Source: an uncultured Prevotellaceae bacterium
GTDB taxonomy: Bacteria; Bacteroidota; Bacteroidia; Bacteroidales; Bacteroidaceae
DNA: 54,727 nucleotides
Direction: 5' to 3'
NCBI GenBank assembly: GCA_947174565.1
Contig: CAMWJL010000004.1
Span: forward strand, 1-54,727
The notes below the pieces were generated by a model. The model was not told where the DNA came from. It did no database searches and saw only the letters and a program-made list of their open reading frames with translations. A program made the translations under genes and the position numbers. Within the stretch, counting starts at the first letter, position 1, and every line of letters starts with the position of its first letter. Positions 1-54,727 of the stretch are shown piece after piece.

Positions 1-12
1 ACGATTAACTAT

Positions 13-1416
13 CTATAAGTCTCGGCCTGGTTTCAGCCCTGCGGCATCGTCGAAGGTGAGGATGGCGTTGCAGAGGGTGGCGGCGAGGTTGGAGCCGCCT
101 TTGCGACCTTCGACAATGATTTTGGGGATGTCCACGAAAGGTTTCACCATGTGTTTCGACTCCTTGACATGCACGAAACCGACGGGTGCGGCGATGATGC
201 CAGCAGGGTGGCTCTTGCCCTTGCGGATGAGGTCGCAGAGTTCCATCAAGGCGGTGGGCGCATTGCCGAAGGCGAAAAGTGCGTCGGGATGCTCCTCCAC
301 AGCGAGACGGATGCCGGCTTGTGTCCTTGTGATGCCCAGCGAGGTTGCCATTTCTGCCACGCGAGGGTCGCTGAGGTAGCATTTGGTCACGATGCCGAGG
401 CGTTGCAACGCTCCCTTGCGGATGCCGCTGGTCACCATTGTCACGTCTGTCACGATGGTCGTCAGCGTGCCGTCCTTCACCTTATTATATAGTGCTGTCA
501 CAGCCCCATCGTCGGTGTGGAGGATGTTCTCCATGTCGAAGTCGGCGGTGGTGTGGATTGCGTGGAGGAGTGCCCACAGGTGGTCGAGTGGATAATCTTG
601 GCGGTGAAGCTCTCTGCGGATGGTGCGGAAGGACTCCATCATGATGAGCTGCCCCTTCTTCTCGTCGCCTTCCACCAACGGGCGGTAGTAGCCTCGGGGG
701 GTGATGAAGGTGTCGTTCCAGTTGTAGGACTGGGAGTTGCCGATGAGGATGACGGTGAACATATCCACATCCTCGGGGTCGAAAGCCCCCAGCGTGGTGA
801 GGGTCACTGCTTGGTCGGGTCGTCCGGCTTGCCGCACAAACCCCACGGGGGTGTTCTCCGACCTTCCCTCCGAGAGAAAGACCTCCTTCAATCTGTGCAG
901 TTGCCAGTAGCGACCGTGCGACTTGGGGTTATAGACAGCCGTCACAAAGTCGCCGATGGCAGCGGCCCTGATGCGGCGTTCGATGACTTCCCAAGGGGTC
1001 ATGAGGTCGGAGAGCGAAATGACGCAGAAGTCGTGACCGATGGGCGCACCGAGCAGGGAGGCGGCTTTTTGGAATGCCGAGATGCCAGCCAACGGTGTCA
1101 CTTCCACGTCGCTGTTGCGCTCGCGCTTCATCTCGTAGATGAGGGGTGTCATCCCGTAGATGCCAGCATCGCCCGAGGAGATGACCACAACGGTTTTGCC
1201 CTCCTCCGCTAATTGGAAAGCTTGCTCGGCACGTTCGCGTTCATGCTTCATGCCCGTGTCGATGCACTCGCACCCTGCCTTCAGATAGGGCGTAATGAAC
1301 TGAAAGTAGTATTTGTAACCGACGACGGCATCGGCCTCTTTGACCGCGTTGATGACGGCTGGCGTGATGTCGTCAGGACCTCCTGGTCCGATGCCTGCAA
1401 CGATAATCTTTTTCAT
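13..1416 (-). CDS. cobJ/cobH: CobJ-CobH fusion: precorrin-3B C17-methyltransferase / precorrin-8X methylmutase
   Basis: A 467-residue two-domain cytoplasmic enzyme of corrin ring synthesis. Residues 1 to about 247 form a tetrapyrrole methylase: the SAM-site glycine loop GIGPGG is at 8-13 and SSGDAGIYGM at 80-89, as in CobJ/CbiH, which methylates C17 during ring contraction. Residues about 255-455 match precorrin-8X methylmutase (CobH/CbiC), which moves a methyl group from C11 to C12; His288 in IHTTADF is the likely catalytic histidine. Each half has the length of the stand-alone enzyme, so this is a true fusion. The ATG lies only 7 nt beyond a TAACTTTG promoter box, so the mRNA should be nearly leaderless. 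It is transcribed leftward and the next gene of its operon is outside the window. Whether it acts in the aerobic or anaerobic branch cannot be told from this protein; the CbiK-type neighbour suggests the anaerobic one. Confidence 0.93.
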   Translation of the reverse strand: MKKIIVAGIGPGGPDDITPAVINAVKEADAVVGYKYYFQFITPYLKAGCECIDTGMKHERERAEQAFQLAEEGKTVVVISSGDAGIYGMTPLIYEMKRERNSDVEVTPLAGISAFQKAASLLGAPIGHDFCVISLSDLMTPWEVIERRIRAAAIGDFVTAVYNPKSHGRYWQLHRLKEVFLSEGRSENTPVGFVRQAGRPDQAVTLTTLGAFDPEDVDMFTVILIGNSQSYNWNDTFITPRGYYRPLVEGDEKKGQLIMMESFRTIRRELHRQDYPLDHLWALLHAIHTTADFDMENILHTDDGAVTALYNKVKDGTLTTIVTDVTMVTSGIRKGALQRLGIVTKCYLSDPRVAEMATSLGITRTQAGIRLAVEEHPDALFAFGNAPTALMELCDLIRKGKSHPAGIIAAPVGFVHVKESKHMVKPFVDIPKIIVEGRKGGSNLAATLCNAILTFDDAAGLKPGRDL

Positions 1417-1423
1417 ACGATGG

Positions 1424-1454
1424 CAAAGTTAGTGATAATTTCGATACGCACCAA
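1424..1454 (-). promoter_or_regulatory. Promoter of the cobJ/cobH operon
   Basis: On the minus strand the -7 box TAACTTTG occupies 1431-1424 and a TTG -33 element lies at 1454-1452, 20 bp away, fitting the Bacteroidetes sigma-ABfr promoter. Transcription should begin within about 1-4 nt of the ATG at 1416, leaving almost no 5' leader and no room for a riboswitch. Confidence 0.7.
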
Positions 1455-1514
1455 GTGCTTCCTTGTTTTATCTCTTTTCCCACCTCTCAAAGGGGGCTTT
1501 CATGGACAAAAAGA

Positions 1515-1588
1515 GGTCTGAGTCAGACCCCGTTTAGGGTGTGACTCAGACCTCAAATAGGGTGTGACTCAGACCCCTTTTCGGGGTC
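1515..1588. repeat. Array A: three palindromic units, 23-bp period
   Basis: Three 15-nt units start at 1515, 1538 and 1561, exactly 23 bp apart. The first, GGTCTGAGTCAGACC, is a palindrome around a central base; the other two are GGTGTGACTCAGACC. The 8-nt spacers differ in sequence. A GACCCC/GGGGTC hairpin (1572-1577 with 1583-1588) overlaps the last unit. The array fills the gap between the second TonB receptor and the cobJ/cobH promoter. It has the same layout as the arrays at 9235, 15896, 25664, 43873 and 52038. Its role is unknown. Confidence 0.75.
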
Positions 1589-1608
1589 AAAAAACATTGT
1601 TTTAGCGA

Positions 1609-3678
1609 TTATTTCTTGAACTTGACTTTAAGACCGACAGTGAGCATTCTGCCCGGATTGTAGAGGGCGAATTTGCGCGTTGACGAATCAATGCGGTTGT
1701 CTGTCTTGTCGAAGATGTTGTCGATGCCGATGCTTGGCTCGATGAGTGCCCACTTCGTGCAGTCGAACGTGTGGGTGGTGTTGAAGTTCAGCACACCGTA
1801 GCCTGGTGCATTTTCGTGCGTCGCGGTGTAGTAGGTCTTCGACTGGAAGCGTCCGTTCAGGTTGGCGTTGAGCGCATACCGTCCCCATGCGTGGTGGTAG
1901 TTGAGTGCCACGGTGGCAGCGTTGCGGATGCTGCGCTCCAGTGTGCTCCACTTCCCGTCGCTTTGGGTGCGGGCGTAGGCGTAGGCGTAGTTGGCGGAGA
2001 GATTGAAGCCGCGGAAGAGGTTGGCAGAAATGTTCACCTGCATGCCCTTTACGTCCCCCTTGTCGCTGTTGCGGTAGAACGAGTATCTCTCCAGTTTCTC
2101 AGCCTCTTCGGGCTTCATTTCAGGGAACTCCTGCTGCAAGTGGGCGAGCGTGGCTTCATCTACAGGCACGTCTTGGCGCACCACCATGTTGTTGATGCGG
2201 TTGATGTAGCCTGTGACACTGACCACTAACATGTCTGTGTGGTACTCGGCGTTGAGGGCAAAGTAGTTGCTCTTCTCAGGTTTCAAGCCCTGATTGCCGA
2301 AGATGATTTGGGGTTTGCCGCGATTGACGTTGTAGTAGTGGTAATACAGTTCATCCAGTCCTGGCGCACGGAATCCGGCTGAGTAGGTGGCGCGGAAGTT
2401 GAACGCACCAGGTGAAAACATCAGTGTGGCCTTGGGCGTGAGCTGGCTGCCTGCCGTCTGGTGGTCGGTGTAGCGCGCTCCCACCGTGGCGGTCAGATGG
2501 CGCAGCAGCTGGTGCTCGTGCTGACCGTAGAGGGCAAACTGGTGTACGCTCTCATCAATGCTGCCCGAGGTGGCATTAAGTTGGTCGGTGCGCCAATTCG
2601 CTCCCACAATGGTGGTGGAGTTCTTCATCAGCCCGAGGATGCCTTTGAGGTCGCCCTCGTAGGCGTGCTGTTGTTTCGACCGCACGAAGTCACCCACCTT
2701 GTTGGTCTTGGTCTCCACATCGTATTCTTTGCCGTAGCTGAAGCGGTCGGACGTGAAGGCTGCCTGTAACGAGTTCTTCGGTGTGAACTTGTAGATGCCC
2801 CCCGCATTCCAGCGCACTCCCTTGTACCGCATTTCATAGTCAGTACCGCCCTGAATGTCAGTGCGTGAGTTGGGGCGGTCTGTTATCTTATAGGAGTAGT
2901 CGAAACCAGCATTGAACGCCAGTTTGTTGGTGGGTGAGTAGGTGAACTTCTGTCCCACAATGTTGGAGCGGTAGCCTGTGAACAGAGGAGCAATCGACGG
3001 TTCGGTCTCGGTGGTAGAACCTTTCTTGTACTCCAATCCGTTGATGCGGTAGCTGTCAGCGCGGTCGTGAGTGAAGGACGTATAAGAGCCGAATCCGTGG
3101 GTGAAGATGTCGAGTGTCACGGCTTCTGTCAGCTGCCCCTTGCCCGAAACGTGTGTGTCGTTGGTCACGCTGACGAGCTGCTGCGTGGGCTGGTCAGTGA
3201 TGATGTTGATGACACCTGCGATGGCATCGCTGCCGTAGAGCGACGATGCGGCACCGTCAAGCACCTCAATGCGCTTGATGCGCGAGAAGTTGATGCGGTT
3301 GAGGTCCACATTGTTCGAGATGTCGCCCGAGAGCTTTTGTCCGTTCACGAGGATGAGGATGTACTTGTTTCCCAGTCCGTTCATCCGCAGGAACGAACCC
3401 ATGGAGGAGGGTGACATCGACACCTGCGGCATCATGCGAGTGAGGGCAGCGTCTAAGGTGCTGATGCCCTGCTCATACATCTCTTGGGCGGAGAGCACAC
3501 GCACAGGGGTGGCGGTGGCTTTGAGCCGTTGGTGATGTCCCGAGCCTGTCACGACCACGGGGTTCAGGTCGTAGGTCTTGATGGTGGCGGTGGTGTCACG
3601 GCGTTCCATCTTGTGTACCTGAGCGAAAGCGGCACTCCCGCATGAGAGTGCCGCTAAGAGAAACACTTCTTTTCTCAT
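1609..3678 (-). CDS. TonB-dependent outer-membrane receptor, BtuB-like (second copy)
   Basis: A 689-residue outer-membrane receptor predicted to import a corrinoid or related tetrapyrrole using TonB energy. The start at 3678 gives a clean signal peptide (MRKEVFLLAALSCGSAAFAQ); an in-frame ATG 18 nt upstream would add residues in front of it. A plug domain (about residues 35-170) carries the family signatures YILILVNGQ and EVLDGAASSLYGSDAIAG, followed by a beta-barrel ending near GLKVKFKK. It lies 39 nt downstream of the chelatase lipoprotein and should be read from the riboswitch-controlled promoter at about 7160. It is paralogous to the receptor at 4808-6937. The substrate is inferred from context; a heme or other metal-chelate receptor cannot be excluded. 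Confidence 0.88.
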   Translation of the reverse strand: MRKEVFLLAALSCGSAAFAQVHKMERRDTTATIKTYDLNPVVVTGSGHHQRLKATATPVRVLSAQEMYEQGISTLDAALTRMMPQVSMSPSSMGSFLRMNGLGNKYILILVNGQKLSGDISNNVDLNRINFSRIKRIEVLDGAASSLYGSDAIAGVINIITDQPTQQLVSVTNDTHVSGKGQLTEAVTLDIFTHGFGSYTSFTHDRADSYRINGLEYKKGSTTETEPSIAPLFTGYRSNIVGQKFTYSPTNKLAFNAGFDYSYKITDRPNSRTDIQGGTDYEMRYKGVRWNAGGIYKFTPKNSLQAAFTSDRFSYGKEYDVETKTNKVGDFVRSKQQHAYEGDLKGILGLMKNSTTIVGANWRTDQLNATSGSIDESVHQFALYGQHEHQLLRHLTATVGARYTDHQTAGSQLTPKATLMFSPGAFNFRATYSAGFRAPGLDELYYHYYNVNRGKPQIIFGNQGLKPEKSNYFALNAEYHTDMLVVSVTGYINRINNMVVRQDVPVDEATLAHLQQEFPEMKPEEAEKLERYSFYRNSDKGDVKGMQVNISANLFRGFNLSANYAYAYARTQSDGKWSTLERSIRNAATVALNYHHAWGRYALNANLNGRFQSKTYYTATHENAPGYGVLNFNTTHTFDCTKWALIEPSIGIDNIFDKTDNRIDSSTRKFALYNPGRMLTVGLKVKFKK

Positions 3679-3717
3679 TATAATAAAGTCTAACATTGAA
3701 ATGGAAAATGGAAATGT

Positions 3718-4824
3718 TTATTCTTCTGGATACATAGAGTGATAGTAATCAACAACTTCGGCCTCTTGGGTGTGCTGGATGTAGATGCGGCGGATGTTGT
3801 CATACTCAAGCAGACCCTTCACGAGCGCGTCTGCTCCCTCGTCGGTGTAATAGGGGTCTTCCTCAATGGTGTACCCCAGATGCTCGAAGTACTTTTTCCA
3901 GCTGACATCTTCTGCCTCGTCCTCTGTCTGAGTGGCCATATCTGCCTCCCATTCATCGTCATCGCCAGCCATGTCGTTGTGGGCGTGGTCTCCTGCAATC
4001 GACATGAGGGGAGCGCAGAACACTTTGCCTGCGGTGATGTCTGCCTCTACCATGCGGTTGTGTACCTGCACCTTGAAGTTGTCTGCCATATCGACGGTGC
4101 CCACGAAGTAGTTGGGGTTGATGTCTTGAAGGGCAGTTTCGAGCTGTGTGTAGCGCACGTTTGCCTTGTAGGTGTCGTATTCGTCGGGGTTGCCGTGACC
4201 CATGAGGAGCATGGCGCCTTGGTTAGCATAAGCGCGCAGGTTCTCATCCAGTGCCGTAGCCAAAGTGGTAGCGTCATCCTCTGTGTACATGAGCGGCATG
4301 CCCAGTTTCAGTGTCATCTGTGACAGGTATTCGTCGTCGAGGTCTCCGTTGGAGTTGTTGCCAAAGTCCTTCATTGCGTTCACCACTCGGCTGAACTCTT
4401 CACCAGGAATCACCTGCATGGATTGCACGATGATTTCGCTGTACTGCACACGACCGAAAGCTTCCAGCCAGTACTTCGGCTCGTAGAAACTGCGCTTGTC
4501 GGTGTTCTCGCCAGCGGCTGCACGGTTGATGCAGATGGCGGAAGAGAAGGAGAGATATACATCGTAGTCGGGGAACTCGGCTTGGTATTCTTCAACCGTG
4601 TTGTCGAAAGCGTCGTAAGCTTGCTGCCATGTAGAGCCGAATGCCACGAGCAGGATGGCTTTGTCGTGCTTTTTCTGGTTTTTCACTGTGGAGTCAACGG
4701 CGCGCTGGTAGCGTTCCATGTTGGATACAGGGTCTGCTGCGTCGTCGTCATCGCTGCATGCGGTGAAGCTCACCGCTGTCATGAGGGTCGCTGCCATCAT
4801 GAGAAACTTAATTGTCTTCATCAT
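3718..4824 (-). CDS. cbiK: CbiK-type cobaltochelatase, exported lipoprotein
   Basis: A 368-residue homologue of CbiK, which inserts cobalt into sirohydrochlorin. The family motifs are present: AFGSTW at 61-66, MGHGNP with His210, and IAGDHAHNDMAGDDD with His280; these histidines match the metal-site pair of CbiK. Unlike the cytoplasmic enzyme it starts with a lipoprotein signal (SFTAC, lipidated Cys23) followed directly by SDDDD, which resembles the Bacteroides signal for lipoprotein export to the cell surface. An acidic stretch of about 16 residues (roughly 291-307) separates the GDDD motif from SWKK and looks like an insertion relative to CbiK as I know it. The gene overlaps the upstream receptor by 17 nt and lies between two receptors under a cobalamin riboswitch. 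It may be a surface chelatase or have become a tetrapyrrole-binding protein, like the IhtB lipoprotein of Porphyromonas. Confidence 0.9.
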   Translation of the reverse strand: MMKTIKFLMMAATLMTAVSFTACSDDDDAADPVSNMERYQRAVDSTVKNQKKHDKAILLVAFGSTWQQAYDAFDNTVEEYQAEFPDYDVYLSFSSAICINRAAAGENTDKRSFYEPKYWLEAFGRVQYSEIIVQSMQVIPGEEFSRVVNAMKDFGNNSNGDLDDEYLSQMTLKLGMPLMYTEDDATTLATALDENLRAYANQGAMLLMGHGNPDEYDTYKANVRYTQLETALQDINPNYFVGTVDMADNFKVQVHNRMVEADITAGKVFCAPLMSIAGDHAHNDMAGDDDEWEADMATQTEDEAEDVSWKKYFEHLGYTIEEDPYYTDEGADALVKGLLEYDNIRRIYIQHTQEAEVVDYYHSMYPEE

Positions 4825-6937
4825 TGTTACGATTTGATAAATTAGACTTTATTTTGTTGATTAACTTTTTACCTTGACTGAAGCGCACTGACAGTGTGGC
4901 ATAGAAGGTGGTGCCAGGCGTGTTGGTGCCGAGGTGGAGACCATGGGGCGTGCGATCTACATAATTAAAGATGTTGTCGATTCCTGCTTCCACGCGGTAG
5001 TTTAGGTGGCGGCTGTTGCCGAGGGTGTGGGTGGTGGAGATGCGCCAAAGGTTGTATCCCTTGCCGTCGCCATCGACTTGATAGTATCGCTTGCTCGACA
5101 TGCGCCCATAGATGCCGATGCCCAACTGGTAGGTGGGGACGAAGCGGTGTTCCCATGTGGCGAAAAGGCTGCCTTTATGGTGAGCCATGCCGTCGATGAC
5201 AACGCGTATCAAGCGGTCATGGTTGGTGTCATAGACGTGTGCGTCGGTGTCGAGATAGCTGTAGCTGATGCCGCCTGTCCACTCCTTGTGGGAGTAGCGG
5301 AGACTCACATCCACGCCACAGGTGCGAGCGTCCTCCATGTTCTGATAGCGTCGCACTTTGCTGAGCATCTCGCCGTATTGCTGACGGTATATCTCGGGGG
5401 CTTCCGTGCGAGGGATGGTGACCAGCGCAATCATGTTCTCCACCTTGTTGTAGTAGCCTGATACGGTGACGTTCATCCCCTTGTGGTTCCACTCGCCGCT
5501 CATGGAGAAGTAGTTGGAGGTTTGTGCCTTTAAGTCTTTGTTGCCCAAATACATGATGACGGAGTTCATCTCGCGGATATAGCGGTAGTTCATCTCCTTC
5601 AAGGAAGGGGACTTGAAGCCTTGGCTCCATGTGGCACGCAGCCTCACATCGCCCATGCTGACCATCGCTGAGACTTTGGGTGTCAGCCGCCATCCGAATC
5701 CCTCGTTGCGGTTCAGCCTTAGACCGCCTGTCAGGTGCAGCCATCGGAGCATGCCCCATTCGTCCTGCACATACAGGGCTTCGGTGTTGTCGCTCGCTGT
5801 CCTGTCAGCCAAACTGGTAGGGGCTTTCAGATAGTCGTACCGCGCTTCGATGCCTGCACTCAGTCGTTGCTCGAGAGGCAGGGAGAAGACTCCTTTCAGG
5901 TGTGCCATCGTGCGTTCTTGGTTGCTTTGTAGCAACTTCTGCCCAGCAAAGTAGGGGAAGTCGAGAATGAGCTTTCCGTCTGCGTCGAACCCTTCTGCCA
6001 AGGTGGTGGAAGTGAATGAGTGGTAGTAGGCGTGCTTGTTCCAATCAATGTCCAGCGTGATGACATCGCCAGCATGGGTCTTCCATTGTCCGCCCACCGT
6101 CGCCGATGCGTTGCGATATGTGAGGTCGAACGTCTTCACGTCATACTTGGGGTATTTCCCTTTCGGACGATGGATGCCCTTGCCGTAGATAGAGCCGTTG
6201 GCGTAGAACTCACATTGTTTGGACGGGGTGAAGGTCAACTGCTCCGACACCTGCCAGCTGGTGTGCTCGTTCACGGTCTTGTTGCGTGAGTCAGTGATGG
6301 GGATAGTGCTGCTGGGCGTATATTCTGTGCCTGTGTTCTGCCATCCGTCGCTGTGCTGTAACTGGAAGTTCGTGTAGCTCTTCCACTTGCCCCATGCTAA
6401 TGCCACGCCATTGTGTTGGCGGAGGTCGTTGTAGCTGCCATAGCGTGTGGTGTTCTCCGCCATGAGGCCTTCGTTGTGCTTCTTCGTGATGATGTTCACC
6501 ACGCCAGCGATAGCATCGCTTCCGTAGAGTGCCGATGAAGCTCCCTTCACAATCTCAATCTTCTCAATGTTGTGAGGGTCGATGAGCGAGAGGTCGTTCT
6601 CGCCGCCCACATCGCCGTGGATGCGCTTGCCGTCGATGAGGATAAGGATGTAGTTGTTGCCCAGGCCGTTCATCTGCATCTGACTGCCCATGTCGCCCTC
6701 GTTGAAGGCAAACGATGAGGTCAGCCCCGACAGGATGTCAGACAACGAACTGCCAGCGAACTGGCGCAACATTCGGCTGTTGATGACCTCTGTCTGCACG
6801 GGCGCGTCTTTCAGCAGGTGCTGCGTGCCAGTACCTGTCACAACCACTTCTTGCAGAGAGTCGCCCTGCATGGTGTCCTGTGCCAACAATGTCTGGACGA
6901 GGCACATCAGTGCCCATCCGAGAAACCATCTTTTCAT
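4808..6937 (-). CDS. btuB: TonB-dependent outer-membrane receptor, BtuB-like, riboswitch-controlled
   Basis: A 709-residue receptor, first gene behind the cobalamin riboswitch. I chose the start at 6937 because it yields a signal peptide (MKRWFLGWALMCLVQTLLAQ); an ATG 24 nt upstream would add a charged extension. EVVVTGTG near residue 30 may be the TonB box, and the plug includes YILILIDGKR and EIVKGASSALYGSDAIAG. The last barrel strand appears to end at LSVRF, followed by about 20 extra polar residues. That tail is encoded where the gene overlaps the start of the chelatase gene by 17 nt, so the overlap may couple translation. Riboswitch control supports cobalamin or another corrinoid as substrate. 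Confidence 0.9.
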   Translation of the reverse strand: MKRWFLGWALMCLVQTLLAQDTMQGDSLQEVVVTGTGTQHLLKDAPVQTEVINSRMLRQFAGSSLSDILSGLTSSFAFNEGDMGSQMQMNGLGNNYILILIDGKRIHGDVGGENDLSLIDPHNIEKIEIVKGASSALYGSDAIAGVVNIITKKHNEGLMAENTTRYGSYNDLRQHNGVALAWGKWKSYTNFQLQHSDGWQNTGTEYTPSSTIPITDSRNKTVNEHTSWQVSEQLTFTPSKQCEFYANGSIYGKGIHRPKGKYPKYDVKTFDLTYRNASATVGGQWKTHAGDVITLDIDWNKHAYYHSFTSTTLAEGFDADGKLILDFPYFAGQKLLQSNQERTMAHLKGVFSLPLEQRLSAGIEARYDYLKAPTSLADRTASDNTEALYVQDEWGMLRWLHLTGGLRLNRNEGFGWRLTPKVSAMVSMGDVRLRATWSQGFKSPSLKEMNYRYIREMNSVIMYLGNKDLKAQTSNYFSMSGEWNHKGMNVTVSGYYNKVENMIALVTIPRTEAPEIYRQQYGEMLSKVRRYQNMEDARTCGVDVSLRYSHKEWTGGISYSYLDTDAHVYDTNHDRLIRVVIDGMAHHKGSLFATWEHRFVPTYQLGIGIYGRMSSKRYYQVDGDGKGYNLWRISTTHTLGNSRHLNYRVEAGIDNIFNYVDRTPHGLHLGTNTPGTTFYATLSVRFSQGKKLINKIKSNLSNRNNDEDN

Positions 6938-6989
6938 AAGTCTTGTTGTATGGCTACGCATGTTCCTGTGCGCTGATACATATTCTATA

Positions 6990-7150
6990 TGGGCTTTGGC
7001 AGGTCTTCTGGCTCTCCCCCTGTCTGCTCGCCTTCCCGATTCCTCAGTGGCTTTGTGTGAACAGACGTTTATAAAAGGGGATTACAGCTGCAGGTACAGC
7101 TCCAGTTTTTCACTGGATTCCCTTGCATCGAAACGCTCGATTACCAAATT
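6990..7150 (-). promoter_or_regulatory. Cobalamin (AdoCbl) riboswitch
   Basis: Read on the minus strand, the leader has the conserved blocks of the cobalamin riboswitch in order: GGGAATCC near 7122, GCTGTACCTGCAGCTGTAA (7101-7083), GCCACTG (7051-7045), GGGAAGG (7037-7031) and GAGCCAGAAGACCTGCC (about 7014-6998). The block order and spacing fit the family. It lies in the leader between the promoter at about 7160 and the receptor start at 6937, so it should shut down receptor-chelatase-receptor expression when cobalamin is plentiful. No riboswitch was seen in front of either biosynthetic operon. Confidence 0.95.
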
Positions 7151-7156
7151 CTGCTG

Positions 7157-7188
7157 CAAAGGTACACTTTTTTTATGATTTATTCAAC
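7157..7188 (-). promoter_or_regulatory. Promoter of the riboswitch-receptor-chelatase operon
   Basis: On the minus strand TACCTTTG lies at 7164-7157 with GTTG at 7188-7185, 20 bp upstream. The start point would be near 7152, just ahead of the riboswitch. It is divergent from the cbiA promoter, and the two -33 regions fall on nearly the same bases. Confidence 0.7.
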
Positions 7189-7206
7189 ATTTCGGCGTTT
7201 TTTCTC

Positions 7207-7214
7207 TAACTTTG
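7207..7214 (+). promoter_or_regulatory. -7 box of the cbiA operon; near-leaderless start
   Basis: TAACTTTG ends 7 nt before the cbiA ATG at 7222, the same spacing as in front of cobJ/cobH. No clear TTTG -33 element is visible about 20 bp upstream. If used, the transcript would have a leader of only a few bases. Confidence 0.55.
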
Positions 7215-7221
7215 TCTCTCA

Positions 7222-7875
7222 ATGAAGACGGGATTCCTCATAGCAGCACCTGCAAGTGGCTCGGGCAAGACAACGATTGCCCGTGGGCTGATGGCTTTGT
7301 TCACCCAAAAAGGCTGGGTGGTGCAGCCTTTTAAGTGTGGTCCTGACTACATTGACACCAAGTTCCATGCAGCCATGTGCGGTCGTCCCAGCATCAATCT
7401 CGACACCTTTATGGCAACGGGCGAACATGTCAGGGAACTCTTCGTCCGCTATGGTCAGGATGCCGACGTGTGCATTGTTGAGGGCATGATGGGGCTTTTT
7501 GACGGTTATGACCGCGACCGAGGTTCCTCTGCCGAGATTGCCAGTGTCTTAGGATTGCCAGTGGTGTTGGTGGTTGATGCCAAGCATGCCGCTTACTCCG
7601 TGGCGGCATTGCTGTCGGGCTTCCTCCGTTTTAGGAAGGATGTGCGCATCGCAGGTGTCATCTTCAACAGAGTTGGCTCTAAGCGGCATCGGGCCATGTT
7701 GCAGGAAGTGTGCGATGACTTGCAGGTGGAGTGTCTGGGCTTTCTGCCTGCATGCGTGGACTTGGAGCAAGGCTCACGATATTTGGGTTTAGACTTTTCG
7801 GAGCGGATGGAGAGTGGAAAGTTAGTGTCGTTGTTAGATGAGCATGTGGAATGGCAAAGACTCATGGCGTTATGA
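7222..7875 (+). CDS. cbiA: CbiA N-terminal half: cobyrinate a,c-diamide synthase ATPase domain
   Basis: The 217-residue first half of cobyrinate a,c-diamide synthase, which amidates the a and c side chains of cobyrinate with ATP and glutamine. It holds the dethiobiotin-synthetase-like ATPase domain: P-loop ASGSGKTT at 11-18, PDYID at 41-45 and EGMMGLFDG at 87-95. The frame closes at 7875, just after the point where full-length CbiA (about 450 residues) passes through its interdomain linker. The glutaminase half follows in another frame with a 25-nt overlap. Either the enzyme is naturally made as two subunits or one base has been lost or gained. First gene of the rightward cobalamin operon. 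Confidence 0.9.
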   Translation: MKTGFLIAAPASGSGKTTIARGLMALFTQKGWVVQPFKCGPDYIDTKFHAAMCGRPSINLDTFMATGEHVRELFVRYGQDADVCIVEGMMGLFDGYDRDRGSSAEIASVLGLPVVLVVDAKHAAYSVAALLSGFLRFRKDVRIAGVIFNRVGSKRHRAMLQEVCDDLQVECLGFLPACVDLEQGSRYLGLDFSERMESGKLVSLLDEHVEWQRLMAL

Positions 7876-8420
7876 TAGTGGTGGCAAGAAATAGTGAGTC
7901 GTTCTCGTTTCTGTATCAGGAGATGCTGGACAGGTTCGGGGAGAGTGTCTCTTTCTTTGACCCCGAAAGGGAAGAACCCGATTTGAGCGATTGCGACCTG
8001 CTTTATCTCCCGGGCGGCTATCCCGAGAAGCACTTGGAGGCACTGGTGAAGGCGGAACGGACGCGGCAGCGCATCAAGGATTATGCCGAACGGGGTGGTC
8101 GTATTGTGGCGGAATGTGGTGGCATGATGTATCTGTGCCAAAGCATTGTGACCGACGAGGGAGAATACCCGATGTGTGGCGTTCTGCCCTATCGTATCAC
8201 GGCTCGTCGGGCCGACCGCAAGCTGTCATTGGGCTATCGCCGTTTTGTGTTGGACGGAAGGGAGTATCGGGGGCATGAGTTCCACTACACCCAGTTCTTG
8301 GGCGATACGCCTCAGTCCATTGTGCAAGTCTATAATGCCAAGGGCGAGCCAGTGCCGACTCCTGTGTTTCGGTATAAGAATGTGCTGGCAAGCTATACAC
8401 ATATATATAATATAATGTGA
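7851..8420 (+). CDS. cbiA: CbiA C-terminal half: glutamine amidotransferase domain
   Basis: The 189-residue second half of CbiA. It opens with the conserved start of the amidotransferase part (VMIVVARNSESFSFLY), then LLYLPGGYPE at 50-59 and the nucleophile elbow AECGG with Cys89; His184 in ASYTHIY fits the catalytic histidine. It would supply ammonia from glutamine to the ATPase half. It has its own ATG at 7851, inside the 3' end of the first half, but only a weak purine-rich ribosome site, as is usual in Bacteroidetes. The split falls at a domain boundary and both parts look intact, so a two-subunit enzyme is plausible; a frameshift or assembly error is the alternative. Confidence 0.9.
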   Translation: MAKTHGVMIVVARNSESFSFLYQEMLDRFGESVSFFDPEREEPDLSDCDLLYLPGGYPEKHLEALVKAERTRQRIKDYAERGGRIVAECGGMMYLCQSIVTDEGEYPMCGVLPYRITARRADRKLSLGYRRFVLDGREYRGHEFHYTQFLGDTPQSIVQVYNAKGEPVPTPVFRYKNVLASYTHIYNIM

Positions 8421-8490
8421 GTTTGAAACCATAAAAACGGCAAAGCCCCCCCATTAAGTAATCACAAATAACAAAAACAAATTGAAAGAG

Positions 8491-9141
8491 ATGAAAAAAG
8501 TGTTATTATATCTTTTTCTGTCTGTGTTTTCATATCCATTGATAGCACAGGCGCAGGTTCTGATGTCAGGCACTATCAACGGTCATGAGTGGGTTGACCT
8601 TGGTCTGTCCGTTATGTGGGCGACGTGCAACGTGGGCGCAAGCCGTCCCAGTGACTATGGCGGTTACTACGCATGGGGCGAGACACGCCCCAAGTCCAGC
8701 TATGACTGGAGCAACTGCTTCGACTGCCTTGACAGCAAAGGCAGGAAATGGGGCACATACAAGGTAGGTGGCCAGATACAGATAACTCCTTCCAGCGGTC
8801 ATGACACCGCCCGCGAGAACTGGGGCGGCACATGGCGCATGCCGACGGATGCCGAGTTTGGTGAACTCTGCGATAAATGCGAATGGACATGTGCGACGAG
8901 CAGGGGCGGACATAACGGCTACGTCGTCACCGGCCCTAACGGGAACAGCATCTTCCTTCCTGCTGCTGGCTGGCGCCGCGGTGCGGACTCCGGCGGTGTG
9001 GGTGAGTTCGGTGGCTATTGGTCGAGTGCTCTTGGTTCGTCCTTGTCCGGTCGTTACCTGAGCTTCGATAAGGGCTACCACAGCGCGTGCTACAAAAGCC
9101 TCCGTAGGGACGGTCTAAGCGTTCGTCCTGTTACAGAATAA
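8491..9141 (+). CDS. Secreted FISUMP-domain protein
   Basis: A 216-residue exported protein with a signal peptide (MKKVLLYLFLSVFSYPLIAQ) and the 'Fibrobacter succinogenes major paralogous' fold: EWVDLGLSVMWATCNVG at the front, YYAWGETRPKSSYDW, WRMPTDAEF in the middle and the closing GYWSS ... LSVRPVTE. Such proteins are common paralogues in gut Bacteroidales and their function is unknown. I chose the ATG at 8491, directly behind GAAAGAG, over an upstream TTG. It sits inside the cobalamin operon between cbiA and cbiP, with a repeat array just downstream, and has no evident link to the pathway. Confidence 0.85.
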   Translation: MKKVLLYLFLSVFSYPLIAQAQVLMSGTINGHEWVDLGLSVMWATCNVGASRPSDYGGYYAWGETRPKSSYDWSNCFDCLDSKGRKWGTYKVGGQIQITPSSGHDTARENWGGTWRMPTDAEFGELCDKCEWTCATSRGGHNGYVVTGPNGNSIFLPAAGWRRGADSGGVGEFGGYWSSALGSSLSGRYLSFDKGYHSACYKSLRRDGLSVRPVTE

Positions 9142-9609
9142 CGCACCGCGAAGCGTATAGGATTCTTTTGTTCTCAAAAAAGAAAGGCGAACATAGGCTA
9201 TAAGCCACTTCTGTGCGGAGTGTGCTTTTACAGCCCCAAAATCGATGTCCCCGACTCCGACCAATCGGAGTCGGGGACATCGGTCGGTCGGAGTCGGGGA
9301 CTCCGATTTAGAGGCTGTGAAACCGCTCTGCACGCTGAGGTGTCTTTTCTCTGAATTGAGGAGACCTTCATCATGAAGATGGCAAAAGGCAAGGTGAGCC
9401 TCGTTTGGAACGCTTTCCGCTGTGTATTTTGTCGTCTGACATCAAAAAACAGGCGGAAGTCGTCGGCAATACAGAAAATTTCAGTACCTTTGTCCTCGGT
9501 GAGCAGGGGGGATGGTTGTCTGCAAGAAGTGAGGGCTTGATGCTTTGAGAGGACAGCCGTTTGTCGCCTGTCACCTGCGTTGTTCAAAACAATTAGAAAC
9601 TCTTTCAAT
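9142..9609. other. Intergenic stretch inside the cobalamin operon
   Basis: This 468-bp gap holds repeat array B1 (9235-9314) and a TACCTTTG box at 9484-9491 that could promote the next gene, although its -33 region is weak. Short frames across it on both strands have no recognisable domain; the minus-strand ones read through the repeat. It may be remnant sequence. Confidence 0.5.
9235..9314. repeat. Array B1: three inverted GTCCCCGAC units, 23-bp period
   Basis: Three units start at 9242, 9265 and 9288, exactly 23 bp apart. The first (CGATGTCCCCGACTCCGA) is inverted relative to the second (TCGGAGTCGGGGACATCG); the two form a perfect 18-bp stem with a CCAA loop. The third, TCGGAGTCGGGGACTCCGA, is a palindrome by itself. 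Imperfect outer arms (CAGCCCCAAAATCG at 9231 and CGATTTAGAGGCTG at 9304) close the element. Close relatives lie at 15896-15976 and 43873-43953. Confidence 0.85.
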
Positions 9610-10068
9610 ATGCGATTCATAAAGGCTTTTCTACATACATTTTTCTTTACAATTTATTATTGGGTTGTTCTCAAACTCCACAAAAGTCGTGGGAAACCAT
9701 TCGGAGCTTGGCGGGACCGTGGATACTACTTGATATTTGTACTATTCACCCTCATGCTGTTGGAACCCATTAAATTATTGTTCTATTGTATATACGCAAT
9801 AAGTGGATTTGAACTGACACTCCAAGATGCTAACCTCTACAGCATCATTGCATTCCCGACAGCAATCCTGTCCATGATATATGTATCTATACGGTTAAAA
9901 AAAGAGGATTATATTGAAGGCATCATAAAGGAGATTCTATCAACAGATAAAAGGCTGATTAAGAAGCGCTACAAATGCACCTTATATACAGTTCTCATGC
10001 CTTTCTTTTTATCTCCTTTGATATTGCTGCTACTAAGAAAACTTTTACAGCATATTCTTTTACCATAG
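9610..10068 (+). CDS. Small integral membrane protein of unknown function
   Basis: A 152-residue protein I do not recognise. It has about four hydrophobic segments: residues 3-24, 40-66, 80-97 and a C-terminal one (TVLMPFFLSPLILLLL). Charged loops separate them and there is no signal peptide or catalytic motif. The gene is clearly richer in A+T than the cobalamin genes on both sides, which suggests separate origin. Its stop lies one base before the cbiP ATG, so the two are cotranscribed. I used the ATG at 9610; the reading frame extends 30 nt upstream to a TTG. A role in cobalt or corrinoid transport would be only a guess from position. Confidence 0.6.
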   Translation: MRFIKAFLHTFFFTIYYWVVLKLHKSRGKPFGAWRDRGYYLIFVLFTLMLLEPIKLLFYCIYAISGFELTLQDANLYSIIAFPTAILSMIYVSIRLKKEDYIEGIIKEILSTDKRLIKKRYKCTLYTVLMPFFLSPLILLLLRKLLQHILLP

Positions 10069-10069
10069 T

Positions 10070-11545
10070 ATGAAGAGACTTCATTCCATCATGTTGGCTG
10101 GTACGGGCAGCGATGTGGGCAAGAGCGTCCTTGCTGCGGCTCTGTGCCGTATCTTGGTGCAGGACGGTTATCAGCCAGCTCCGTTCAAGGCGCAGAACAT
10201 GGCGTTGAACTCCTATGCCACGCCCGAAGGGCTGGAGATAGGCAGGGCGCAGGCGGTGCAGGCGGAAGCGGCTGGCATTCCTTGCCATACCGACATGAAC
10301 CCCCTTCTGCTGAAACCGCAGAGCGACCACACGAGTCAGGTGGTGCTGAACGGGCGACCCATCGGCAACCGTGATGCCTACGATTACTTCCGCAAGGAGG
10401 GTAGGGAGGAGTTGCGGCGTGAGGTCTGTGCGGCTTTTGACCGCCTTTCCCAACGCTACCACCCCATTGTCATGGAAGGGGCTGGCAGTATCTCCGAGCT
10501 GAACCTTCGTGACAGCGACTTGGTGAACATGCCGATGGCGCGTCATGCCGATGCCGATGTCATCTTGGTGGGTGACATTGACCGTGGCGGTGTCTTTGCC
10601 TCTGTCTATGGCAGCATCGCTTTGCAGACCCCCGAGGACAGGAAGCGCATCAAGGGTATCATCATCAACAAGTTCCGTGGCGACCTGCGGCTGTTTGACG
10701 AGGGGCGGAAGATGTTGGAAGATCTCTGTGGCGTGCCTGTCTTGGGCGTTGTGCCTTACTACAAGGACATCCACATAGAGGAGGAGGACAGCGTGGATTT
10801 GGCGATGAAGTCGAAGACGGCGGAGCAGGGGTGTGTGAACGTGGCGGTGGTGCTTCTGCGCCATCTGTCCAACTTCACCGACTTTAATGTGCTGGAACGA
10901 GACTCGCGCGTACATCTATTCTATACGAACAACACGGATGACCTTCTGAAGAGCGACATCATCATCTTGCCGGGCAGCAAGTCAACATTGAGCGACCTTT
11001 GCGAACTGCGTCGCAATGGGGTGGCACAGGCGATTGTCCGTGCGCATCGGGAAGGAGCGACGGTTATGGGCATCTGTGGCGGCTATCAGATGATGGGCAT
11101 GGAAGTGTGTGACCCCCTGCATATAGAGGGCAACATGGAGCGGCTGCCAGGACTTGGATTGCTGCCTGTCACCACGACGATTACGGCTGAAAAGACCACA
11201 CGGCAAGTCACCTTCAACGGCGGTATGCACGGTTACGAGATACATTGTGGAGAGACGCATCCCTGTGCCGATGCGCCTGCCTGTCCATGGGTCATGCTGG
11301 ATGACGGCACGTCCGATGGTTATCAGGTGTCCAGCCGTTGCATGGGCACTTACATTCACGGCATTCTCGACAATGCCGAGTGCATCGACCGTCTGCTTGA
11401 ACCCTTCGCTGAGAAGCTAAAGGATTCCAATGAATCCTTTGACTATCATGCGTTTAAGGAACAGCAGTACAACCTCCTTGCCGACCATGTTCGCCAGCAT
11501 CTGAACATGGACTTACTCTATAAAATCTTACAGAACCATGCTTGA
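10070..11545 (+). CDS. cbiP: Cobyric acid synthase CbiP/CobQ
   Basis: A 491-residue enzyme, full length for the family, that amidates side chains b, d, e and g of adenosylcobyrinate a,c-diamide using ATP and glutamine. The N-terminal ATPase domain shows the P-loop GTGSDVGKS at 11-19, FKAQNMALNSY at 39-49 and MEGAGSISE at 135-143. The C-terminal amidotransferase domain shows GICGGYQ with Cys336 and GTYIHG with His430. It starts one base after the membrane-protein gene and overlaps cobD by 8 bp. The fused domain order contrasts with the split CbiA upstream. Confidence 0.96.
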   Translation: MKRLHSIMLAGTGSDVGKSVLAAALCRILVQDGYQPAPFKAQNMALNSYATPEGLEIGRAQAVQAEAAGIPCHTDMNPLLLKPQSDHTSQVVLNGRPIGNRDAYDYFRKEGREELRREVCAAFDRLSQRYHPIVMEGAGSISELNLRDSDLVNMPMARHADADVILVGDIDRGGVFASVYGSIALQTPEDRKRIKGIIINKFRGDLRLFDEGRKMLEDLCGVPVLGVVPYYKDIHIEEEDSVDLAMKSKTAEQGCVNVAVVLLRHLSNFTDFNVLERDSRVHLFYTNNTDDLLKSDIIILPGSKSTLSDLCELRRNGVAQAIVRAHREGATVMGICGGYQMMGMEVCDPLHIEGNMERLPGLGLLPVTTTITAEKTTRQVTFNGGMHGYEIHCGETHPCADAPACPWVMLDDGTSDGYQVSSRCMGTYIHGILDNAECIDRLLEPFAEKLKDSNESFDYHAFKEQQYNLLADHVRQHLNMDLLYKILQNHA

Positions 11546-12518
11546 CGGACACGGTGACGACATCCATAGCTATTCGGGCATTCGCATGAATTTCAGTTCC
11601 AACATCTATGCCCATGCCGACCTCTCCGCGTTGGAGGCGCACTTGTGTCGTCATATAGACCTCATCCGCTCCTACCCTGAGCCGTCTGCCACAGCGTTGG
11701 AGGCGATGATAGCCCATGCGCATGGCATTGAGCCAGGCAATGTGTTGGTGACCAGTGGGGCTACCGATGCCATCTATCTGATTGCGCAGATGTTCCGTAA
11801 CCGAAAGACATTCAGGATCTTTCACCCGACATTCAGTGAGTATGCGGACGCTTGCCGTCTGTATGGGTATCAGGAGCGTCCTGATGCTTCTATTGCGTGG
11901 CTCTGCAACCCTAATAACCCGACGGGTGAAGCCTTCCCCCTCTCCTTTATTGAAGACCTTTCCGCCCGGCACGACCTGCTTGTCGTGGATCAGTCCTACG
12001 AGGACTACACCCTTGCCCCCATGCTCGCTCCAGCAGAAGCCATACGCATGGCGAATGTTCTTCAGCTCTACTCGTTGACCAAGCGGTATGGCGTTCCAGG
12101 GCTTCGGCTCGGCTATGTGGTTGGCTCTTCAAGGCTCATCGCAATGCTCCGAGACCATTATCGTCCGTGGGCAGTCAATGCTCTTGCCATGGAGGCTGGC
12201 AAATGGCTCGTCGCCAATCGTCCTCGTCTGATTCCTAACCTTGCCGCCTATCTGCAAGAGACGCAACGCCTCCGCCATCGACTGAATGCTATCGAAGGCA
12301 TCACCGCATTCGATACCCAAACCAACTTCTTCCTCTGCACCATCCATCCTCATACTGCCGCAGCACTCAAGGATGCGCTTGCCCGACATCATAGCATCCT
12401 CATCCGTGATGCCTCTAACTTCCAAGGACTTACTCCCCATCACTTCCGCATTGCCGCGCAGTCGCAAGAGGAGAACGACGCACTGGTGGAAGCAATAGAC
12501 CAATATCTCCATAACTGA
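11538..12518 (+). CDS. cobD: Threonine-phosphate decarboxylase-like PLP enzyme, CobD
   Basis: A 326-residue fold-type I PLP enzyme. Motifs are CNPNNPTG at 123-130, Asp151 (VVDQSYEDY) that holds the PLP ring nitrogen, and the Schiff-base lysine Lys182 in SLTKRYGVPGLRLGY. Its place between cbiP and cbiB identifies it as the CobD that decarboxylates L-threonine O-3-phosphate to (R)-1-amino-2-propanol phosphate, the linker of the nucleotide loop. From sequence alone a histidinol-phosphate aminotransferase paralogue would look alike. It overlaps cbiP by 8 bp, and its TGA shares a base with the cbiB ATG. Confidence 0.9.
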   Translation: MLDGHGDDIHSYSGIRMNFSSNIYAHADLSALEAHLCRHIDLIRSYPEPSATALEAMIAHAHGIEPGNVLVTSGATDAIYLIAQMFRNRKTFRIFHPTFSEYADACRLYGYQERPDASIAWLCNPNNPTGEAFPLSFIEDLSARHDLLVVDQSYEDYTLAPMLAPAEAIRMANVLQLYSLTKRYGVPGLRLGYVVGSSRLIAMLRDHYRPWAVNALAMEAGKWLVANRPRLIPNLAAYLQETQRLRHRLNAIEGITAFDTQTNFFLCTIHPHTAAALKDALARHHSILIRDASNFQGLTPHHFRIAAQSQEENDALVEAIDQYLHN

Positions 12519-13474
12519 TGATACTACAGACTCATATATCGCCCCTCTTTCTTGGTTGGCTGCTCGACCTCCTCTTGGGCGACCCATCGTGGATGCCACA
12601 CCCCGTCGTGGGCTTTGGCAAGATGATTGCCACGGGGGAAAGATGGCTCAATCGTGGAACGCATCGCAAACTGAAAGGCGCATTCCTTGCCCTCTTCCTC
12701 GTTGTGGTTGTCTTCGTCGCTACATGGACATTGCTGCATGTAACCTGTGTGGTGTCTGATACATTCTACCTCTACATTGCCATCGCTTCCCTCATTATCT
12801 TTTGGTGTCTTGCTGGCACAACCCTTATCCGTGAGGTGCGCCAGACCTTCATCGCAGTTGACCGTTCCCTTGAAGAAGGACGCAAGCAGGTGGCGCGCAT
12901 CGTGGGACGAGACACGAGCGAACTCTCTGCCCAAGAGATTCGTACAGCTGCCCTTGAGACACTGGCAGAGAACCTGAGTGATGGCGTGGTAGCCCCGCTC
13001 TTCTGGCTTGCCATCGGGGGCGTGCCGGGCATGCTCGCCTACAAGATGGTCAACACGCTTGACTCAATGATAGGCTATCGTACTGACCGTTACCGTGATT
13101 TTGGCTGTTTCGCCGCTCGTTTGGACGATGTGGCGAACTATATCCCTGCCCGTCTCACGGCGTGCCTGATGGTGTTGGCATCGGGTCGCCTCTCGTTGAT
13201 GAAGTTTGTGGCAAAGCATGGCTCCAAGCACGCCTCTCCCAACAGTGGCTATCCCGAGGCTGCCCTCGCTGGCATTCTCAACTGCCGTTTCGGTGGGTCG
13301 CACACTTACTTCGGTCAGCTCTTCGATAAGCCTTACATCGGTGATAACGACCGACCGCTCACGACTGAGGATATGCGCATCGCCATCCGCATCAACCGCA
13401 TGGCCGAATGCCTTGCCATCCTCCTTGTTGTTCTTGTTTATATCATCATGTCCTTCATCCTCAACGCAATATGA
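12518..13474 (+). CDS. cbiB: Adenosylcobinamide-phosphate synthase CbiB
   Basis: A 318-residue inner-membrane protein that joins aminopropanol phosphate to adenosylcobyric acid. Family signatures are LLGDPSWMPHPVVGFGKMI near the N-terminus and LAENLSDGVVAPLFW followed by NTLDSMIGYR in the middle. Hydrophobic segments lie at about residues 54-76, 80-100, 155-170 and at the C-terminus. It starts in a TGATG overlap with cobD and ends in an ATGA overlap with cobU, so it is tightly coupled in the operon. Confidence 0.95.
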   Translation: MILQTHISPLFLGWLLDLLLGDPSWMPHPVVGFGKMIATGERWLNRGTHRKLKGAFLALFLVVVVFVATWTLLHVTCVVSDTFYLYIAIASLIIFWCLAGTTLIREVRQTFIAVDRSLEEGRKQVARIVGRDTSELSAQEIRTAALETLAENLSDGVVAPLFWLAIGGVPGMLAYKMVNTLDSMIGYRTDRYRDFGCFAARLDDVANYIPARLTACLMVLASGRLSLMKFVAKHGSKHASPNSGYPEAALAGILNCRFGGSHTYFGQLFDKPYIGDNDRPLTTEDMRIAIRINRMAECLAILLVVLVYIIMSFILNAI

Positions 13475-13977
13475 AGAAAATAATCCTTGTCACAGGTGGT
13501 CAGCGTTCAGGAAAAAGCCAATATGCTGAACGTCTTGCCCTCTCTCTCAGTTCTCATCCTGTCTATGTAGCAACGGCTCATGTGTGGGACGACGAGTTCC
13601 GTCAGCGTGTCGTCAAGCATCAGGAACGGCGGGGGGCTGAATGGGATAATATTGAGGAAGAGAAATACCTGAGTCGTCATGACCTCGCAGGGCGTGTGGC
13701 GGTCGTTGACTGCATCACGCTTTGGTGTACGAACTTCTTCTTTGAGTTCCAAGACGTAGATAAAGCCCTCGCCATGCTCAAAGACGAGTTCGACCGCCTT
13801 GTAGCCCAAGACACCACGTTCATCTTTGTGACCAACGAGATAGGTTCTGGTGGTGTGAGCGACAATGCCGTGCAACGCCAGTTCACCGACCTTCAAGGCT
13901 GGATGAACCAGTATGTAGCGACTCGTGCCGACGAAGTGACCCTCATGGTCAGCGGCATCCCCGTAAAGATAAAGTAG
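13471..13977 (+). CDS. cobU: Adenosylcobinamide kinase / guanylyltransferase CobU
   Basis: A 168-residue bifunctional enzyme that phosphorylates adenosylcobinamide and transfers GMP to it. It shows the P-loop GGQRSGKS at 9-16 and His50 in VKHQERR, which matches the guanylylated histidine of CobU. The start at 13471 overlaps cbiB by 4 nt (ATGA); an upstream in-frame ATG at 13408 is inside cbiB and adds an unrelated peptide. The length is slightly under the usual 180 residues. After its stop comes a 37-nt gap with a 14-bp palindrome before cobT. Confidence 0.95.
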   Translation: MKKIILVTGGQRSGKSQYAERLALSLSSHPVYVATAHVWDDEFRQRVVKHQERRGAEWDNIEEEKYLSRHDLAGRVAVVDCITLWCTNFFFEFQDVDKALAMLKDEFDRLVAQDTTFIFVTNEIGSGGVSDNAVQRQFTDLQGWMNQYVATRADEVTLMVSGIPVKIK

Positions 13978-13988
13978 AATCATTTGAG

Positions 13989-14002
13989 GGGCTTGCAAGC
14001 CC
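13989..14002. other. 14-bp perfect palindrome before cobT
   Basis: GGGCTTGCAAGCCC lies in the short cobU-cobT gap. It could form a small intercistronic hairpin or be a protein-binding site. No T-run follows, so it is not a terminator. Confidence 0.5.
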
Positions 14003-14014
14003 TGTAAATCTCCT

Positions 14015-15061
14015 ATGCGAAACTTTCAGATAACCATCCCCGATGAGGCTCTTCGCCCCGTCATTCAAGAAAAGATAGACAATCTCAACAAGCCCAAAGG
14101 CTCGTTGGGGCGTCTTGAGACCCTTGCCATGCAGGTGTGTCTTATCCAGCAGACCCTCACTCCCTCGCTGGCACATCCTTGCCATCTTCTCCTCGGAGGC
14201 GACCATGGCATTGAGCGTGAGGGGGTTAGTGTCTCGCCACGAGAAGTGACTTGGCAGCAGATGATAAACTTCACCAAAGGCGGCGGCGGTGTCAATATGT
14301 TCTGCCGCCAGCATGGCTTCCATCTGCGCATTGTGGATGTGGGCGTGGATTACGACCTCTCCTATGTGCCAGACATTCTCGACCACAAGATTGCTTGGGG
14401 GACACGCAACTTTCTGCATGAGCCAGCCATGAGCCGCGAAGAGTATGAACGTACCTTGCAGGTGGGCATCGACCTCGCCAACGAGTGCCACGACGAGGGT
14501 TGCAAGGTGCTGTGTCTCGGTGAGATGGGCATAGCCAACACCTCCCCCTCTTCCGTTTGGATGAGCCTCTTCTGCCATATTCCGCTCGACGAGTGCATCG
14601 GTGCTGGGGCAGGGCTGAACACCGCTGGCATTAGCCATAAGCGCGACATTCTTCATCAGGCTCTTTGCAACTTCAATCAGCTGATGCCGAATCCAACGGC
14701 AGAAGACGCCATCCGATACTTTGGCGGCTTCGAGATGGTCGCCGCCATCGGTGCCATGCTCCGTGCTGCCGAACTGCAGATGACCATCCTTGTCGATGGC
14801 TTCATCATGACCTCCTGTGCCTTGGCGGCCTGTCAGCTCCATCCCGAAGCCAAGGCATATATGGTCTTCGGCCATAGCGGCGACGAGAGCGGACACCGCC
14901 GCATGCTCAATGCCCTCGGTGCTGAGCCGCTCCTTTCCCTCGGTTTCCGTTTGGGCGAAGGCACGGGTGCGCTCTGCGCCTTTCCTATCCTTGACTCTGC
15001 CGTCCGCATGATGAACGAAATGAATAGCTTCTCCAATGCCAACATCACCAAGTACTTCTAA
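14015..15061 (+). CDS. cobT: Nicotinate-nucleotide:dimethylbenzimidazole phosphoribosyltransferase CobT
   Basis: A 348-residue cytoplasmic enzyme that makes alpha-ribazole phosphate, or another lower-ligand nucleotide, from nicotinate mononucleotide and a base. Motifs are LNKPKGSLGRLE at 24-35, LLGGDHGI at 59-66, GAGAGLNTAGI at 196-206 and FRLGEGTGA with Glu315, matching the catalytic Glu317 of the Salmonella enzyme. The length is typical. No dimethylbenzimidazole synthesis gene is visible nearby, so the base activated may come from outside the cell or be adenine. Its stop lies 4 nt before the cobS ATG. Confidence 0.96.
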   Translation: MRNFQITIPDEALRPVIQEKIDNLNKPKGSLGRLETLAMQVCLIQQTLTPSLAHPCHLLLGGDHGIEREGVSVSPREVTWQQMINFTKGGGGVNMFCRQHGFHLRIVDVGVDYDLSYVPDILDHKIAWGTRNFLHEPAMSREEYERTLQVGIDLANECHDEGCKVLCLGEMGIANTSPSSVWMSLFCHIPLDECIGAGAGLNTAGISHKRDILHQALCNFNQLMPNPTAEDAIRYFGGFEMVAAIGAMLRAAELQMTILVDGFIMTSCALAACQLHPEAKAYMVFGHSGDESGHRRMLNALGAEPLLSLGFRLGEGTGALCAFPILDSAVRMMNEMNSFSNANITKYF

Positions 15062-15065
15062 CCGC

Positions 15066-15851
15066 ATGGCTCAGTCTTTCGGTGCTCCCATCCGTCGATG
15101 CTTCCATTCTCTCTGGGCATCCCTCATCTTCTTCACCCGACTCCCGTTTTGGCGGCTGCACCAGCCCCCCAAGGAAGCATACGCCACGGTGTTGGAACAC
15201 TGGCCACTCACGGGGTGGCTCACAGGTGGCATCATGGCGGCAACCCTCTTCGGAGCGTGCCACATCCTCCCGTTCCCCATTGCCGTCATCCTCGCCATTC
15301 TCGTGCGCCTTTTTGTTACAGGTGCCTTGCACGAAGATGGTCTTGCCGACTTCTTCGACGGCTTCGGTGGAGGCACTGACCGCCAGCGCATCCTCGTCAT
15401 CATGAAGGACTCCCACATCGGCACCTACGGGGTCCTCGCCCTCGTCTTCTATTTCCTGCTTCTCGGAGGCATCCTTTGTTCCTTGCCCCCCATGACAGCC
15501 GTCTTCGCCATACTGGCAGCTGACCCCCTGGCAAAGATGTTTTCGGCACAAATCGTCAACTTCATGCCATACGCCCGTCGTGAAGAAGAGGCAAAAAACA
15601 AGACCGTCTATCGTCCCCTCAGCATGAGGGCGACAGCCAGCCTTGCCGTGCAGGGACTTCTTCCGTCCCTCCCCCTTATTCTGTTCACCGAGGTCACATG
15701 GTGGCTCGCCGTCCTCGCCCCCATCCTTACCGTCACCTTTCTCTTCCTGCTCATCTGGAGAAAACTGCGCGGCTACACAGGCGATTGTTGCGGTGCGGTT
15801 TGCCTCCTTGCCGAACTTTCCTTCTATTTGGCAACGTTGATATTGCGGTAG
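15066..15851 (+). CDS. cobS: Adenosylcobinamide-GDP ribazoletransferase CobS
   Basis: A 261-residue inner-membrane enzyme for the last joining step, transferring the ribazole phosphate to adenosylcobinamide-GDP. Signatures are GALHEDGLADFFDGFGGG from residue 87 and IMKDSHIGTYG at 112-122, with GYTGDCCGA near the end. Several hydrophobic helices follow. I used the ATG at 15066, just after the cobT stop; an upstream ATG at 15036 lies inside cobT. This is the last gene of the operon. The alpha-ribazole phosphatase CobC, often its neighbour, is not here. Confidence 0.95.
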   Translation: MAQSFGAPIRRCFHSLWASLIFFTRLPFWRLHQPPKEAYATVLEHWPLTGWLTGGIMAATLFGACHILPFPIAVILAILVRLFVTGALHEDGLADFFDGFGGGTDRQRILVIMKDSHIGTYGVLALVFYFLLLGGILCSLPPMTAVFAILAADPLAKMFSAQIVNFMPYARREEEAKNKTVYRPLSMRATASLAVQGLLPSLPLILFTEVTWWLAVLAPILTVTFLFLLIWRKLRGYTGDCCGAVCLLAELSFYLATLILR

Positions 15852-15895
15852 TACTCCACGCATCACCGTAGAGGAAGTAAGCATCCCTTACACAG

Positions 15896-15976
15896 CCTCA
15901 AAATCGGAGTCCCCGACATCGGTCAGTCGATGTCCCCGACTCCGACCAATCGGAGTCGGGGACACCGATTTTGAGG
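15896..15976. repeat. Array B2: 81-bp element of three 23-bp units
   Basis: Perfect 12-bp outer arms CCTCAAAATCGG (15896-15907) and CCGATTTTGAGG (15965-15976) enclose three units starting at 15904, 15927 and 15950, exactly 23 bp apart. The second and third are inverted copies of one another around a CCAA loop. It has the same length and cores as the element at 43873-43953 but with the units in another orientation pattern. It follows the last cobalamin gene. Confidence 0.88.
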
Positions 15977-15998
15977 TGTTGGAATACCCCCAAACGCA

Positions 15999-16032
15999 AC
16001 AAGAGGTTGTATCAGCAGATACAACCTCTTGT
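15999..16032. terminator. Hairpin between cobS and tRNA-Met
   Basis: A perfect 15-bp stem (15999-16013 with 16018-16032) with loop AGCA separates the convergent cobS operon and tRNA gene. Neither side has a strong T-run, so it may end transcription from both sides or mark tRNA 3' processing. Confidence 0.6.
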
Positions 16033-16034
16033 CT

Positions 16035-16111
16035 TGGTAGCGGGGGAGGGGCTCGAACCCTCGACCTCCGGATTATGAATCCGACGCTCTAACCAGCTGA
16101 GCTACCCCGCC
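16035..16111 (-). tRNA. tRNA-Met (CAT anticodon)
   Basis: A 77-nt cloverleaf with encoded CCA. The acceptor GGCGGGG pairs with CCCCGCT (one G-U), the D arm is GCTC/GAGC, the anticodon stem is TCGGA/TCCGG with loop TTCATAA (anticodon CAT), and the T arm is GAGGG-TTCGAGC-CCCTC. CAT could also be a lysidine-modified isoleucine tRNA; elongator methionine is my preferred reading. A strong minus-strand promoter lies at 16141-16172. Confidence 0.93.
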
Positions 16112-16140
16112 ATCGCTATGGCTTTCCCTTTTAGCGAGTG

Positions 16141-16172
16141 CAAAGGTAGTGCTTTTGGAATAATTAGACAAA
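16141..16172 (-). promoter_or_regulatory. Promoter of tRNA-Met
   Basis: On the minus strand TACCTTTG (16148-16141) is preceded by TTTG (16172-16169) with exactly 20 bp between, a textbook Bacteroidetes promoter about 30 bp upstream of the mature tRNA. Confidence 0.8.
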
Positions 16173-16229
16173 GAATTTCGGAAGTTTTTTTTGCGGAGGG
16201 ACGAAAAAGTGAGAAAAAGGGGATTCCCC

Positions 16230-16260
16230 TTCGCTATATGGGCAGGATGTGCTACCTTTG
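16230..16260 (+). promoter_or_regulatory. Promoter of fabI
   Basis: TACCTTTG at 16253-16260 with a weaker -33 element TTCG at 16230-16233, 19 bp upstream. The predicted leader to the fabI ATG is about 42 nt. Confidence 0.65.
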
Positions 16261-16308
16261 TGCCCGATTTGACAAAAGGATAATAATATTCATAGGTAAA
16301 AACGAATT

Positions 16309-17172
16309 ATGGCTTACAACTTGCTAAAAGGTAAAAGGGGAATTATTTTTGGTGCATTGAACGACCAGTCCATCGCTTGGAAGGTGGCGGAACGTGCCGT
16401 TGAGGAGGGTGCGCAAATCGTATTGACGAACACGGCTGTTGCCTGCCGCATGGGTACTATTGCGGAACTGGCTGAGAAGACGAACGCTACGGTGATTGCT
16501 GCCGATGCTACCAGCGTGGATGACTTGGAGATGCTCTTCACCGAGTCGCAGAAAGCGTTGGGCGGCAAGATTGACTTTGTGCTTCACTCATGTGCAATGA
16601 GTGCTAACATGCGTAAGAAGCGTACATACGATGACCTCGATTATAGCCTTCTCGATAAGACGCTCGACATTTCTGCCATCTCTTTCCACAAGATGTTGCA
16701 GGTGGCTAAGAAGCTTGATGCGCTGAACGAGAATGCCAGTGTGCTGGCACTCACCTATGTGGCGAGCCACCGCACTTTCTTTGGTTACAACGATATGGCT
16801 GATGCCAAGTCGCTCCTTGAGTCCATTGCCCGTTCGTTCGGCTACATCTATGGGCGTGAGAAGGGGGTGCGTGTCAACACCATCAGCCAGTCGCCTACCT
16901 ATACTACGGCTGGTTCGGGCATCAAGGGTTTTGATGGTCTCTACGATTTCTCCGATCGCATGTCGCCTCTGGGCAATGCTTCGGCGGATGAGTGTGCTGA
17001 CTACTGCATCGTGATGTTCTCTGACCTCACCAAGAAGGTGACCATGCAGACGCTCTTCCACGATGGCGGCTTCTCCAACATGGGTATGTCGCTGCGCGGC
17101 ATGACGCAGTATAACAAGTCCTTCATTGAGGAGAATACAGATAAGGAAACGGGCAAGATTATCTACGGATAA
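16309..17172 (+). CDS. fabI: Enoyl-[acyl-carrier-protein] reductase FabI
   Basis: A 287-residue short-chain dehydrogenase-like enzyme that reduces the enoyl-ACP double bond in the last step of fatty-acid elongation. The FabI nucleotide-binding start KRGIIFGALNDQSIAWKVA is at residues 9-27, and the catalytic pair fits Y-x6-K with Tyr160 and Lys167 (YNDMADAK). The length is slightly above the usual 260, typical of Bacteroidetes forms. It is a single gene with its own promoter and ends 10 nt before a very long inverted-repeat terminator shared with the opposing gene. Confidence 0.95.
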   Translation: MAYNLLKGKRGIIFGALNDQSIAWKVAERAVEEGAQIVLTNTAVACRMGTIAELAEKTNATVIAADATSVDDLEMLFTESQKALGGKIDFVLHSCAMSANMRKKRTYDDLDYSLLDKTLDISAISFHKMLQVAKKLDALNENASVLALTYVASHRTFFGYNDMADAKSLLESIARSFGYIYGREKGVRVNTISQSPTYTTAGSGIKGFDGLYDFSDRMSPLGNASADECADYCIVMFSDLTKKVTMQTLFHDGGFSNMGMSLRGMTQYNKSFIEENTDKETGKIIYG

Positions 17173-17182
17173 TGCCTGTGGC

Positions 17183-17240
17183 AAATAGCATAAATGAAAG
17201 GGGCGTGTCGTGCGACACGCCCCTTTCATTTATGCTATTT
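17183..17240. terminator. Bidirectional terminator, 28-bp perfect stem
   Basis: Bases 17183-17210 are the exact reverse complement of 17213-17240, with only TG between. It lies between convergent fabI and the 1272-residue secreted protein gene, and contains that gene's stop codon at 17235-17237. The outer arms (AAATAGCAT ... ATGCTATTT) give A/T runs on both flanks, so it can terminate both transcripts. Confidence 0.85.
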
Positions 17241-20200
17241 CACCATCACTTTCTGTCCATTCACGATGTAGATGCCTCCGCTCCTCATGGCTACGGCATT
17301 GGTTTTTGTGCCTTGCAGGGTGTAGATGCCTGTGGCGTTGGTGGGGTGGATGGGCACGGCTTGGATGCCATCGGGTTGTTCCTCAGGGATGTAGGTGAGG
17401 GTGAAGTTGTCAAATATGGTCCAGTCGGAGCTGATGGTGGTGGATTTCTTCACGCCGATGCGCAGTTTGCCGTCTGCGCCTACGGTGCAGGTCACGGAGT
17501 TGGGGTATAGGCCTGCACGGAAGTAGGCGGAGGTCTGTTCCATGGTGTTGGGCACATAGCCATAGCCGTTGGCGATGACACCGATTGCCCCTTTCTTGCC
17601 AGCCTCGTCAATGATGGAACGGAGGGGTGTGCTCACCTCTTCTGTGCCTTTGGCATAGAGGACGGCATGGAGCTTCTCTGTACCGGCTTGGTGGGTGGAT
17701 GCAGCATTGGCAGTGGTGCCTGCGCGGTAGAAGCCTTGGCAGGCGAGTTGGTACTGGCCTTGTGGCAGCCCCTCAATCATTTGATAGACATTGAAGGTGG
17801 TGTTGTACTTTTCAGCGCAATCGTAATCTGCTACTGGGTTGCCCGACCAGCCTGTCGCCGAGTTGCCTTCAAACGACGGGTTGACGATGTAGCCCGTGTA
17901 GTCTTGTGTCTCGACGGAGGGAAAGGACGCGCTCTCAGCGCATACCTCACTCTTTTCGTTCAGATAAACACGGATGGTTTTTCCTGATGATAATTGATAA
18001 TTGCTGGTTGACAAGTTCCCGTTGGCAGTGATGGCAACTGTGATGTTGGCATCACTTTTGGCGGTGATGTAGGCGGAAGTCTCGTCTATCTGCTGTGCGG
18101 TCACGTTATTGCCTTTCAGCAGGATAGTGATAGGTTGTGCTACGGAGTGGTTCTGCTGGACAGTGAATGTAACGGTTGATCTGTTGTCAGCAATGGTGGT
18201 TGGCTCGTAGAATATGGGTGCCATCTCTTGCCACTGGATGCCTGTCAGCGTTGCGGTGTTCTCGCCCTTGAAGTTGCTGACAAGGAAGTAGGAGCAGTCA
18301 GCGTCGGGAGCGATGACACCGTTCCATCCCACCGGGAGCTTGTCCTTCAGCGGAAGGAGGGCTGCCGCCATCGTTTGGGTCTTCTCAGCATTGATGTTGC
18401 TGTAATAAACGAGGTTGCGGGCATCGACCACATCGCCTGTCTTGACGGAACGTGTGGTGTTGCTGTACATCGGATAGAGCTTTGAGGTGTAGATGGAGTT
18501 GTTAGCACCACGGTCTCCAAAGGCTATCTTCTTGCCGTTGCCGCTTGAGATAACTCCCAACTCGTTGTCAATGTTCACCCAGTCGCTCTCGAACTGTGTG
18601 AAGGTAGAGCCATCCAATTGCTTGTGGGTCAACTCTGACGTAGGGCGGTTCTCGCTTTCATCGCCTGTTTTCCTCTTATTATAATATAATGTACGTGTAA
18701 GCTTCATCAGTTCGTCGGTGGAGATAGCCAACAGCCCGCCTTTCTCAGCGGTGATGGTGGCATTGGTGTTGGCTGTCACATAGTCGAGGTAGATGATGGC
18801 GTTTTGTGGCGTGGAGTAGAGGACAAAGCGATTGTTGAGCGCATTGTCGTTGGTGTTCAGTTCTCCGTTCATCACATAGCCGTTGCCCTTCAACTGGTAG
18901 ATGCCGCTGACGACGGGTGTGGCGTTTGTGCCCTTGCCGCTGACTTCATACCAGCCTGTCAGGTTGCCCGTGTTATTGGCTCGATAAGGCACAACAATCT
19001 TGTTCTTGTCGGGCGAGTTGGCTGCAAAGTAGCCCGTGTAGGACTTCAGCCCGTTGCTCCACGAGAAGCAGGTGAAGCGGTAGTCGGTGGCGGCACGCAC
19101 AATGTTTTGGCAGGGAATCATCTTGGCTTCTCCATACTTCTTGTTGAAGTCGTCCCATGCAGTGGGAGTGAGGTCGGCAGTGGGCAGAACGTCGTGCATC
19201 AGGTAGGTCATCATCACGCGGTGTGCCTCCACGCCCATGCGGCGAGCACCCACATCGGCACGCAGCAGCCAAGAGCCATCGGTGGTGGTCTTCTGACGTG
19301 CTTTGATATACTTGTAGGCTAAGTTCTCCATCATCAGTGCATTGGGGTCGCGCTGGAAGCAGGCTTGTGTGCTGTAAGAGGTGATTTGGTCGTAGAGGAA
19401 GAGACTCCAGTCGTTGCCGTTCGGCATGGCTAACTCGCCATCAGCGAGGGCAAGCCAGTTGAGGATGCTGTCCTGCACCTGCTGGTTGTTGTGCATAAGG
19501 GCATTTGTCTTCCATTTTTCCTCGCCGTTCACGCCAAGCTGGAACATCTTGAGGGCAAGATCCGCCTCGCCTAATTCCTGCATCACGACATTCTGATAGG
19601 AGGTGTGGAACAGGTTGTGGTTCTGCAACGAGTAGTCGTCGTAGAGGTTCTGTCCTTTATAGAGGTCAGCGTAAGTCTTGGTGTCATACCACTCGTCAAT
19701 GACAGCGTTGTTGTTGATGTCATCGGGGTGGGAGTAGCTGTTGATGGCGAACTCACGCAAACGTTCAAACCACTTCGGAGCCAGTGGGTCGTTGGGGAAG
19801 AGACCCAATGTGGCGGCAAGGATGTCTGCCTCCCAACCGTTCTCCTCTGCCTTAGTGTCACCGACGTATCCTGTTGGGATGGAGCGGTACAGCTCGTAGT
19901 TGCACTCGGCTTTCAGCAGTTTTTCGACGTACCCCTTCTGCGTGTTGCTCAGTTTTTCCCATTGGAAGAAGGCTGAGTAGGCCACAGACATCGCCCAAAG
20001 AGAGGACTCCCATACGGCATCGGATGTGGAGGTTGACCCCCAATAGTTGCCACCCGAGCAAGTCTTGAGCTTGTTCGCCTTGTGGGTAGAGTAGGCGAAA
20101 ACCAGCGACTTCATCGCCAATTCTTCAATCTTGTTCCATGGCACGCCTGTTGGCAAAGTCACACCTGCTGGCTTGCCATACTTGACAAGGAAGGCACAAA

Positions 20201-21053
20201 TCATGGAGAGATCCGCATTGGGGCGCACGCCTCGTTCGTCGTTCGCCATGGTGTTTTCGCCTTTGAAACATCCGCATGCTTCGTTCACCGAATTAGGGGC
20301 TTGGCACTCTTGGAAGTCGTTCACCATATACTGGGAGAAGTTAGCAAGCATCTGCAATAGGTCGCCCTTCATGTCGGCTTCGCCCACGAAGTTGGAGGTG
20401 ATGATGCCTTCCGTGAAGGAAGAAACGGCTTCTTCCGTCGGGTCTTCAGGTTCGGTGTAGTCATCGGGCATCTTGTAGAGACGGAAGTTGTCAATGAGGA
20501 TAGAACCGCCAGAACCACCTCCGAAAGAAACCTTCAAACCGACGCTGATGGCTTTCTTTGTCGTTACATCGAATATCAGTTCACTGGTGGTCCATTGAGA
20601 GGGGAGACTGCTTTGGAAGGTCAGCGAGAGGCTTTCATCGCCAGCCACGAGGTTGGCGGAGTGCGACGATTCCGTTACGCACTTGTTGTCCATCGTGAGT
20701 TTATACTTGCCGACGGGTAGCGTGATGCTTTGTAGCAATGCGGCTGTGGAGACGTTCCATGCGTTGCGGATGTAGTACATCTGTGTTCCGTCCGACGGCT
20801 TGCCTGGAGCACCAAAATTGTTGTCTGTCGCAGTGGCGGATGCGGTCATGATGTCACTCACCCCATAACTGCCTGTCAGCGACCATCCTGCAACGGAGGT
20901 TGCGGTGTAAGCACCGCGTGTGTTGTCTTTCGGGAGTTTGCTGATGTCGTCTTGCTCAAACGATGGGTTATTCAGATAGGTGGCAGTCACATCCTCTTGT
21001 GCATTGGCAACGAGTGCCCATGCCATAAAAGCAAGAGTAAATAGCTGTTTCAT
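17235..21053 (-). CDS. Large secreted multidomain protein, possibly glycan-active
   Basis: A 1272-residue exported protein of unclear family. It starts with a signal peptide (MKQLFTLAFMAWALVANAQ). Residues about 20-195 and 1055-1230 look like galactose-binding (carbohydrate-binding) modules: each opens with NPSFE and ends in IDNFRLYK or FDNFTLTY. Residues about 225-600 are helical and aromatic-rich (ENGWEADILAATLGLFPND, YSLQNHNLFHTSYQNVV with His483), recalling the alpha/alpha-toroid of polysaccharide lyases. A long beta-rich region follows (about 600-1010). The C-terminus (GIYTLQGT ... GIYIVNGQKVMVK) resembles a type IX secretion sorting tail. A lyase or hydrolase acting on a surface glycan is the best guess. 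The gene stands alone between two hairpin terminators. Confidence 0.8.
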   Translation of the reverse strand: MKQLFTLAFMAWALVANAQEDVTATYLNNPSFEQDDISKLPKDNTRGAYTATSVAGWSLTGSYGVSDIMTASATATDNNFGAPGKPSDGTQMYYIRNAWNVSTAALLQSITLPVGKYKLTMDNKCVTESSHSANLVAGDESLSLTFQSSLPSQWTTSELIFDVTTKKAISVGLKVSFGGGSGGSILIDNFRLYKMPDDYTEPEDPTEEAVSSFTEGIITSNFVGEADMKGDLLQMLANFSQYMVNDFQECQAPNSVNEACGCFKGENTMANDERGVRPNADLSMICAFLVKYGKPAGVTLPTGVPWNKIEELAMKSLVFAYSTHKANKLKTCSGGNYWGSTSTSDAVWESSLWAMSVAYSAFFQWEKLSNTQKGYVEKLLKAECNYELYRSIPTGYVGDTKAEENGWEADILAATLGLFPNDPLAPKWFERLREFAINSYSHPDDINNNAVIDEWYDTKTYADLYKGQNLYDDYSLQNHNLFHTSYQNVVMQELGEADLALKMFQLGVNGEEKWKTNALMHNNQQVQDSILNWLALADGELAMPNGNDWSLFLYDQITSYSTQACFQRDPNALMMENLAYKYIKARQKTTTDGSWLLRADVGARRMGVEAHRVMMTYLMHDVLPTADLTPTAWDDFNKKYGEAKMIPCQNIVRAATDYRFTCFSWSNGLKSYTGYFAANSPDKNKIVVPYRANNTGNLTGWYEVSGKGTNATPVVSGIYQLKGNGYVMNGELNTNDNALNNRFVLYSTPQNAIIYLDYVTANTNATITAEKGGLLAISTDELMKLTRTLYYNKRKTGDESENRPTSELTHKQLDGSTFTQFESDWVNIDNELGVISSGNGKKIAFGDRGANNSIYTSKLYPMYSNTTRSVKTGDVVDARNLVYYSNINAEKTQTMAAALLPLKDKLPVGWNGVIAPDADCSYFLVSNFKGENTATLTGIQWQEMAPIFYEPTTIADNRSTVTFTVQQNHSVAQPITILLKGNNVTAQQIDETSAYITAKSDANITVAITANGNLSTSNYQLSSGKTIRVYLNEKSEVCAESASFPSVETQDYTGYIVNPSFEGNSATGWSGNPVADYDCAEKYNTTFNVYQMIEGLPQGQYQLACQGFYRAGTTANAASTHQAGTEKLHAVLYAKGTEEVSTPLRSIIDEAGKKGAIGVIANGYGYVPNTMEQTSAYFRAGLYPNSVTCTVGADGKLRIGVKKSTTISSDWTIFDNFTLTYIPEEQPDGIQAVPIHPTNATGIYTLQGTKTNAVAMRSGGIYIVNGQKVMVK

Positions 21054-21100
21054 GAGATGTTAGTAAAGGATTAGGTAGTTAGTTAAAGGGAATGAAGGTG

Positions 21101-21140
21101 AAAGCCCTCGGATTCAAAAAGCCTGTGAATCCGGGGCTTT
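21101..21140 (-). terminator. Terminator downstream of aspC
   Basis: AAAGCCCTCGGATTC (21101-21115) pairs with GAATCCGGGGCTTT (21127-21140) with one mismatch. It lies just beyond the aspC stop at 21151 and before the next leftward gene. Confidence 0.7.
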
Positions 21141-21150
21141 GTAGTAGCGG

Positions 21151-22344
21151 CTATTTCAGGCGTGCCAACGTCTCTTTGATGCGCTTCATGGATTCTACGA
21201 TGTTCTCATCGCTGGTAGCATAGCTCATGCGGAAGCACTCAGGCGAACCGAAAGCGTCGCCACCCACGGTAGCCACGTGTCCGACTTCGAGCAGGTACAT
21301 TGCAAAGTCAGAAGAGTTGTTGATAACATGGTCTCCGTCCTTCTTGCCGAAGTAGCTTGAACACTTGGGGAAGAGGTAGAACGCCCCCTGTGGCTCGTTC
21401 ACTTCAAGTCCAGGAATCTCCTTGGCAAGCTTCACGATGAGGTTTTTGCGGCGTTCAAAAGCCTGACGCATGTCTTCCACACACTGCTGCGGACCTGCGA
21501 AAGCAACCTCGGCGGCTTTCTGAGACACGGAGCAAGGACCTGATGTGTATTGGCCTTGAAGCTTGTTGCAGCCCTTCACAATCCATTCGGGCGCAGCGAT
21601 GAAACCGATGCGCCAGCCAGTCATGGCGTAAGCCTTGGAGACACCGTTAATGACCACCACGCGGTCTTTGATGTCGTCGAACGAAGCGATGGAAGCATGC
21701 TTGCCCACATAGTTGATGTGCTCGTAAATCTCATCAGCAATCACGATGACGCGCTCATGCTTCAGGAGCACATTCTTCAAGCCCTCCAGCTCTTCTTTGC
21801 TATAGACAGAACCAGTAGGGTTGCTTGGTGAGCAGAGGATGAGGGCACGGGTCTTAGGAGTGATGGCAGCCTCCAGCTGTTCAGGAGTAATCTTGAAGTC
21901 CTGTTCGATAGGCGCGTCGATGAACACAGGTGTGCCTTCAGCCAAGAGCACCATCTGTGGGTATGACACCCAGTATGGCGCAGGGATAATCACCTCGTCG
22001 CCAGCGTTGATGATGGCCATGATGGCGTTGCAGACAGATTGCTTGGCACCATTGGAACAGAGGATTTGCGATGGCTTATAGTCCAATCCGTTCTCGTTCT
22101 TGAGTTTGTTCACGATGGCTTGCTTCAACTCTGGGTAGCCTGGTACAGGGCTGTAACGGCTCCAGTTTTCCTCTACCGCTTTGATGGCAGCAGCCTTGAT
22201 GTGGTCGGGGGTGTTGAAGTCCGGTTCGCCGACACTGAGGTTGATTACATCCACGCCCTGAGCTTTCAGCTCGGAACTTTTTTGGCTCATAGCGAGCGTT
22301 GCAGAAGGGGAAAGTCTGTTAAGACGGTCTGATAGTTGTTCCAT
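21151..22344 (-). CDS. aspC: Aspartate aminotransferase, class I/II
   Basis: A 397-residue PLP-dependent aminotransferase predicted to interconvert aspartate/oxaloacetate and glutamate/2-oxoglutarate. Motifs: SVGEPDFNTP at 37-46, YSPVPGYPELK from 64, SPSNPTG at 172-178 (Asn175), DEIYEH at 204-209 and the Schiff-base lysine Lys237 in GVSKAYAMTGWRIGF. I chose the start MEQLSDRLNRLSPSATLAMS at 22344 because Bacteroidales homologues begin there; a 9-residue upstream extension is possible. It is the third gene of the lptF/G-ribBA-aspC operon, 30 nt after ribBA. The exact amino-acid specificity is inferred from family resemblance. Confidence 0.9.
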   Translation of the reverse strand: MEQLSDRLNRLSPSATLAMSQKSSELKAQGVDVINLSVGEPDFNTPDHIKAAAIKAVEENWSRYSPVPGYPELKQAIVNKLKNENGLDYKPSQILCSNGAKQSVCNAIMAIINAGDEVIIPAPYWVSYPQMVLLAEGTPVFIDAPIEQDFKITPEQLEAAITPKTRALILCSPSNPTGSVYSKEELEGLKNVLLKHERVIVIADEIYEHINYVGKHASIASFDDIKDRVVVINGVSKAYAMTGWRIGFIAAPEWIVKGCNKLQGQYTSGPCSVSQKAAEVAFAGPQQCVEDMRQAFERRKNLIVKLAKEIPGLEVNEPQGAFYLFPKCSSYFGKKDGDHVINNSSDFAMYLLEVGHVATVGGDAFGSPECFRMSYATSDENIVESMKRIKETLARLK

Positions 22345-22374
22345 GTTATTGATGTTTTTAGTGTGATTCATATT

Positions 22375-23592
22375 TTATTTGTTGAAGTGCAGCGTGTGCC
22401 CCATGCGCTCCTTCTTGGTGTGCAGGTATCGTTCGTTGTACTTGTTGGGTGTAATCTCGATGGGTACATTCTCCACGATTTCGAGCCCGTAGCCTTCGAG
22501 TCCCACACGCTTCACTGGATTGTTGGTCAGGAGGCGTATCTTGCTGATGCCAATCTCGCGAAGGATTTGTGCTCCTACGCCATAGTCGCGCAGGTCAGGG
22601 TCGAAGCCCAGATGGATGTTGGCATCCACTGTGTCAAGTCCTTGCTCCTGCAACTTATAGGCGGCAATCTTGTTCATCAGGCCGATGCCCCGACCTTCTT
22701 GAATGAGATAGACAACCGCGCCTTTTCCCTCCTGTTCAATGAGTTGCATGGACTTGTGTAACTGCTCGCCGCAGTCGCAACGCTGGCTGCCAAAGATGTC
22801 GCCTGTGGCACAGCTGGAGTGCATGCGCACCAGCACAGGCTCGTCGGGTGTCCACTCGCCTTTGATGAGTGCCACGTGTTCCAGCCCGTTGCTCTTTTGG
22901 CGGAAGGGGATGATGCGGAAGTGTCCGTAGGCAGTGGGCATGTCTGCCTCAACGCCTTTCTCCACGAGGCTTTCACGTTGCAGACGATAGGCAATGAGGT
23001 CCTTGATTTGAATGAGTTTCATTCCAAACTCCTTCGCCTTCTCAATGAGTTGGGGCATGCGTGCCATTGTGCCGTCGGGATTGAGAATCTCGATGAGGGC
23101 GGCGGCAGGACGCAGCCCTGCTAAGCGGGCGAGGTCGATGGCGGCTTCGGTGTGTCCCGAACGGCGCAGCACCCCATTGTCCTGTGCATAAAGCGGATTG
23201 ATGTGTCCTGGGCGTCCAAAGTCCGTCGGTTTCGCCTCAGGGTTGGCAAGCCACTGGATGGTGGCGGCACGGTCGTGTGCGCTCACCCCCGTTGTGCATC
23301 CGTCGAGCTTGTCGATAGTCACGGTGAAGGGAGTGCCCAGCATGGAGGTGTTCTCTTCCACCTGATGGGGCAGTTCCAGCTCTTTGGCTCGCGACATGGT
23401 GATGGGCGCACAGAGCACTCCACGACCTTCGCGAATCATGAAGTTCACCTTTTCAGGTGTAATCATTTCGGCAGAGGTGATGAAGTCGCCCTCGTTCTCG
23501 CGGTCTTCGTCGTCAACCACGATGACGAACTTGCCCTGTCGGAAGTCTTCGATGGCCTCTTCTATTTTACTGAACTGAAAGGATGTTTCCAT
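22375..23592 (-). CDS. ribBA: Bifunctional riboflavin enzyme RibBA
   Basis: A 405-residue fusion for two entry reactions of riboflavin synthesis. Residues 1-200 are 3,4-dihydroxy-2-butanone-4-phosphate synthase ([11 protein letters not shown] at 27-37, GRPGHINPL at 126-134, [17 protein letters not shown] from 143). Residues about 205-400 are GTP cyclohydrolase II, with zinc cysteines 261, 272 and 274 in [15 protein letters not shown] and QEGRGIG at 298-304. Both active sites look intact. The start at 23592 overlaps the 3' end of the upstream permease by 26 nt; a longer frame to 23697 lies inside that gene and is not credible. Confidence 0.95.
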
Positions 23593-25480
23593 ATATGTGT
23601 GTTTTGATTTGTTCTGAATACTTGATGATGGCGCGCAGGTCTTTTCGGCGGCGGCGATAGAAGCGGAAGGAGTGCAAGTCCATGACGGGATAGCCATTGA
23701 GCAGCCGAAGCACCGTGTGGTCCTTGCTGTTGGACAGCGTCTCCACGATGTGCTCCAGTCGGGTGTTGACCTCTTCCGCCTGTGCGTCTTCGTGCTTGGT
23801 AAAGATGAAGAGCAGGATGTACTTCATGTAGCCGAAGAGGGTGAAGCGAGGCAATGCGCTCCGATAGGCGCGGCTGAGTGTGATGAGCTGTTCCAGTTGC
23901 TGTGCCGTTTCGGGGTAGTCGGGGTCGTTGATGATGACTTCCTTCCTGACGATGTGGCGTTTGGTGCGGATGCCGACGAGTTTCTTCCACAGGTTGACGT
24001 AAGCGTCTGTGTTGAAGACGGTCGAATCGTTGTTCGACTTGATGGTGAAGAAGATGCCCAGCGGAGTCAGCACGATGGTGCTGAGCCACATGCCCAGCCA
24101 GACGGGCATGCCGCCTTCGCGTCCCACCTTCATGCCAAAGGTGTCGATGATGTAGTAGGTGATGAAGATGATGACCGCCACCACAACAGGGAAGCCCAAT
24201 CCGCCCTTGCGGATGATGGCGCCGAGGGGGGCACCGATGAAGAAGAACATGAGGCATGCCAGCGACATGGTGATTTTCTGCCAGTATTGTATCCAGTGGC
24301 GGCGAATCTGCTTGTCGCCCGACTCCATCATGTCGGCCTTGTAGCTCATGTCCATCTCTTGGAAGCTGGCTTTCTGCAAGGCGTTCATCAGGATGCGCTG
24401 CTTGACTTGCGAGTCGCTTTGGCTATACAGCGTGTCGATGTTGACGTTTGACTGCGGCACAGCCTTGGCATTTCGATGTGCCAAATAGTCGTCTTCCGCC
24501 TTTTTCAGCACTCTCCTGACGCTGTCTCCCAGTTCGGCAATGGTGGTGGAATCGTAGTCGGACAGACGGGCGGCATGGGGATAAGCGAGTGCGCTGCGTC
24601 GCATCTCAGCGTAGAAGATGACGCTGACGCTGTCGTAGTAGTTCTCCATCGAGTCGATGTCGTGCGTCAGCTGTTTCATGTTCTTCGTCCTCGCATTGCC
24701 CGACACGCTCTCTTGGTCGGCGATGTTGAAGTTTGTGTCGAAGTCGATGATGAAGTGCTTCTCCACGAAGGTCTCCCTTCTGTAAGGCACGTCTTGTGTC
24801 TTCAGGGCATCGCCTTGCAGGTTCTCGAACTGCTCGCCCTGGTAGAGGTGGAGCAGCAGGTGCATCTTGTTGCTGGTCGTCTCCAGCCGTCCAGAGTCGG
24901 CAAGGATGATGTGCGCCTGGTTCACGCCGTCTTGGAAGTTGTAGATGATGACATCATAGAGCATGCCCGTCTCCTTGTTCTTCTTCTCCACATAGAGGTT
25001 GATGTTCTCAATCCCGTCGTAGAACACGCCCTCGGGTATGTCCAGCTCGGGCGATTTCATCCTCATGGAAGTCAGCAGCTGCAACAGCTTCTGCTCCGCA
25101 TCGGGCGCAATCTTGTTTTGGAAGTGGAACGATGTCAGGGACAGCAGCGCAACTAATATAATGAGTGGACGGAGTGTGCGGAACAGCGAAATGCCAGCCG
25201 CCTTGATGGCAAGCAGTTCAAGGCGTTCGCCAATGTTGCCGAACGAGATGAGCGATGCCAGCAGGATGGCCAACGGAAGTGCTAACGGAACGAGGGTCTC
25301 GGCGGCATAGAAGAAGAACTTGGCATAGATGTCGAACGTAAGTCCCTTGCCCACTAACTGGTCGATGTACTTCCACAGAAACTGCATCATAACGACAAAG
25401 AGGCTGATGCAGAAAGTGCCTGCAAACAGGGAGAGGAAATTCCTCAGAATAAACATGTCCAGTCGCTTGATGAGTCTCAT
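23567..25480 (-). CDS. LptF/LptG-family permease (YjgP/YjgQ)
   Basis: A 637-residue inner-membrane permease of the LptF/LptG family, which with LptB extracts lipopolysaccharide for transport to the outer membrane. N-terminal membrane helices lie at about 10-35, 55-82 and 102-122 (the second and third around [20 protein letters not shown]), then a periplasmic domain to about 400. Three more helices follow ([21 protein letters not shown] ahead of two others), and a cytoplasmic C-terminal tail of about 125 residues. F and G cannot be told apart here. It is the first gene of its operon with ribBA and aspC; the riboflavin link is only positional. Confidence 0.9.
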
Positions 25481-25663
25481 TTCTTAATGTACCCGCATTC
25501 GCGCGCAAAGATTTTGGGTGCAAAGTTACGGATTTTCGCTTAATTAGCCACCTTTGCCACCAAAAAACCGAGCGCGATGAAAGATTTTCATCCCCATATC
25601 CCCCGTTGCGGCTCTTGGCAGTTCCCCGTCGCAGGACGTGGAATCCTTCCGCAGTCGAAGTCG

Positions 25664-25747
25664 TTCATAAGTTGCGAACAATTATTCATAACTTTGGAAT
25701 AATAATTCATAACTTATGAATAATTGTTCGCAACTTATGAATAAGCC
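25664..25747. repeat. Array C: four palindromic units, 21-bp period
   Basis: Four units start at 25664, 25685, 25706 and 25727, exactly 21 bp apart. Each has a 15-nt core of the form TTCATAACTTATGAA plus a 6-nt A/T spacer; the third core is a perfect palindrome around one base. The outer arms 25664-25691 and 25714-25741 are a perfect 28-bp inverted repeat. The array is unrelated in sequence to A, B and D but has the same layout, and lies between divergent genes. Confidence 0.85.
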
Positions 25748-25921
25748 GATTGTGCTTTCGTTGGCATTCAGATTCTTCATGGTATGGATGAATCGAGGTG
25801 AGGAAGGAGGTTGGTGCGGACTTGCTCCTTAGGCACATCGCTCAGCCCCATGCGCTTTCTCCTTTTCTCCCCATCCTTAGATTTCTCCCTCTTCCCTGTT
25901 CTCTTTTCCGTCGGAAATTTG

Positions 25922-25929
25922 TACCTTTG
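25922..25929 (+). promoter_or_regulatory. -7 box of the prfB operon
   Basis: TACCTTTG, about 90 nt before the prfB ATG. No convincing TTTG was seen about 20 bp upstream. Confidence 0.5.
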
Positions 25930-26018
25930 CAGCAAATTTCTGAAAATGAAGAGGGTCTTGCCGTGCAAAGGCTATCAATCAATGGACAGAAAGGACAAGT
26001 GACAAAACAGGCTGATTT

Positions 26019-27131
26019 ATGATTACAATAGAGCAACTGAAAGACATCAAGGACAGGGCAGAGGCACTGCACCGCTACTTGCAGATTGACCAGAAACTGA
26101 TGGAAGTGGAGGAAGAGGAGCTGCGGACACAGGCTCCGGGCTTTTGGGACGACCAAAAGGCGGCCGAGGCGCAGATGAAGAAGGTGAAGGGGCTGAAACG
26201 CTGGATTGATGGCTACAACGAGGTGAAGGCTGCCACGGACGATACGGAGGTGGCGTTCGACTTCTATAAGGAGGAGATGTCAACCGAGGAGGAGGTGGAT
26301 GCCTACTATGCCAAGGCACTGAAACTCATCGAGGAACTGGAGCTGAAGAACATGCTGCAAGGCGAGGCGGACACGATGGATGCGGTGCTGAAAATCAATG
26401 CGGGCGCAGGTGGAACTGAGGCGCAGGACTGGGCGCAGATGTTGATGCGTATGTATCAGCGATATGCCGAGCAGCATGGCTACAAGGTGACTATCAGCAA
26501 CTTCCAGGATGGCGAGGATGCTGGCATCAAGACCGTGACGATGGAGATTGTGGGCGAGATGGCGTATGGCTATCTGAAAGGCGAGAGCGGCGTGCATCGG
26601 TTGGTGCGTGTGAGTCCCTACAATGCGCAGGGCAAGCGCATGACCTCGTTTGCGAGTGTGTTTGTCACACCGTTAGTGGACGATACCATCAATGTGGAGA
26701 TTGAACAGGCGCGGATTTCGTGGGACACGTTCCGAAGCAGCGGTGCTGGCGGTCAGAACGTGAACAAGGTGGAGTCGGGCGTGCGTCTGCGCTATCAGTA
26801 TAAAGACCCTTACACGGGCGAGGAGGAGGAAATCCTCATTGAGAACACCGAGACGCGCGACCAGCCGAAGAACAAGGAGAACGCCCTGCGTCTGTTACGT
26901 TCCATGCTCTACGACAAGGAGTTGCAGCACCGCATGGCTGAACAGGCCAAGGTGGAGGCTGGCAAGAAGAAGATAGAGTGGGGCAGTCAGATTCGTTCGT
27001 ATGTGTTCGACGACCGTCGCGTGAAAGATCATCGTACAAACCACCAGACGAGCGATGTGGGCGGTGTGATGGACGGCAAGCTGGACGGCTTCATCAAGGC
27101 GTATCTGATGGAATTTGCGACGGAGGAGTAG
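26019..27131 (+). CDS. prfB: Peptide chain release factor 2
   Basis: A 370-residue class I release factor that ends translation at UGA and UAA. The catalytic GGQ is at 244-246 (SGAGGQNVNKVES). The stop-codon reading motif is SPY at 199-201 (VRVSPYNAQGKR) rather than the SPF of E. coli; I recall SPY in other Bacteroidetes. The gene is a single open frame: no in-frame stop and no CTT TGA slip site is present around codon 25, so the autoregulatory +1 frameshift of many prfB genes is absent. It heads a cluster with the CYTH, VanZ-like and transporter genes, 6 nt from the next. Confidence 0.95.
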   Translation: MITIEQLKDIKDRAEALHRYLQIDQKLMEVEEEELRTQAPGFWDDQKAAEAQMKKVKGLKRWIDGYNEVKAATDDTEVAFDFYKEEMSTEEEVDAYYAKALKLIEELELKNMLQGEADTMDAVLKINAGAGGTEAQDWAQMLMRMYQRYAEQHGYKVTISNFQDGEDAGIKTVTMEIVGEMAYGYLKGESGVHRLVRVSPYNAQGKRMTSFASVFVTPLVDDTINVEIEQARISWDTFRSSGAGGQNVNKVESGVRLRYQYKDPYTGEEEEILIENTETRDQPKNKENALRLLRSMLYDKELQHRMAEQAKVEAGKKKIEWGSQIRSYVFDDRRVKDHRTNHQTSDVGGVMDGKLDGFIKAYLMEFATEE

Positions 27132-27137
27132 TGGGCG

Positions 27138-27656
27138 ATGGCGCATCGGGAGATTGAGAGGAAGTTCTTGGTCACAGGGGATTGGAAGCCTTTTGCTGAC
27201 AGCAAGACACACATCGAACAGGGATATTTTGCCACAGAGCCAGGTCGGACGGTGCGTGTGCGCATCCGTGACGAGAAGGGGTATTTGACCATCAAAGGCC
27301 CTGCGACGAAGGACGGCTTGGCACGCTATGAGTTTGAGACGGAGATACCGCTGGAGGATGCGCATGAGATGATGAAGTTGTGTATGCCGGGCAGGGTGGA
27401 TAAGGATCGCTATCTTATCAAGAACGGCAAGCACGTCATCGAGGTGGACGAGTTCTTCGGCGAGAACGAGGGGCTGGTGGTGGCTGAGATTGAGCTGGAT
27501 AGTGAGGATGAAGCGTATGAGAAGCCCGATTTCTTGGGCAAGGAGGTGACGGGCGATTTCCATTATTACAATAAGTATATGCTCCGTCGTCCTTACAAAC
27601 TGTGGAAGGACGAGGTGGCGTTTGAGCAGTCGGATGACGCGACTGAAAGGGTATGA
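27138..27656 (+). CDS. CYTH-domain protein, probable inorganic triphosphatase
   Basis: A 172-residue single-domain CYTH protein. The hallmark ExExK motif is EIERK at residues 5-9, followed by basic and acidic strand residues typical of the triphosphate tunnel (TVRVRIRDEKGYLTIKGP from 38, EVDEF near 102, EIELDSED near 117). Bacterial stand-alone CYTH proteins of this size are often tripolyphosphatases or thiamine-triphosphatases, whereas adenylate cyclase activity is rare. It lies 6 nt after prfB and overlaps the VanZ-like gene by 4 nt (ATGA). Confidence 0.88.
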   Translation: MAHREIERKFLVTGDWKPFADSKTHIEQGYFATEPGRTVRVRIRDEKGYLTIKGPATKDGLARYEFETEIPLEDAHEMMKLCMPGRVDKDRYLIKNGKHVIEVDEFFGENEGLVVAEIELDSEDEAYEKPDFLGKEVTGDFHYYNKYMLRRPYKLWKDEVAFEQSDDATERV

Positions 27657-28042
27657 TTTTCAAGGACTATATATTCACAACGATTGTCACAGTTGCCATT
27701 GTGGTGCTTAGCACCATCCCCATTCCTGAGGAAGCACCGCTGAACGATGTGCCACTGATAGATAAGTGGGTACACATGGTGATGTATGGAGGGCTGTTCT
27801 TTGCCATGTGGGTGGATCATGTGGTGAGGGGCAAGCGGAAGTTCTTGTGGGTTGCGCGTATCGTCATGTTACTCTATGCGATAGCGTTGGGTGGAGCAAT
27901 GGAGCTGGTGCAGGCATATCTGACGACGTGCCGTTCGGGCGATTGGCTTGACTTTAAGGCAAATATCGTAGGTGCTCTAATCGGCTATCTGGTATGCGTG
28001 GGGTTGCATTGGAAACTGAAAACTTCTAAAGATGGACGATAA
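27653..28042 (+). CDS. VanZ-like membrane protein
   Basis: A 129-residue integral membrane protein with four predicted helices (about 8-22, 40-56, 64-82, 103-119). DKWVHMVMYGGLFFAMW at 37-53 is the D-K-x-x-H signature of the VanZ-like family, and the second half has the usual ELVQAYL ... GDWLDFKANIVGALIG. The biochemical role of this family is not settled; VanZ gives low-level teicoplanin resistance in enterococci, but resistance cannot be inferred for this short homologue. It overlaps the CYTH gene and precedes the transporter by 2 nt. Confidence 0.85.
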   Translation: MIFKDYIFTTIVTVAIVVLSTIPIPEEAPLNDVPLIDKWVHMVMYGGLFFAMWVDHVVRGKRKFLWVARIVMLLYAIALGGAMELVQAYLTTCRSGDWLDFKANIVGALIGYLVCVGLHWKLKTSKDGR

Positions 28043-28044
28043 GT

Positions 28045-29424
28045 ATGGAAAGAGAAAACTTCGGTTCTAAGATAGGGGCTGTGTTAGCGGCGGCTGGCTC
28101 TGCCGTCGGGTTGGGCAACATCTGGCGTTTCCCCATCGAGACGGGGCAAAACGGTGGTGCGGCATTCATCATCATTTATGTGTTGTGCATCCTCATGCTG
28201 GGTCTGCCCATTATGATTAGCGAGTTCCTCATCGGGCGTTACACACACGCAAACACCGCTGCCGCTTTCCGTATCGTGTCAAACGGCTCTCCTTGGAAGT
28301 GGGTGGGGCGCATGGGCGTGTTCACGGGATGGTTCATTTTGTGCTACTATGTGGTGGTGGGTGCATGGACCATGCACTACGCGTTCCTTTCTGTCACGAA
28401 CACATTTGCTGATGTGCCAGCCAAGGAGTATGGAGACATCTTTAACAATTTTGTTGCCCATCCTTGGCTTCCGACCGTGTGGCTGTGGGTGTTTATCGGT
28501 GTGATTCACTACGTTATCACCCGTGGCGTTCAGTCGGGCATTGAGAAGTCGGCGAAGCTGATGATGCCCACGCTGTTTTTCGTTGCCGTCTTTTTGGCGG
28601 TGTGTTCCATTTGTCTGCCAGGAGCGTCGCAGGGATTGGCGTTTCTGCTCAAGCCCGATTGGAGCAAGGTGGATAGCACCACGGTGCTGGATGCGATGGG
28701 ACAGGCTTTCTATTCGCTCAGCCTTGCAATGGGCTGTCTTTGTACGTATGCCAGCTATTTTGGTCGGACGACTCCTTTGGCGAAGTCGGCTGTGAATGTG
28801 GCTGTTATCGACACCTTGATTGCCATCATGGCTGGATTCATCATCTTCCCGTCGATGTTCAATATCGGCATGGATCCTAACGAGGTGGGTGTGGGCGCAG
28901 GTCTCACGTTTGTCTCGCTGCCGAATGTGTTCCAGCAGGCATTGGGCGATGGTAGCTTTTTGGCAGTCGTCTTTTCCACGCTGTTCTATTTTCTGCTCTT
29001 CGTAGCAGCCTTGACCAGTGCCATTTCGCTGCATGAAGTGGCAACAGCCTATGTGACCGAGGAGTTTGGTATGGCGCGTAAGAAAGGTGCTGCCTTGGTC
29101 ACTGCTACTATCTTGGTACTGGGCACGTTGTGCTCTCTTTCTTTCGGTCCTTTGAGCGGCGTTACGCTGTTCGGTCGCAACCTCTTTTCCGTCTTTGACG
29201 ATTTGTCAGGGCGTATCCTTTTGCCTTTGGGCGGCATGCTCATCAGCATCTTTGCTGGATGGGTGCTTGACCGCAAGCTTTATCGCGATGAGCTGAGCAA
29301 CGGTGGTGTTTTGAAGACTCCTTACTTCAAACTTCTTGTGTTTTCCCTTCGCTACATCGCTCCGCTTGCCATAGGCTTGGTGTTCTTGGAACAGACAGGA
29401 CTCTTTGCTTTCCTTTTGCGTTGA
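28045..29424 (+). CDS. Neurotransmitter:sodium symporter (NSS/SNF) family transporter
   Basis: A 459-residue inner-membrane sodium-coupled transporter with about 11-12 helices and the LeuT fold. The first helix carries the family signature GSAVGLGNIWRFP and is followed by NGGAAFIIIYVL. Further signatures are ISEFLIGRY and SLSLAMGCLCTYASYF, with the unwound helix-6 region around it. NSS proteins of bacteria import amino acids such as tryptophan, tyrosine or leucine; the substrate here cannot be read from sequence. It is the last gene of the prfB cluster. Confidence 0.92.
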   Translation: MERENFGSKIGAVLAAAGSAVGLGNIWRFPIETGQNGGAAFIIIYVLCILMLGLPIMISEFLIGRYTHANTAAAFRIVSNGSPWKWVGRMGVFTGWFILCYYVVVGAWTMHYAFLSVTNTFADVPAKEYGDIFNNFVAHPWLPTVWLWVFIGVIHYVITRGVQSGIEKSAKLMMPTLFFVAVFLAVCSICLPGASQGLAFLLKPDWSKVDSTTVLDAMGQAFYSLSLAMGCLCTYASYFGRTTPLAKSAVNVAVIDTLIAIMAGFIIFPSMFNIGMDPNEVGVGAGLTFVSLPNVFQQALGDGSFLAVVFSTLFYFLLFVAALTSAISLHEVATAYVTEEFGMARKKGAALVTATILVLGTLCSLSFGPLSGVTLFGRNLFSVFDDLSGRILLPLGGMLISIFAGWVLDRKLYRDELSNGGVLKTPYFKLLVFSLRYIAPLAIGLVFLEQTGLFAFLLR

Positions 29425-29530
29425 GGCTGTGTAGAGACGGCATGGCGTGAGGGTACGTCCTCGTTTGGTGACAAAACGCGACTTTTCTTTTCGTGGTGAA
29501 CAGAAAAGGCGTGTTTTTCTGTTGGCTGTT

Positions 29531-29561
29531 TTTGTGAAGTGGGAAGAAAAGCGTATCTTTG
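29531..29561 (+). promoter_or_regulatory. Promoter of pta
   Basis: TTTG at 29531-29534, 19 bp, then TATCTTTG at 29554-29561. The leader to the pta ATG at 29593 is about 25 nt. Confidence 0.8.
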
Positions 29562-29592
29562 CAACAGAACACAATAATTTCTCTTTTAATAT

Positions 29593-30603
29593 ATGGCTTT
29601 AATCGAAAGTATCATTGCGCGTGCTAAAGCGAACAAGCAGCGCATCGTGCTCCCCGAGTCGCTGGAGGAGCGCACTTTGACTGCCGCCGACAAGGTTTTG
29701 GCCGACGACATAGCCGACATCATCTTGGTCGGCAACCCTACAGAGATTTTTGCTTTGGCTGACAAATTGGGCTTGAAGCATATTGGGAAGGCAACCATCA
29801 TCGACCCTGCCACGTCAGAGAAGACGGAGGAGTATGCACAACTGCTCTTCCAGCTTCGTCAGAAGAAGGGCATGACCATCGAAAAGGCTCGTCAGCAGGT
29901 GTTGGATCCGTTGTATTTCGGTTGTCTCATTATCAAGAGCGGCGATGCTGACGGACAAATCAGTGGTGCGCTCTCTACGACGGGCGACACGTTGCGTCCT
30001 GCGTTGCAGATTATCAAGTGCGCTCCAGGCATTACTTGTGTGAGTGGTGCGATGCTGCTGATTACTCAGACTCCGCAGTATGGCGAGGAGGGTGTGCTTG
30101 TGATGGGCGATGTGGCTGTGACTCCTGTGCCTGATGCTGGTCAGTTGGCGCAGATTGCTGTCTGCACAGCTCAGACGGCGAAGAGTGTGGCTGGCTTTGC
30201 CGACCCGCGTGTGGCGATGCTCTCGTTCTCGACGAAGGGCAGTGCGAAGCATGAGGTGGTGGATAAGGTGGTGGAGGCTACACGTCTGGCAAAGGAGCTT
30301 GACCCTGCACTGAAGATTGATGGTGAGTTGCAGGCTGATGCAGCGTTGGTGCCTTCTGTTGGTCAGAAGAAAGCGCCAGGCAGTGACATCGCTGGTAAAG
30401 CGAACGTGTTGGTCGTTCCTTGCCTCGAAGTGGGCAATATCGCCTATAAGCTGGTGCAACGACTCGGCAATGCCGATGCCATAGGTCCGATTCTCCAAGG
30501 TATCGCAAGGCCTGTGAACGACCTCTCAAGAGGTTGCTCTGTGGATGACATCTACAAGATGGTTGCCATCACGGCTTGCCAAGCAATGGATGCGAAGGGA
30601 TGA
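29593..30603 (+). CDS. pta: Phosphate acetyltransferase
   Basis: A 336-residue enzyme of the short (PTA_PTB domain only) type that converts acetyl-CoA and phosphate to acetyl phosphate and CoA. Recognisable blocks are RIVLPESLEERTL near the N-terminus, ADGQISGALSTTGDTLRPAL in the middle, FSTKGSAKHE and PGSDIAGKANVLVVP near the end. It lacks the N-terminal regulatory domain of E. coli Pta. It lies directly upstream of ackA, with which it forms the acetate- and ATP-producing end of fermentation. Confidence 0.96.
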   Translation: MALIESIIARAKANKQRIVLPESLEERTLTAADKVLADDIADIILVGNPTEIFALADKLGLKHIGKATIIDPATSEKTEEYAQLLFQLRQKKGMTIEKARQQVLDPLYFGCLIIKSGDADGQISGALSTTGDTLRPALQIIKCAPGITCVSGAMLLITQTPQYGEEGVLVMGDVAVTPVPDAGQLAQIAVCTAQTAKSVAGFADPRVAMLSFSTKGSAKHEVVDKVVEATRLAKELDPALKIDGELQADAALVPSVGQKKAPGSDIAGKANVLVVPCLEVGNIAYKLVQRLGNADAIGPILQGIARPVNDLSRGCSVDDIYKMVAITACQAMDAKG

Positions 30604-30611
30604 AAAAGAAC

Positions 30612-30635
30612 CTCTGAATCGGTGTCGGTTCAGAG
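30612..30635 (+). other. Intercistronic hairpin between pta and ackA
   Basis: CTCTGAATCG (30612-30621) pairs with CGGTTCAGAG (30626-30635), with one mismatch, in the 59-nt gap. No T-run follows; it may stabilise the upstream mRNA rather than end it. Confidence 0.5.
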
Positions 30636-30662
30636 ACTTAAAGTGTAAAAGACAAAGATAAG

Positions 30663-31856
30663 ATGAAGAAGATTCTTGTACTTAACTGTGGCAGCAGTTC
30701 TATTAAATATGCGTTATATGATATGACCGACCACTCGGTCATCACGTCGGGAGGTATTGAGAAGATTGGTCTGCCCGATTCGTTCATTACTGTGAAGCTG
30801 AACGGCGAGAAATATAAGATGGAGAAGCCAATAGCGGAGCATACGGCTGGTGTGCAGTGGATTTTCGAGGTGCTCACGCAAGGCGAATACGCTGTATTAA
30901 AGAGCCTTGATGAACTGGATGCTGTAGGTCATCGCATGGTACATGGTGGTGAAAAATTCAACCAGTCGGTGCTGCTTACTCCTGAGGTGATGGAGGCATT
31001 TGCTGGTTGCAACGACTTGGCCCCTCTCCACAACCCTGCCAACATCAAGGGTGTAAATGCAGTGACCGCTCTTTTACCTCACATTCCGCAGGTGGGCGTG
31101 TTCGATACTGCTTTCCACCAAACGATGCCTGATTATGCTTTCATGTATGCCTTGCCATACGAGCTTTATGCGAAGTATGGTGTGCGTCGTTATGGCTTCC
31201 ACGGAACGAGCCATCGCTATGTGTCGCAGCGTGTATGTGAGTTCTTGGGCGTGAAACCCGAGGGCAAGAAGATTATCACCTGCCACATTGGTAATGGCGC
31301 TTCCATTGCGGCGGTGAAGGATGGCAAGTGTGTGGATACTTCGATGGGTCTCACGCCGTTGGAAGGTCTTATCATGGGCACTCGTTCAGGCGACATCGAC
31401 GCTGGTGCTGTTACCTTCTTGATGGACAAGCTTGGGCTTGACACTCACGGCATCAGCAACCTGCTTAACAAGAAGTCGGGGTTGCTTGGCGTGAGTGAAG
31501 GTTCGTCCGACTTCCGTGACATCCTTGCTGGTATTGCTGCTGGCAACGACAAGGCACGTTTGGCGAAGGAAATGTACTGCTACCGCATCAAGAAGTATAT
31601 TGGCGAATATGCGGCTGCGATGGGAGGTGTGGATATCATCCTCTTCACAGGTGGTGCAGGTGAGAATCAGTGGGAAGTTCGCGAAGGTGCTACGAGAGGT
31701 TTGGAGTTCATGGGCATCAAGCTCGACGAGACCAAAAACAAGGCTTGTCGTGCGACGGAGGCTATTCTCTCCACTGACGACTCGAAGGTGACCATCTGCT
31801 GCATCCCAACAGACGAGGAACTGATGATTGCCCGTGACACGTTGGAACTGACCTGA
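30663..31856 (+). CDS. ackA: Acetate kinase
   Basis: A 397-residue cytoplasmic ASKHA-fold enzyme that converts acetyl phosphate and ADP to acetate and ATP. The signature VLNCGSSSIKY is at residues 5-15, with GHRMVHGGEKF, FDTAFHQTMP, RRYGFHGTSH, THGISNLLNKKSGLLG and FTGGAGENQ along the chain. It is full length with all family blocks present. It is downstream of pta and 14 nt before parC. Confidence 0.97.
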   Translation: MKKILVLNCGSSSIKYALYDMTDHSVITSGGIEKIGLPDSFITVKLNGEKYKMEKPIAEHTAGVQWIFEVLTQGEYAVLKSLDELDAVGHRMVHGGEKFNQSVLLTPEVMEAFAGCNDLAPLHNPANIKGVNAVTALLPHIPQVGVFDTAFHQTMPDYAFMYALPYELYAKYGVRRYGFHGTSHRYVSQRVCEFLGVKPEGKKIITCHIGNGASIAAVKDGKCVDTSMGLTPLEGLIMGTRSGDIDAGAVTFLMDKLGLDTHGISNLLNKKSGLLGVSEGSSDFRDILAGIAAGNDKARLAKEMYCYRIKKYIGEYAAAMGGVDIILFTGGAGENQWEVREGATRGLEFMGIKLDETKNKACRATEAILSTDDSKVTICCIPTDEELMIARDTLELT

Positions 31857-31870
31857 TAACAAAGAAATTT

Positions 31871-34627
31871 ATGAGCGAAGAATATAACGACAACGAAAAC
31901 ATCATGGAGGAATCGTTGGAGGATGAGGTGGTGGATGCTTCCCCTCCTGCCAGTGGTCAGCCGCCGAAGAGCGACTATGACCCAACCGTGGTGAAAGACA
32001 GCATCACTCATCATTTGAGTGGCATGTATCAGAACTGGTTCTTGGATTACGCTTCTTACGTCATCCTCGAACGTGCCGTTCCGCACATTCTGGACGGTCT
32101 CAAGCCTGTGCAGCGACGCATCCTTCACTCGATGAAGCGGATGGACGATGGACGTTACAATAAGGTGGCGAACATCGTGGGACACACAATGCAGTTCCAC
32201 CCGCATGGCGATGCTTCCATCAAGGACGCATTGGTGCAGATGGGACAGAAGAATCTGCTTATAGACTGCCAGGGTAACTGGGGAAACATCCTTACTGGCG
32301 ACGATGCTGCCGCAGGTCGTTATATCGAAGCCCGACTCTCAAAGTTTGCGCTCGATGTCTTGTTCAATCCCAAGACTACAGAGTGGAAACTTTCATATGA
32401 CGGACGTAACAAGGAGCCAATCTCGTTGCCTGTCAAGTTCCCGCTCCTCCTCGCTCAGGGAGTGGAAGGCATTGCCGTGGGTTTGAGTTCCAAGATACTT
32501 CCTCATAATTTCAACGAGCTGTGCGATGCGGCCGTTCATTACCTGCATGGTGAGCCTTTTCAACTCTATCCTGATTTCCAGACGGGTGGCTCTATTGATG
32601 TGTCAAAATATAACGATGGTCAGCGTGGTGGTTCGGTGCGTATTCGTGCCAAGATAGAGAAGCGCGACAACAAGACTCTTGCCATCACGGAGATACCATA
32701 CGGGAAAACGACTGGTTCGCCCTCTAAGCCCAGTCAGTTCATCGACTCCATCCTCAAAGCCATCGAGAAGGGCAAGATAAAGGCACGGAAGGTGGAAGAC
32801 CTGACGGCAGCGGGTGTGGAAATCATCATCCATCTGATGCCTGGTGCGTCAAGCGACAAGACGATAGATGCTCTCTATGCCTTTACCGATTGCGAAATCA
32901 GCATCTCGCCAAACTGCTGTGTTATCGACGACCGAATGCCTAAGTTCCTCACTGTGAGCGACGTGCTGTGCAAGAGCGTTGATTATACGAAGTACCTTAT
33001 CAAGCGGGAACTGGAAATCCGTTGTAGCGAACTGCTCGAACAGCTGCACTTCTGTTCCCTTGAAAAAATCTTCATTGAGGAGCGTATCTACAAAGCCAAA
33101 GAGTTTGAGAACGCCAAGACGATGGATGCGGCTTGTGAGTATGTCGATTCTCGCTTGAAACCTTTCTATGAATTGTTTGTGCGAGAAGTGACGAAAGACG
33201 ACATTTTGAGGCTCATGGAGATTAAGATGGCGCGTATCCTGAAGTTCAACAAGGACAAGGCCGACGAACTCATTGCCCGTCTGAAAGCCGAATTGGAACA
33301 AATTGAACGCGACCTTGCTAACCTTGTGGAAGTGACTGCCGAGTGGTTTCGTTTCCTCCAAAAGAAGTATGGAGCAGAACATCCACGCCTCACGGAGATT
33401 CGTAACTTCGACACCATCCAAGCTGCCACAGTGGCAGAAGCCAACCAAAAGCTTTACATCAACCGTGCTGAGGGCTTTATCGGTACAGGATTGAAGAAGG
33501 ATGAGTTCATCTGCAACTGCTCCGATATCGATGATATTATCATATTTTATAAGGATGGTACTTATAAGGTCATCAAGGTGGCAGAAAAGGTGTTTATCGG
33601 CGAGACGGAACGCTGCAAGGCGGAGAAGAGAAAGGTAGAGGTCATTCATGTGGCGGTGTTCAAGAAAAACGACACGCGTACCATCTACAATGCTACCTAC
33701 AAAGATGGCAAGACGGGCGTTACCTACATCAAGCGATTCAATGTGTCGGGTGTAACACGCGATCGTGAGTACGACCTTACGATGGGCACACCCAAGTCGA
33801 AGGTGACGTGGTTCTCTGCCAATAACAATGGTGAGGCTGAAATCATCAAGGTGACGCTCAAACCACAGGAGAAACTGAAGAAACTCGTCTTCGAGAAAGA
33901 CTTTAGCGACATAGACATCAAAGGGCGAACGGCACGCGGCAACCAACTTACCAAGCATGAGATATTCCGTATTCAACTCAAAGCTCATGGCGGCAGTACG
34001 TTAGGCGGACTTAAAGTGTGGTGGGACCCCGATATCCAGCGCATCAACTACGATGAGCATGGGGAATACTTGGGCGAGTTTCATAACAACGACCATATTC
34101 TTGTCATCCTGCCTACGGGCGAGTATTATCTCACCAATTTCGATGCAAACAACCACTATGAACAGAACATTCTGCGCATAGAGAAATTCAAGGCAAAGAA
34201 GGTGTGGACGGCAGTCCTTTGGGATGCAGATAATCAGAACCAGCCCTACATCAAGCGTTTCATGTTCGAGGACTCGAAGAAGAAGCTGAGTTTTCTGGGC
34301 GAGAACGTGGAGAGCCAGCTCATTCTTCTTACTGATACGCCTTATCCTCGCCTCCAGCTCACGTTCAACGAACCCGATACCTTCCGTGGACCTCTCGAAG
34401 TGGATGCCGAAGATTACATCGGAGTCAAAGGCTTTAAGGCCAAAGGCAAACGTCTTACCACCTACGCCCTCAATCAGGTGGAGGAACTTGAGCCAACCCG
34501 CTTCCCCGAACCCGATGCGGAGGAGGATGATGCGGTGGAGGAATTGGAGGAGGTCATCGACTCCGACGAGGGTAAAAGCGATAATGACATCCGTGATGAA
34601 ATCACAGGACAATTGAAACTCTTCTGA
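31871..34627 (+). CDS. parC: DNA topoisomerase IV subunit A (GyrA/ParC family)
   Basis: A 918-residue type IIA topoisomerase A subunit, which breaks and rejoins DNA to separate daughter chromosomes. After an acidic N-terminal extension (about 40 residues) come LDGLKPVQRRIL at 74-85, HPHGDASIKDALV at 110-122 (the quinolone-determining region) and the catalytic tyrosine Tyr151 in AAAGRYIEARLS. A coiled-coil segment lies around 440-500. The C-terminal half lacks an obvious GyrA box and ends in a very acidic tail (EEDDAVEELEEVIDSDEG), which favours ParC over GyrA. The partner parE is not in the window. Its stop overlaps the next start (TGATG). Confidence 0.88.
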   Translation: MSEEYNDNENIMEESLEDEVVDASPPASGQPPKSDYDPTVVKDSITHHLSGMYQNWFLDYASYVILERAVPHILDGLKPVQRRILHSMKRMDDGRYNKVANIVGHTMQFHPHGDASIKDALVQMGQKNLLIDCQGNWGNILTGDDAAAGRYIEARLSKFALDVLFNPKTTEWKLSYDGRNKEPISLPVKFPLLLAQGVEGIAVGLSSKILPHNFNELCDAAVHYLHGEPFQLYPDFQTGGSIDVSKYNDGQRGGSVRIRAKIEKRDNKTLAITEIPYGKTTGSPSKPSQFIDSILKAIEKGKIKARKVEDLTAAGVEIIIHLMPGASSDKTIDALYAFTDCEISISPNCCVIDDRMPKFLTVSDVLCKSVDYTKYLIKRELEIRCSELLEQLHFCSLEKIFIEERIYKAKEFENAKTMDAACEYVDSRLKPFYELFVREVTKDDILRLMEIKMARILKFNKDKADELIARLKAELEQIERDLANLVEVTAEWFRFLQKKYGAEHPRLTEIRNFDTIQAATVAEANQKLYINRAEGFIGTGLKKDEFICNCSDIDDIIIFYKDGTYKVIKVAEKVFIGETERCKAEKRKVEVIHVAVFKKNDTRTIYNATYKDGKTGVTYIKRFNVSGVTRDREYDLTMGTPKSKVTWFSANNNGEAEIIKVTLKPQEKLKKLVFEKDFSDIDIKGRTARGNQLTKHEIFRIQLKAHGGSTLGGLKVWWDPDIQRINYDEHGEYLGEFHNNDHILVILPTGEYYLTNFDANNHYEQNILRIEKFKAKKVWTAVLWDADNQNQPYIKRFMFEDSKKKLSFLGENVESQLILLTDTPYPRLQLTFNEPDTFRGPLEVDAEDYIGVKGFKAKGKRLTTYALNQVEELEPTRFPEPDAEEDDAVEELEEVIDSDEGKSDNDIRDEITGQLKLF

Positions 34628-35511
34628 TGAAGCGGTTTAACAGCATCATGTGTAAAGGCTTAGCAGTGGCGGCAACGCTATTGCTGAGCCTTTGTGTTTA
34701 TGGACAGGACTCGCTTGCTTATTCTCCGTTGGCAAGATTTAATCCTCCATTACATATAACCAAAGAGGTGCTGCATTCTTCTATGGTGGGGTGTGGAGCA
34801 TCGAATGTGCTCGACACCTATCTCTCTCCCTACAACTATACAGGTACAGACTTCCGTGTTCAGCGTGAAACCCAGCGTATGACTACCTTGTGGCGAGGGC
34901 GTGTTTCCAACCAGTCACTTATCGACCTCAATGTAGCCGTCAACAAGAATCACCCTACGACAAAGGATGAATATGCTGGGGGCATTCGCTATTCTCAAGG
35001 CTGGTTCTACAACTTCATGGAGGGTAACATTGTCAACCCTGTTGAACACTCATCTTCCAAGTGGAACTTTGCCGCAGGGCTCGCTGTTTCTGCCTATTTA
35101 GGTGCGGTTTACATCGGCCGTAGCGGCAACAATCCCGCACAAGCCAAAGCCAACCTCATGATAGACGCAAGTGGCATGGTCTCCTACGATATGGACATCG
35201 CGCAGCGTCATTTTCTTTGGCGATATCAGGTGTCCGTTCCCATGACGGGCGTTGCTTTCTCTCTCAACTATGGGCAGAGCTACTATGAGGCCTTCTCGTT
35301 GTGGCAGTATGACCACAACGTTCTTTTTGCCTACCCTGGAAATATGCCCTCCATGCGCCATCGGCTCACACTCGATATACCCATCCGTCGCTATGTCGTA
35401 AGGGTGGGGTATGTCGCTCAGTTCAATCAATCCGTCTTCAACCATCTGAAGTATCACAGCTACACCCACGACTTCATGATTGGATTTAACAAATACCTCT
35501 ACCGTCGATGA
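34627..35511 (+). CDS. Predicted outer-membrane beta-barrel protein (DUF3316-like)
   Basis: A 294-residue exported protein. A signal peptide of about 27 residues ends at VYGQ. The rest alternates polar and aromatic residues as in a small beta-barrel (GGIRYSQGWFYNFMEGNIV, SLNYGQSYYEAFSLWQYDH, YSYTHDFMIGFNKYLYRR at the end). It resembles the DUF3316 family of Bacteroidales, whose function is unknown; that assignment is from memory. It overlaps parC by one base and the S41 gene by four, so it sits in a parC-barrel-S41 operon. Confidence 0.72.
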   Translation: MKRFNSIMCKGLAVAATLLLSLCVYGQDSLAYSPLARFNPPLHITKEVLHSSMVGCGASNVLDTYLSPYNYTGTDFRVQRETQRMTTLWRGRVSNQSLIDLNVAVNKNHPTTKDEYAGGIRYSQGWFYNFMEGNIVNPVEHSSSKWNFAAGLAVSAYLGAVYIGRSGNNPAQAKANLMIDASGMVSYDMDIAQRHFLWRYQVSVPMTGVAFSLNYGQSYYEAFSLWQYDHNVLFAYPGNMPSMRHRLTLDIPIRRYVVRVGYVAQFNQSVFNHLKYHSYTHDFMIGFNKYLYRR

Positions 35512-36548
35512 AGTATCGCCAACGAAACATATTAAGAAAAATGCTTCTGTTTTTCGCAGGGGTACTGCTGCTTTTGGCAGCGTGTGTACAGGAAGATTGC
35601 TACGACAATACCCGTCGGGGCAATTACGAGGCACTATGGAAAATCATGAATGAACACTATTGCTTTTTCTCCTACAAACAACAGGAGATAGGCGTTGACT
35701 GGGACGACGTGCATGCACGTTATGCCACTCAAGTGAACGAGCGGATGACCAATGCCCAGCTCTTCGAGGTGCTGTGCAAGATGCTTGCAGAACTGAAAGA
35801 TGGTCATGTCAATCTCGCTGCACCTTTCGACTTTGGACGTAACTGGAGCTTCCACGAAGACTATCCTGCGCAGTACAATGACAGCATAGCCAAGCTCTAC
35901 TTGGGATATGACTACGCCATCACCGCAGGACTTAAATATGTCATTCTCGACGACAACATTGGCTATGTGCGTTGCGAAACCTTCGAGGATGCCATCGGTG
36001 ACGGCAATGTAAGTGTGATGCTTCAAAGCCTTGCTTCGTGTAACGGACTCATCATTGATGTGCGCAGTAATGGTGGCGGTCAGCTCACTGCTGCACAGAC
36101 ACTTGCCTCACACTTTACGAACGAGAAGATACTGGTGGGTTTCGTTTCTCACAAGACAGGCAAAGGTCGCAACGACTTCTCCTCGCCCCACAAGCTGTAT
36201 CTTGATCCAGCATCGGGCGGTGTGCGTTGGCAGAAACCCGTTGTGGTGCTCACCAACCGAGCCGTGTATTCTGCGGCCAACGACTTCGTTAAGTGCATGA
36301 AGTATTGTCCCAACGTCACCATTATGGGCGACCGTACGGGAGGTGGTTCAGGTATGCCATTCAACAGCGAACTACCCAATGGTTGGGTGGTGCGTTACAG
36401 TTCCGTGGTCTATTACGACCGCGACATGCAGCACGCCGAGTTTGGCATCGCTCCCGATGTCTCCATCGTCATGTCAGGTGCCGACATTGCCTTGAAGAAG
36501 GACACCTATATAGAAAAAGCACGGGAATATTTGTCCACGTCCCAATAA
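35508..36548 (+). CDS. S41-family peptidase, lipoprotein
   Basis: A 346-residue C-terminal-processing-type serine peptidase anchored as a lipoprotein (lipobox LLAAC, Cys26). The S41 core is present: DVRSNGGG at 184-191, the likely nucleophile Ser255 in TNRAVYSAANDFV, GDRTGGGSGMP at 274-284 and HAEFGIAPD at 309-317. An N-terminal helical region precedes the core. No clear PDZ domain is seen, so substrate recognition differs from CtpA. It may process exported proteins or peptides. The promoter of the following tRNA-Leu begins inside the end of this gene. Confidence 0.88.
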   Translation: MKYRQRNILRKMLLFFAGVLLLLAACVQEDCYDNTRRGNYEALWKIMNEHYCFFSYKQQEIGVDWDDVHARYATQVNERMTNAQLFEVLCKMLAELKDGHVNLAAPFDFGRNWSFHEDYPAQYNDSIAKLYLGYDYAITAGLKYVILDDNIGYVRCETFEDAIGDGNVSVMLQSLASCNGLIIDVRSNGGGQLTAAQTLASHFTNEKILVGFVSHKTGKGRNDFSSPHKLYLDPASGGVRWQKPVVVLTNRAVYSAANDFVKCMKYCPNVTIMGDRTGGGSGMPFNSELPNGWVVRYSSVVYYDRDMQHAEFGIAPDVSIVMSGADIALKKDTYIEKAREYLSTSQ

Positions 36549-36561
36549 TGTCTTACCTTTG
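36530..36561 (+). promoter_or_regulatory. Promoter of tRNA-Leu
   Basis: TTTG at 36530-36533, exactly 20 bp, then TACCTTTG at 36554-36561. The -33 element is inside the S41 peptidase coding sequence. The start point would be about 40 nt before the mature tRNA. Confidence 0.82.
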
Positions 36562-36607
36562 TACCCGAGTTAGGCAACTATCCCACAGCCAGTTGTCAAC
36601 TCACCAT

Positions 36608-36692
36608 GCGCTTGTGGCGGAATTGGTAGACGCGCCAGACTTAGGATCTGGTATCTTCCGATGTGCAGGTTCGAGTCCTGTCAGGCGCACCA
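36608..36692 (+). tRNA. tRNA-Leu (TAG anticodon)
   Basis: An 85-nt class II tRNA with encoded CCA. The acceptor GCGCTTG pairs with CAGGCGC, the anticodon stem is CCAGA/TCTGG with loop CTTAGGA (anticodon TAG), a long variable arm is present, and the T arm contains GGTTCGAGTCC. It reads CUN leucine codons. A T-rich terminator follows directly. Confidence 0.96.
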
Positions 36693-36696
36693 AATG

Positions 36697-36741
36697 CGGG
36701 CGAATTGCCTTTCCTTGGGCAATTCGCCCGTTTCTTTTTTT
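36697..36741 (+). terminator. Rho-independent terminator of tRNA-Leu
   Basis: A perfect 13-bp stem CGGGCGAATTGCC / GGCAATTCGCCCG (36697-36709, 36718-36730) is followed by TTTCTTTTTTT. Confidence 0.93.
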
Positions 36742-36759
36742 CTCAAAACAAGAAAGCCT

Positions 36760-37257
36760 ATGAGATTCTTAGATTTGGTAAAAGCTCGGTATAGTTGCAG
36801 AAGCTACCAAGACCGGCATGTAGAACAGGAGAAACTAAACTACATTATGGAGTGTGTACGCATGGCTCCTTCGGCGGTGAACAGGCAGCCATGGCGATTT
36901 AGAATCGTTGCCAGTGCGGACGCTGTCGGGAAGTTACGGCAGTGTTATCCCCGTGATTGGTTCAATACAGCACCGCTTTACGTCGTTGTCTCCATCATGC
37001 ACGACGAGGCATGGGTGCGAGCCGACGGCAAACCTCATGGCGACATCGACATTGCCATAGCCGTCGAACACTTGTGTTTGGCTGCTACGGAACAAGGGCT
37101 TGCAACCTGCTGGGTTTGCAATTTCGATGCAGCTCTGTGTCGCACGCTCTTCTCCCTTCCCGACAATGAAGAACCAGCCGTGCTGATACCACTCGGGTAT
37201 GCCGCAGATGAACCTATAGAGAAGAAACGTAAGGAACTGACAGACATCCTTTTGTAA
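36760..37257 (+). CDS. Nitroreductase-family protein
   Basis: A 165-residue flavin-dependent nitroreductase-fold protein. It begins with the FMN-binding pattern ARYSCRSYQDRHV, followed by APSAVNRQPWRF at 37-48, DIAIAVEHLCLAATEQGLATCW and a closing LGYAAD near the end. It probably uses FMN and NAD(P)H to reduce a nitro compound, quinone or similar; the substrate is unknown. I chose the ATG at 36760; the frame stays open back into the tRNA-Leu gene, which is chance. Its own promoter was not found, and it lies just after the tRNA terminator. Confidence 0.88.
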   Translation: MRFLDLVKARYSCRSYQDRHVEQEKLNYIMECVRMAPSAVNRQPWRFRIVASADAVGKLRQCYPRDWFNTAPLYVVVSIMHDEAWVRADGKPHGDIDIAIAVEHLCLAATEQGLATCWVCNFDAALCRTLFSLPDNEEPAVLIPLGYAADEPIEKKRKELTDILL

Positions 37258-37260
37258 TAC

Positions 37261-37298
37261 AATAGGGGTTGTGCCGATGATGGCGCAACCCCTATTTT
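37261..37298. terminator. Terminator between nitroreductase and murF
   Basis: AATAGGGGTTGTGCC (37261-37275) pairs with GGCGCAACCCCTATT (37282-37296) with one G-U, and A/T-rich sequence on both flanks. It serves the convergent pair. Confidence 0.8.
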
Positions 37299-37320
37299 GT
37301 TGAAGACAAAATCATAATCC

Positions 37321-38628
37321 TCACAACACGTCAATCGTTTGTACCAGCCTGTTGCTGTTCGAGCCTTTGATAAGGATGAGAAACCCCTGTGGCTTCTTCT
37401 GCTGAATGGAAGCCTTCACCTCCTCCACATTAGCAAAGAGACGATAACAGTCAGAGTGTTGGGTCTTGGCAAAGTTCTCGCCCACCAGCCACACCTGCTC
37501 AAAGCCGCACTCGCCTACCAAATCTACTATCTTCTGATGCTCCTCCTCACTCACAGCACCCAGTTCGCCCATCTGTCCCAAAATGCACATCTTGTGCTCT
37601 GCCCTGATGAGACGGAAGTTATCCAGTGCCGCCTTCATGCTTGTAGGGTTCGCGTTGTAAGCATCCACCACCAGTTGATTCTCTTTCGTCACTATCAGTT
37701 GACTGCGGTTGTTCGATGGAATGTACTCCTCCAACGCCTCGCTGATGTCCTTGGGCGCAACACCGAAGAACGAGCCGATGCACGAGGCTGCCAGCGCATT
37801 GTCGAGGTTGTACGAGCCGATGAGTTGGGTTTGGACAAGTCTTTGCCCCTCCGAGGATGGAGTTTCCCACTCAAACTTCAAGAACGGGTTGCACTCCACC
37901 AGCTTTCCCTTCACCATTAGGTCGTCCGCATCCTTCTGTCCATACTTCACTAACTTCAGTCCTTGGCTGATGCCCTGCAAGTGAGGGTTGTCGTTGTTGA
38001 TGAACACGGTACCTTGGGTTTGGCGCAGGAAATCGTAGAGTTCGCCCTTTGTGCGGATGACACCCTCGAACGAGCCGAATCCCAGTAGATGCGCCTTGCC
38101 TACATTGGTGATGATGCCATAGTCGGGCCGCACGATGTCCACCAGTGTCTTGATTTCCCCAGGGTGGTTCGCCCCCATCTCAATGACCGCTATCTCGTGT
38201 TCGGCTGTTAGTTGCAGCAGGGTCTTCGGCACTCCAATGTGGTTGTTGAAGTTGCCCTGTGTATAGAGCACCTTGTATTTCTTTTTCAACACAGTGGCAA
38301 TCAGTTCTTTCGTTGTTGTCTTGCCATTCGTGCCAGTGATGCCGACGATGGTCGTACCCAGCGTCTCTCGATGGTGGCGTGCCAGTTGCTGCAAGGTCGT
38401 CAGCACGTCCTCCACCAAGATCAATCGCTCATTGCCCTCCTCAGCATACTCCTGCCCGTCGATGATAGCCAGTGCCGCGCCCTGTGCCAATGCCGCCTTT
38501 GCGTAGGCGTTGCCATCGAATGTCTCCCCTTTCAAGGCAAAGAACATCGACCCCTTGGGCACATCGCGGCTGTCAGTCGTGATGACAAGATGCTGCACGA
38601 ACAGCTCGTATAAGTCTTTAATTTTCAT
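37321..38628 (-). CDS. murF: UDP-N-acetylmuramoyl-tripeptide--D-alanyl-D-alanine ligase MurF
   Basis: A 435-residue Mur ligase that adds D-Ala-D-Ala to the UDP-MurNAc tripeptide in peptidoglycan synthesis. Residues 1-90 form the MurF N-terminal domain (TDSRDVPKGSMFFALKG at 18-34). The ATP-binding P-loop is GITGTNGKTTTK at 96-107, then VIEMGANHPGEIK and a C-terminal domain with DAYNANPTSMKAAL. It is the last gene of the folP-cdaA-murF operon, one base after cdaA. Confidence 0.96.
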   Translation of the reverse strand: MKIKDLYELFVQHLVITTDSRDVPKGSMFFALKGETFDGNAYAKAALAQGAALAIIDGQEYAEEGNERLILVEDVLTTLQQLARHHRETLGTTIVGITGTNGKTTTKELIATVLKKKYKVLYTQGNFNNHIGVPKTLLQLTAEHEIAVIEMGANHPGEIKTLVDIVRPDYGIITNVGKAHLLGFGSFEGVIRTKGELYDFLRQTQGTVFINNDNPHLQGISQGLKLVKYGQKDADDLMVKGKLVECNPFLKFEWETPSSEGQRLVQTQLIGSYNLDNALAASCIGSFFGVAPKDISEALEEYIPSNNRSQLIVTKENQLVVDAYNANPTSMKAALDNFRLIRAEHKMCILGQMGELGAVSEEEHQKIVDLVGECGFEQVWLVGENFAKTQHSDCYRLFANVEEVKASIQQKKPQGFLILIKGSNSNRLVQTIDVL

Positions 38629-38629
38629 C

Positions 38630-39406
38630 TTATTTCAGTGCATTGATTAAGTAGCTTTCCAACTCGTTGCTTTCCAGTCGTAGGTGGAACTCGCCACCCT
38701 GTGCCACACTGATGGCACCCGTCTCCTCGCTCACGATGATGGCGACGGCATCGCTCTGCGACGTGATGCCCAATGCCGCCCGATGCCTCAGCCCCAGCTC
38801 CTTTGGAATGTCCAGATTGTGGCTTACAGGCAGGATGCAGCCAGCTGCCGTGATGCGGTTGTGGCTGATAATCATCGCCCCGTCGTGCAACGGCGAGTTC
38901 TTGAAGAAGATATTCTTAATCAGTTCCGTGTTGATGTTTGCATCAATCACTTCGCCCGACTTGATGATGTCGCCCAACGACATCTTGCGCTCCATGATGA
39001 TGAGTGCCCCCACATAGTTCTTGCTCATGTTGTCGCATGCCAGCACGATGCGCATGAGTTGCTGATCGACGTGCTCCTTGTCTTTGTCCTCCTTGCGTTT
39101 GGCGAAAAACCGCGTGATGAAGTACAACTGTCGATGCGAACCCAGTGTGAGGAAGAACCGTCGGATTTCTTCCTGAAACAAGATAATCAGCGCAATGCCG
39201 CCCACGCTCACTAATTTGTCGAAAATGTTGCCTAACAGCTTCATTTCCAGAATCTGCGACACCACAATCCATGTCACGATGAACACCAGCACGCCATAGA
39301 AGATGTTCAGCGACCCTGATGTCTTCATCAGTCGCCACGCCTCATACAGCAGCGCAGCCACTAACAGAATGTCGATAATGTCTTTTATGCCAAATAATTC
39401 CACCAA
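38630..39406 (-). CDS. cdaA: Diadenylate cyclase CdaA
   Basis: A 258-residue membrane-bound diadenylate cyclase that makes cyclic di-AMP from two ATP. Three N-terminal helices (about residues 8-25, 34-52, 63-78) precede a DAC domain with the catalytic DGA at 175-177 (SPLHDGAMII) and RHR at 207-209 (GLRHRAALG). Cyclic di-AMP controls osmotic and cell-wall balance in other bacteria, which fits its place directly upstream of murF. FolP and CdaA genes are often adjacent in Bacteroidetes. No GlmM or CdaR gene is nearby. Confidence 0.96.
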   Translation of the reverse strand: MVELFGIKDIIDILLVAALLYEAWRLMKTSGSLNIFYGVLVFIVTWIVVSQILEMKLLGNIFDKLVSVGGIALIILFQEEIRRFFLTLGSHRQLYFITRFFAKRKEDKDKEHVDQQLMRIVLACDNMSKNYVGALIIMERKMSLGDIIKSGEVIDANINTELIKNIFFKNSPLHDGAMIISHNRITAAGCILPVSHNLDIPKELGLRHRAALGITSQSDAVAIIVSEETGAISVAQGGEFHLRLESNELESYLINALK

Positions 39407-39423
39407 GAGAGAAGAATTAACAG

Positions 39424-40272
39424 TTATGAATGAACAATTTTACTCATGAGCCGCACCGTTTCCACCGCTTCCCTCACGTCGTGTACCCTCAGGATGCGTG
39501 CCCCCTTTTGCAGGGCTATGGTATTCAGCACAGTGGTACCGTTCAGTGCCTCCTCTGGCGAAGCCCCCAAGAACCGATAAATCATGCTTTTTCTCGACAC
39601 GCCCACCAGCAGTGGCAATTCGAACACCTGCAACATGTCCTGATGTCGCAGCAGCTCATAGTTGTGGTCAATCGTCTTCGCAAATCCATATCCAGGGTCA
39701 AGCACGATGTCCTTCTGTCCCAAATCTCTCAGCCGCTGAATCCGCTCCGCAAAATACAGCATCACCTCCTTCAGCAGGTCGTCGTAATGTGGGGCTTCCT
39801 GCATCGTCTGTGGCGTGCCCTTCATGTGCATCAGGATGTATGGTACACCCATTTTCGCCACTGTCTCAAACATCGCCTTGTCCAGTTCGCCACCCGAAAT
39901 GTCGTTCACGATGTCCGCTCCCAACTCTTCCACCGCCATCTTCGCCACATCGGCCCTGAACGTATCTACGCTCACGGATATCTCGGGAGCCACTTCCCGC
40001 ACAATCTTCATGCCACGCCTCAATCTCGCCATCTCCTCCTCTGCGCTTACATTCTCCGCTCCTGGACGTGAGGAGTAAGCACCCACATCAATCATCGAGC
40101 CGCCCTCATCTACAATCTGACTCACACGCTTGCGCACCGCCTCCTCTGTTTTCATGCGGCTCTCGGCATAGAACGAGTCGGGGGTCACGTTCAGAATGCC
40201 CATCACCTGCGGCTCGGAGAGGTCAAACAGCCTCCCCCTCACATTCAGCGAATAGTGTTCAAGTCCTTTCAT
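39424..40272 (-). CDS. folP: Dihydropteroate synthase FolP
   Basis: A 282-residue TIM-barrel enzyme that joins p-aminobenzoate to the pterin diphosphate in folate synthesis and is the sulfonamide target. Signatures are MGILNVTPDSF at 24-34, IDVGAYSSRPGAE from 61, and later DIVNDISGG, DPGYGFAKT and GVSRKSM. The start lies 5 nt beyond its TACCTTTG box, so the mRNA is predicted to be leaderless. It heads the folP-cdaA-murF operon, 17 nt before cdaA. Confidence 0.96.
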   Translation of the reverse strand: MKGLEHYSLNVRGRLFDLSEPQVMGILNVTPDSFYAESRMKTEEAVRKRVSQIVDEGGSMIDVGAYSSRPGAENVSAEEEMARLRRGMKIVREVAPEISVSVDTFRADVAKMAVEELGADIVNDISGGELDKAMFETVAKMGVPYILMHMKGTPQTMQEAPHYDDLLKEVMLYFAERIQRLRDLGQKDIVLDPGYGFAKTIDHNYELLRHQDMLQVFELPLLVGVSRKSMIYRFLGASPEEALNGTTVLNTIALQKGARILRVHDVREAVETVRLMSKIVHS

Positions 40273-40277
40273 GGGGA

Positions 40278-40308
40278 CAAAGGTAGTGCAAATCGGGCGA
40301 AGTACAAA
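40278..40308 (-). promoter_or_regulatory. Promoter of folP-cdaA-murF, leaderless
   Basis: On the minus strand TTTG (40308-40305), 19 bp, then TACCTTTG (40285-40278). The folP ATG at 40272 comes 5 nt after the box, about where transcription should start. Confidence 0.8.
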
Positions 40309-40320
40309 ATAAAACTTACG

Positions 40321-40986
40321 TTAATCAGATATTACTCTCTCCAAGTTTTTCCTTTTTTGTAACACGAAAGTTCTTTCTTTCCCGGAATCAATAGTAAGAT
40401 TACGTAGAGTTATCGTATCTCCCATCTGAAAACTACGAGGTTTTGTTTTTGTTACCTTTTGGCTGAATAATATGCTGAACCGAATTTCCTTGTCGAAACC
40501 TCCACTGATGTAGTCCCATGTTTGATAGCGTGACAGGGCTTCCTGCCAAGAACGAATATGCCTATCTACAGGTGCCTTAACAAAATTGTTCACATTTTCG
40601 CCATGTTCTGTCTTAATGAGACTCAACTTAAACGAAATGGAGTCTTTTTCATGTCGAATTTCTGTCATTGGCAAAATGAAATAGCCGCACTCATAACCTT
40701 CTCGACCCGTATCGAACTCGTCAGTTGTACCCCAAAAGAATCCTTTCTCCAATATACCATCCCCTATGTACAGTTCCATATAGCAGTCTTCGGGAATCAA
40801 GTCGGGATATTCGCCATTTATGGCGTTGTGCCAATAATACAACAGTGTATCTCTTTTATGAACTTCTTGATCGACAGTGAATTGTTGACCCGATAAAGGA
40901 AAAACACTCAATACAGCCAATGTGACCACAAATAGTTTACGGTTGCAGAATCTCAATATGTATGCATCCATTGTGGCTTTTATCAT
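40321..40986 (-). CDS. Exported protein of unknown function
   Basis: A 221-residue protein I do not recognise. A hydrophobic N-terminus (KLFVVTLAVLSVFPLSGQ) acts as a signal peptide, with cleavage expected near SGQQ. The mature part is mixed alpha/beta with many aromatic and charged residues and a CGYFILPMTEIRHEKDSISF segment; no domain or metal motif is evident. An alternative ATG at 40971 would give a shorter signal. It is one of four A+T-rich leftward genes for exported proteins (40321-43600). Confidence 0.6.
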   Translation of the reverse strand: MIKATMDAYILRFCNRKLFVVTLAVLSVFPLSGQQFTVDQEVHKRDTLLYYWHNAINGEYPDLIPEDCYMELYIGDGILEKGFFWGTTDEFDTGREGYECGYFILPMTEIRHEKDSISFKLSLIKTEHGENVNNFVKAPVDRHIRSWQEALSRYQTWDYISGGFDKEIRFSILFSQKVTKTKPRSFQMGDTITLRNLTIDSGKERTFVLQKRKNLERVISD

Positions 40987-41004
40987 AATAATTATCCATT
41001 GATA

Positions 41005-41553
41005 CTATTCAATAGTGTCATTGGAAAGCTCCGCAAACGACAATTCTTCTTTGTTAAAGATGAATTCTCTCCATATCTGTTCTATCGCCAACGAATCCTT
41101 TGGGGAACTGATGGTGGATTGTATATCATCCAAAGCTTGGGTATAAGCCTCCATTCCATACAGGATCTGCACAATCAAAGCCCTGTTAATCATGTCGCTG
41201 AAATCGGATTTAGCGGCAATAATCGAGTCGTAAATGCCAATGGACTTGGTGTATGCGGCGCGTGCCCGAAGACTGTCGCCTAACATATCGTATGCCCATC
41301 CCTCGGTAAAATACAACTGTGGGTCATCGGGATACTCTCTATGTAAAGAATCCACATATCGGAGTGCTTGCTCAAGGTCTCTATTGTTGAGCATTGCTCC
41401 TAAACGTAATCCTGCTTGGTCTCGTTCCTTCCGAAACTCTATTTGCTGCTCTGTGAGTATTTCCTTTTTGTCGCTTTGCCTACAGGACTGCATTGCAGGA
41501 ATCAAAGAACATAGTAATATAAAGGTCGTTTTATATAATATATTTGATTTCAT
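41005..41553 (-). CDS. TPR-like lipoprotein of unknown function
   Basis: A 182-residue lipoprotein (signal ending AMQSC, Cys24). The mature part is helical, with one or two tetratricopeptide-like repeats: NNRDLEQALRYVDSLHREYP and PQLYFTEGWAYDMLGDSLRA, each with the small/large pattern of TPR helices. Such proteins usually mediate protein contacts. It ends 18 nt before the start of the next leftward gene at 40986, so the two are probably cotranscribed. Confidence 0.65.
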   Translation of the reverse strand: MKSNILYKTTFILLCSLIPAMQSCRQSDKKEILTEQQIEFRKERDQAGLRLGAMLNNRDLEQALRYVDSLHREYPDDPQLYFTEGWAYDMLGDSLRARAAYTKSIGIYDSIIAAKSDFSDMINRALIVQILYGMEAYTQALDDIQSTISSPKDSLAIEQIWREFIFNKEELSFAELSNDTIE

Positions 41554-41618
41554 TGGAGTATTTTTTTCATATTCATGAACCTGCTAATAGTTCCTATTAT
41601 ATAACGAACCATGTTGTA

Positions 41619-42680
41619 TTACTTTGAATTGGCATTAGGTGGCATTGGAGTTTCTGTATAGACTGTTTGTACAACTTTTGTTATCAATGCGTGAATCATT
41701 GTCTCTGTCACAGTAGAGTCATCATCCCAATGATAGATGTTCCTTGCGCGTTTGAAAGTTCCGTTTTTATGGAATTCCAATACCAAATAATCTGTATATG
41801 GAATAAATCCCACTTTAGGAGTCATGCAATCCTTGATGAGGAAGAAATAAATAAACTTTTCATTTTCAATGTACCGACACGGTAACCACAGGATGTCTCG
41901 AGGCCAACAATTATGGTCGAGCGTGTCTGGAATCAGAGACAGACAAGACTCGAATGGCAGTTCAGCGTGGTCTTTTGAGCGAGTAAATAACGTGTGGTCC
42001 ACATAAGGTCTATCCCATTTCTGGAAATAAGTCTGAAACTGCTCAAAGGAAAGCTGCTCTACTGAGGACAAGACATCAACAACCTCTTTGTGGGGAGCGT
42101 CAATACTCCGTTCTACGATTATTCCGTCTGATTTGAGAATATACTCATGCGTATAGACTGTATATATAAGATTCTTATATTGGCGCAACCTACTACAATC
42201 TTCTAAAACTCTCTGTTCCACAACAAGTCCCAATCCGTTTTCCAGTGCAGTCATGTGGATTGTGTATGCCGTACCGGAATGTCCAACTTTTTTATAATCA
42301 AGCATCTCGCCGTTGTAAGAATAGGTGATGAGCATATAGTCCGTCCCGTCATTTTCCGTGAACCATTGGCTGTTCCCGTCCTGATAGCTTGAACAATACC
42401 GTTGTAAGGTGACGGCGATAAAGTTCTTGTATTTAATATAGCTTCCCTTTTGCCAACTCACATTTTCCGGCTCGCAACAACACTCTTCGTTTGTCCGAGG
42501 CAAAAACTTGGAGTACTGTTCCGCATGGTCAATAAAGTCGTAAGCCTTACCAAAAGACACACTGTCAATACATTCGCTTCTCTCAAATTCCGAGAGGAAT
42601 GTCCGAAAAGAAACTTGCTGGGCACATACGTGTGTCAGCGGTTGTATAAGGAATAGTATTGTTATCTTTTTGACTAACAT
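41619..42680 (-). CDS. Exported protein of unknown function
   Basis: A 353-residue protein with a signal peptide (LVKKITILFLIQPLTHVCAQ). The mature part begins with a cysteine cluster (RTNEECCCEPENV at about 62-74) and continues as a mostly beta-type chain (KYKNFIAVTLQRYC, GTDYMLITYSYNGEML, KFIYFFLIKDC). No known domain was recognised. The 86-bp gap upstream has no good promoter box. Base composition is A+T-rich, like its three neighbours. Confidence 0.6.
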   Translation of the reverse strand: MLVKKITILFLIQPLTHVCAQQVSFRTFLSEFERSECIDSVSFGKAYDFIDHAEQYSKFLPRTNEECCCEPENVSWQKGSYIKYKNFIAVTLQRYCSSYQDGNSQWFTENDGTDYMLITYSYNGEMLDYKKVGHSGTAYTIHMTALENGLGLVVEQRVLEDCSRLRQYKNLIYTVYTHEYILKSDGIIVERSIDAPHKEVVDVLSSVEQLSFEQFQTYFQKWDRPYVDHTLFTRSKDHAELPFESCLSLIPDTLDHNCWPRDILWLPCRYIENEKFIYFFLIKDCMTPKVGFIPYTDYLVLEFHKNGTFKRARNIYHWDDDSTVTETMIHALITKVVQTVYTETPMPPNANSK

Positions 42681-42766
42681 GCCAATTTAATTATTTTATA
42701 GGCCATGATAACGTGTTTTTTTGAAATAGTCAATAAGCAAAACCATCTTTTTATAGCTATACATAT

Positions 42767-43600
42767 TCACTCCAAGTTAGATATGCGGTATTTCCCGTTC
42801 TGTTCCGACACCATCACTTTTACATGTATGCACCATCCATTGTATCCTGTATTGTAACTCACCTCAAAACTGTTATTCTCTAAAGGATTTACTCTTAGTG
42901 AGCTGTACCAAAAAGCATCAAAGTCAGCACACCCTATCAGAGGGTCCATAGGACTGGCATCATCCATATACTCCTGTGACAGAGTAATGTATTTTCTTAG
43001 CATGGTAGCCGTGCAGTAGGTTTGACGCAACAGGTCGAGGTCCTGTTCTAATGTGGGCGACATTTTCACGTAAGTGTAGGCATAAGTCTTGAAGAATGTC
43101 TCCACAAAGGTTTCCGCATCCTTATCGTCTTTAACAGCCTGTTCTGCTATGTCGAACAGGCTGTCGCCATAGCCGCCTCCTCCCCAGTAGGGAGTAATGT
43201 AACAGATGCGCATTTCCCCTTTTGAGTCTGTTTTTATCCTTAATGGAATCTTTGTGCCCACAGTATCGTTCTCACCCCATCGGTACGAGACTTCATACCA
43301 TGAGCCTTCCAAATGTCTGCACGCCAAACTCTGTCTGCCATATTCTGACGCATCTTGTGCGCGTAGCAGTGGGTCAGAGCCTGTAGCTTGTATTAGACGT
43401 TCTTTCTTTTCCTGCATCTCAGGTGTCAGGAAGTCTTGTAGCAACTTGATTTCTTTTTTCTGGTTAAAAGTCTCGATGGCTTCCATATAGCAGGCATAGA
43501 ACTCTTTTATCTGTTCTGCCTGTGCCATTGTCTGCGCTAACAGTTCTCTTGAAGACAAAAGCAAGAGCAGTAGTGGCATGATGATTTTTAATGCGTCCAT
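42767..43600 (-). CDS. Exported DUF3828-like protein
   Basis: A 277-residue exported protein (signal PLLLLLLSSRELLAQ). The mature part seems to hold two related halves: EQIKEFYACYMEAIETF ... LLQDFLTPEMQEKKERL near the N-terminus and ETFVETFFKTYAYTYVKM ... LLRQTYCTATMLRKYITL after residue 160. Each is followed by an aromatic beta part (WYEVSYRWGENDTV; SFEVSYNTGYNGWCIHV). This is the pattern of DUF3828-type periplasmic proteins, function unknown. It is the first gene of the A+T-rich group, with a TAACTTTG box at 43709-43702. Confidence 0.65.
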   Translation of the reverse strand: MDALKIIMPLLLLLLSSRELLAQTMAQAEQIKEFYACYMEAIETFNQKKEIKLLQDFLTPEMQEKKERLIQATGSDPLLRAQDASEYGRQSLACRHLEGSWYEVSYRWGENDTVGTKIPLRIKTDSKGEMRICYITPYWGGGGYGDSLFDIAEQAVKDDKDAETFVETFFKTYAYTYVKMSPTLEQDLDLLRQTYCTATMLRKYITLSQEYMDDASPMDPLIGCADFDAFWYSSLRVNPLENNSFEVSYNTGYNGWCIHVKVMVSEQNGKYRISNLE

Positions 43601-43872
43601 GTATTATCTCCTAAATAACGTGAGTTTGACGAAAATCGTTGTACCTTTATAGTGCTCAATTACAATGTAGTACCAACAATAATCGCTATGTTTACCGATG
43701 ACAAAGTTACAGAAAGATTTTGTATTGCGGATGACTTTTGCGAGTTTTTTTGATGCAGATGGCAAAATGTATCGTAAGAAGCGGTTTCAGGCGGAAATAT
43801 CACTGTGATTCCGTCATGCCCAAGACCGAATAATGGTCATCATCATAGATTGTTTTATAGGTGCTGTCAGTG

Positions 43873-43953
43873 CCTCAAAATCGGAGTCGGGGACATCGGT
43901 CGGTCGATGTCCCCGACTCCGACTGACCGATGTCCCCGACTCCGATTTTGAGG
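43873..43953. repeat. Array B3: 81-bp perfect inverted-repeat element
   Basis: The outer 29 bp (43873-43901) are the exact reverse complement of 43925-43953, around a 23-bp centre. Units start at 43881, 43904 and 43927, exactly 23 bp apart; the first is inverted relative to the second and third. It begins CCTCAAAATCGG and ends CCGATTTTGAGG, the same ends as array B2, and has the same total length. Confidence 0.9.
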
Positions 43954-44070
43954 TCGTTTTTGAGGGGTATTTGCCGAAGGCGATGACTCTGTGTCGGAAG
44001 GAACTTTGTTGGCTCGTGGAGAGGTATGCGAGGGAGGTGGGCAAGGGGAGGGCGGAATGACGGATAAAGA

Positions 44071-44104
44071 AAGAGGGACGCTCCGATGTGGGAGCGTCCC
44101 TCTT
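44071..44104 (-). terminator. Terminator of the DUF5020-like gene
   Basis: A perfect 14-bp stem AAGAGGGACGCTCC / GGAGCGTCCCTCTT with a 6-nt loop, 21 nt beyond the stop codon. T-rich sequence follows on the minus strand. Confidence 0.8.
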
Positions 44105-44124
44105 CCGTGGGGCTTCTGTTGGGA

Positions 44125-44850
44125 TTAGAAAGTCCATTTCAGCGCAAGCGTTGGGTTCACGAAGAAACTCTTGTCGCTGTACGGGTTGTAAATGAAGTTG
44201 TTGCTGATTCTCACCTCGGTGCCGATGCTCAGGTTGGTGCTCTTCATGCTGGGAATGCTGTTGAGGTTGTACCAGAACTGCGGCTCGGCGAGGATGACGA
44301 GTTGACCGTGCCCGTTTGCCTGTTCGCCACGCCAAAAGTCGATGAAGCCTGAGAAGGTGCAGGCCTTGCTGGCGAAGGTGGTGCTCCACACGCCTGTGAG
44401 CTGGAAACTGGCATAGGCGCGGGTGTCGTTATAGCTCTTGAAGAACTGCTTGTACATGAGCTGCACGGAGTAGGTCTTGGAGAAGTCTTCCGAATGTCCG
44501 TTCCACGCAGGGCCGACGAGGGCTGACTGTTGGAAACTGCCGAAACGGTTCAAGCCGCCGTTGTACTCGATGTGTGCGGCAAAGGGCGACTGCTTGCCAA
44601 GGTTGAACTCGCGCGACACCTCGGTGTAGGCTCCTTCGGTGAACTTGCGGCTGAAATCCACATCTACGAAGTAAAACCACGAACCCCATTGGTCGGTGTT
44701 GAAGTGCTCGACGGTCATGGTCACTTTCGGGCGACCTGCTTCCTCGTTGGGGTAGATGTTGCGTCCGAAGTCGTAGTGCAGCTGAATGTCTTGTGCGTTG
44801 GCACTGATGGCGGCGATGAACGCCATTGCCATGAAGAGAATTTTTTTCAT
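44125..44850 (-). CDS. Outer-membrane beta-barrel protein, DUF5020-like
   Basis: A 241-residue exported protein. I used the ATG at 44850 (MKKILFMAMAFIAAISANAQ, a clear signal peptide); an upstream ATG at 44907 adds 19 unrelated residues. The mature chain has the alternating pattern of a 10-12-strand barrel (LHYDFGR, VTMTVEHFNTDQWGSWFYFV, AAHIEYNGGL) and ends in an aromatic C-terminal strand (PTLALKWTF), as outer-membrane proteins do. It resembles Bacteroidales DUF5020 and distantly the nucleoside channel Tsx. It is divergent from the GH105 gene and may be a channel for sugars or nucleosides; the substrate is unknown. Confidence 0.75.
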   Translation of the reverse strand: MKKILFMAMAFIAAISANAQDIQLHYDFGRNIYPNEEAGRPKVTMTVEHFNTDQWGSWFYFVDVDFSRKFTEGAYTEVSREFNLGKQSPFAAHIEYNGGLNRFGSFQQSALVGPAWNGHSEDFSKTYSVQLMYKQFFKSYNDTRAYASFQLTGVWSTTFASKACTFSGFIDFWRGEQANGHGQLVILAEPQFWYNLNSIPSMKSTNLSIGTEVRISNNFIYNPYSDKSFFVNPTLALKWTF

Positions 44851-44977
44851 TGTCTGATGTTTTATTGTAGTTGTGTTAAGATGAATGTCTGATAGCTCCG
44901 TGGGCAAGTCTTGTTTGGCTAACGGGGTGCAAAGTTACGATAAAGGTGTGGAAGGAAGAAAAAAGCGGCACAAAACC

Positions 44978-45008
44978 TTGTTGTTTTGTGGGTATAGTTG
45001 TATCTTTG
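44978..45008 (+). promoter_or_regulatory. Promoter of the GH105 gene
   Basis: TTG at 44978-44980, 20 bp, then TATCTTTG at 45001-45008. The predicted leader to the ATG at 45026 is only about 12 nt and contains a purine-rich GAAAAGAA. A leftward TAACTTTG (44937-44930) serves the divergent barrel gene. Confidence 0.75.
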
Positions 45009-45025
45009 CCATCGAAAAGAATCGT

Positions 45026-46291
45026 ATGACGATGAAGAAGATACTGACCTTTAGCTTATTTGCATTGTGCGTTTTGCAGCAGGCGATGGCACAACCTGCG
45101 CAACGTGACGTGATGGCTGCCATGGAACTGGCGAACGACTACTTCATGCAGAAGTATCCTGACCCGGGGAAACCAACCTTTGTGAAGCGTGAACGCCCTT
45201 CCAATCTGTGGACGCGTGGCGTGTATTTTGAGGGCTTGGTGGCACTCACCGAGATGGAACGTCTGACGGACGGGGAGAAGTACCTTGCTTATTATCAGTA
45301 CATTCTCGATTGGGGCACGGCGCACAAGTGGATGCCGCGCAATGGTGTGACCACACGGGATGCCGACGACTATTGCTGTTGCCAGACTTATTTGGATATG
45401 TACGGGATGGAGAATCCGTTGGAGTCAGTGCCGGTGTTGGATGCTGAGGCTGGCAAGATTGTGTGGGGGCATCCTGTGAAGGTTCAAGCATGGATTGACC
45501 CCACAATAGCGTGTATGGACAACTTGATAGCGTGTCGCAACGTGCCGCAGACGCAAGGCAATGGCTCGTCTGATGGCTCGTTTGGCGACTGGACGTGGAT
45601 TGATGCCATTCAGATGGGCTTGCCCGTCATGGCAAAGTTGGCTCAGATAAGGCATCAACAGAAGGCCGCTGACTGGGTGCGCTATGCTGAGCAGGGATGG
45701 CAAATGTATCGCACGACTCGCGACTCTATCGCTGGCGGACTTTTCAATAAGGAAGAGGGTTTGTGGTGGCGCGACAAGGATTTTGTGCCGCCGTTCACCA
45801 CGCCCAACGGCAAGCAATGCTACTGGAGTCGTGGCAACGGATGGGTGTATGCGGCATTGGTCAGAACGATGGAATCGCTGCCAAAAGGCCCTCATTATAA
45901 GGATTATCGGAAGGATTATCTGCGGATGACTGACGCGTTGCTCAAGTGTCAGCAGCCCGATGGATATTGGTATGTCTCGCTCGATGACCCCCAGGACTAC
46001 GGGGGGAAGGAACTGACGGGCACGGCATTGTTCATCTACGGTATGGCGTGGGGTGTGCGTCACGGGATGCTCCCAGCCAAGAAGTTCTGCCCCATCATCT
46101 ATGAGACATGGAACAAGATGGTGGAGGATTGTCTGCATCCCAACGGGGCGTTGGGCTATGTGCAGGGAACGGGCAAAGAGCCGAAGGACTCGCAGCCTGT
46201 CGCCTACGACAAAGAGCCTGATTTCGACGACTATGGCTTGGGTTGCTTCCTGCTGTGCGGTACGGAAATTGTAAAACTCTTGAACCGATGA
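45026..46291 (+). CDS. GH105 unsaturated rhamnogalacturonyl hydrolase
   Basis: A 421-residue exported glycoside hydrolase of the GH88/GH105 alpha/alpha-toroid type, which removes unsaturated galacturonate from pectin-lyase products. A signal peptide ends near QQAMAQ. Family blocks: NLWTRGVYFEGLVALTE at 60-76, DADDYCCCQTYLDMY, the catalytic-site block WTWIDAIQMGLPVMAKL (Asp193 probable catalyst), CYWSRGNGWVYAAL at 265-278, and PDGYWYVSLDDP with TGTALFIYGMAWGVR. The start was placed from the promoter; an ATG 6 nt later is equally possible. It overlaps the DUF4837 lipoprotein gene by 4 nt. Confidence 0.9.
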   Translation: MTMKKILTFSLFALCVLQQAMAQPAQRDVMAAMELANDYFMQKYPDPGKPTFVKRERPSNLWTRGVYFEGLVALTEMERLTDGEKYLAYYQYILDWGTAHKWMPRNGVTTRDADDYCCCQTYLDMYGMENPLESVPVLDAEAGKIVWGHPVKVQAWIDPTIACMDNLIACRNVPQTQGNGSSDGSFGDWTWIDAIQMGLPVMAKLAQIRHQQKAADWVRYAEQGWQMYRTTRDSIAGGLFNKEEGLWWRDKDFVPPFTTPNGKQCYWSRGNGWVYAALVRTMESLPKGPHYKDYRKDYLRMTDALLKCQQPDGYWYVSLDDPQDYGGKELTGTALFIYGMAWGVRHGMLPAKKFCPIIYETWNKMVEDCLHPNGALGYVQGTGKEPKDSQPVAYDKEPDFDDYGLGCFLLCGTEIVKLLNR

Positions 46292-47280
46292 GAGGTCTTA
46301 TATATATAATAATGTGTATATGCCTGCTGACAGGCGTGTCTTGTTCGTCGGACAGGAAGATGGAGAAGAAGCAGGTGACGGCGAAGGTGCAGAGTGCTCC
46401 CTACGAACTGTTGGTGGTGGCGAACAAGGATTGGTTGAAAAGCGGAGCTGGTCAGAGCTTGGTGAAGACTGTGGAAGCTCCTATCGAAGGGCTGCCGCAG
46501 GGAGAGCCGAATTTCAGGGTCACATACATCAACCCCTATGCTTTCGACGGTGTGTTTAAGACCTACGCAAACATTGTGTTGGCGACGGTGGAACGGAAAT
46601 ACGCTGAGCCGAAGATGGTGGTGCAGCGCAATGTGTATGCACGTCCGCAGGTGATGGTACATCTGTATGCGCCCGATGCGCAGACTTTCGAGGCGTATAT
46701 GGATGCGCATGGTCAGAAGGTGCTGGACGTGCTGAACAAGAATGTGTTCTTGCGCGAACGTGCTTTCTTGCAGAAGCATTACAGCGGCTCGTTGATGCGT
46801 GCAGCGAGGCAGCAGTTTGGCGTGAGCCTGAACGCTCCTAAGGATGTTGATGACCTGAAACGTGGCAAGGATTTCTTGTGGGCATCGGCGAGCAAGCAGG
46901 AGTTCCGTCAGAATATATGCCTTTACACGTTGCCGCTGCAAGACTTGACGCTGGAGCGGCTGGTGGATGTGCGCGACTCGGTGATGAAGGTGAACATCCC
47001 TGGACGCAGGGCTGACCAGTGGATGGAGACGGATCGTCGCACGGTGACTGGCGGTCAGATGGCCGTGGAAGGGCGGACAGTGTTTGCCATGCGTGGGCTT
47101 TGGGACATGAAGCACGATGCGATGGGCGGTCCTTTTGTCTGTTATGTCTATCCCGACGAGGCGCATGGTCGTCTGCTTGTTGTGGAAGGATTTGTCTTTG
47201 CGCCTAAAGAGCTGAAGCGTCCCATTATTCGGCAGTTGGAAGCGGCTTTGCAAACCGTGACATGGAGCGAAGAGGGGTAG
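46288..47280 (+). CDS. DUF4837-family lipoprotein
   Basis: A 330-residue lipoprotein (signal MRGLIYIIMCICLLTGVSC, Cys19). The mature part matches the Bacteroidetes DUF4837 pattern as I know it: PYELLVVANKDW near the front, FRVTYINPYAFDGVFKTYANIV, a helix with HGQKVLDVLNKNVFLRERAFL, and AMRGLWDMKHDAMGGPFVCYV toward the end. Function is unknown. It starts in an ATGA overlap with the GH105 gene; the longer upstream frame lies within that gene. I cannot say whether its partner is the GH105 enzyme or an unrelated process. Confidence 0.8.
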   Translation: MRGLIYIIMCICLLTGVSCSSDRKMEKKQVTAKVQSAPYELLVVANKDWLKSGAGQSLVKTVEAPIEGLPQGEPNFRVTYINPYAFDGVFKTYANIVLATVERKYAEPKMVVQRNVYARPQVMVHLYAPDAQTFEAYMDAHGQKVLDVLNKNVFLRERAFLQKHYSGSLMRAARQQFGVSLNAPKDVDDLKRGKDFLWASASKQEFRQNICLYTLPLQDLTLERLVDVRDSVMKVNIPGRRADQWMETDRRTVTGGQMAVEGRTVFAMRGLWDMKHDAMGGPFVCYVYPDEAHGRLLVVEGFVFAPKELKRPIIRQLEAALQTVTWSEEG

Positions 47281-47337
47281 AACTACTCAACTATAGGTAT
47301 GAATCTGGAGCTGGAAACACATTTTCTCTACCTAAAA

Positions 47338-47369
47338 TTTGGTAGGTAAAGGAAAGTTCTCTACATTTG
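47338..47369 (+). promoter_or_regulatory. Promoter of the ferredoxin gene
   Basis: TTTG at 47338-47341, exactly 20 bp, then TACATTTG at 47362-47369. A small inverted repeat CTACC-8 nt-GGTAG (47328-47345) overlaps the -33 element and might be an operator. The leader is about 45 nt and A-rich. Confidence 0.8.
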
Positions 47370-47415
47370 CACAGCAATAAACGATTCATTTAGATAAACA
47401 AAAAGAAAAAAGATT

Positions 47416-47589
47416 ATGGCTTACGTAATTAGCGATGATTGTGTAATGTGTGGCACTTGCGCAGGCGAGTGCCCATCAGGTGCTATCAGCGAAGGCGATG
47501 GCAAGTATGTAATTGATGCAGACGGATGTGTTGATTGTGGCACATGCGCAGATGCTTGTCCTGCGGGCGCAATTGCTCCAGGCGAGTAA
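47416..47589 (+). CDS. Small 2[4Fe-4S] ferredoxin
   Basis: A 57-residue electron carrier. The translation starts MAYVISDDCVMCGTCAGECP and contains two cysteine sets, CVMCGTCAGEC and CVDCGTCADAC, each C-x2-C-x2-C-x3-C followed by P, the classic bacterial (clostridial-type) ferredoxin layout with two [4Fe-4S] clusters. The chain is very acidic and ends PGE. It has its own promoter and terminator, so it is a single-gene unit dropped between the DUF4837 and GH2 genes. Likely partners are pyruvate:ferredoxin oxidoreductase or hydrogenase in an anaerobe; none is in the window. Confidence 0.95.
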   Translation: MAYVISDDCVMCGTCAGECPSGAISEGDGKYVIDADGCVDCGTCADACPAGAIAPGE

Positions 47590-47635
47590 GAGAATCTTTG
47601 CATGGCGCACATCTAACAAACAAAAACAGATGTTT

Positions 47636-47670
47636 AAGCGGCATTCCCTTTGTGGGTTTGCCGCTTTTTT
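47636..47670 (+). terminator. Terminator of the ferredoxin gene
   Basis: AAGCGGCA (47636-47643) pairs with TGCCGCTT (47659-47666), with an inner CCC/GGG pairing, and TTTTTT follows. The GH2 promoter overlaps it. Confidence 0.85.
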
Positions 47671-47680
47671 CGTATCTTCG
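47649..47680 (+). promoter_or_regulatory. Promoter of the GH2-CE12 operon
   Basis: TTTG at 47649-47652, 20 bp, then TATCTTCG (one mismatch to TAnnTTTG) at 47673-47680. The -33 element lies in the loop of the ferredoxin terminator. The leader to the ATG at 47703 is about 17 nt. Confidence 0.65.
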
Positions 47681-47702
47681 CCTCCAAATTAACTAACTGC
47701 TT

Positions 47703-50699
47703 ATGAATCTGAATCCTGTTTACCGAAGACTATTGGTGGCTTTCGCCTTGATGGTTAGTGTTTTTCCTTTTGTGGTGGCTCAGACGATTGACCTGAGCGG
47801 TATGTGGCAGTTCCAGATAGACCGCGACGGAAAAGGTGTCCGTGAAGGGTGGTTCCGCTCGGATTATCGGCTGGATGACCAAATGCAGCTGCCTGCCTCC
47901 ATGCCACAGCGACTGAAAGGTGATGATATCAGCGTGGATACTAAGTGGGTAGGCTCGCTCTACGACTCCAGCTATTTCTATAATCCCTACATGAAGAAGT
48001 ATCGTCAGCCAGGGAAGGACATGAAGTTGCAGTTCTTCCTCACGCCTGACAAGCACTATGTGGGCAAGGCATGGTACAAGCGCACGGTGGTACTGCCCGA
48101 CGATGAGGCAGTGCCGATGTACACGCTCTATCTGGAGCGTCCGCACATCACGACCGAGGTGTGGGTGAATGGTGAGAAGGTGAATCGTATGCAGAAGTCG
48201 CTCTCTGTGCCCCATGTGTTCTATCTGTACGGTCTGCTGAAGCCTGGGGAAAACACCATCGCAATCTGTGTAGATAACGACCCCGAAACCGTGAAGGTGG
48301 GGCAGGACTCTCACTCGGTGAGCGACCAGACCCAAGGCGACTGGAATGGCATCGTGGGAAAGATTGAGTTGCGTCCCTTCAATGTCATTGACCATGTAGC
48401 GGTCTATCCCGACATTGATACAAAGACTGCGCGCGTACATATAGAGATGCTCGACTGCAAGCCACGGCAGAAGGCGACTATCTCTATGAAAGCTACAGCC
48501 TTTAATGCTGATAAACAGCACGTTGTGACGAGTAATCCCGTGGAGGTTACGCTTAACGATGGAGACCTTGTATCCAACGATGTGACGTTGGATATGGGTG
48601 ATGATATGCTCCTGTGGGATGAATTTTCCCCACAACTTTACAAGCTCGAAGTGTCGGTAGCAACAAAAGAAGGCAGGGTTTACCGCAAAGAGACCGTCTT
48701 TGGTATGCGGAAGCTGGAGATTCGTGGCAAGATGTTCTATCTGAACGGTCGCCCCATCCAGCTGCGTGGCACGGTGGAGAACTGCGACTTCCCCAACACG
48801 GGTTATCCGCCGATGGATTTGGACTCATGGCTGAAACTCTTCAACACTTGCAAGGCATACGGACTCAACCACATGCGCTTTCACTCCTATTGTCCGCCCG
48901 AAGCTGCTTTCTTGGCTGCTGACATGACGGGCTTCTACCTTCAGCCCGAAGGACCGTCGTGGCCTAACCATGGTGTGAGGTTGGGTAGGGGAGAGCCGAT
49001 AGATACCTATCTGATGGAAGAGAGTTTAGCTATTGCGGACGAGTATGGCAACCATCCCTCGTTCACCTTCTTTGCTTTTGGCAACGAACCCGCTGGCAAC
49101 TGGGTGAAGTGGTCAACCGACCATGTGGCGAAAATCAAGGAGTACGACCCGCGCCACCTCTACTGCGGCTTCTCCGTGGGCGGTGGTTGGGCTTGGCAGC
49201 CTGGTAGCGAGTTCGCTGTGAAGGCTGGTGCGCGTGGATTGAACGAATGGGCAAAACGTGCGCCCGAATCGGTGGTGAACTTCGAGAAGAACATCACTAC
49301 CTATAATGGAAAGGACATGCCGAACACGCCCATCACGATGCCGTTTGTGAGTCATGAGACGGGGCAGTGGTGCGCTTTCCCGAACTTTGACGAAATCGGC
49401 AAATATACGGGTGTGAACAAGGCCAAGAACTTCGAGATTTTCCGTGACCTGCTGAGAGACAATGGTATGGAGTCGCGCGGTCGTGATTTCATGCTGGCAT
49501 CGGGCAAGTTGCAGGCTCTCTGCTACAAGGCAGAAGTGGAACGCACACTCCGCACCCCCAACTATGCTGGTTTCCAGTTGCTTTCGCTCAACGACTATTC
49601 TGGACAGGGCACGGCTTTGGTGGGCGTGACCGATGTGTTCTTCGACAATAAAGGCTACATTACGGATTGTGAGTTCCGCGAGTTCTGCTCACCGATTGTC
49701 CCACTGGCGAAACTGCCGAAGTTCACCTATCAGAATGACGAAACCTTTGAGGCAGAAGTGGAGCTTAACCAGTTCTCGGAGAAGGAGTTGAAGGGTGTTA
49801 CTCCTCATTGGAGCATCAGCAAGGTTGGGGTGGATGAGGCTGCCCCTACGGTGTATGCTGCTGGCGACTTTCAGACGCAAGACCTCCCTGTGCAGGGCAA
49901 CATTCAGTTGGGAAAGATTTCTGTGCCATTGGCTGCCATTGCCGAACCGACTAAGCTGACACTCACGGTGACAATTCCCGACACCGATGCCAAGAACCAT
50001 TGGGACTTTTGGGTCTATCCTTCTACTTCAACCGCTGCGGTGCAGTATGAGAAGAAATCATGGATTCCGAAGGGCATCTATGTCACTGATTCGCTGGACG
50101 AAAAAGCACAGAAGACGTTGAAGAAGGGCGGAAAAGTCCTCATCTGTGCCGCTGGCAAAGTGACCTACGGCAAGGAAGTGGTGCAGCAGTTCACCCCTGT
50201 GTTTTGGAACACCTCGTGGTTTAAGATGCGTCCTCCCCACACCACAGGTATCTTGGTGGAGAACCAACACGCCATCTTTGACCTTTTCCCTACTGACAAC
50301 CACTCCGATATGCAGTGGTGGGAGCTGGTCAATCGTGCGCAGGTGATGCAGTTTACCGACTTCCCCAAGGATTTCCAGCCGCTGGTACAGAGCATCGACA
50401 CATGGTTTGTGTCACGCAAAATCGGCATGCTCTTTGAGGCCAATGTGGGCAAGGGAAAGCTCGTCATGACCACGATGGACCTCACCCACAACCTCGACCA
50501 GCGTATTGTGGCTCGTCAGATGCGAGAGTCTATCCTCCACTATATGCAGTCTCGTCAGTTCCAGCCGCAATGGACGCTGGATGAGCAACTTGTGGCTGAC
50601 CTCTTCACCAAAGTTGCAGGTGATGTCAATATGTTCACCAACGACTCGCCTGACGAATTGAAACCAGCCCTCGACAACTCCATAAAAGCAACAAAGTAA
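47703..50699 (+). CDS. GH2-family glycoside hydrolase
   Basis: A 998-residue exported hydrolase of family GH2 (beta-galactosidase, beta-glucuronidase and relatives). After a signal peptide (FALMVSVFPFVVAQ) come the sugar-binding domain (about 30-225, with WYKRTV and YLERPHITTEVWVNG), an immunoglobulin-like domain (about 225-335) and the TIM barrel (about 335-660). The acid/base glutamate is Glu462 in FAFGNEPAGNW and the likely nucleophile is Glu552 in PFVSHETGQW. About 330 residues follow with further beta domains. It is read with the CE12 esterase 4 nt downstream, which points to pectin side chains; the exact linkage is unknown. Confidence 0.9.
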   Translation: MNLNPVYRRLLVAFALMVSVFPFVVAQTIDLSGMWQFQIDRDGKGVREGWFRSDYRLDDQMQLPASMPQRLKGDDISVDTKWVGSLYDSSYFYNPYMKKYRQPGKDMKLQFFLTPDKHYVGKAWYKRTVVLPDDEAVPMYTLYLERPHITTEVWVNGEKVNRMQKSLSVPHVFYLYGLLKPGENTIAICVDNDPETVKVGQDSHSVSDQTQGDWNGIVGKIELRPFNVIDHVAVYPDIDTKTARVHIEMLDCKPRQKATISMKATAFNADKQHVVTSNPVEVTLNDGDLVSNDVTLDMGDDMLLWDEFSPQLYKLEVSVATKEGRVYRKETVFGMRKLEIRGKMFYLNGRPIQLRGTVENCDFPNTGYPPMDLDSWLKLFNTCKAYGLNHMRFHSYCPPEAAFLAADMTGFYLQPEGPSWPNHGVRLGRGEPIDTYLMEESLAIADEYGNHPSFTFFAFGNEPAGNWVKWSTDHVAKIKEYDPRHLYCGFSVGGGWAWQPGSEFAVKAGARGLNEWAKRAPESVVNFEKNITTYNGKDMPNTPITMPFVSHETGQWCAFPNFDEIGKYTGVNKAKNFEIFRDLLRDNGMESRGRDFMLASGKLQALCYKAEVERTLRTPNYAGFQLLSLNDYSGQGTALVGVTDVFFDNKGYITDCEFREFCSPIVPLAKLPKFTYQNDETFEAEVELNQFSEKELKGVTPHWSISKVGVDEAAPTVYAAGDFQTQDLPVQGNIQLGKISVPLAAIAEPTKLTLTVTIPDTDAKNHWDFWVYPSTSTAAVQYEKKSWIPKGIYVTDSLDEKAQKTLKKGGKVLICAAGKVTYGKEVVQQFTPVFWNTSWFKMRPPHTTGILVENQHAIFDLFPTDNHSDMQWWELVNRAQVMQFTDFPKDFQPLVQSIDTWFVSRKIGMLFEANVGKGKLVMTTMDLTHNLDQRIVARQMRESILHYMQSRQFQPQWTLDEQLVADLFTKVAGDVNMFTNDSPDELKPALDNSIKATK

Positions 50700-50703
50700 A
50701 CGC

Positions 50704-52026
50704 ATGTATATGAAAAAGTTATTGTTTGTCTTGTTGACAGCCTTCGTTCTTTCATTCTCCACCTTTTCAACACTCTTTGCTCAAACCTACTCGTTCGATG
50801 GTCGTGACAAGGCTGCCATTCAGGTGAAGCCCTCCGATACGTTTACCCCGGGGAAAGGATATGGCTACGATTTCCAGTCCGTTATCTCTGAGGCTCGAAA
50901 GGCGCAGAACGACACTTACCGCCTTTCGGATGGCATATTCTATTTCTCTGTGGCTGTGCCCGATGGAAACTATAAAGTGACCGTCACTCTTGGCTCTAAG
51001 AAGATGGTGGGCAACACCACCGTCCGTGCTGAGTCGCGCCGTCTGTTTGTACAGAATGTGTCCACGAAGAAGGGGGAGTTCAAGACCTGCTCATTCATCG
51101 TCAACAAACGCAATACGACCATTCTGCTCCCCGATGGCAAGACCGACCGTGTGCGCATCAAGAAGCGTGAGGAGACCAAAATGAACTGGGACGACAAGCT
51201 CACCATCGAGGTGAATGGCGACGCTCCCACTCTCTCGTCCATCACGATTGAGCCAGCCAATGATGTGCCAACCCTATGGCTTTGTGGCAATTCCACGGTA
51301 GTGGATCAGGACTATGAGCCTTGGGCTTCATGGGGACAGATGGTGACTCGTTGGTTGACGGATCAGGTGGCTGTGGCCAACTATGCGGAGAGCGGTGAGA
51401 CGGCAACTTCCTTCATTGGTGCTGGACGCTTGAAGAAGATAGTCTCGCTGATGAAGCCAGGTGATTACATCTTTATGGAATTTGGACATAACGACCAGAA
51501 AGAGAAGCGTCCAGGAAGTGGGGCGTTCTATAACTATGCTTATGCCTTGAAGCAGTTTGTGGATGAAGCACGCGCCAAAGGCGTCACTCCGATATTCGTC
51601 ACTCCCACCCAGCGTCGTATGTTCGACAAGAATGGAAAGATTCAGGAGACGCATGCGAACTATCCTGAAGCCATGCGCTGGGTTGCCAAGGACTTAGGGG
51701 TGCAGGTGATAGAACTGCATGACATGACCCGTACTTTTTATGAAACATTAGGCGTGGAGGACAGCAAACGTGCGCTGGTGCATTACCCTGCTGGCACTTA
51801 TCCTGGTCAAAGCAAGGCTTTTGAGGACAACACCCATTTCAATCCTTATGGGGCTTACGAGATTTCCAAGATGATGGTGGAGGGCATGAAACAGCTGAAT
51901 CTTCCTGTCGTGCAGTACCTCCGCGATGACTACACGCCATTCAACCCTGCTCAGCCCGATGATTGGAAGACTTTCCATTGGAATGACGGCCCTTTTATCG
52001 ATGTCGTGAAGCCTGATGGCAATTAA
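50704..52026 (+). CDS. CE12-type rhamnogalacturonan acetylesterase
   Basis: A 440-residue exported SGNH-fold esterase predicted to remove acetyl groups from rhamnogalacturonan. A signal peptide (ending STLFAQ) and an N-terminal beta-sandwich (about 28-185, YSFDGRD ... GIFYFSVAVPDGNYKVTV) precede the catalytic domain. Its blocks are LCGNSTVVDQ with nucleophile Ser197, EFGHNDQK at 259-266 and EDNTHFNPYGA, where Asp375 and His378 complete the triad. The first block reads GNST where many relatives have GDST. An ATG 6 nt later is an alternative start. A very strong terminator follows at 52155. Confidence 0.9.
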   Translation: MYMKKLLFVLLTAFVLSFSTFSTLFAQTYSFDGRDKAAIQVKPSDTFTPGKGYGYDFQSVISEARKAQNDTYRLSDGIFYFSVAVPDGNYKVTVTLGSKKMVGNTTVRAESRRLFVQNVSTKKGEFKTCSFIVNKRNTTILLPDGKTDRVRIKKREETKMNWDDKLTIEVNGDAPTLSSITIEPANDVPTLWLCGNSTVVDQDYEPWASWGQMVTRWLTDQVAVANYAESGETATSFIGAGRLKKIVSLMKPGDYIFMEFGHNDQKEKRPGSGAFYNYAYALKQFVDEARAKGVTPIFVTPTQRRMFDKNGKIQETHANYPEAMRWVAKDLGVQVIELHDMTRTFYETLGVEDSKRALVHYPAGTYPGQSKAFEDNTHFNPYGAYEISKMMVEGMKQLNLPVVQYLRDDYTPFNPAQPDDWKTFHWNDGPFIDVVKPDGN

Positions 52027-52037
52027 GGCGAAATGCT

Positions 52038-52129
52038 CTTATATGGACACCCTGCGCATGTTATTTCGTGTACCCTGCGTGAAATAATACGCGCAGGGTG
52101 TTCCACTTATTTCACGCACCCTGTGTGCC
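52038..52129. repeat. Array D: four ACCCTG units, about 23-bp period
   Basis: ACCCTG occurs at 52049, 52072 and 52118, and its reverse CAGGGT at 52094, with centres 22-24 bp apart. Each is joined to a TTATTTC/GAAATAA block, so neighbouring units pair (TTATTTC ... GAAATAA and GCGCAGGGTG with CACCCTGCGC). The unit sequence is unrelated to arrays A-C. It lies between the CE12 stop and its terminator. Confidence 0.75.
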
Positions 52130-52154
52130 AGTTGGTGGATAGGGTACGTAAAAG

Positions 52155-52181
52155 AACACGGAAAAAAATCCGTGTTTTTTT
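52155..52181 (+). terminator. Rho-independent terminator of the GH2-CE12 operon
   Basis: AACACGGA (52155-52162) pairs with TCCGTGTT (52169-52176) across an A-loop, followed by a T-run to 52181. Confidence 0.9.
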
Positions 52182-52182
52182 G

Positions 52183-52212
52183 TTGCTGTAAGAAATATTT
52201 TTTGTAATTTTG
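52183..52212 (+). promoter_or_regulatory. Promoter of the exopolysaccharide operon
   Basis: TAATTTTG at 52205-52212 with TTG at 52183-52185, 19 bp upstream. The start point would be near 52218, leaving a leader of about 200 nt. Confidence 0.6.
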
Positions 52213-52419
52213 AAATTGTTTTGTACTAATGCATCCTTTCCAAGTGACCTTTACCAGCTTTATTCAGAAGAAGGATTGCTCTAACGTGCTGAAAGTGACC
52301 CGTTTGTAACTGGACGGGTGAAGTAAGGTTATGCACATCCCTCATCAGGGTCGAAAAGGTGAAGATTGCTGTTAAGGCAAGAAATCTCACGCAAGTAAGA
52401 GTTAAAAAAGATTAAATAT
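52213..52419 (+). other. Long leader before the Wza-like gene
   Basis: About 207 nt without a credible frame. It contains a small stem ACCCGT (52298-52303) with ACGGGT (52314-52319), a CCCT-CATC-AGGG hairpin further on, and a purine-rich end before the ATG. No known riboswitch pattern was recognised; an antitermination or other regulatory leader is possible. Confidence 0.45.
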
Positions 52420-53193
52420 ATGAGAATGAGTATTTTGTTCTTTTGGGGATTGATGATGGCGGTGGTCGCATTGTTAAGTTCATGCTCCACGCCCAAAGAT
52501 ATTGCCTATTTTCAGGACTTCAATGCTGGCAAATCCATCATTGTTCAGAATCCTGTGGAAATCAAGTTTAAGGCAGACGATGAAATCCGAATCCAAGTTA
52601 GTACCAGCCGTCAGGAACTGTCCCAGTTGTTTTCTCTTTCTTCTGGGTCTTCAGGAGGAGAGGGGGGCTCGCGCTATACAATCGACTCAGACGGCTACAT
52701 CCGTTTCCCGGTGTTAGGTCAGATTCATGTGGCAGGTCTGAACCGCCAGGAGTTGCAGGAATCGATTCGCGACATGATTATGGAGAAGGATTTGATTAAA
52801 GACCCAATCGTGACCGTTGATTATTCTAACCTCTATGTGATAGTTCTGGGGGATGTTGGTGCTGGACGTGTGGAGATTGACCGAGACAAATTCACTATTC
52901 TCGATGCTCTTGCTACACGGGGAGACCTGAAGATTACAGGTCAGCGCACCAATGTGAAGGTGATTCGTGAGAACTATGGTAAGAAGACTGTTTACGAAGT
53001 GAACCTTTGTTCGGCAGAGGACCTCTATGCTTCACCCGTCTATTATCTGCAGCAGAACGATGTGATTTATGTGGAGATGAACAAGAAAGAAAAGCGCACG
53101 GCTACTGTCATGGGCAACTCGGCTGTTCAGCCTTCGTTCTGGATGGGCTTGGCTACCTTTGTCGTGACCGCTCTGGCATGGTTCGGAAATTAG
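52420..53193 (+). CDS. Wza-like polysaccharide export lipoprotein
   Basis: A 257-residue outer-membrane polysaccharide export protein. The lipoprotein signal ends LLSSC (Cys22). The poly-export domain follows (PKDIAYFQDF, FKADDEIRIQVS, YTIDSDGYIRFPVLGQIHVAGL at about 85-107), then an SLBB-like domain (YVIVLGDVGAGRVEI, TILDALATRGDLKITGQR). A C-terminal hydrophobic helix (PSFWMGLATFVVTALAWFG) fits the membrane-spanning helix of Wza-type channels. It is the first gene of a capsule or exopolysaccharide operon, with the chain-length protein 38 nt downstream. Confidence 0.92.
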   Translation: MRMSILFFWGLMMAVVALLSSCSTPKDIAYFQDFNAGKSIIVQNPVEIKFKADDEIRIQVSTSRQELSQLFSLSSGSSGGEGGSRYTIDSDGYIRFPVLGQIHVAGLNRQELQESIRDMIMEKDLIKDPIVTVDYSNLYVIVLGDVGAGRVEIDRDKFTILDALATRGDLKITGQRTNVKVIRENYGKKTVYEVNLCSAEDLYASPVYYLQQNDVIYVEMNKKEKRTATVMGNSAVQPSFWMGLATFVVTALAWFGN

Positions 53194-53231
53194 TTGATGA
53201 CTGTTGAAAAAACTAAATAAAATACCAAGAA

Positions 53232-54654
53232 ATGTTGCCTCTTAACAACAATCAGGCCACAAGCGCGAGCGTTCAGCCAGCGGTTGGTGGCTCTTCTGCG
53301 CAGAAGGGTGCTTCGACTTATGCGAAAGTGCTGGATATGCTTACGGTTTTTGCCTCAAAGTGGTACTGGTTCTTCATCTGTTTGGCATTGGGACTTGGAG
53401 GGTCCTACATGTATCTGCAAATGACGCCTCCTGTTTACACGCGTGATGCTTCCATCTTGATTAAGAACGATTTCCAGTCGTCCTCCAATGGTGGCTCTGC
53501 TGGTGCAGGCATGAACATGTTCGGCGGAAGTGTGGATGTGAACAACGAACTCTTCACGCTCAAGTCTCCCCATATAGCTGAAGCCACAGCTCGTGCCTTG
53601 CATCTGAACGTGAACTACTATGCACAAGGGCGTTTCCATGAGCAGGTGATTTATGGCACTGCGCTCGGTGTACAAGTCATTCCTTTGGATTTGAATGACC
53701 AGGATGCGGCAGAGTTCATGCTCGAATTGAAGTCGAATGGTGTCTTTGTCATGAGTCGATTCACGCGTGGCAAAGAGCACCTGTCGGGTGTCGTCAAGGC
53801 CAAAGTGGGAAAAACCGTGAATACACCAATAGGCAAAGTCAGTGTTGAAAAGACAGATGGTTATTTCCCACAGGACATATCGTTGCGCGTGGAGCATGTA
53901 CCCATCCAAACTGCTATCAATCAGATTACCGCAGGACTGACGGTGAGTGCCGTGAGCGAGATGTCCACCATTATCAAGCTGTCTTACGAGGATGTCAGCC
54001 CACAGCGTGCAGAGGACGTGCTGTTCACGATTATTGCTGTCTATAACGAAAATTGGGTGAAGGATTGTAATCGTCGTTCTGAATCTACGTCTAACTTCAT
54101 CGAGGAACGTCTCAAGGTAATAGAACAGGAATTGGGCAATGTGGAGGATGACATCTATTCTTACAAATCTGCCAACTTGATTCCAGCTGGACAGAACGAT
54201 TTGGCGAGCATCTATATGGAGCAGGCGACAACCGCAACAGCCCAATCGACAGAAATTAGCAACCAGTTGCACATGGCGCGCTATGTGCGTCACTACCTTA
54301 CGAATGAGGCTAATAGGTTCACACTGATTCCAGCCAACCAAGGTGTGAATAATTCAGGTATCAGTGCTCAAATTGCAGAATACAATCAGTTGCTCCTGTC
54401 TCGCAATGATTTGTTAAGTGCCAGCTCTTTACAGAACCCGATTGTGCAGGAGAAGGACTTGCAGCTGGCAGGACTGCGTTCTGCGTTGATTGCTTCTGTC
54501 GATAACCATATTGCATCGCTCAATGTGGAGTTGCGGTCAGCAGAATCTGTTCGAGGACAGGCAAATAGCAAGATTGCTTCTTCTCCCTCACAGGCGAAAT
54601 ATCTGTTGTCGGTAGAGCGTCAGCAGAAAGTGAAAGAAAATCTCTATCTTTACT
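53232..54654 (+). CDS. Wzc/Wzz-like chain-length and export protein, 3' truncated
   Basis: The first 474 residues of a polysaccharide co-polymerase in the inner membrane. A proline/serine-rich N-terminus is followed by a Wzz domain with a membrane helix at about 44-64 (WYWFFICLALGLGG) and the periplasmic part (PPVYTRDASILIKNDFQ, NNELFTLKSPHIAEA). Long coiled-coil segments follow (EERLKVIEQELGNVEDDIYSY; SRNDLLSASSLQNPIVQEKD). Real sequence stops after KENLYLY; the next codons are adapter. In full-length Bacteroidetes homologues a second helix and usually a C-terminal tyrosine-kinase domain follow, so their presence here cannot be judged. Confidence 0.9.
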
Positions 54655-54727
54655 CTGTCTCTTGTACACATGTCCGAGCCGACGAGACGTAGAGGAATCT
54701 CGTATGCCGTCTTCTGCTTGAAAAAAA
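54655..54727 (+). other. Illumina Nextera adapter, i7 index, P7 and poly-A artefact
   Basis: From 54655 the sequence is CTGTCTCTTGTACACATGTC and so on to 54688, matching the Nextera read-2 transposase adapter with three substitutions. Then comes GTAGAGGA (54689-54696, which I recall as index N712), ATCTCGTATGCCGTCTTCTG with CTTG (54697-54720, the P7 side) and seven A. This is not genomic DNA. Confidence 0.97.

Follow-up and report, generated by a model that had tools for sequence, protein, structure and literature searches.

A CbiK-family lipoprotein with a putative surface-export signal in a cobalamin riboswitch operon: a candidate entry point to a headless corrin pathway in Prevotella-like bacteria

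The window, meaning the whole 54,727-nt stretch of DNA that was analysed, begins with a minus-strand operon in which a cobalamin riboswitch is followed by a TonB-dependent receptor (TBDR1), a CbiK-fold lipoprotein termed here the chelatase, a second receptor (TBDR2) and a CbiH-CbiC fusion that runs up to the contig edge (Table 1). The riboswitch ends 19 nt before the start of TBDR1. A sequence-only reading of the window had placed the chelatase gene under this riboswitch and in overlap with both receptors. The riboswitch and the upstream overlap with TBDR1 (17 nt, 4808–4824) are borne out; downstream there is a gap rather than an overlap, with the first ATG of TBDR2 (3696) lying 21 nt beyond the chelatase stop. 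Between TBDR2 and cbiHC, three direct repeats spaced by 23 nt that also form inverted repeats (1509–1585) are a possible terminator or attenuator of the operon. A promoter and terminator scan stayed close to chance level.

Divergent from the operon, cbiA is represented by two ORFs that overlap by 25 nt, the result of either gene fission or frameshifting. The same shift in frame is present in 6 of the 34 loci that have both halves (L113, L114, L118, L119, L122 and L154), and the halves share one frame in the other 28. Homologues of the late cobamide genes adjoin the same operon in relatives. The other corrin-ring genes of the source genome, named from their translations as CbiE/T, CbiG-F and CbiJ-D, lie on contig C27.

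Table 1. Features of the chelatase locus. Positions refer to the window, except for the last row, which refers to locus L038.
Feature	Position	Strand	Basis and remarks
CbiH-CbiC fusion, corrin-ring biosynthesis	13–1416	−	TIGR01466 306 bits, Pfam CbiC 221 bits
TBDR2, second TonB-dependent receptor	1609–3696	−	Pfam
CbiK-fold surface-type lipoprotein (chelatase)	3718–4824	−	368 aa; main feature
His280 codon, GDHA	3985–3987	−	Aligned to Salmonella CbiK His207
His210 codon, MGHG	4195–4197	−	Aligned to Salmonella CbiK His145
Glu143 codon	4396–4398	−	Aligned to Salmonella CbiK (PDB 1qgo) Glu89
SDDDD, residues 24–28, putative lipoprotein export signal	4741–4755	−	Sequence; equals the B. fragilis consensus (PMC5080379, source available in part)
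Lipobox Cys23 codon	4756–4758	−	
Signal peptide, residues 1–22	4759–4824	−	Read from sequence; ends FTA before lipobox Cys23
TBDR1, TonB-dependent receptor	4808–6961	−	Pfam plug and barrel; nearest solved sequence CirA
Cobalamin riboswitch aptamer	6981–7163	−	Rfam RF00174, 81.2 bits, E 1.7e-18; heads the operon
cbiA, two overlapping ORFs	7222–7875 and 7851–8420	+	Pfam CbiA and GATase_3; divergent from the operon
cbiP, cobD, cbiB, cobU, cobT, cobS, late cobamide steps	10070–15851	+	Translations read by eye
Sec-exported CbiK paralogue lacking both metal-site His, immediately following a FecE/BtuD-like ABC ATPase	10617–11525 and 11542–12615	−	Paralogue pair of locus L038

The chelatase gene is present in 36 of the 45 genomes of the source genus. 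One scan of named genomes identified 467 stretches encoding the protein, and the best 80 of these loci were examined. They include at least two pairs from a single assembly (L128/L130 and L137/L144), and some repeat genomes of the genus (e.g., L113, L118 and L163). The lipoprotein alignment (A1) was made from 27 of 30 loci after dropping L004 (ambiguous bases) and the near copies L006 and L031; the receptor alignment (A3) contained the window receptor and 32 of 68 usable receptors. The riboswitch model (R1) was built on sequence alone from 7 of 9 Rfam matches, and Rfam itself recovered the riboswitch in all 7 loci tested.

The ORF at 3718–4824(−) matches Pfam CbiK (PF06180) with 150.7 bits, well over the gathering cut-off of 26.2, and scores 105.1 bits against the NCBI equivalog SiroCoChCbiK (NF047852), below the curated cut-off of 400 bits. 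The structural comparison with solved CbiK proteins that had been suggested as a check returned a chelatase fold, with no β-propeller of the BtuG type in the window protein. The best Foldseek match was FetB of Porphyromonas gingivalis (29% identity, TM 0.90 by target length), which we take to be the same protein as IhtB (PDB 9b86). When residue pairs were counted along the alignments, Glu143, His210 and His280 fell on Glu89, His145 and His207 of Salmonella CbiK, presumably the catalytic residues of that enzyme. At the position of Gln137, all three solved relatives have a histidine. Each of the 80 related loci (the best 80 of 467) encodes the same residue at Gln137, Glu142, Glu143, His210 and His280. 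Since Glu143, His210 and His280 are constant across this set, the window protein looks like a working chelatase from its sequence, and the possibility that it is a retired binder was rejected on the same grounds.

The N-terminus of the chelatase reads MMKTIKFLMMAATLMTAVSFTA followed by CSDDDD. Export was judged from the lipobox and the motif after it. With its lipobox Cys, polar residue and acidic run, C-SDDDD conforms to the surface lipoprotein (LES) pattern of Bacteroidota. From the portion of the source available, SDDDD is identical to a consensus proposed as the hallmark of B. fragilis surface lipoproteins; in Capnocytophaga it brought a reporter to the cell surface, though not as efficiently as the native signal (PMC5080379). 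A lipobox occurs in every one of the related chelatases (80/80, best 80 of 467). By script, 70 of these 80 have at least three acidic residues at positions +2 to +6 after the Cys; seven of the other ten have two and three have none. The three zero scores reflect a Cys further upstream that the script chose instead, as these sequences read ACSDDDD or ACSSDDDD. Acidic residues therefore follow the Cys in all of the best 80 of 467 relatives, 77 by script (at least two at +2 to +6) and 3 by eye. In contrast, none of 22 BtuF-like lipoproteins from the same loci reaches two acidic residues in this interval, and among other lipoprotein-like ORFs of these loci, 6 of 69 reach three and 12 of 69 reach two. 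The enrichment of the acidic run (at least three) gives Fisher values of 5e-15 against the BtuF-like proteins and 5e-24 against the other ORFs, which are indicative only as the sequences are related. The putative surface-export signal first noticed in one protein recurs among the examined relatives more than chance would give, and the chelatase is predicted to be a surface-exposed lipoprotein.

The suggested pairing with a TonB receptor is also supported. A TBDR1 homologue lies directly upstream on the same strand in 79 of the 79 loci with upstream sequence (best 80 of 467; L168 starts at the chelatase). By alignment edges, the two genes overlap in 63 of these 79 loci and are at most 146 nt apart in the rest. 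A riboswitch match stands just before the upstream receptor in 69 of the best 80 of 467 loci. Five of the other 11 lack the room for one, four have the riboswitch before a further receptor gene, and no match was found in L150, which holds little upstream sequence, or in L168, which holds none. The next reference gene downstream, scored in 79 of the best 80 of 467 loci, is a TBDR2-like receptor in 58, a BtuF-like gene in 8 and CbiHC in 5, and in the remaining 8 no reference gene turns up within 600 nt. Within 9-kb flanks, a corrin-ring gene is found in 51 of the best 80 of 467 loci and any cbi or cob gene in 69. In the source genome, BtuC/BtuF-like and ABC ATPase genes are on contigs other than that of the chelatase. 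The nearest relatives of TBDR1 are Cir and further receptors of the catecholate type, E. coli BtuB ranking below them, and its ligand was not readable from either the sequence or the fold (model pLDDT = 67.8).

Pathway content was counted in 80 genomes. Of these, 45 belong to the genus, and the other 35 are additional carriers, each represented among the 80 loci. CbiH is present in 69 of them. Within the genus it accompanies the chelatase in 34 of 36 carriers versus 1 of 9 non-carriers (Fisher 1.8e-6, kinship ignored), and outside the genus in 34 of 35 carriers, which gives substance to the proposed link with corrinoid metabolism. A tree built from 25 of the 45 genus genomes yields only three independent pairs on well-supported branches, of which 2.9 on average are concordant (sign test p = 0.25), and some of the co-occurrence may come from genes of a single operon being lost together. 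Three carriers are without CbiH (G025, G040 and G051), and one genome has CbiH without the chelatase (G003, 74% complete). The CbiH-positive carriers outside the genus include six whose locus sequence shows no cbi or cob gene (L120, L126, L162, L167, L170 and L175).

The corrin pathway that accompanies the chelatase appears to be headless. HemC (E 0.001) was found in 6 of the 80 genomes and in 5 of the 69 with CbiH; CobA exceeded its cut-off in 5 and 4, respectively. None of the 80 genomes has a CbiL over its model cut-off, and at E 1e-20 there are nine, all among the 69. In 55 of the 69 CbiH genomes none of HemC, CobA and CbiL was found, and the same is true of 11 of the 12 CbiH-positive genus genomes with a completeness of 90% or more and a contamination of 5% or less. 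Searches of the source genome (97.96% complete) found no CobN, HemC or CbiL and no CobA over the cut-off; its corrin set consists of CbiH/C together with, from translations, CbiE/T, G/F, J/D, A and P. Of the two properties by which Shelton et al. recognise a precursor salvager, the source genome thus has one, at least one missing initial tetrapyrrole step (from the HemC and CobA searches), and falls short of the other, a complete corrin-ring pathway, as CbiL was not found. Bacteroides ihuae, a named control, gave matches for CbiK, CbiH and CbiL and none for HemC. A similar arrangement has been reported for Porphyromonas: according to the portions of these papers available, species of the genus have a B12 pathway from precorrin-2 on, and P. 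gingivalis is without the steps that lead to precorrin-2 (PMC4700951, PMC6461909).

Searches for CbiL came up empty in 60 of the 69 genomes with CbiH, and the pathway seems to begin after C20 methylation. That CbiL is hidden in the gap between contigs C4 and C27 was rejected because CbiHC adjoins CbiET in relatives (L039, L042, L043, L046 and L052), and the fourth TP_methylase of the source genome (contig C14) reads by eye as RsmI. With CbiL missing, most genomes would need more than sirohydrochlorin alone; the ring may carry its C20 methyl group when it is imported, or an unrecognised enzyme may perform the C20 step.

Salmonella CbiK is a cytosolic protein. The source genome has only two CbiK-family matches, both of which start with export signals: the chelatase of the window and, on contig C74, a paralogue of the Sec type. 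The paralogue has lost both metal-site histidines and sits beside an ABC ATPase. Including this one, 34 distinct further CbiK paralogues of the genus were examined. All have signal-like N-termini by eye, with an internal Met as the likelier start in a few; both metal-site histidines are missing in 25, one is missing in 2 and both are kept in 7. The paralogue often directly follows an ABC ATPase, even where the genome has neither the surface chelatase nor CbiH (e.g., G017, G029 and G042), and the pair is therefore not specific to the corrin pathway. The pair in locus L038 is an example that recurs in the genus with or without corrin genes, possibly as a chelatase-fold binding protein. Judged by its residues, the Sec-exported paralogue is a better candidate than the surface chelatase for a chelatase turned binding protein. 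A third Sec-exported CbiK clade keeps both histidines (YVGHGN; L067, L069, L071 and L093), and short partial receptor matches lie near CbiK in L093, L102 and L103. In L037, a Calycin-like lipoprotein with SDDDN after its Cys (10204–11088, +) is encoded upstream of another TonB receptor (11834–13849, +) with haem/B12-type scores, on a contig that also holds cbiET, cbiGF and cbiJD.

The export signal and the coupling to an importer suggest that the chelatase helps to collect half-made B12 precursors that the cell cannot make. Taken together, the surface signal, the intact metal site, the receptor, the B12 switch and a pathway without its precursor are best read as a precursor-salvage device. Under low B12, the riboswitch would turn the operon on, and the CbiK-family (class II) lipoprotein would end up in the outer leaflet of the outer membrane, working with the adjacent TonB receptor. 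There it would capture an external tetrapyrrole, probably sirohydrochlorin or, where CbiL is missing, a C20-methylated relative, insert a metal, most likely cobalt, and hand the metallated product to TBDR1. An ABC importer would then bring the product in, feeding a corrin-ring pathway that the cell has retained yet is unable to begin on its own. We put this proposal, in which the surface chelatase would load a metal (probably cobalt) into a scavenged tetrapyrrole that passes via the receptor to the corrin pathway, at close to an even chance. Of the two roles offered by the sequence-only reading, an enzyme acting before import is the better fit because Glu/His/His is invariant in 80/80 loci (best 80 of 467); the other, a chelatase turned capture protein, suits the Sec-exported paralogue instead. 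The presence of CbiH in carriers whose locus shows no cbi or cob gene was counted in favour of precursor salvage, as was the report, in the part of the source available, that IhtB is not PgFur-regulated (PMC10913741). Counted against it were HemC in five CbiH carriers, the carriers without CbiH together with the reverse case of G003, the small number of independent contrasts on the tree, the need for more than sirohydrochlorin where CbiL is missing, and the proximity of TBDR1 to catecholate receptors with no readable ligand.

The resemblance to FetB also bears on the interpretation. The window protein could be a surface porphyrin chelatase of the FetB/IhtB type that removes heme iron or swaps the metal, its place in a B12 operon reflecting shared tetrapyrrole control. 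It is indeed a CbiK-like lipoprotein beside a TonB receptor, with FetB as its best structural match. The literature, as far as available, describes IhtB as thought to remove iron from heme (PMC10913741), FetB as inserting manganese into protoporphyrin (PMC13402209) and ihtB expression as dropping in an hmuS mutant (PMC13227078); the heme/porphyrin role of this nearest solved relative and the hmuS result were counted against precursor salvage. However, the cobalamin riboswitch and corrin operon are conserved across the loci (best 80 of 467), the presence of the chelatase tracks the corrin pathway, and Gln137 is invariant where FetB has His, all of which make a porphyrin chelatase an unlikely explanation, if one to be kept in mind.

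A surface corrinoid-capture partner would bind cobamides or cobinamide for TBDR1 with its catalysis lost, and the setting of the chelatase, a surface-type lipoprotein beside a TonB receptor, with a B12 riboswitch in control, is that of BtuG in the available text of PMC10404256. Such a binder is difficult to reconcile with Glu/His/His invariant in 80/80 loci (best 80 of 467). In addition, 8 of the 9 genus genomes without the gene are also without CbiH, and it is there that a pure cobamide scavenger would presumably be most wanted; we regard this role as improbable. A lipoprotein chelatase that faces the periplasm, like the periplasmic CbiK of Desulfovibrio, and acts after the receptor is likewise improbable, as acidic residues follow the Cys in 80 relatives (best 80 of 467) and the 22 BtuF-like lipoproteins encoded at these loci lack such a run.

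P. gingivalis has long posed the puzzle of corrin-ring genes with nothing to supply their starting tetrapyrrole, as far as the literature available describes it. For Prevotella-like bacteria, mostly of the rumen and gut, the surface chelatase family is a candidate entry point whose active site is conserved and whose receptor partner is defined. On the precursor-salvage reading, the first committed step of B12 biosynthesis would have moved outside the cell, as surface cobalt insertion followed by a TonB receptor, in many Bacteroidales and possibly hundreds of species, a generalisation that we offer tentatively and with some doubt. FetB/IhtB may belong to a relative of the same extracellular-start system, and such a start, if true, would explain what feeds the headless corrin pathway of P. 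gingivalis. Surveys that take CbiK as a cobaltochelatase wherever it is located (e.g., the pathway table in the accessible part of PMC6593275) may mislabel precursor scavengers as B12 producers.

The anticipated new twist on corrinoid salvage is narrower than first thought. The literature on FetB/IhtB shows that the general kind, a CbiK-like lipoprotein, is already known, and the novelty lies in its link with a headless corrin pathway; a partial literature search found no account of a corrin operon that encodes a surface CbiK lipoprotein. Salmonella CbiK shares the fold and Glu/His/His with the window protein and is an enzyme of the anaerobic B12 route. To our knowledge, CbiK of Desulfovibrio vulgaris has neither a surface-type lipoprotein anchor nor a receptor partner. 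It is exported and has the same fold and metal-site residues as the window protein (PDB 2xvx/2xvz); however, it is periplasmic by its PDB title, unlike the surface-signalled window protein. In Bacteroides thetaiotaomicron, BtuG/BtuB also combine a surface lipoprotein and a TonB receptor, controlled by a B12 riboswitch, but BtuG2 is a β-propeller (PMC10404256, in the text available) whereas the window protein has a chelatase fold. HmuS, a CobN-like heme de-chelatase of Bacteroidota, likewise belongs to a chelatase family and is encoded in an operon for tetrapyrrole uptake (PMC12583661, source available in part), but it has a class I chelatase fold, and a CobN-family match is absent from the source genome. 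FetB/IhtB has in common with the window protein its CbiK fold, lipoprotein nature and partner TonB receptor, its system consisting of the receptor IhtA and the ABC importer IhtCDE. The two proteins are approximately 30% identical and differ in the His of FetB at the position of Gln137. Whereas FetB/IhtB is described for heme and porphyrin, with B12 control going unmentioned in the portions of those papers available, the window chelatase carries SDDDD, is controlled by a cobalamin riboswitch and resides in a corrin operon.
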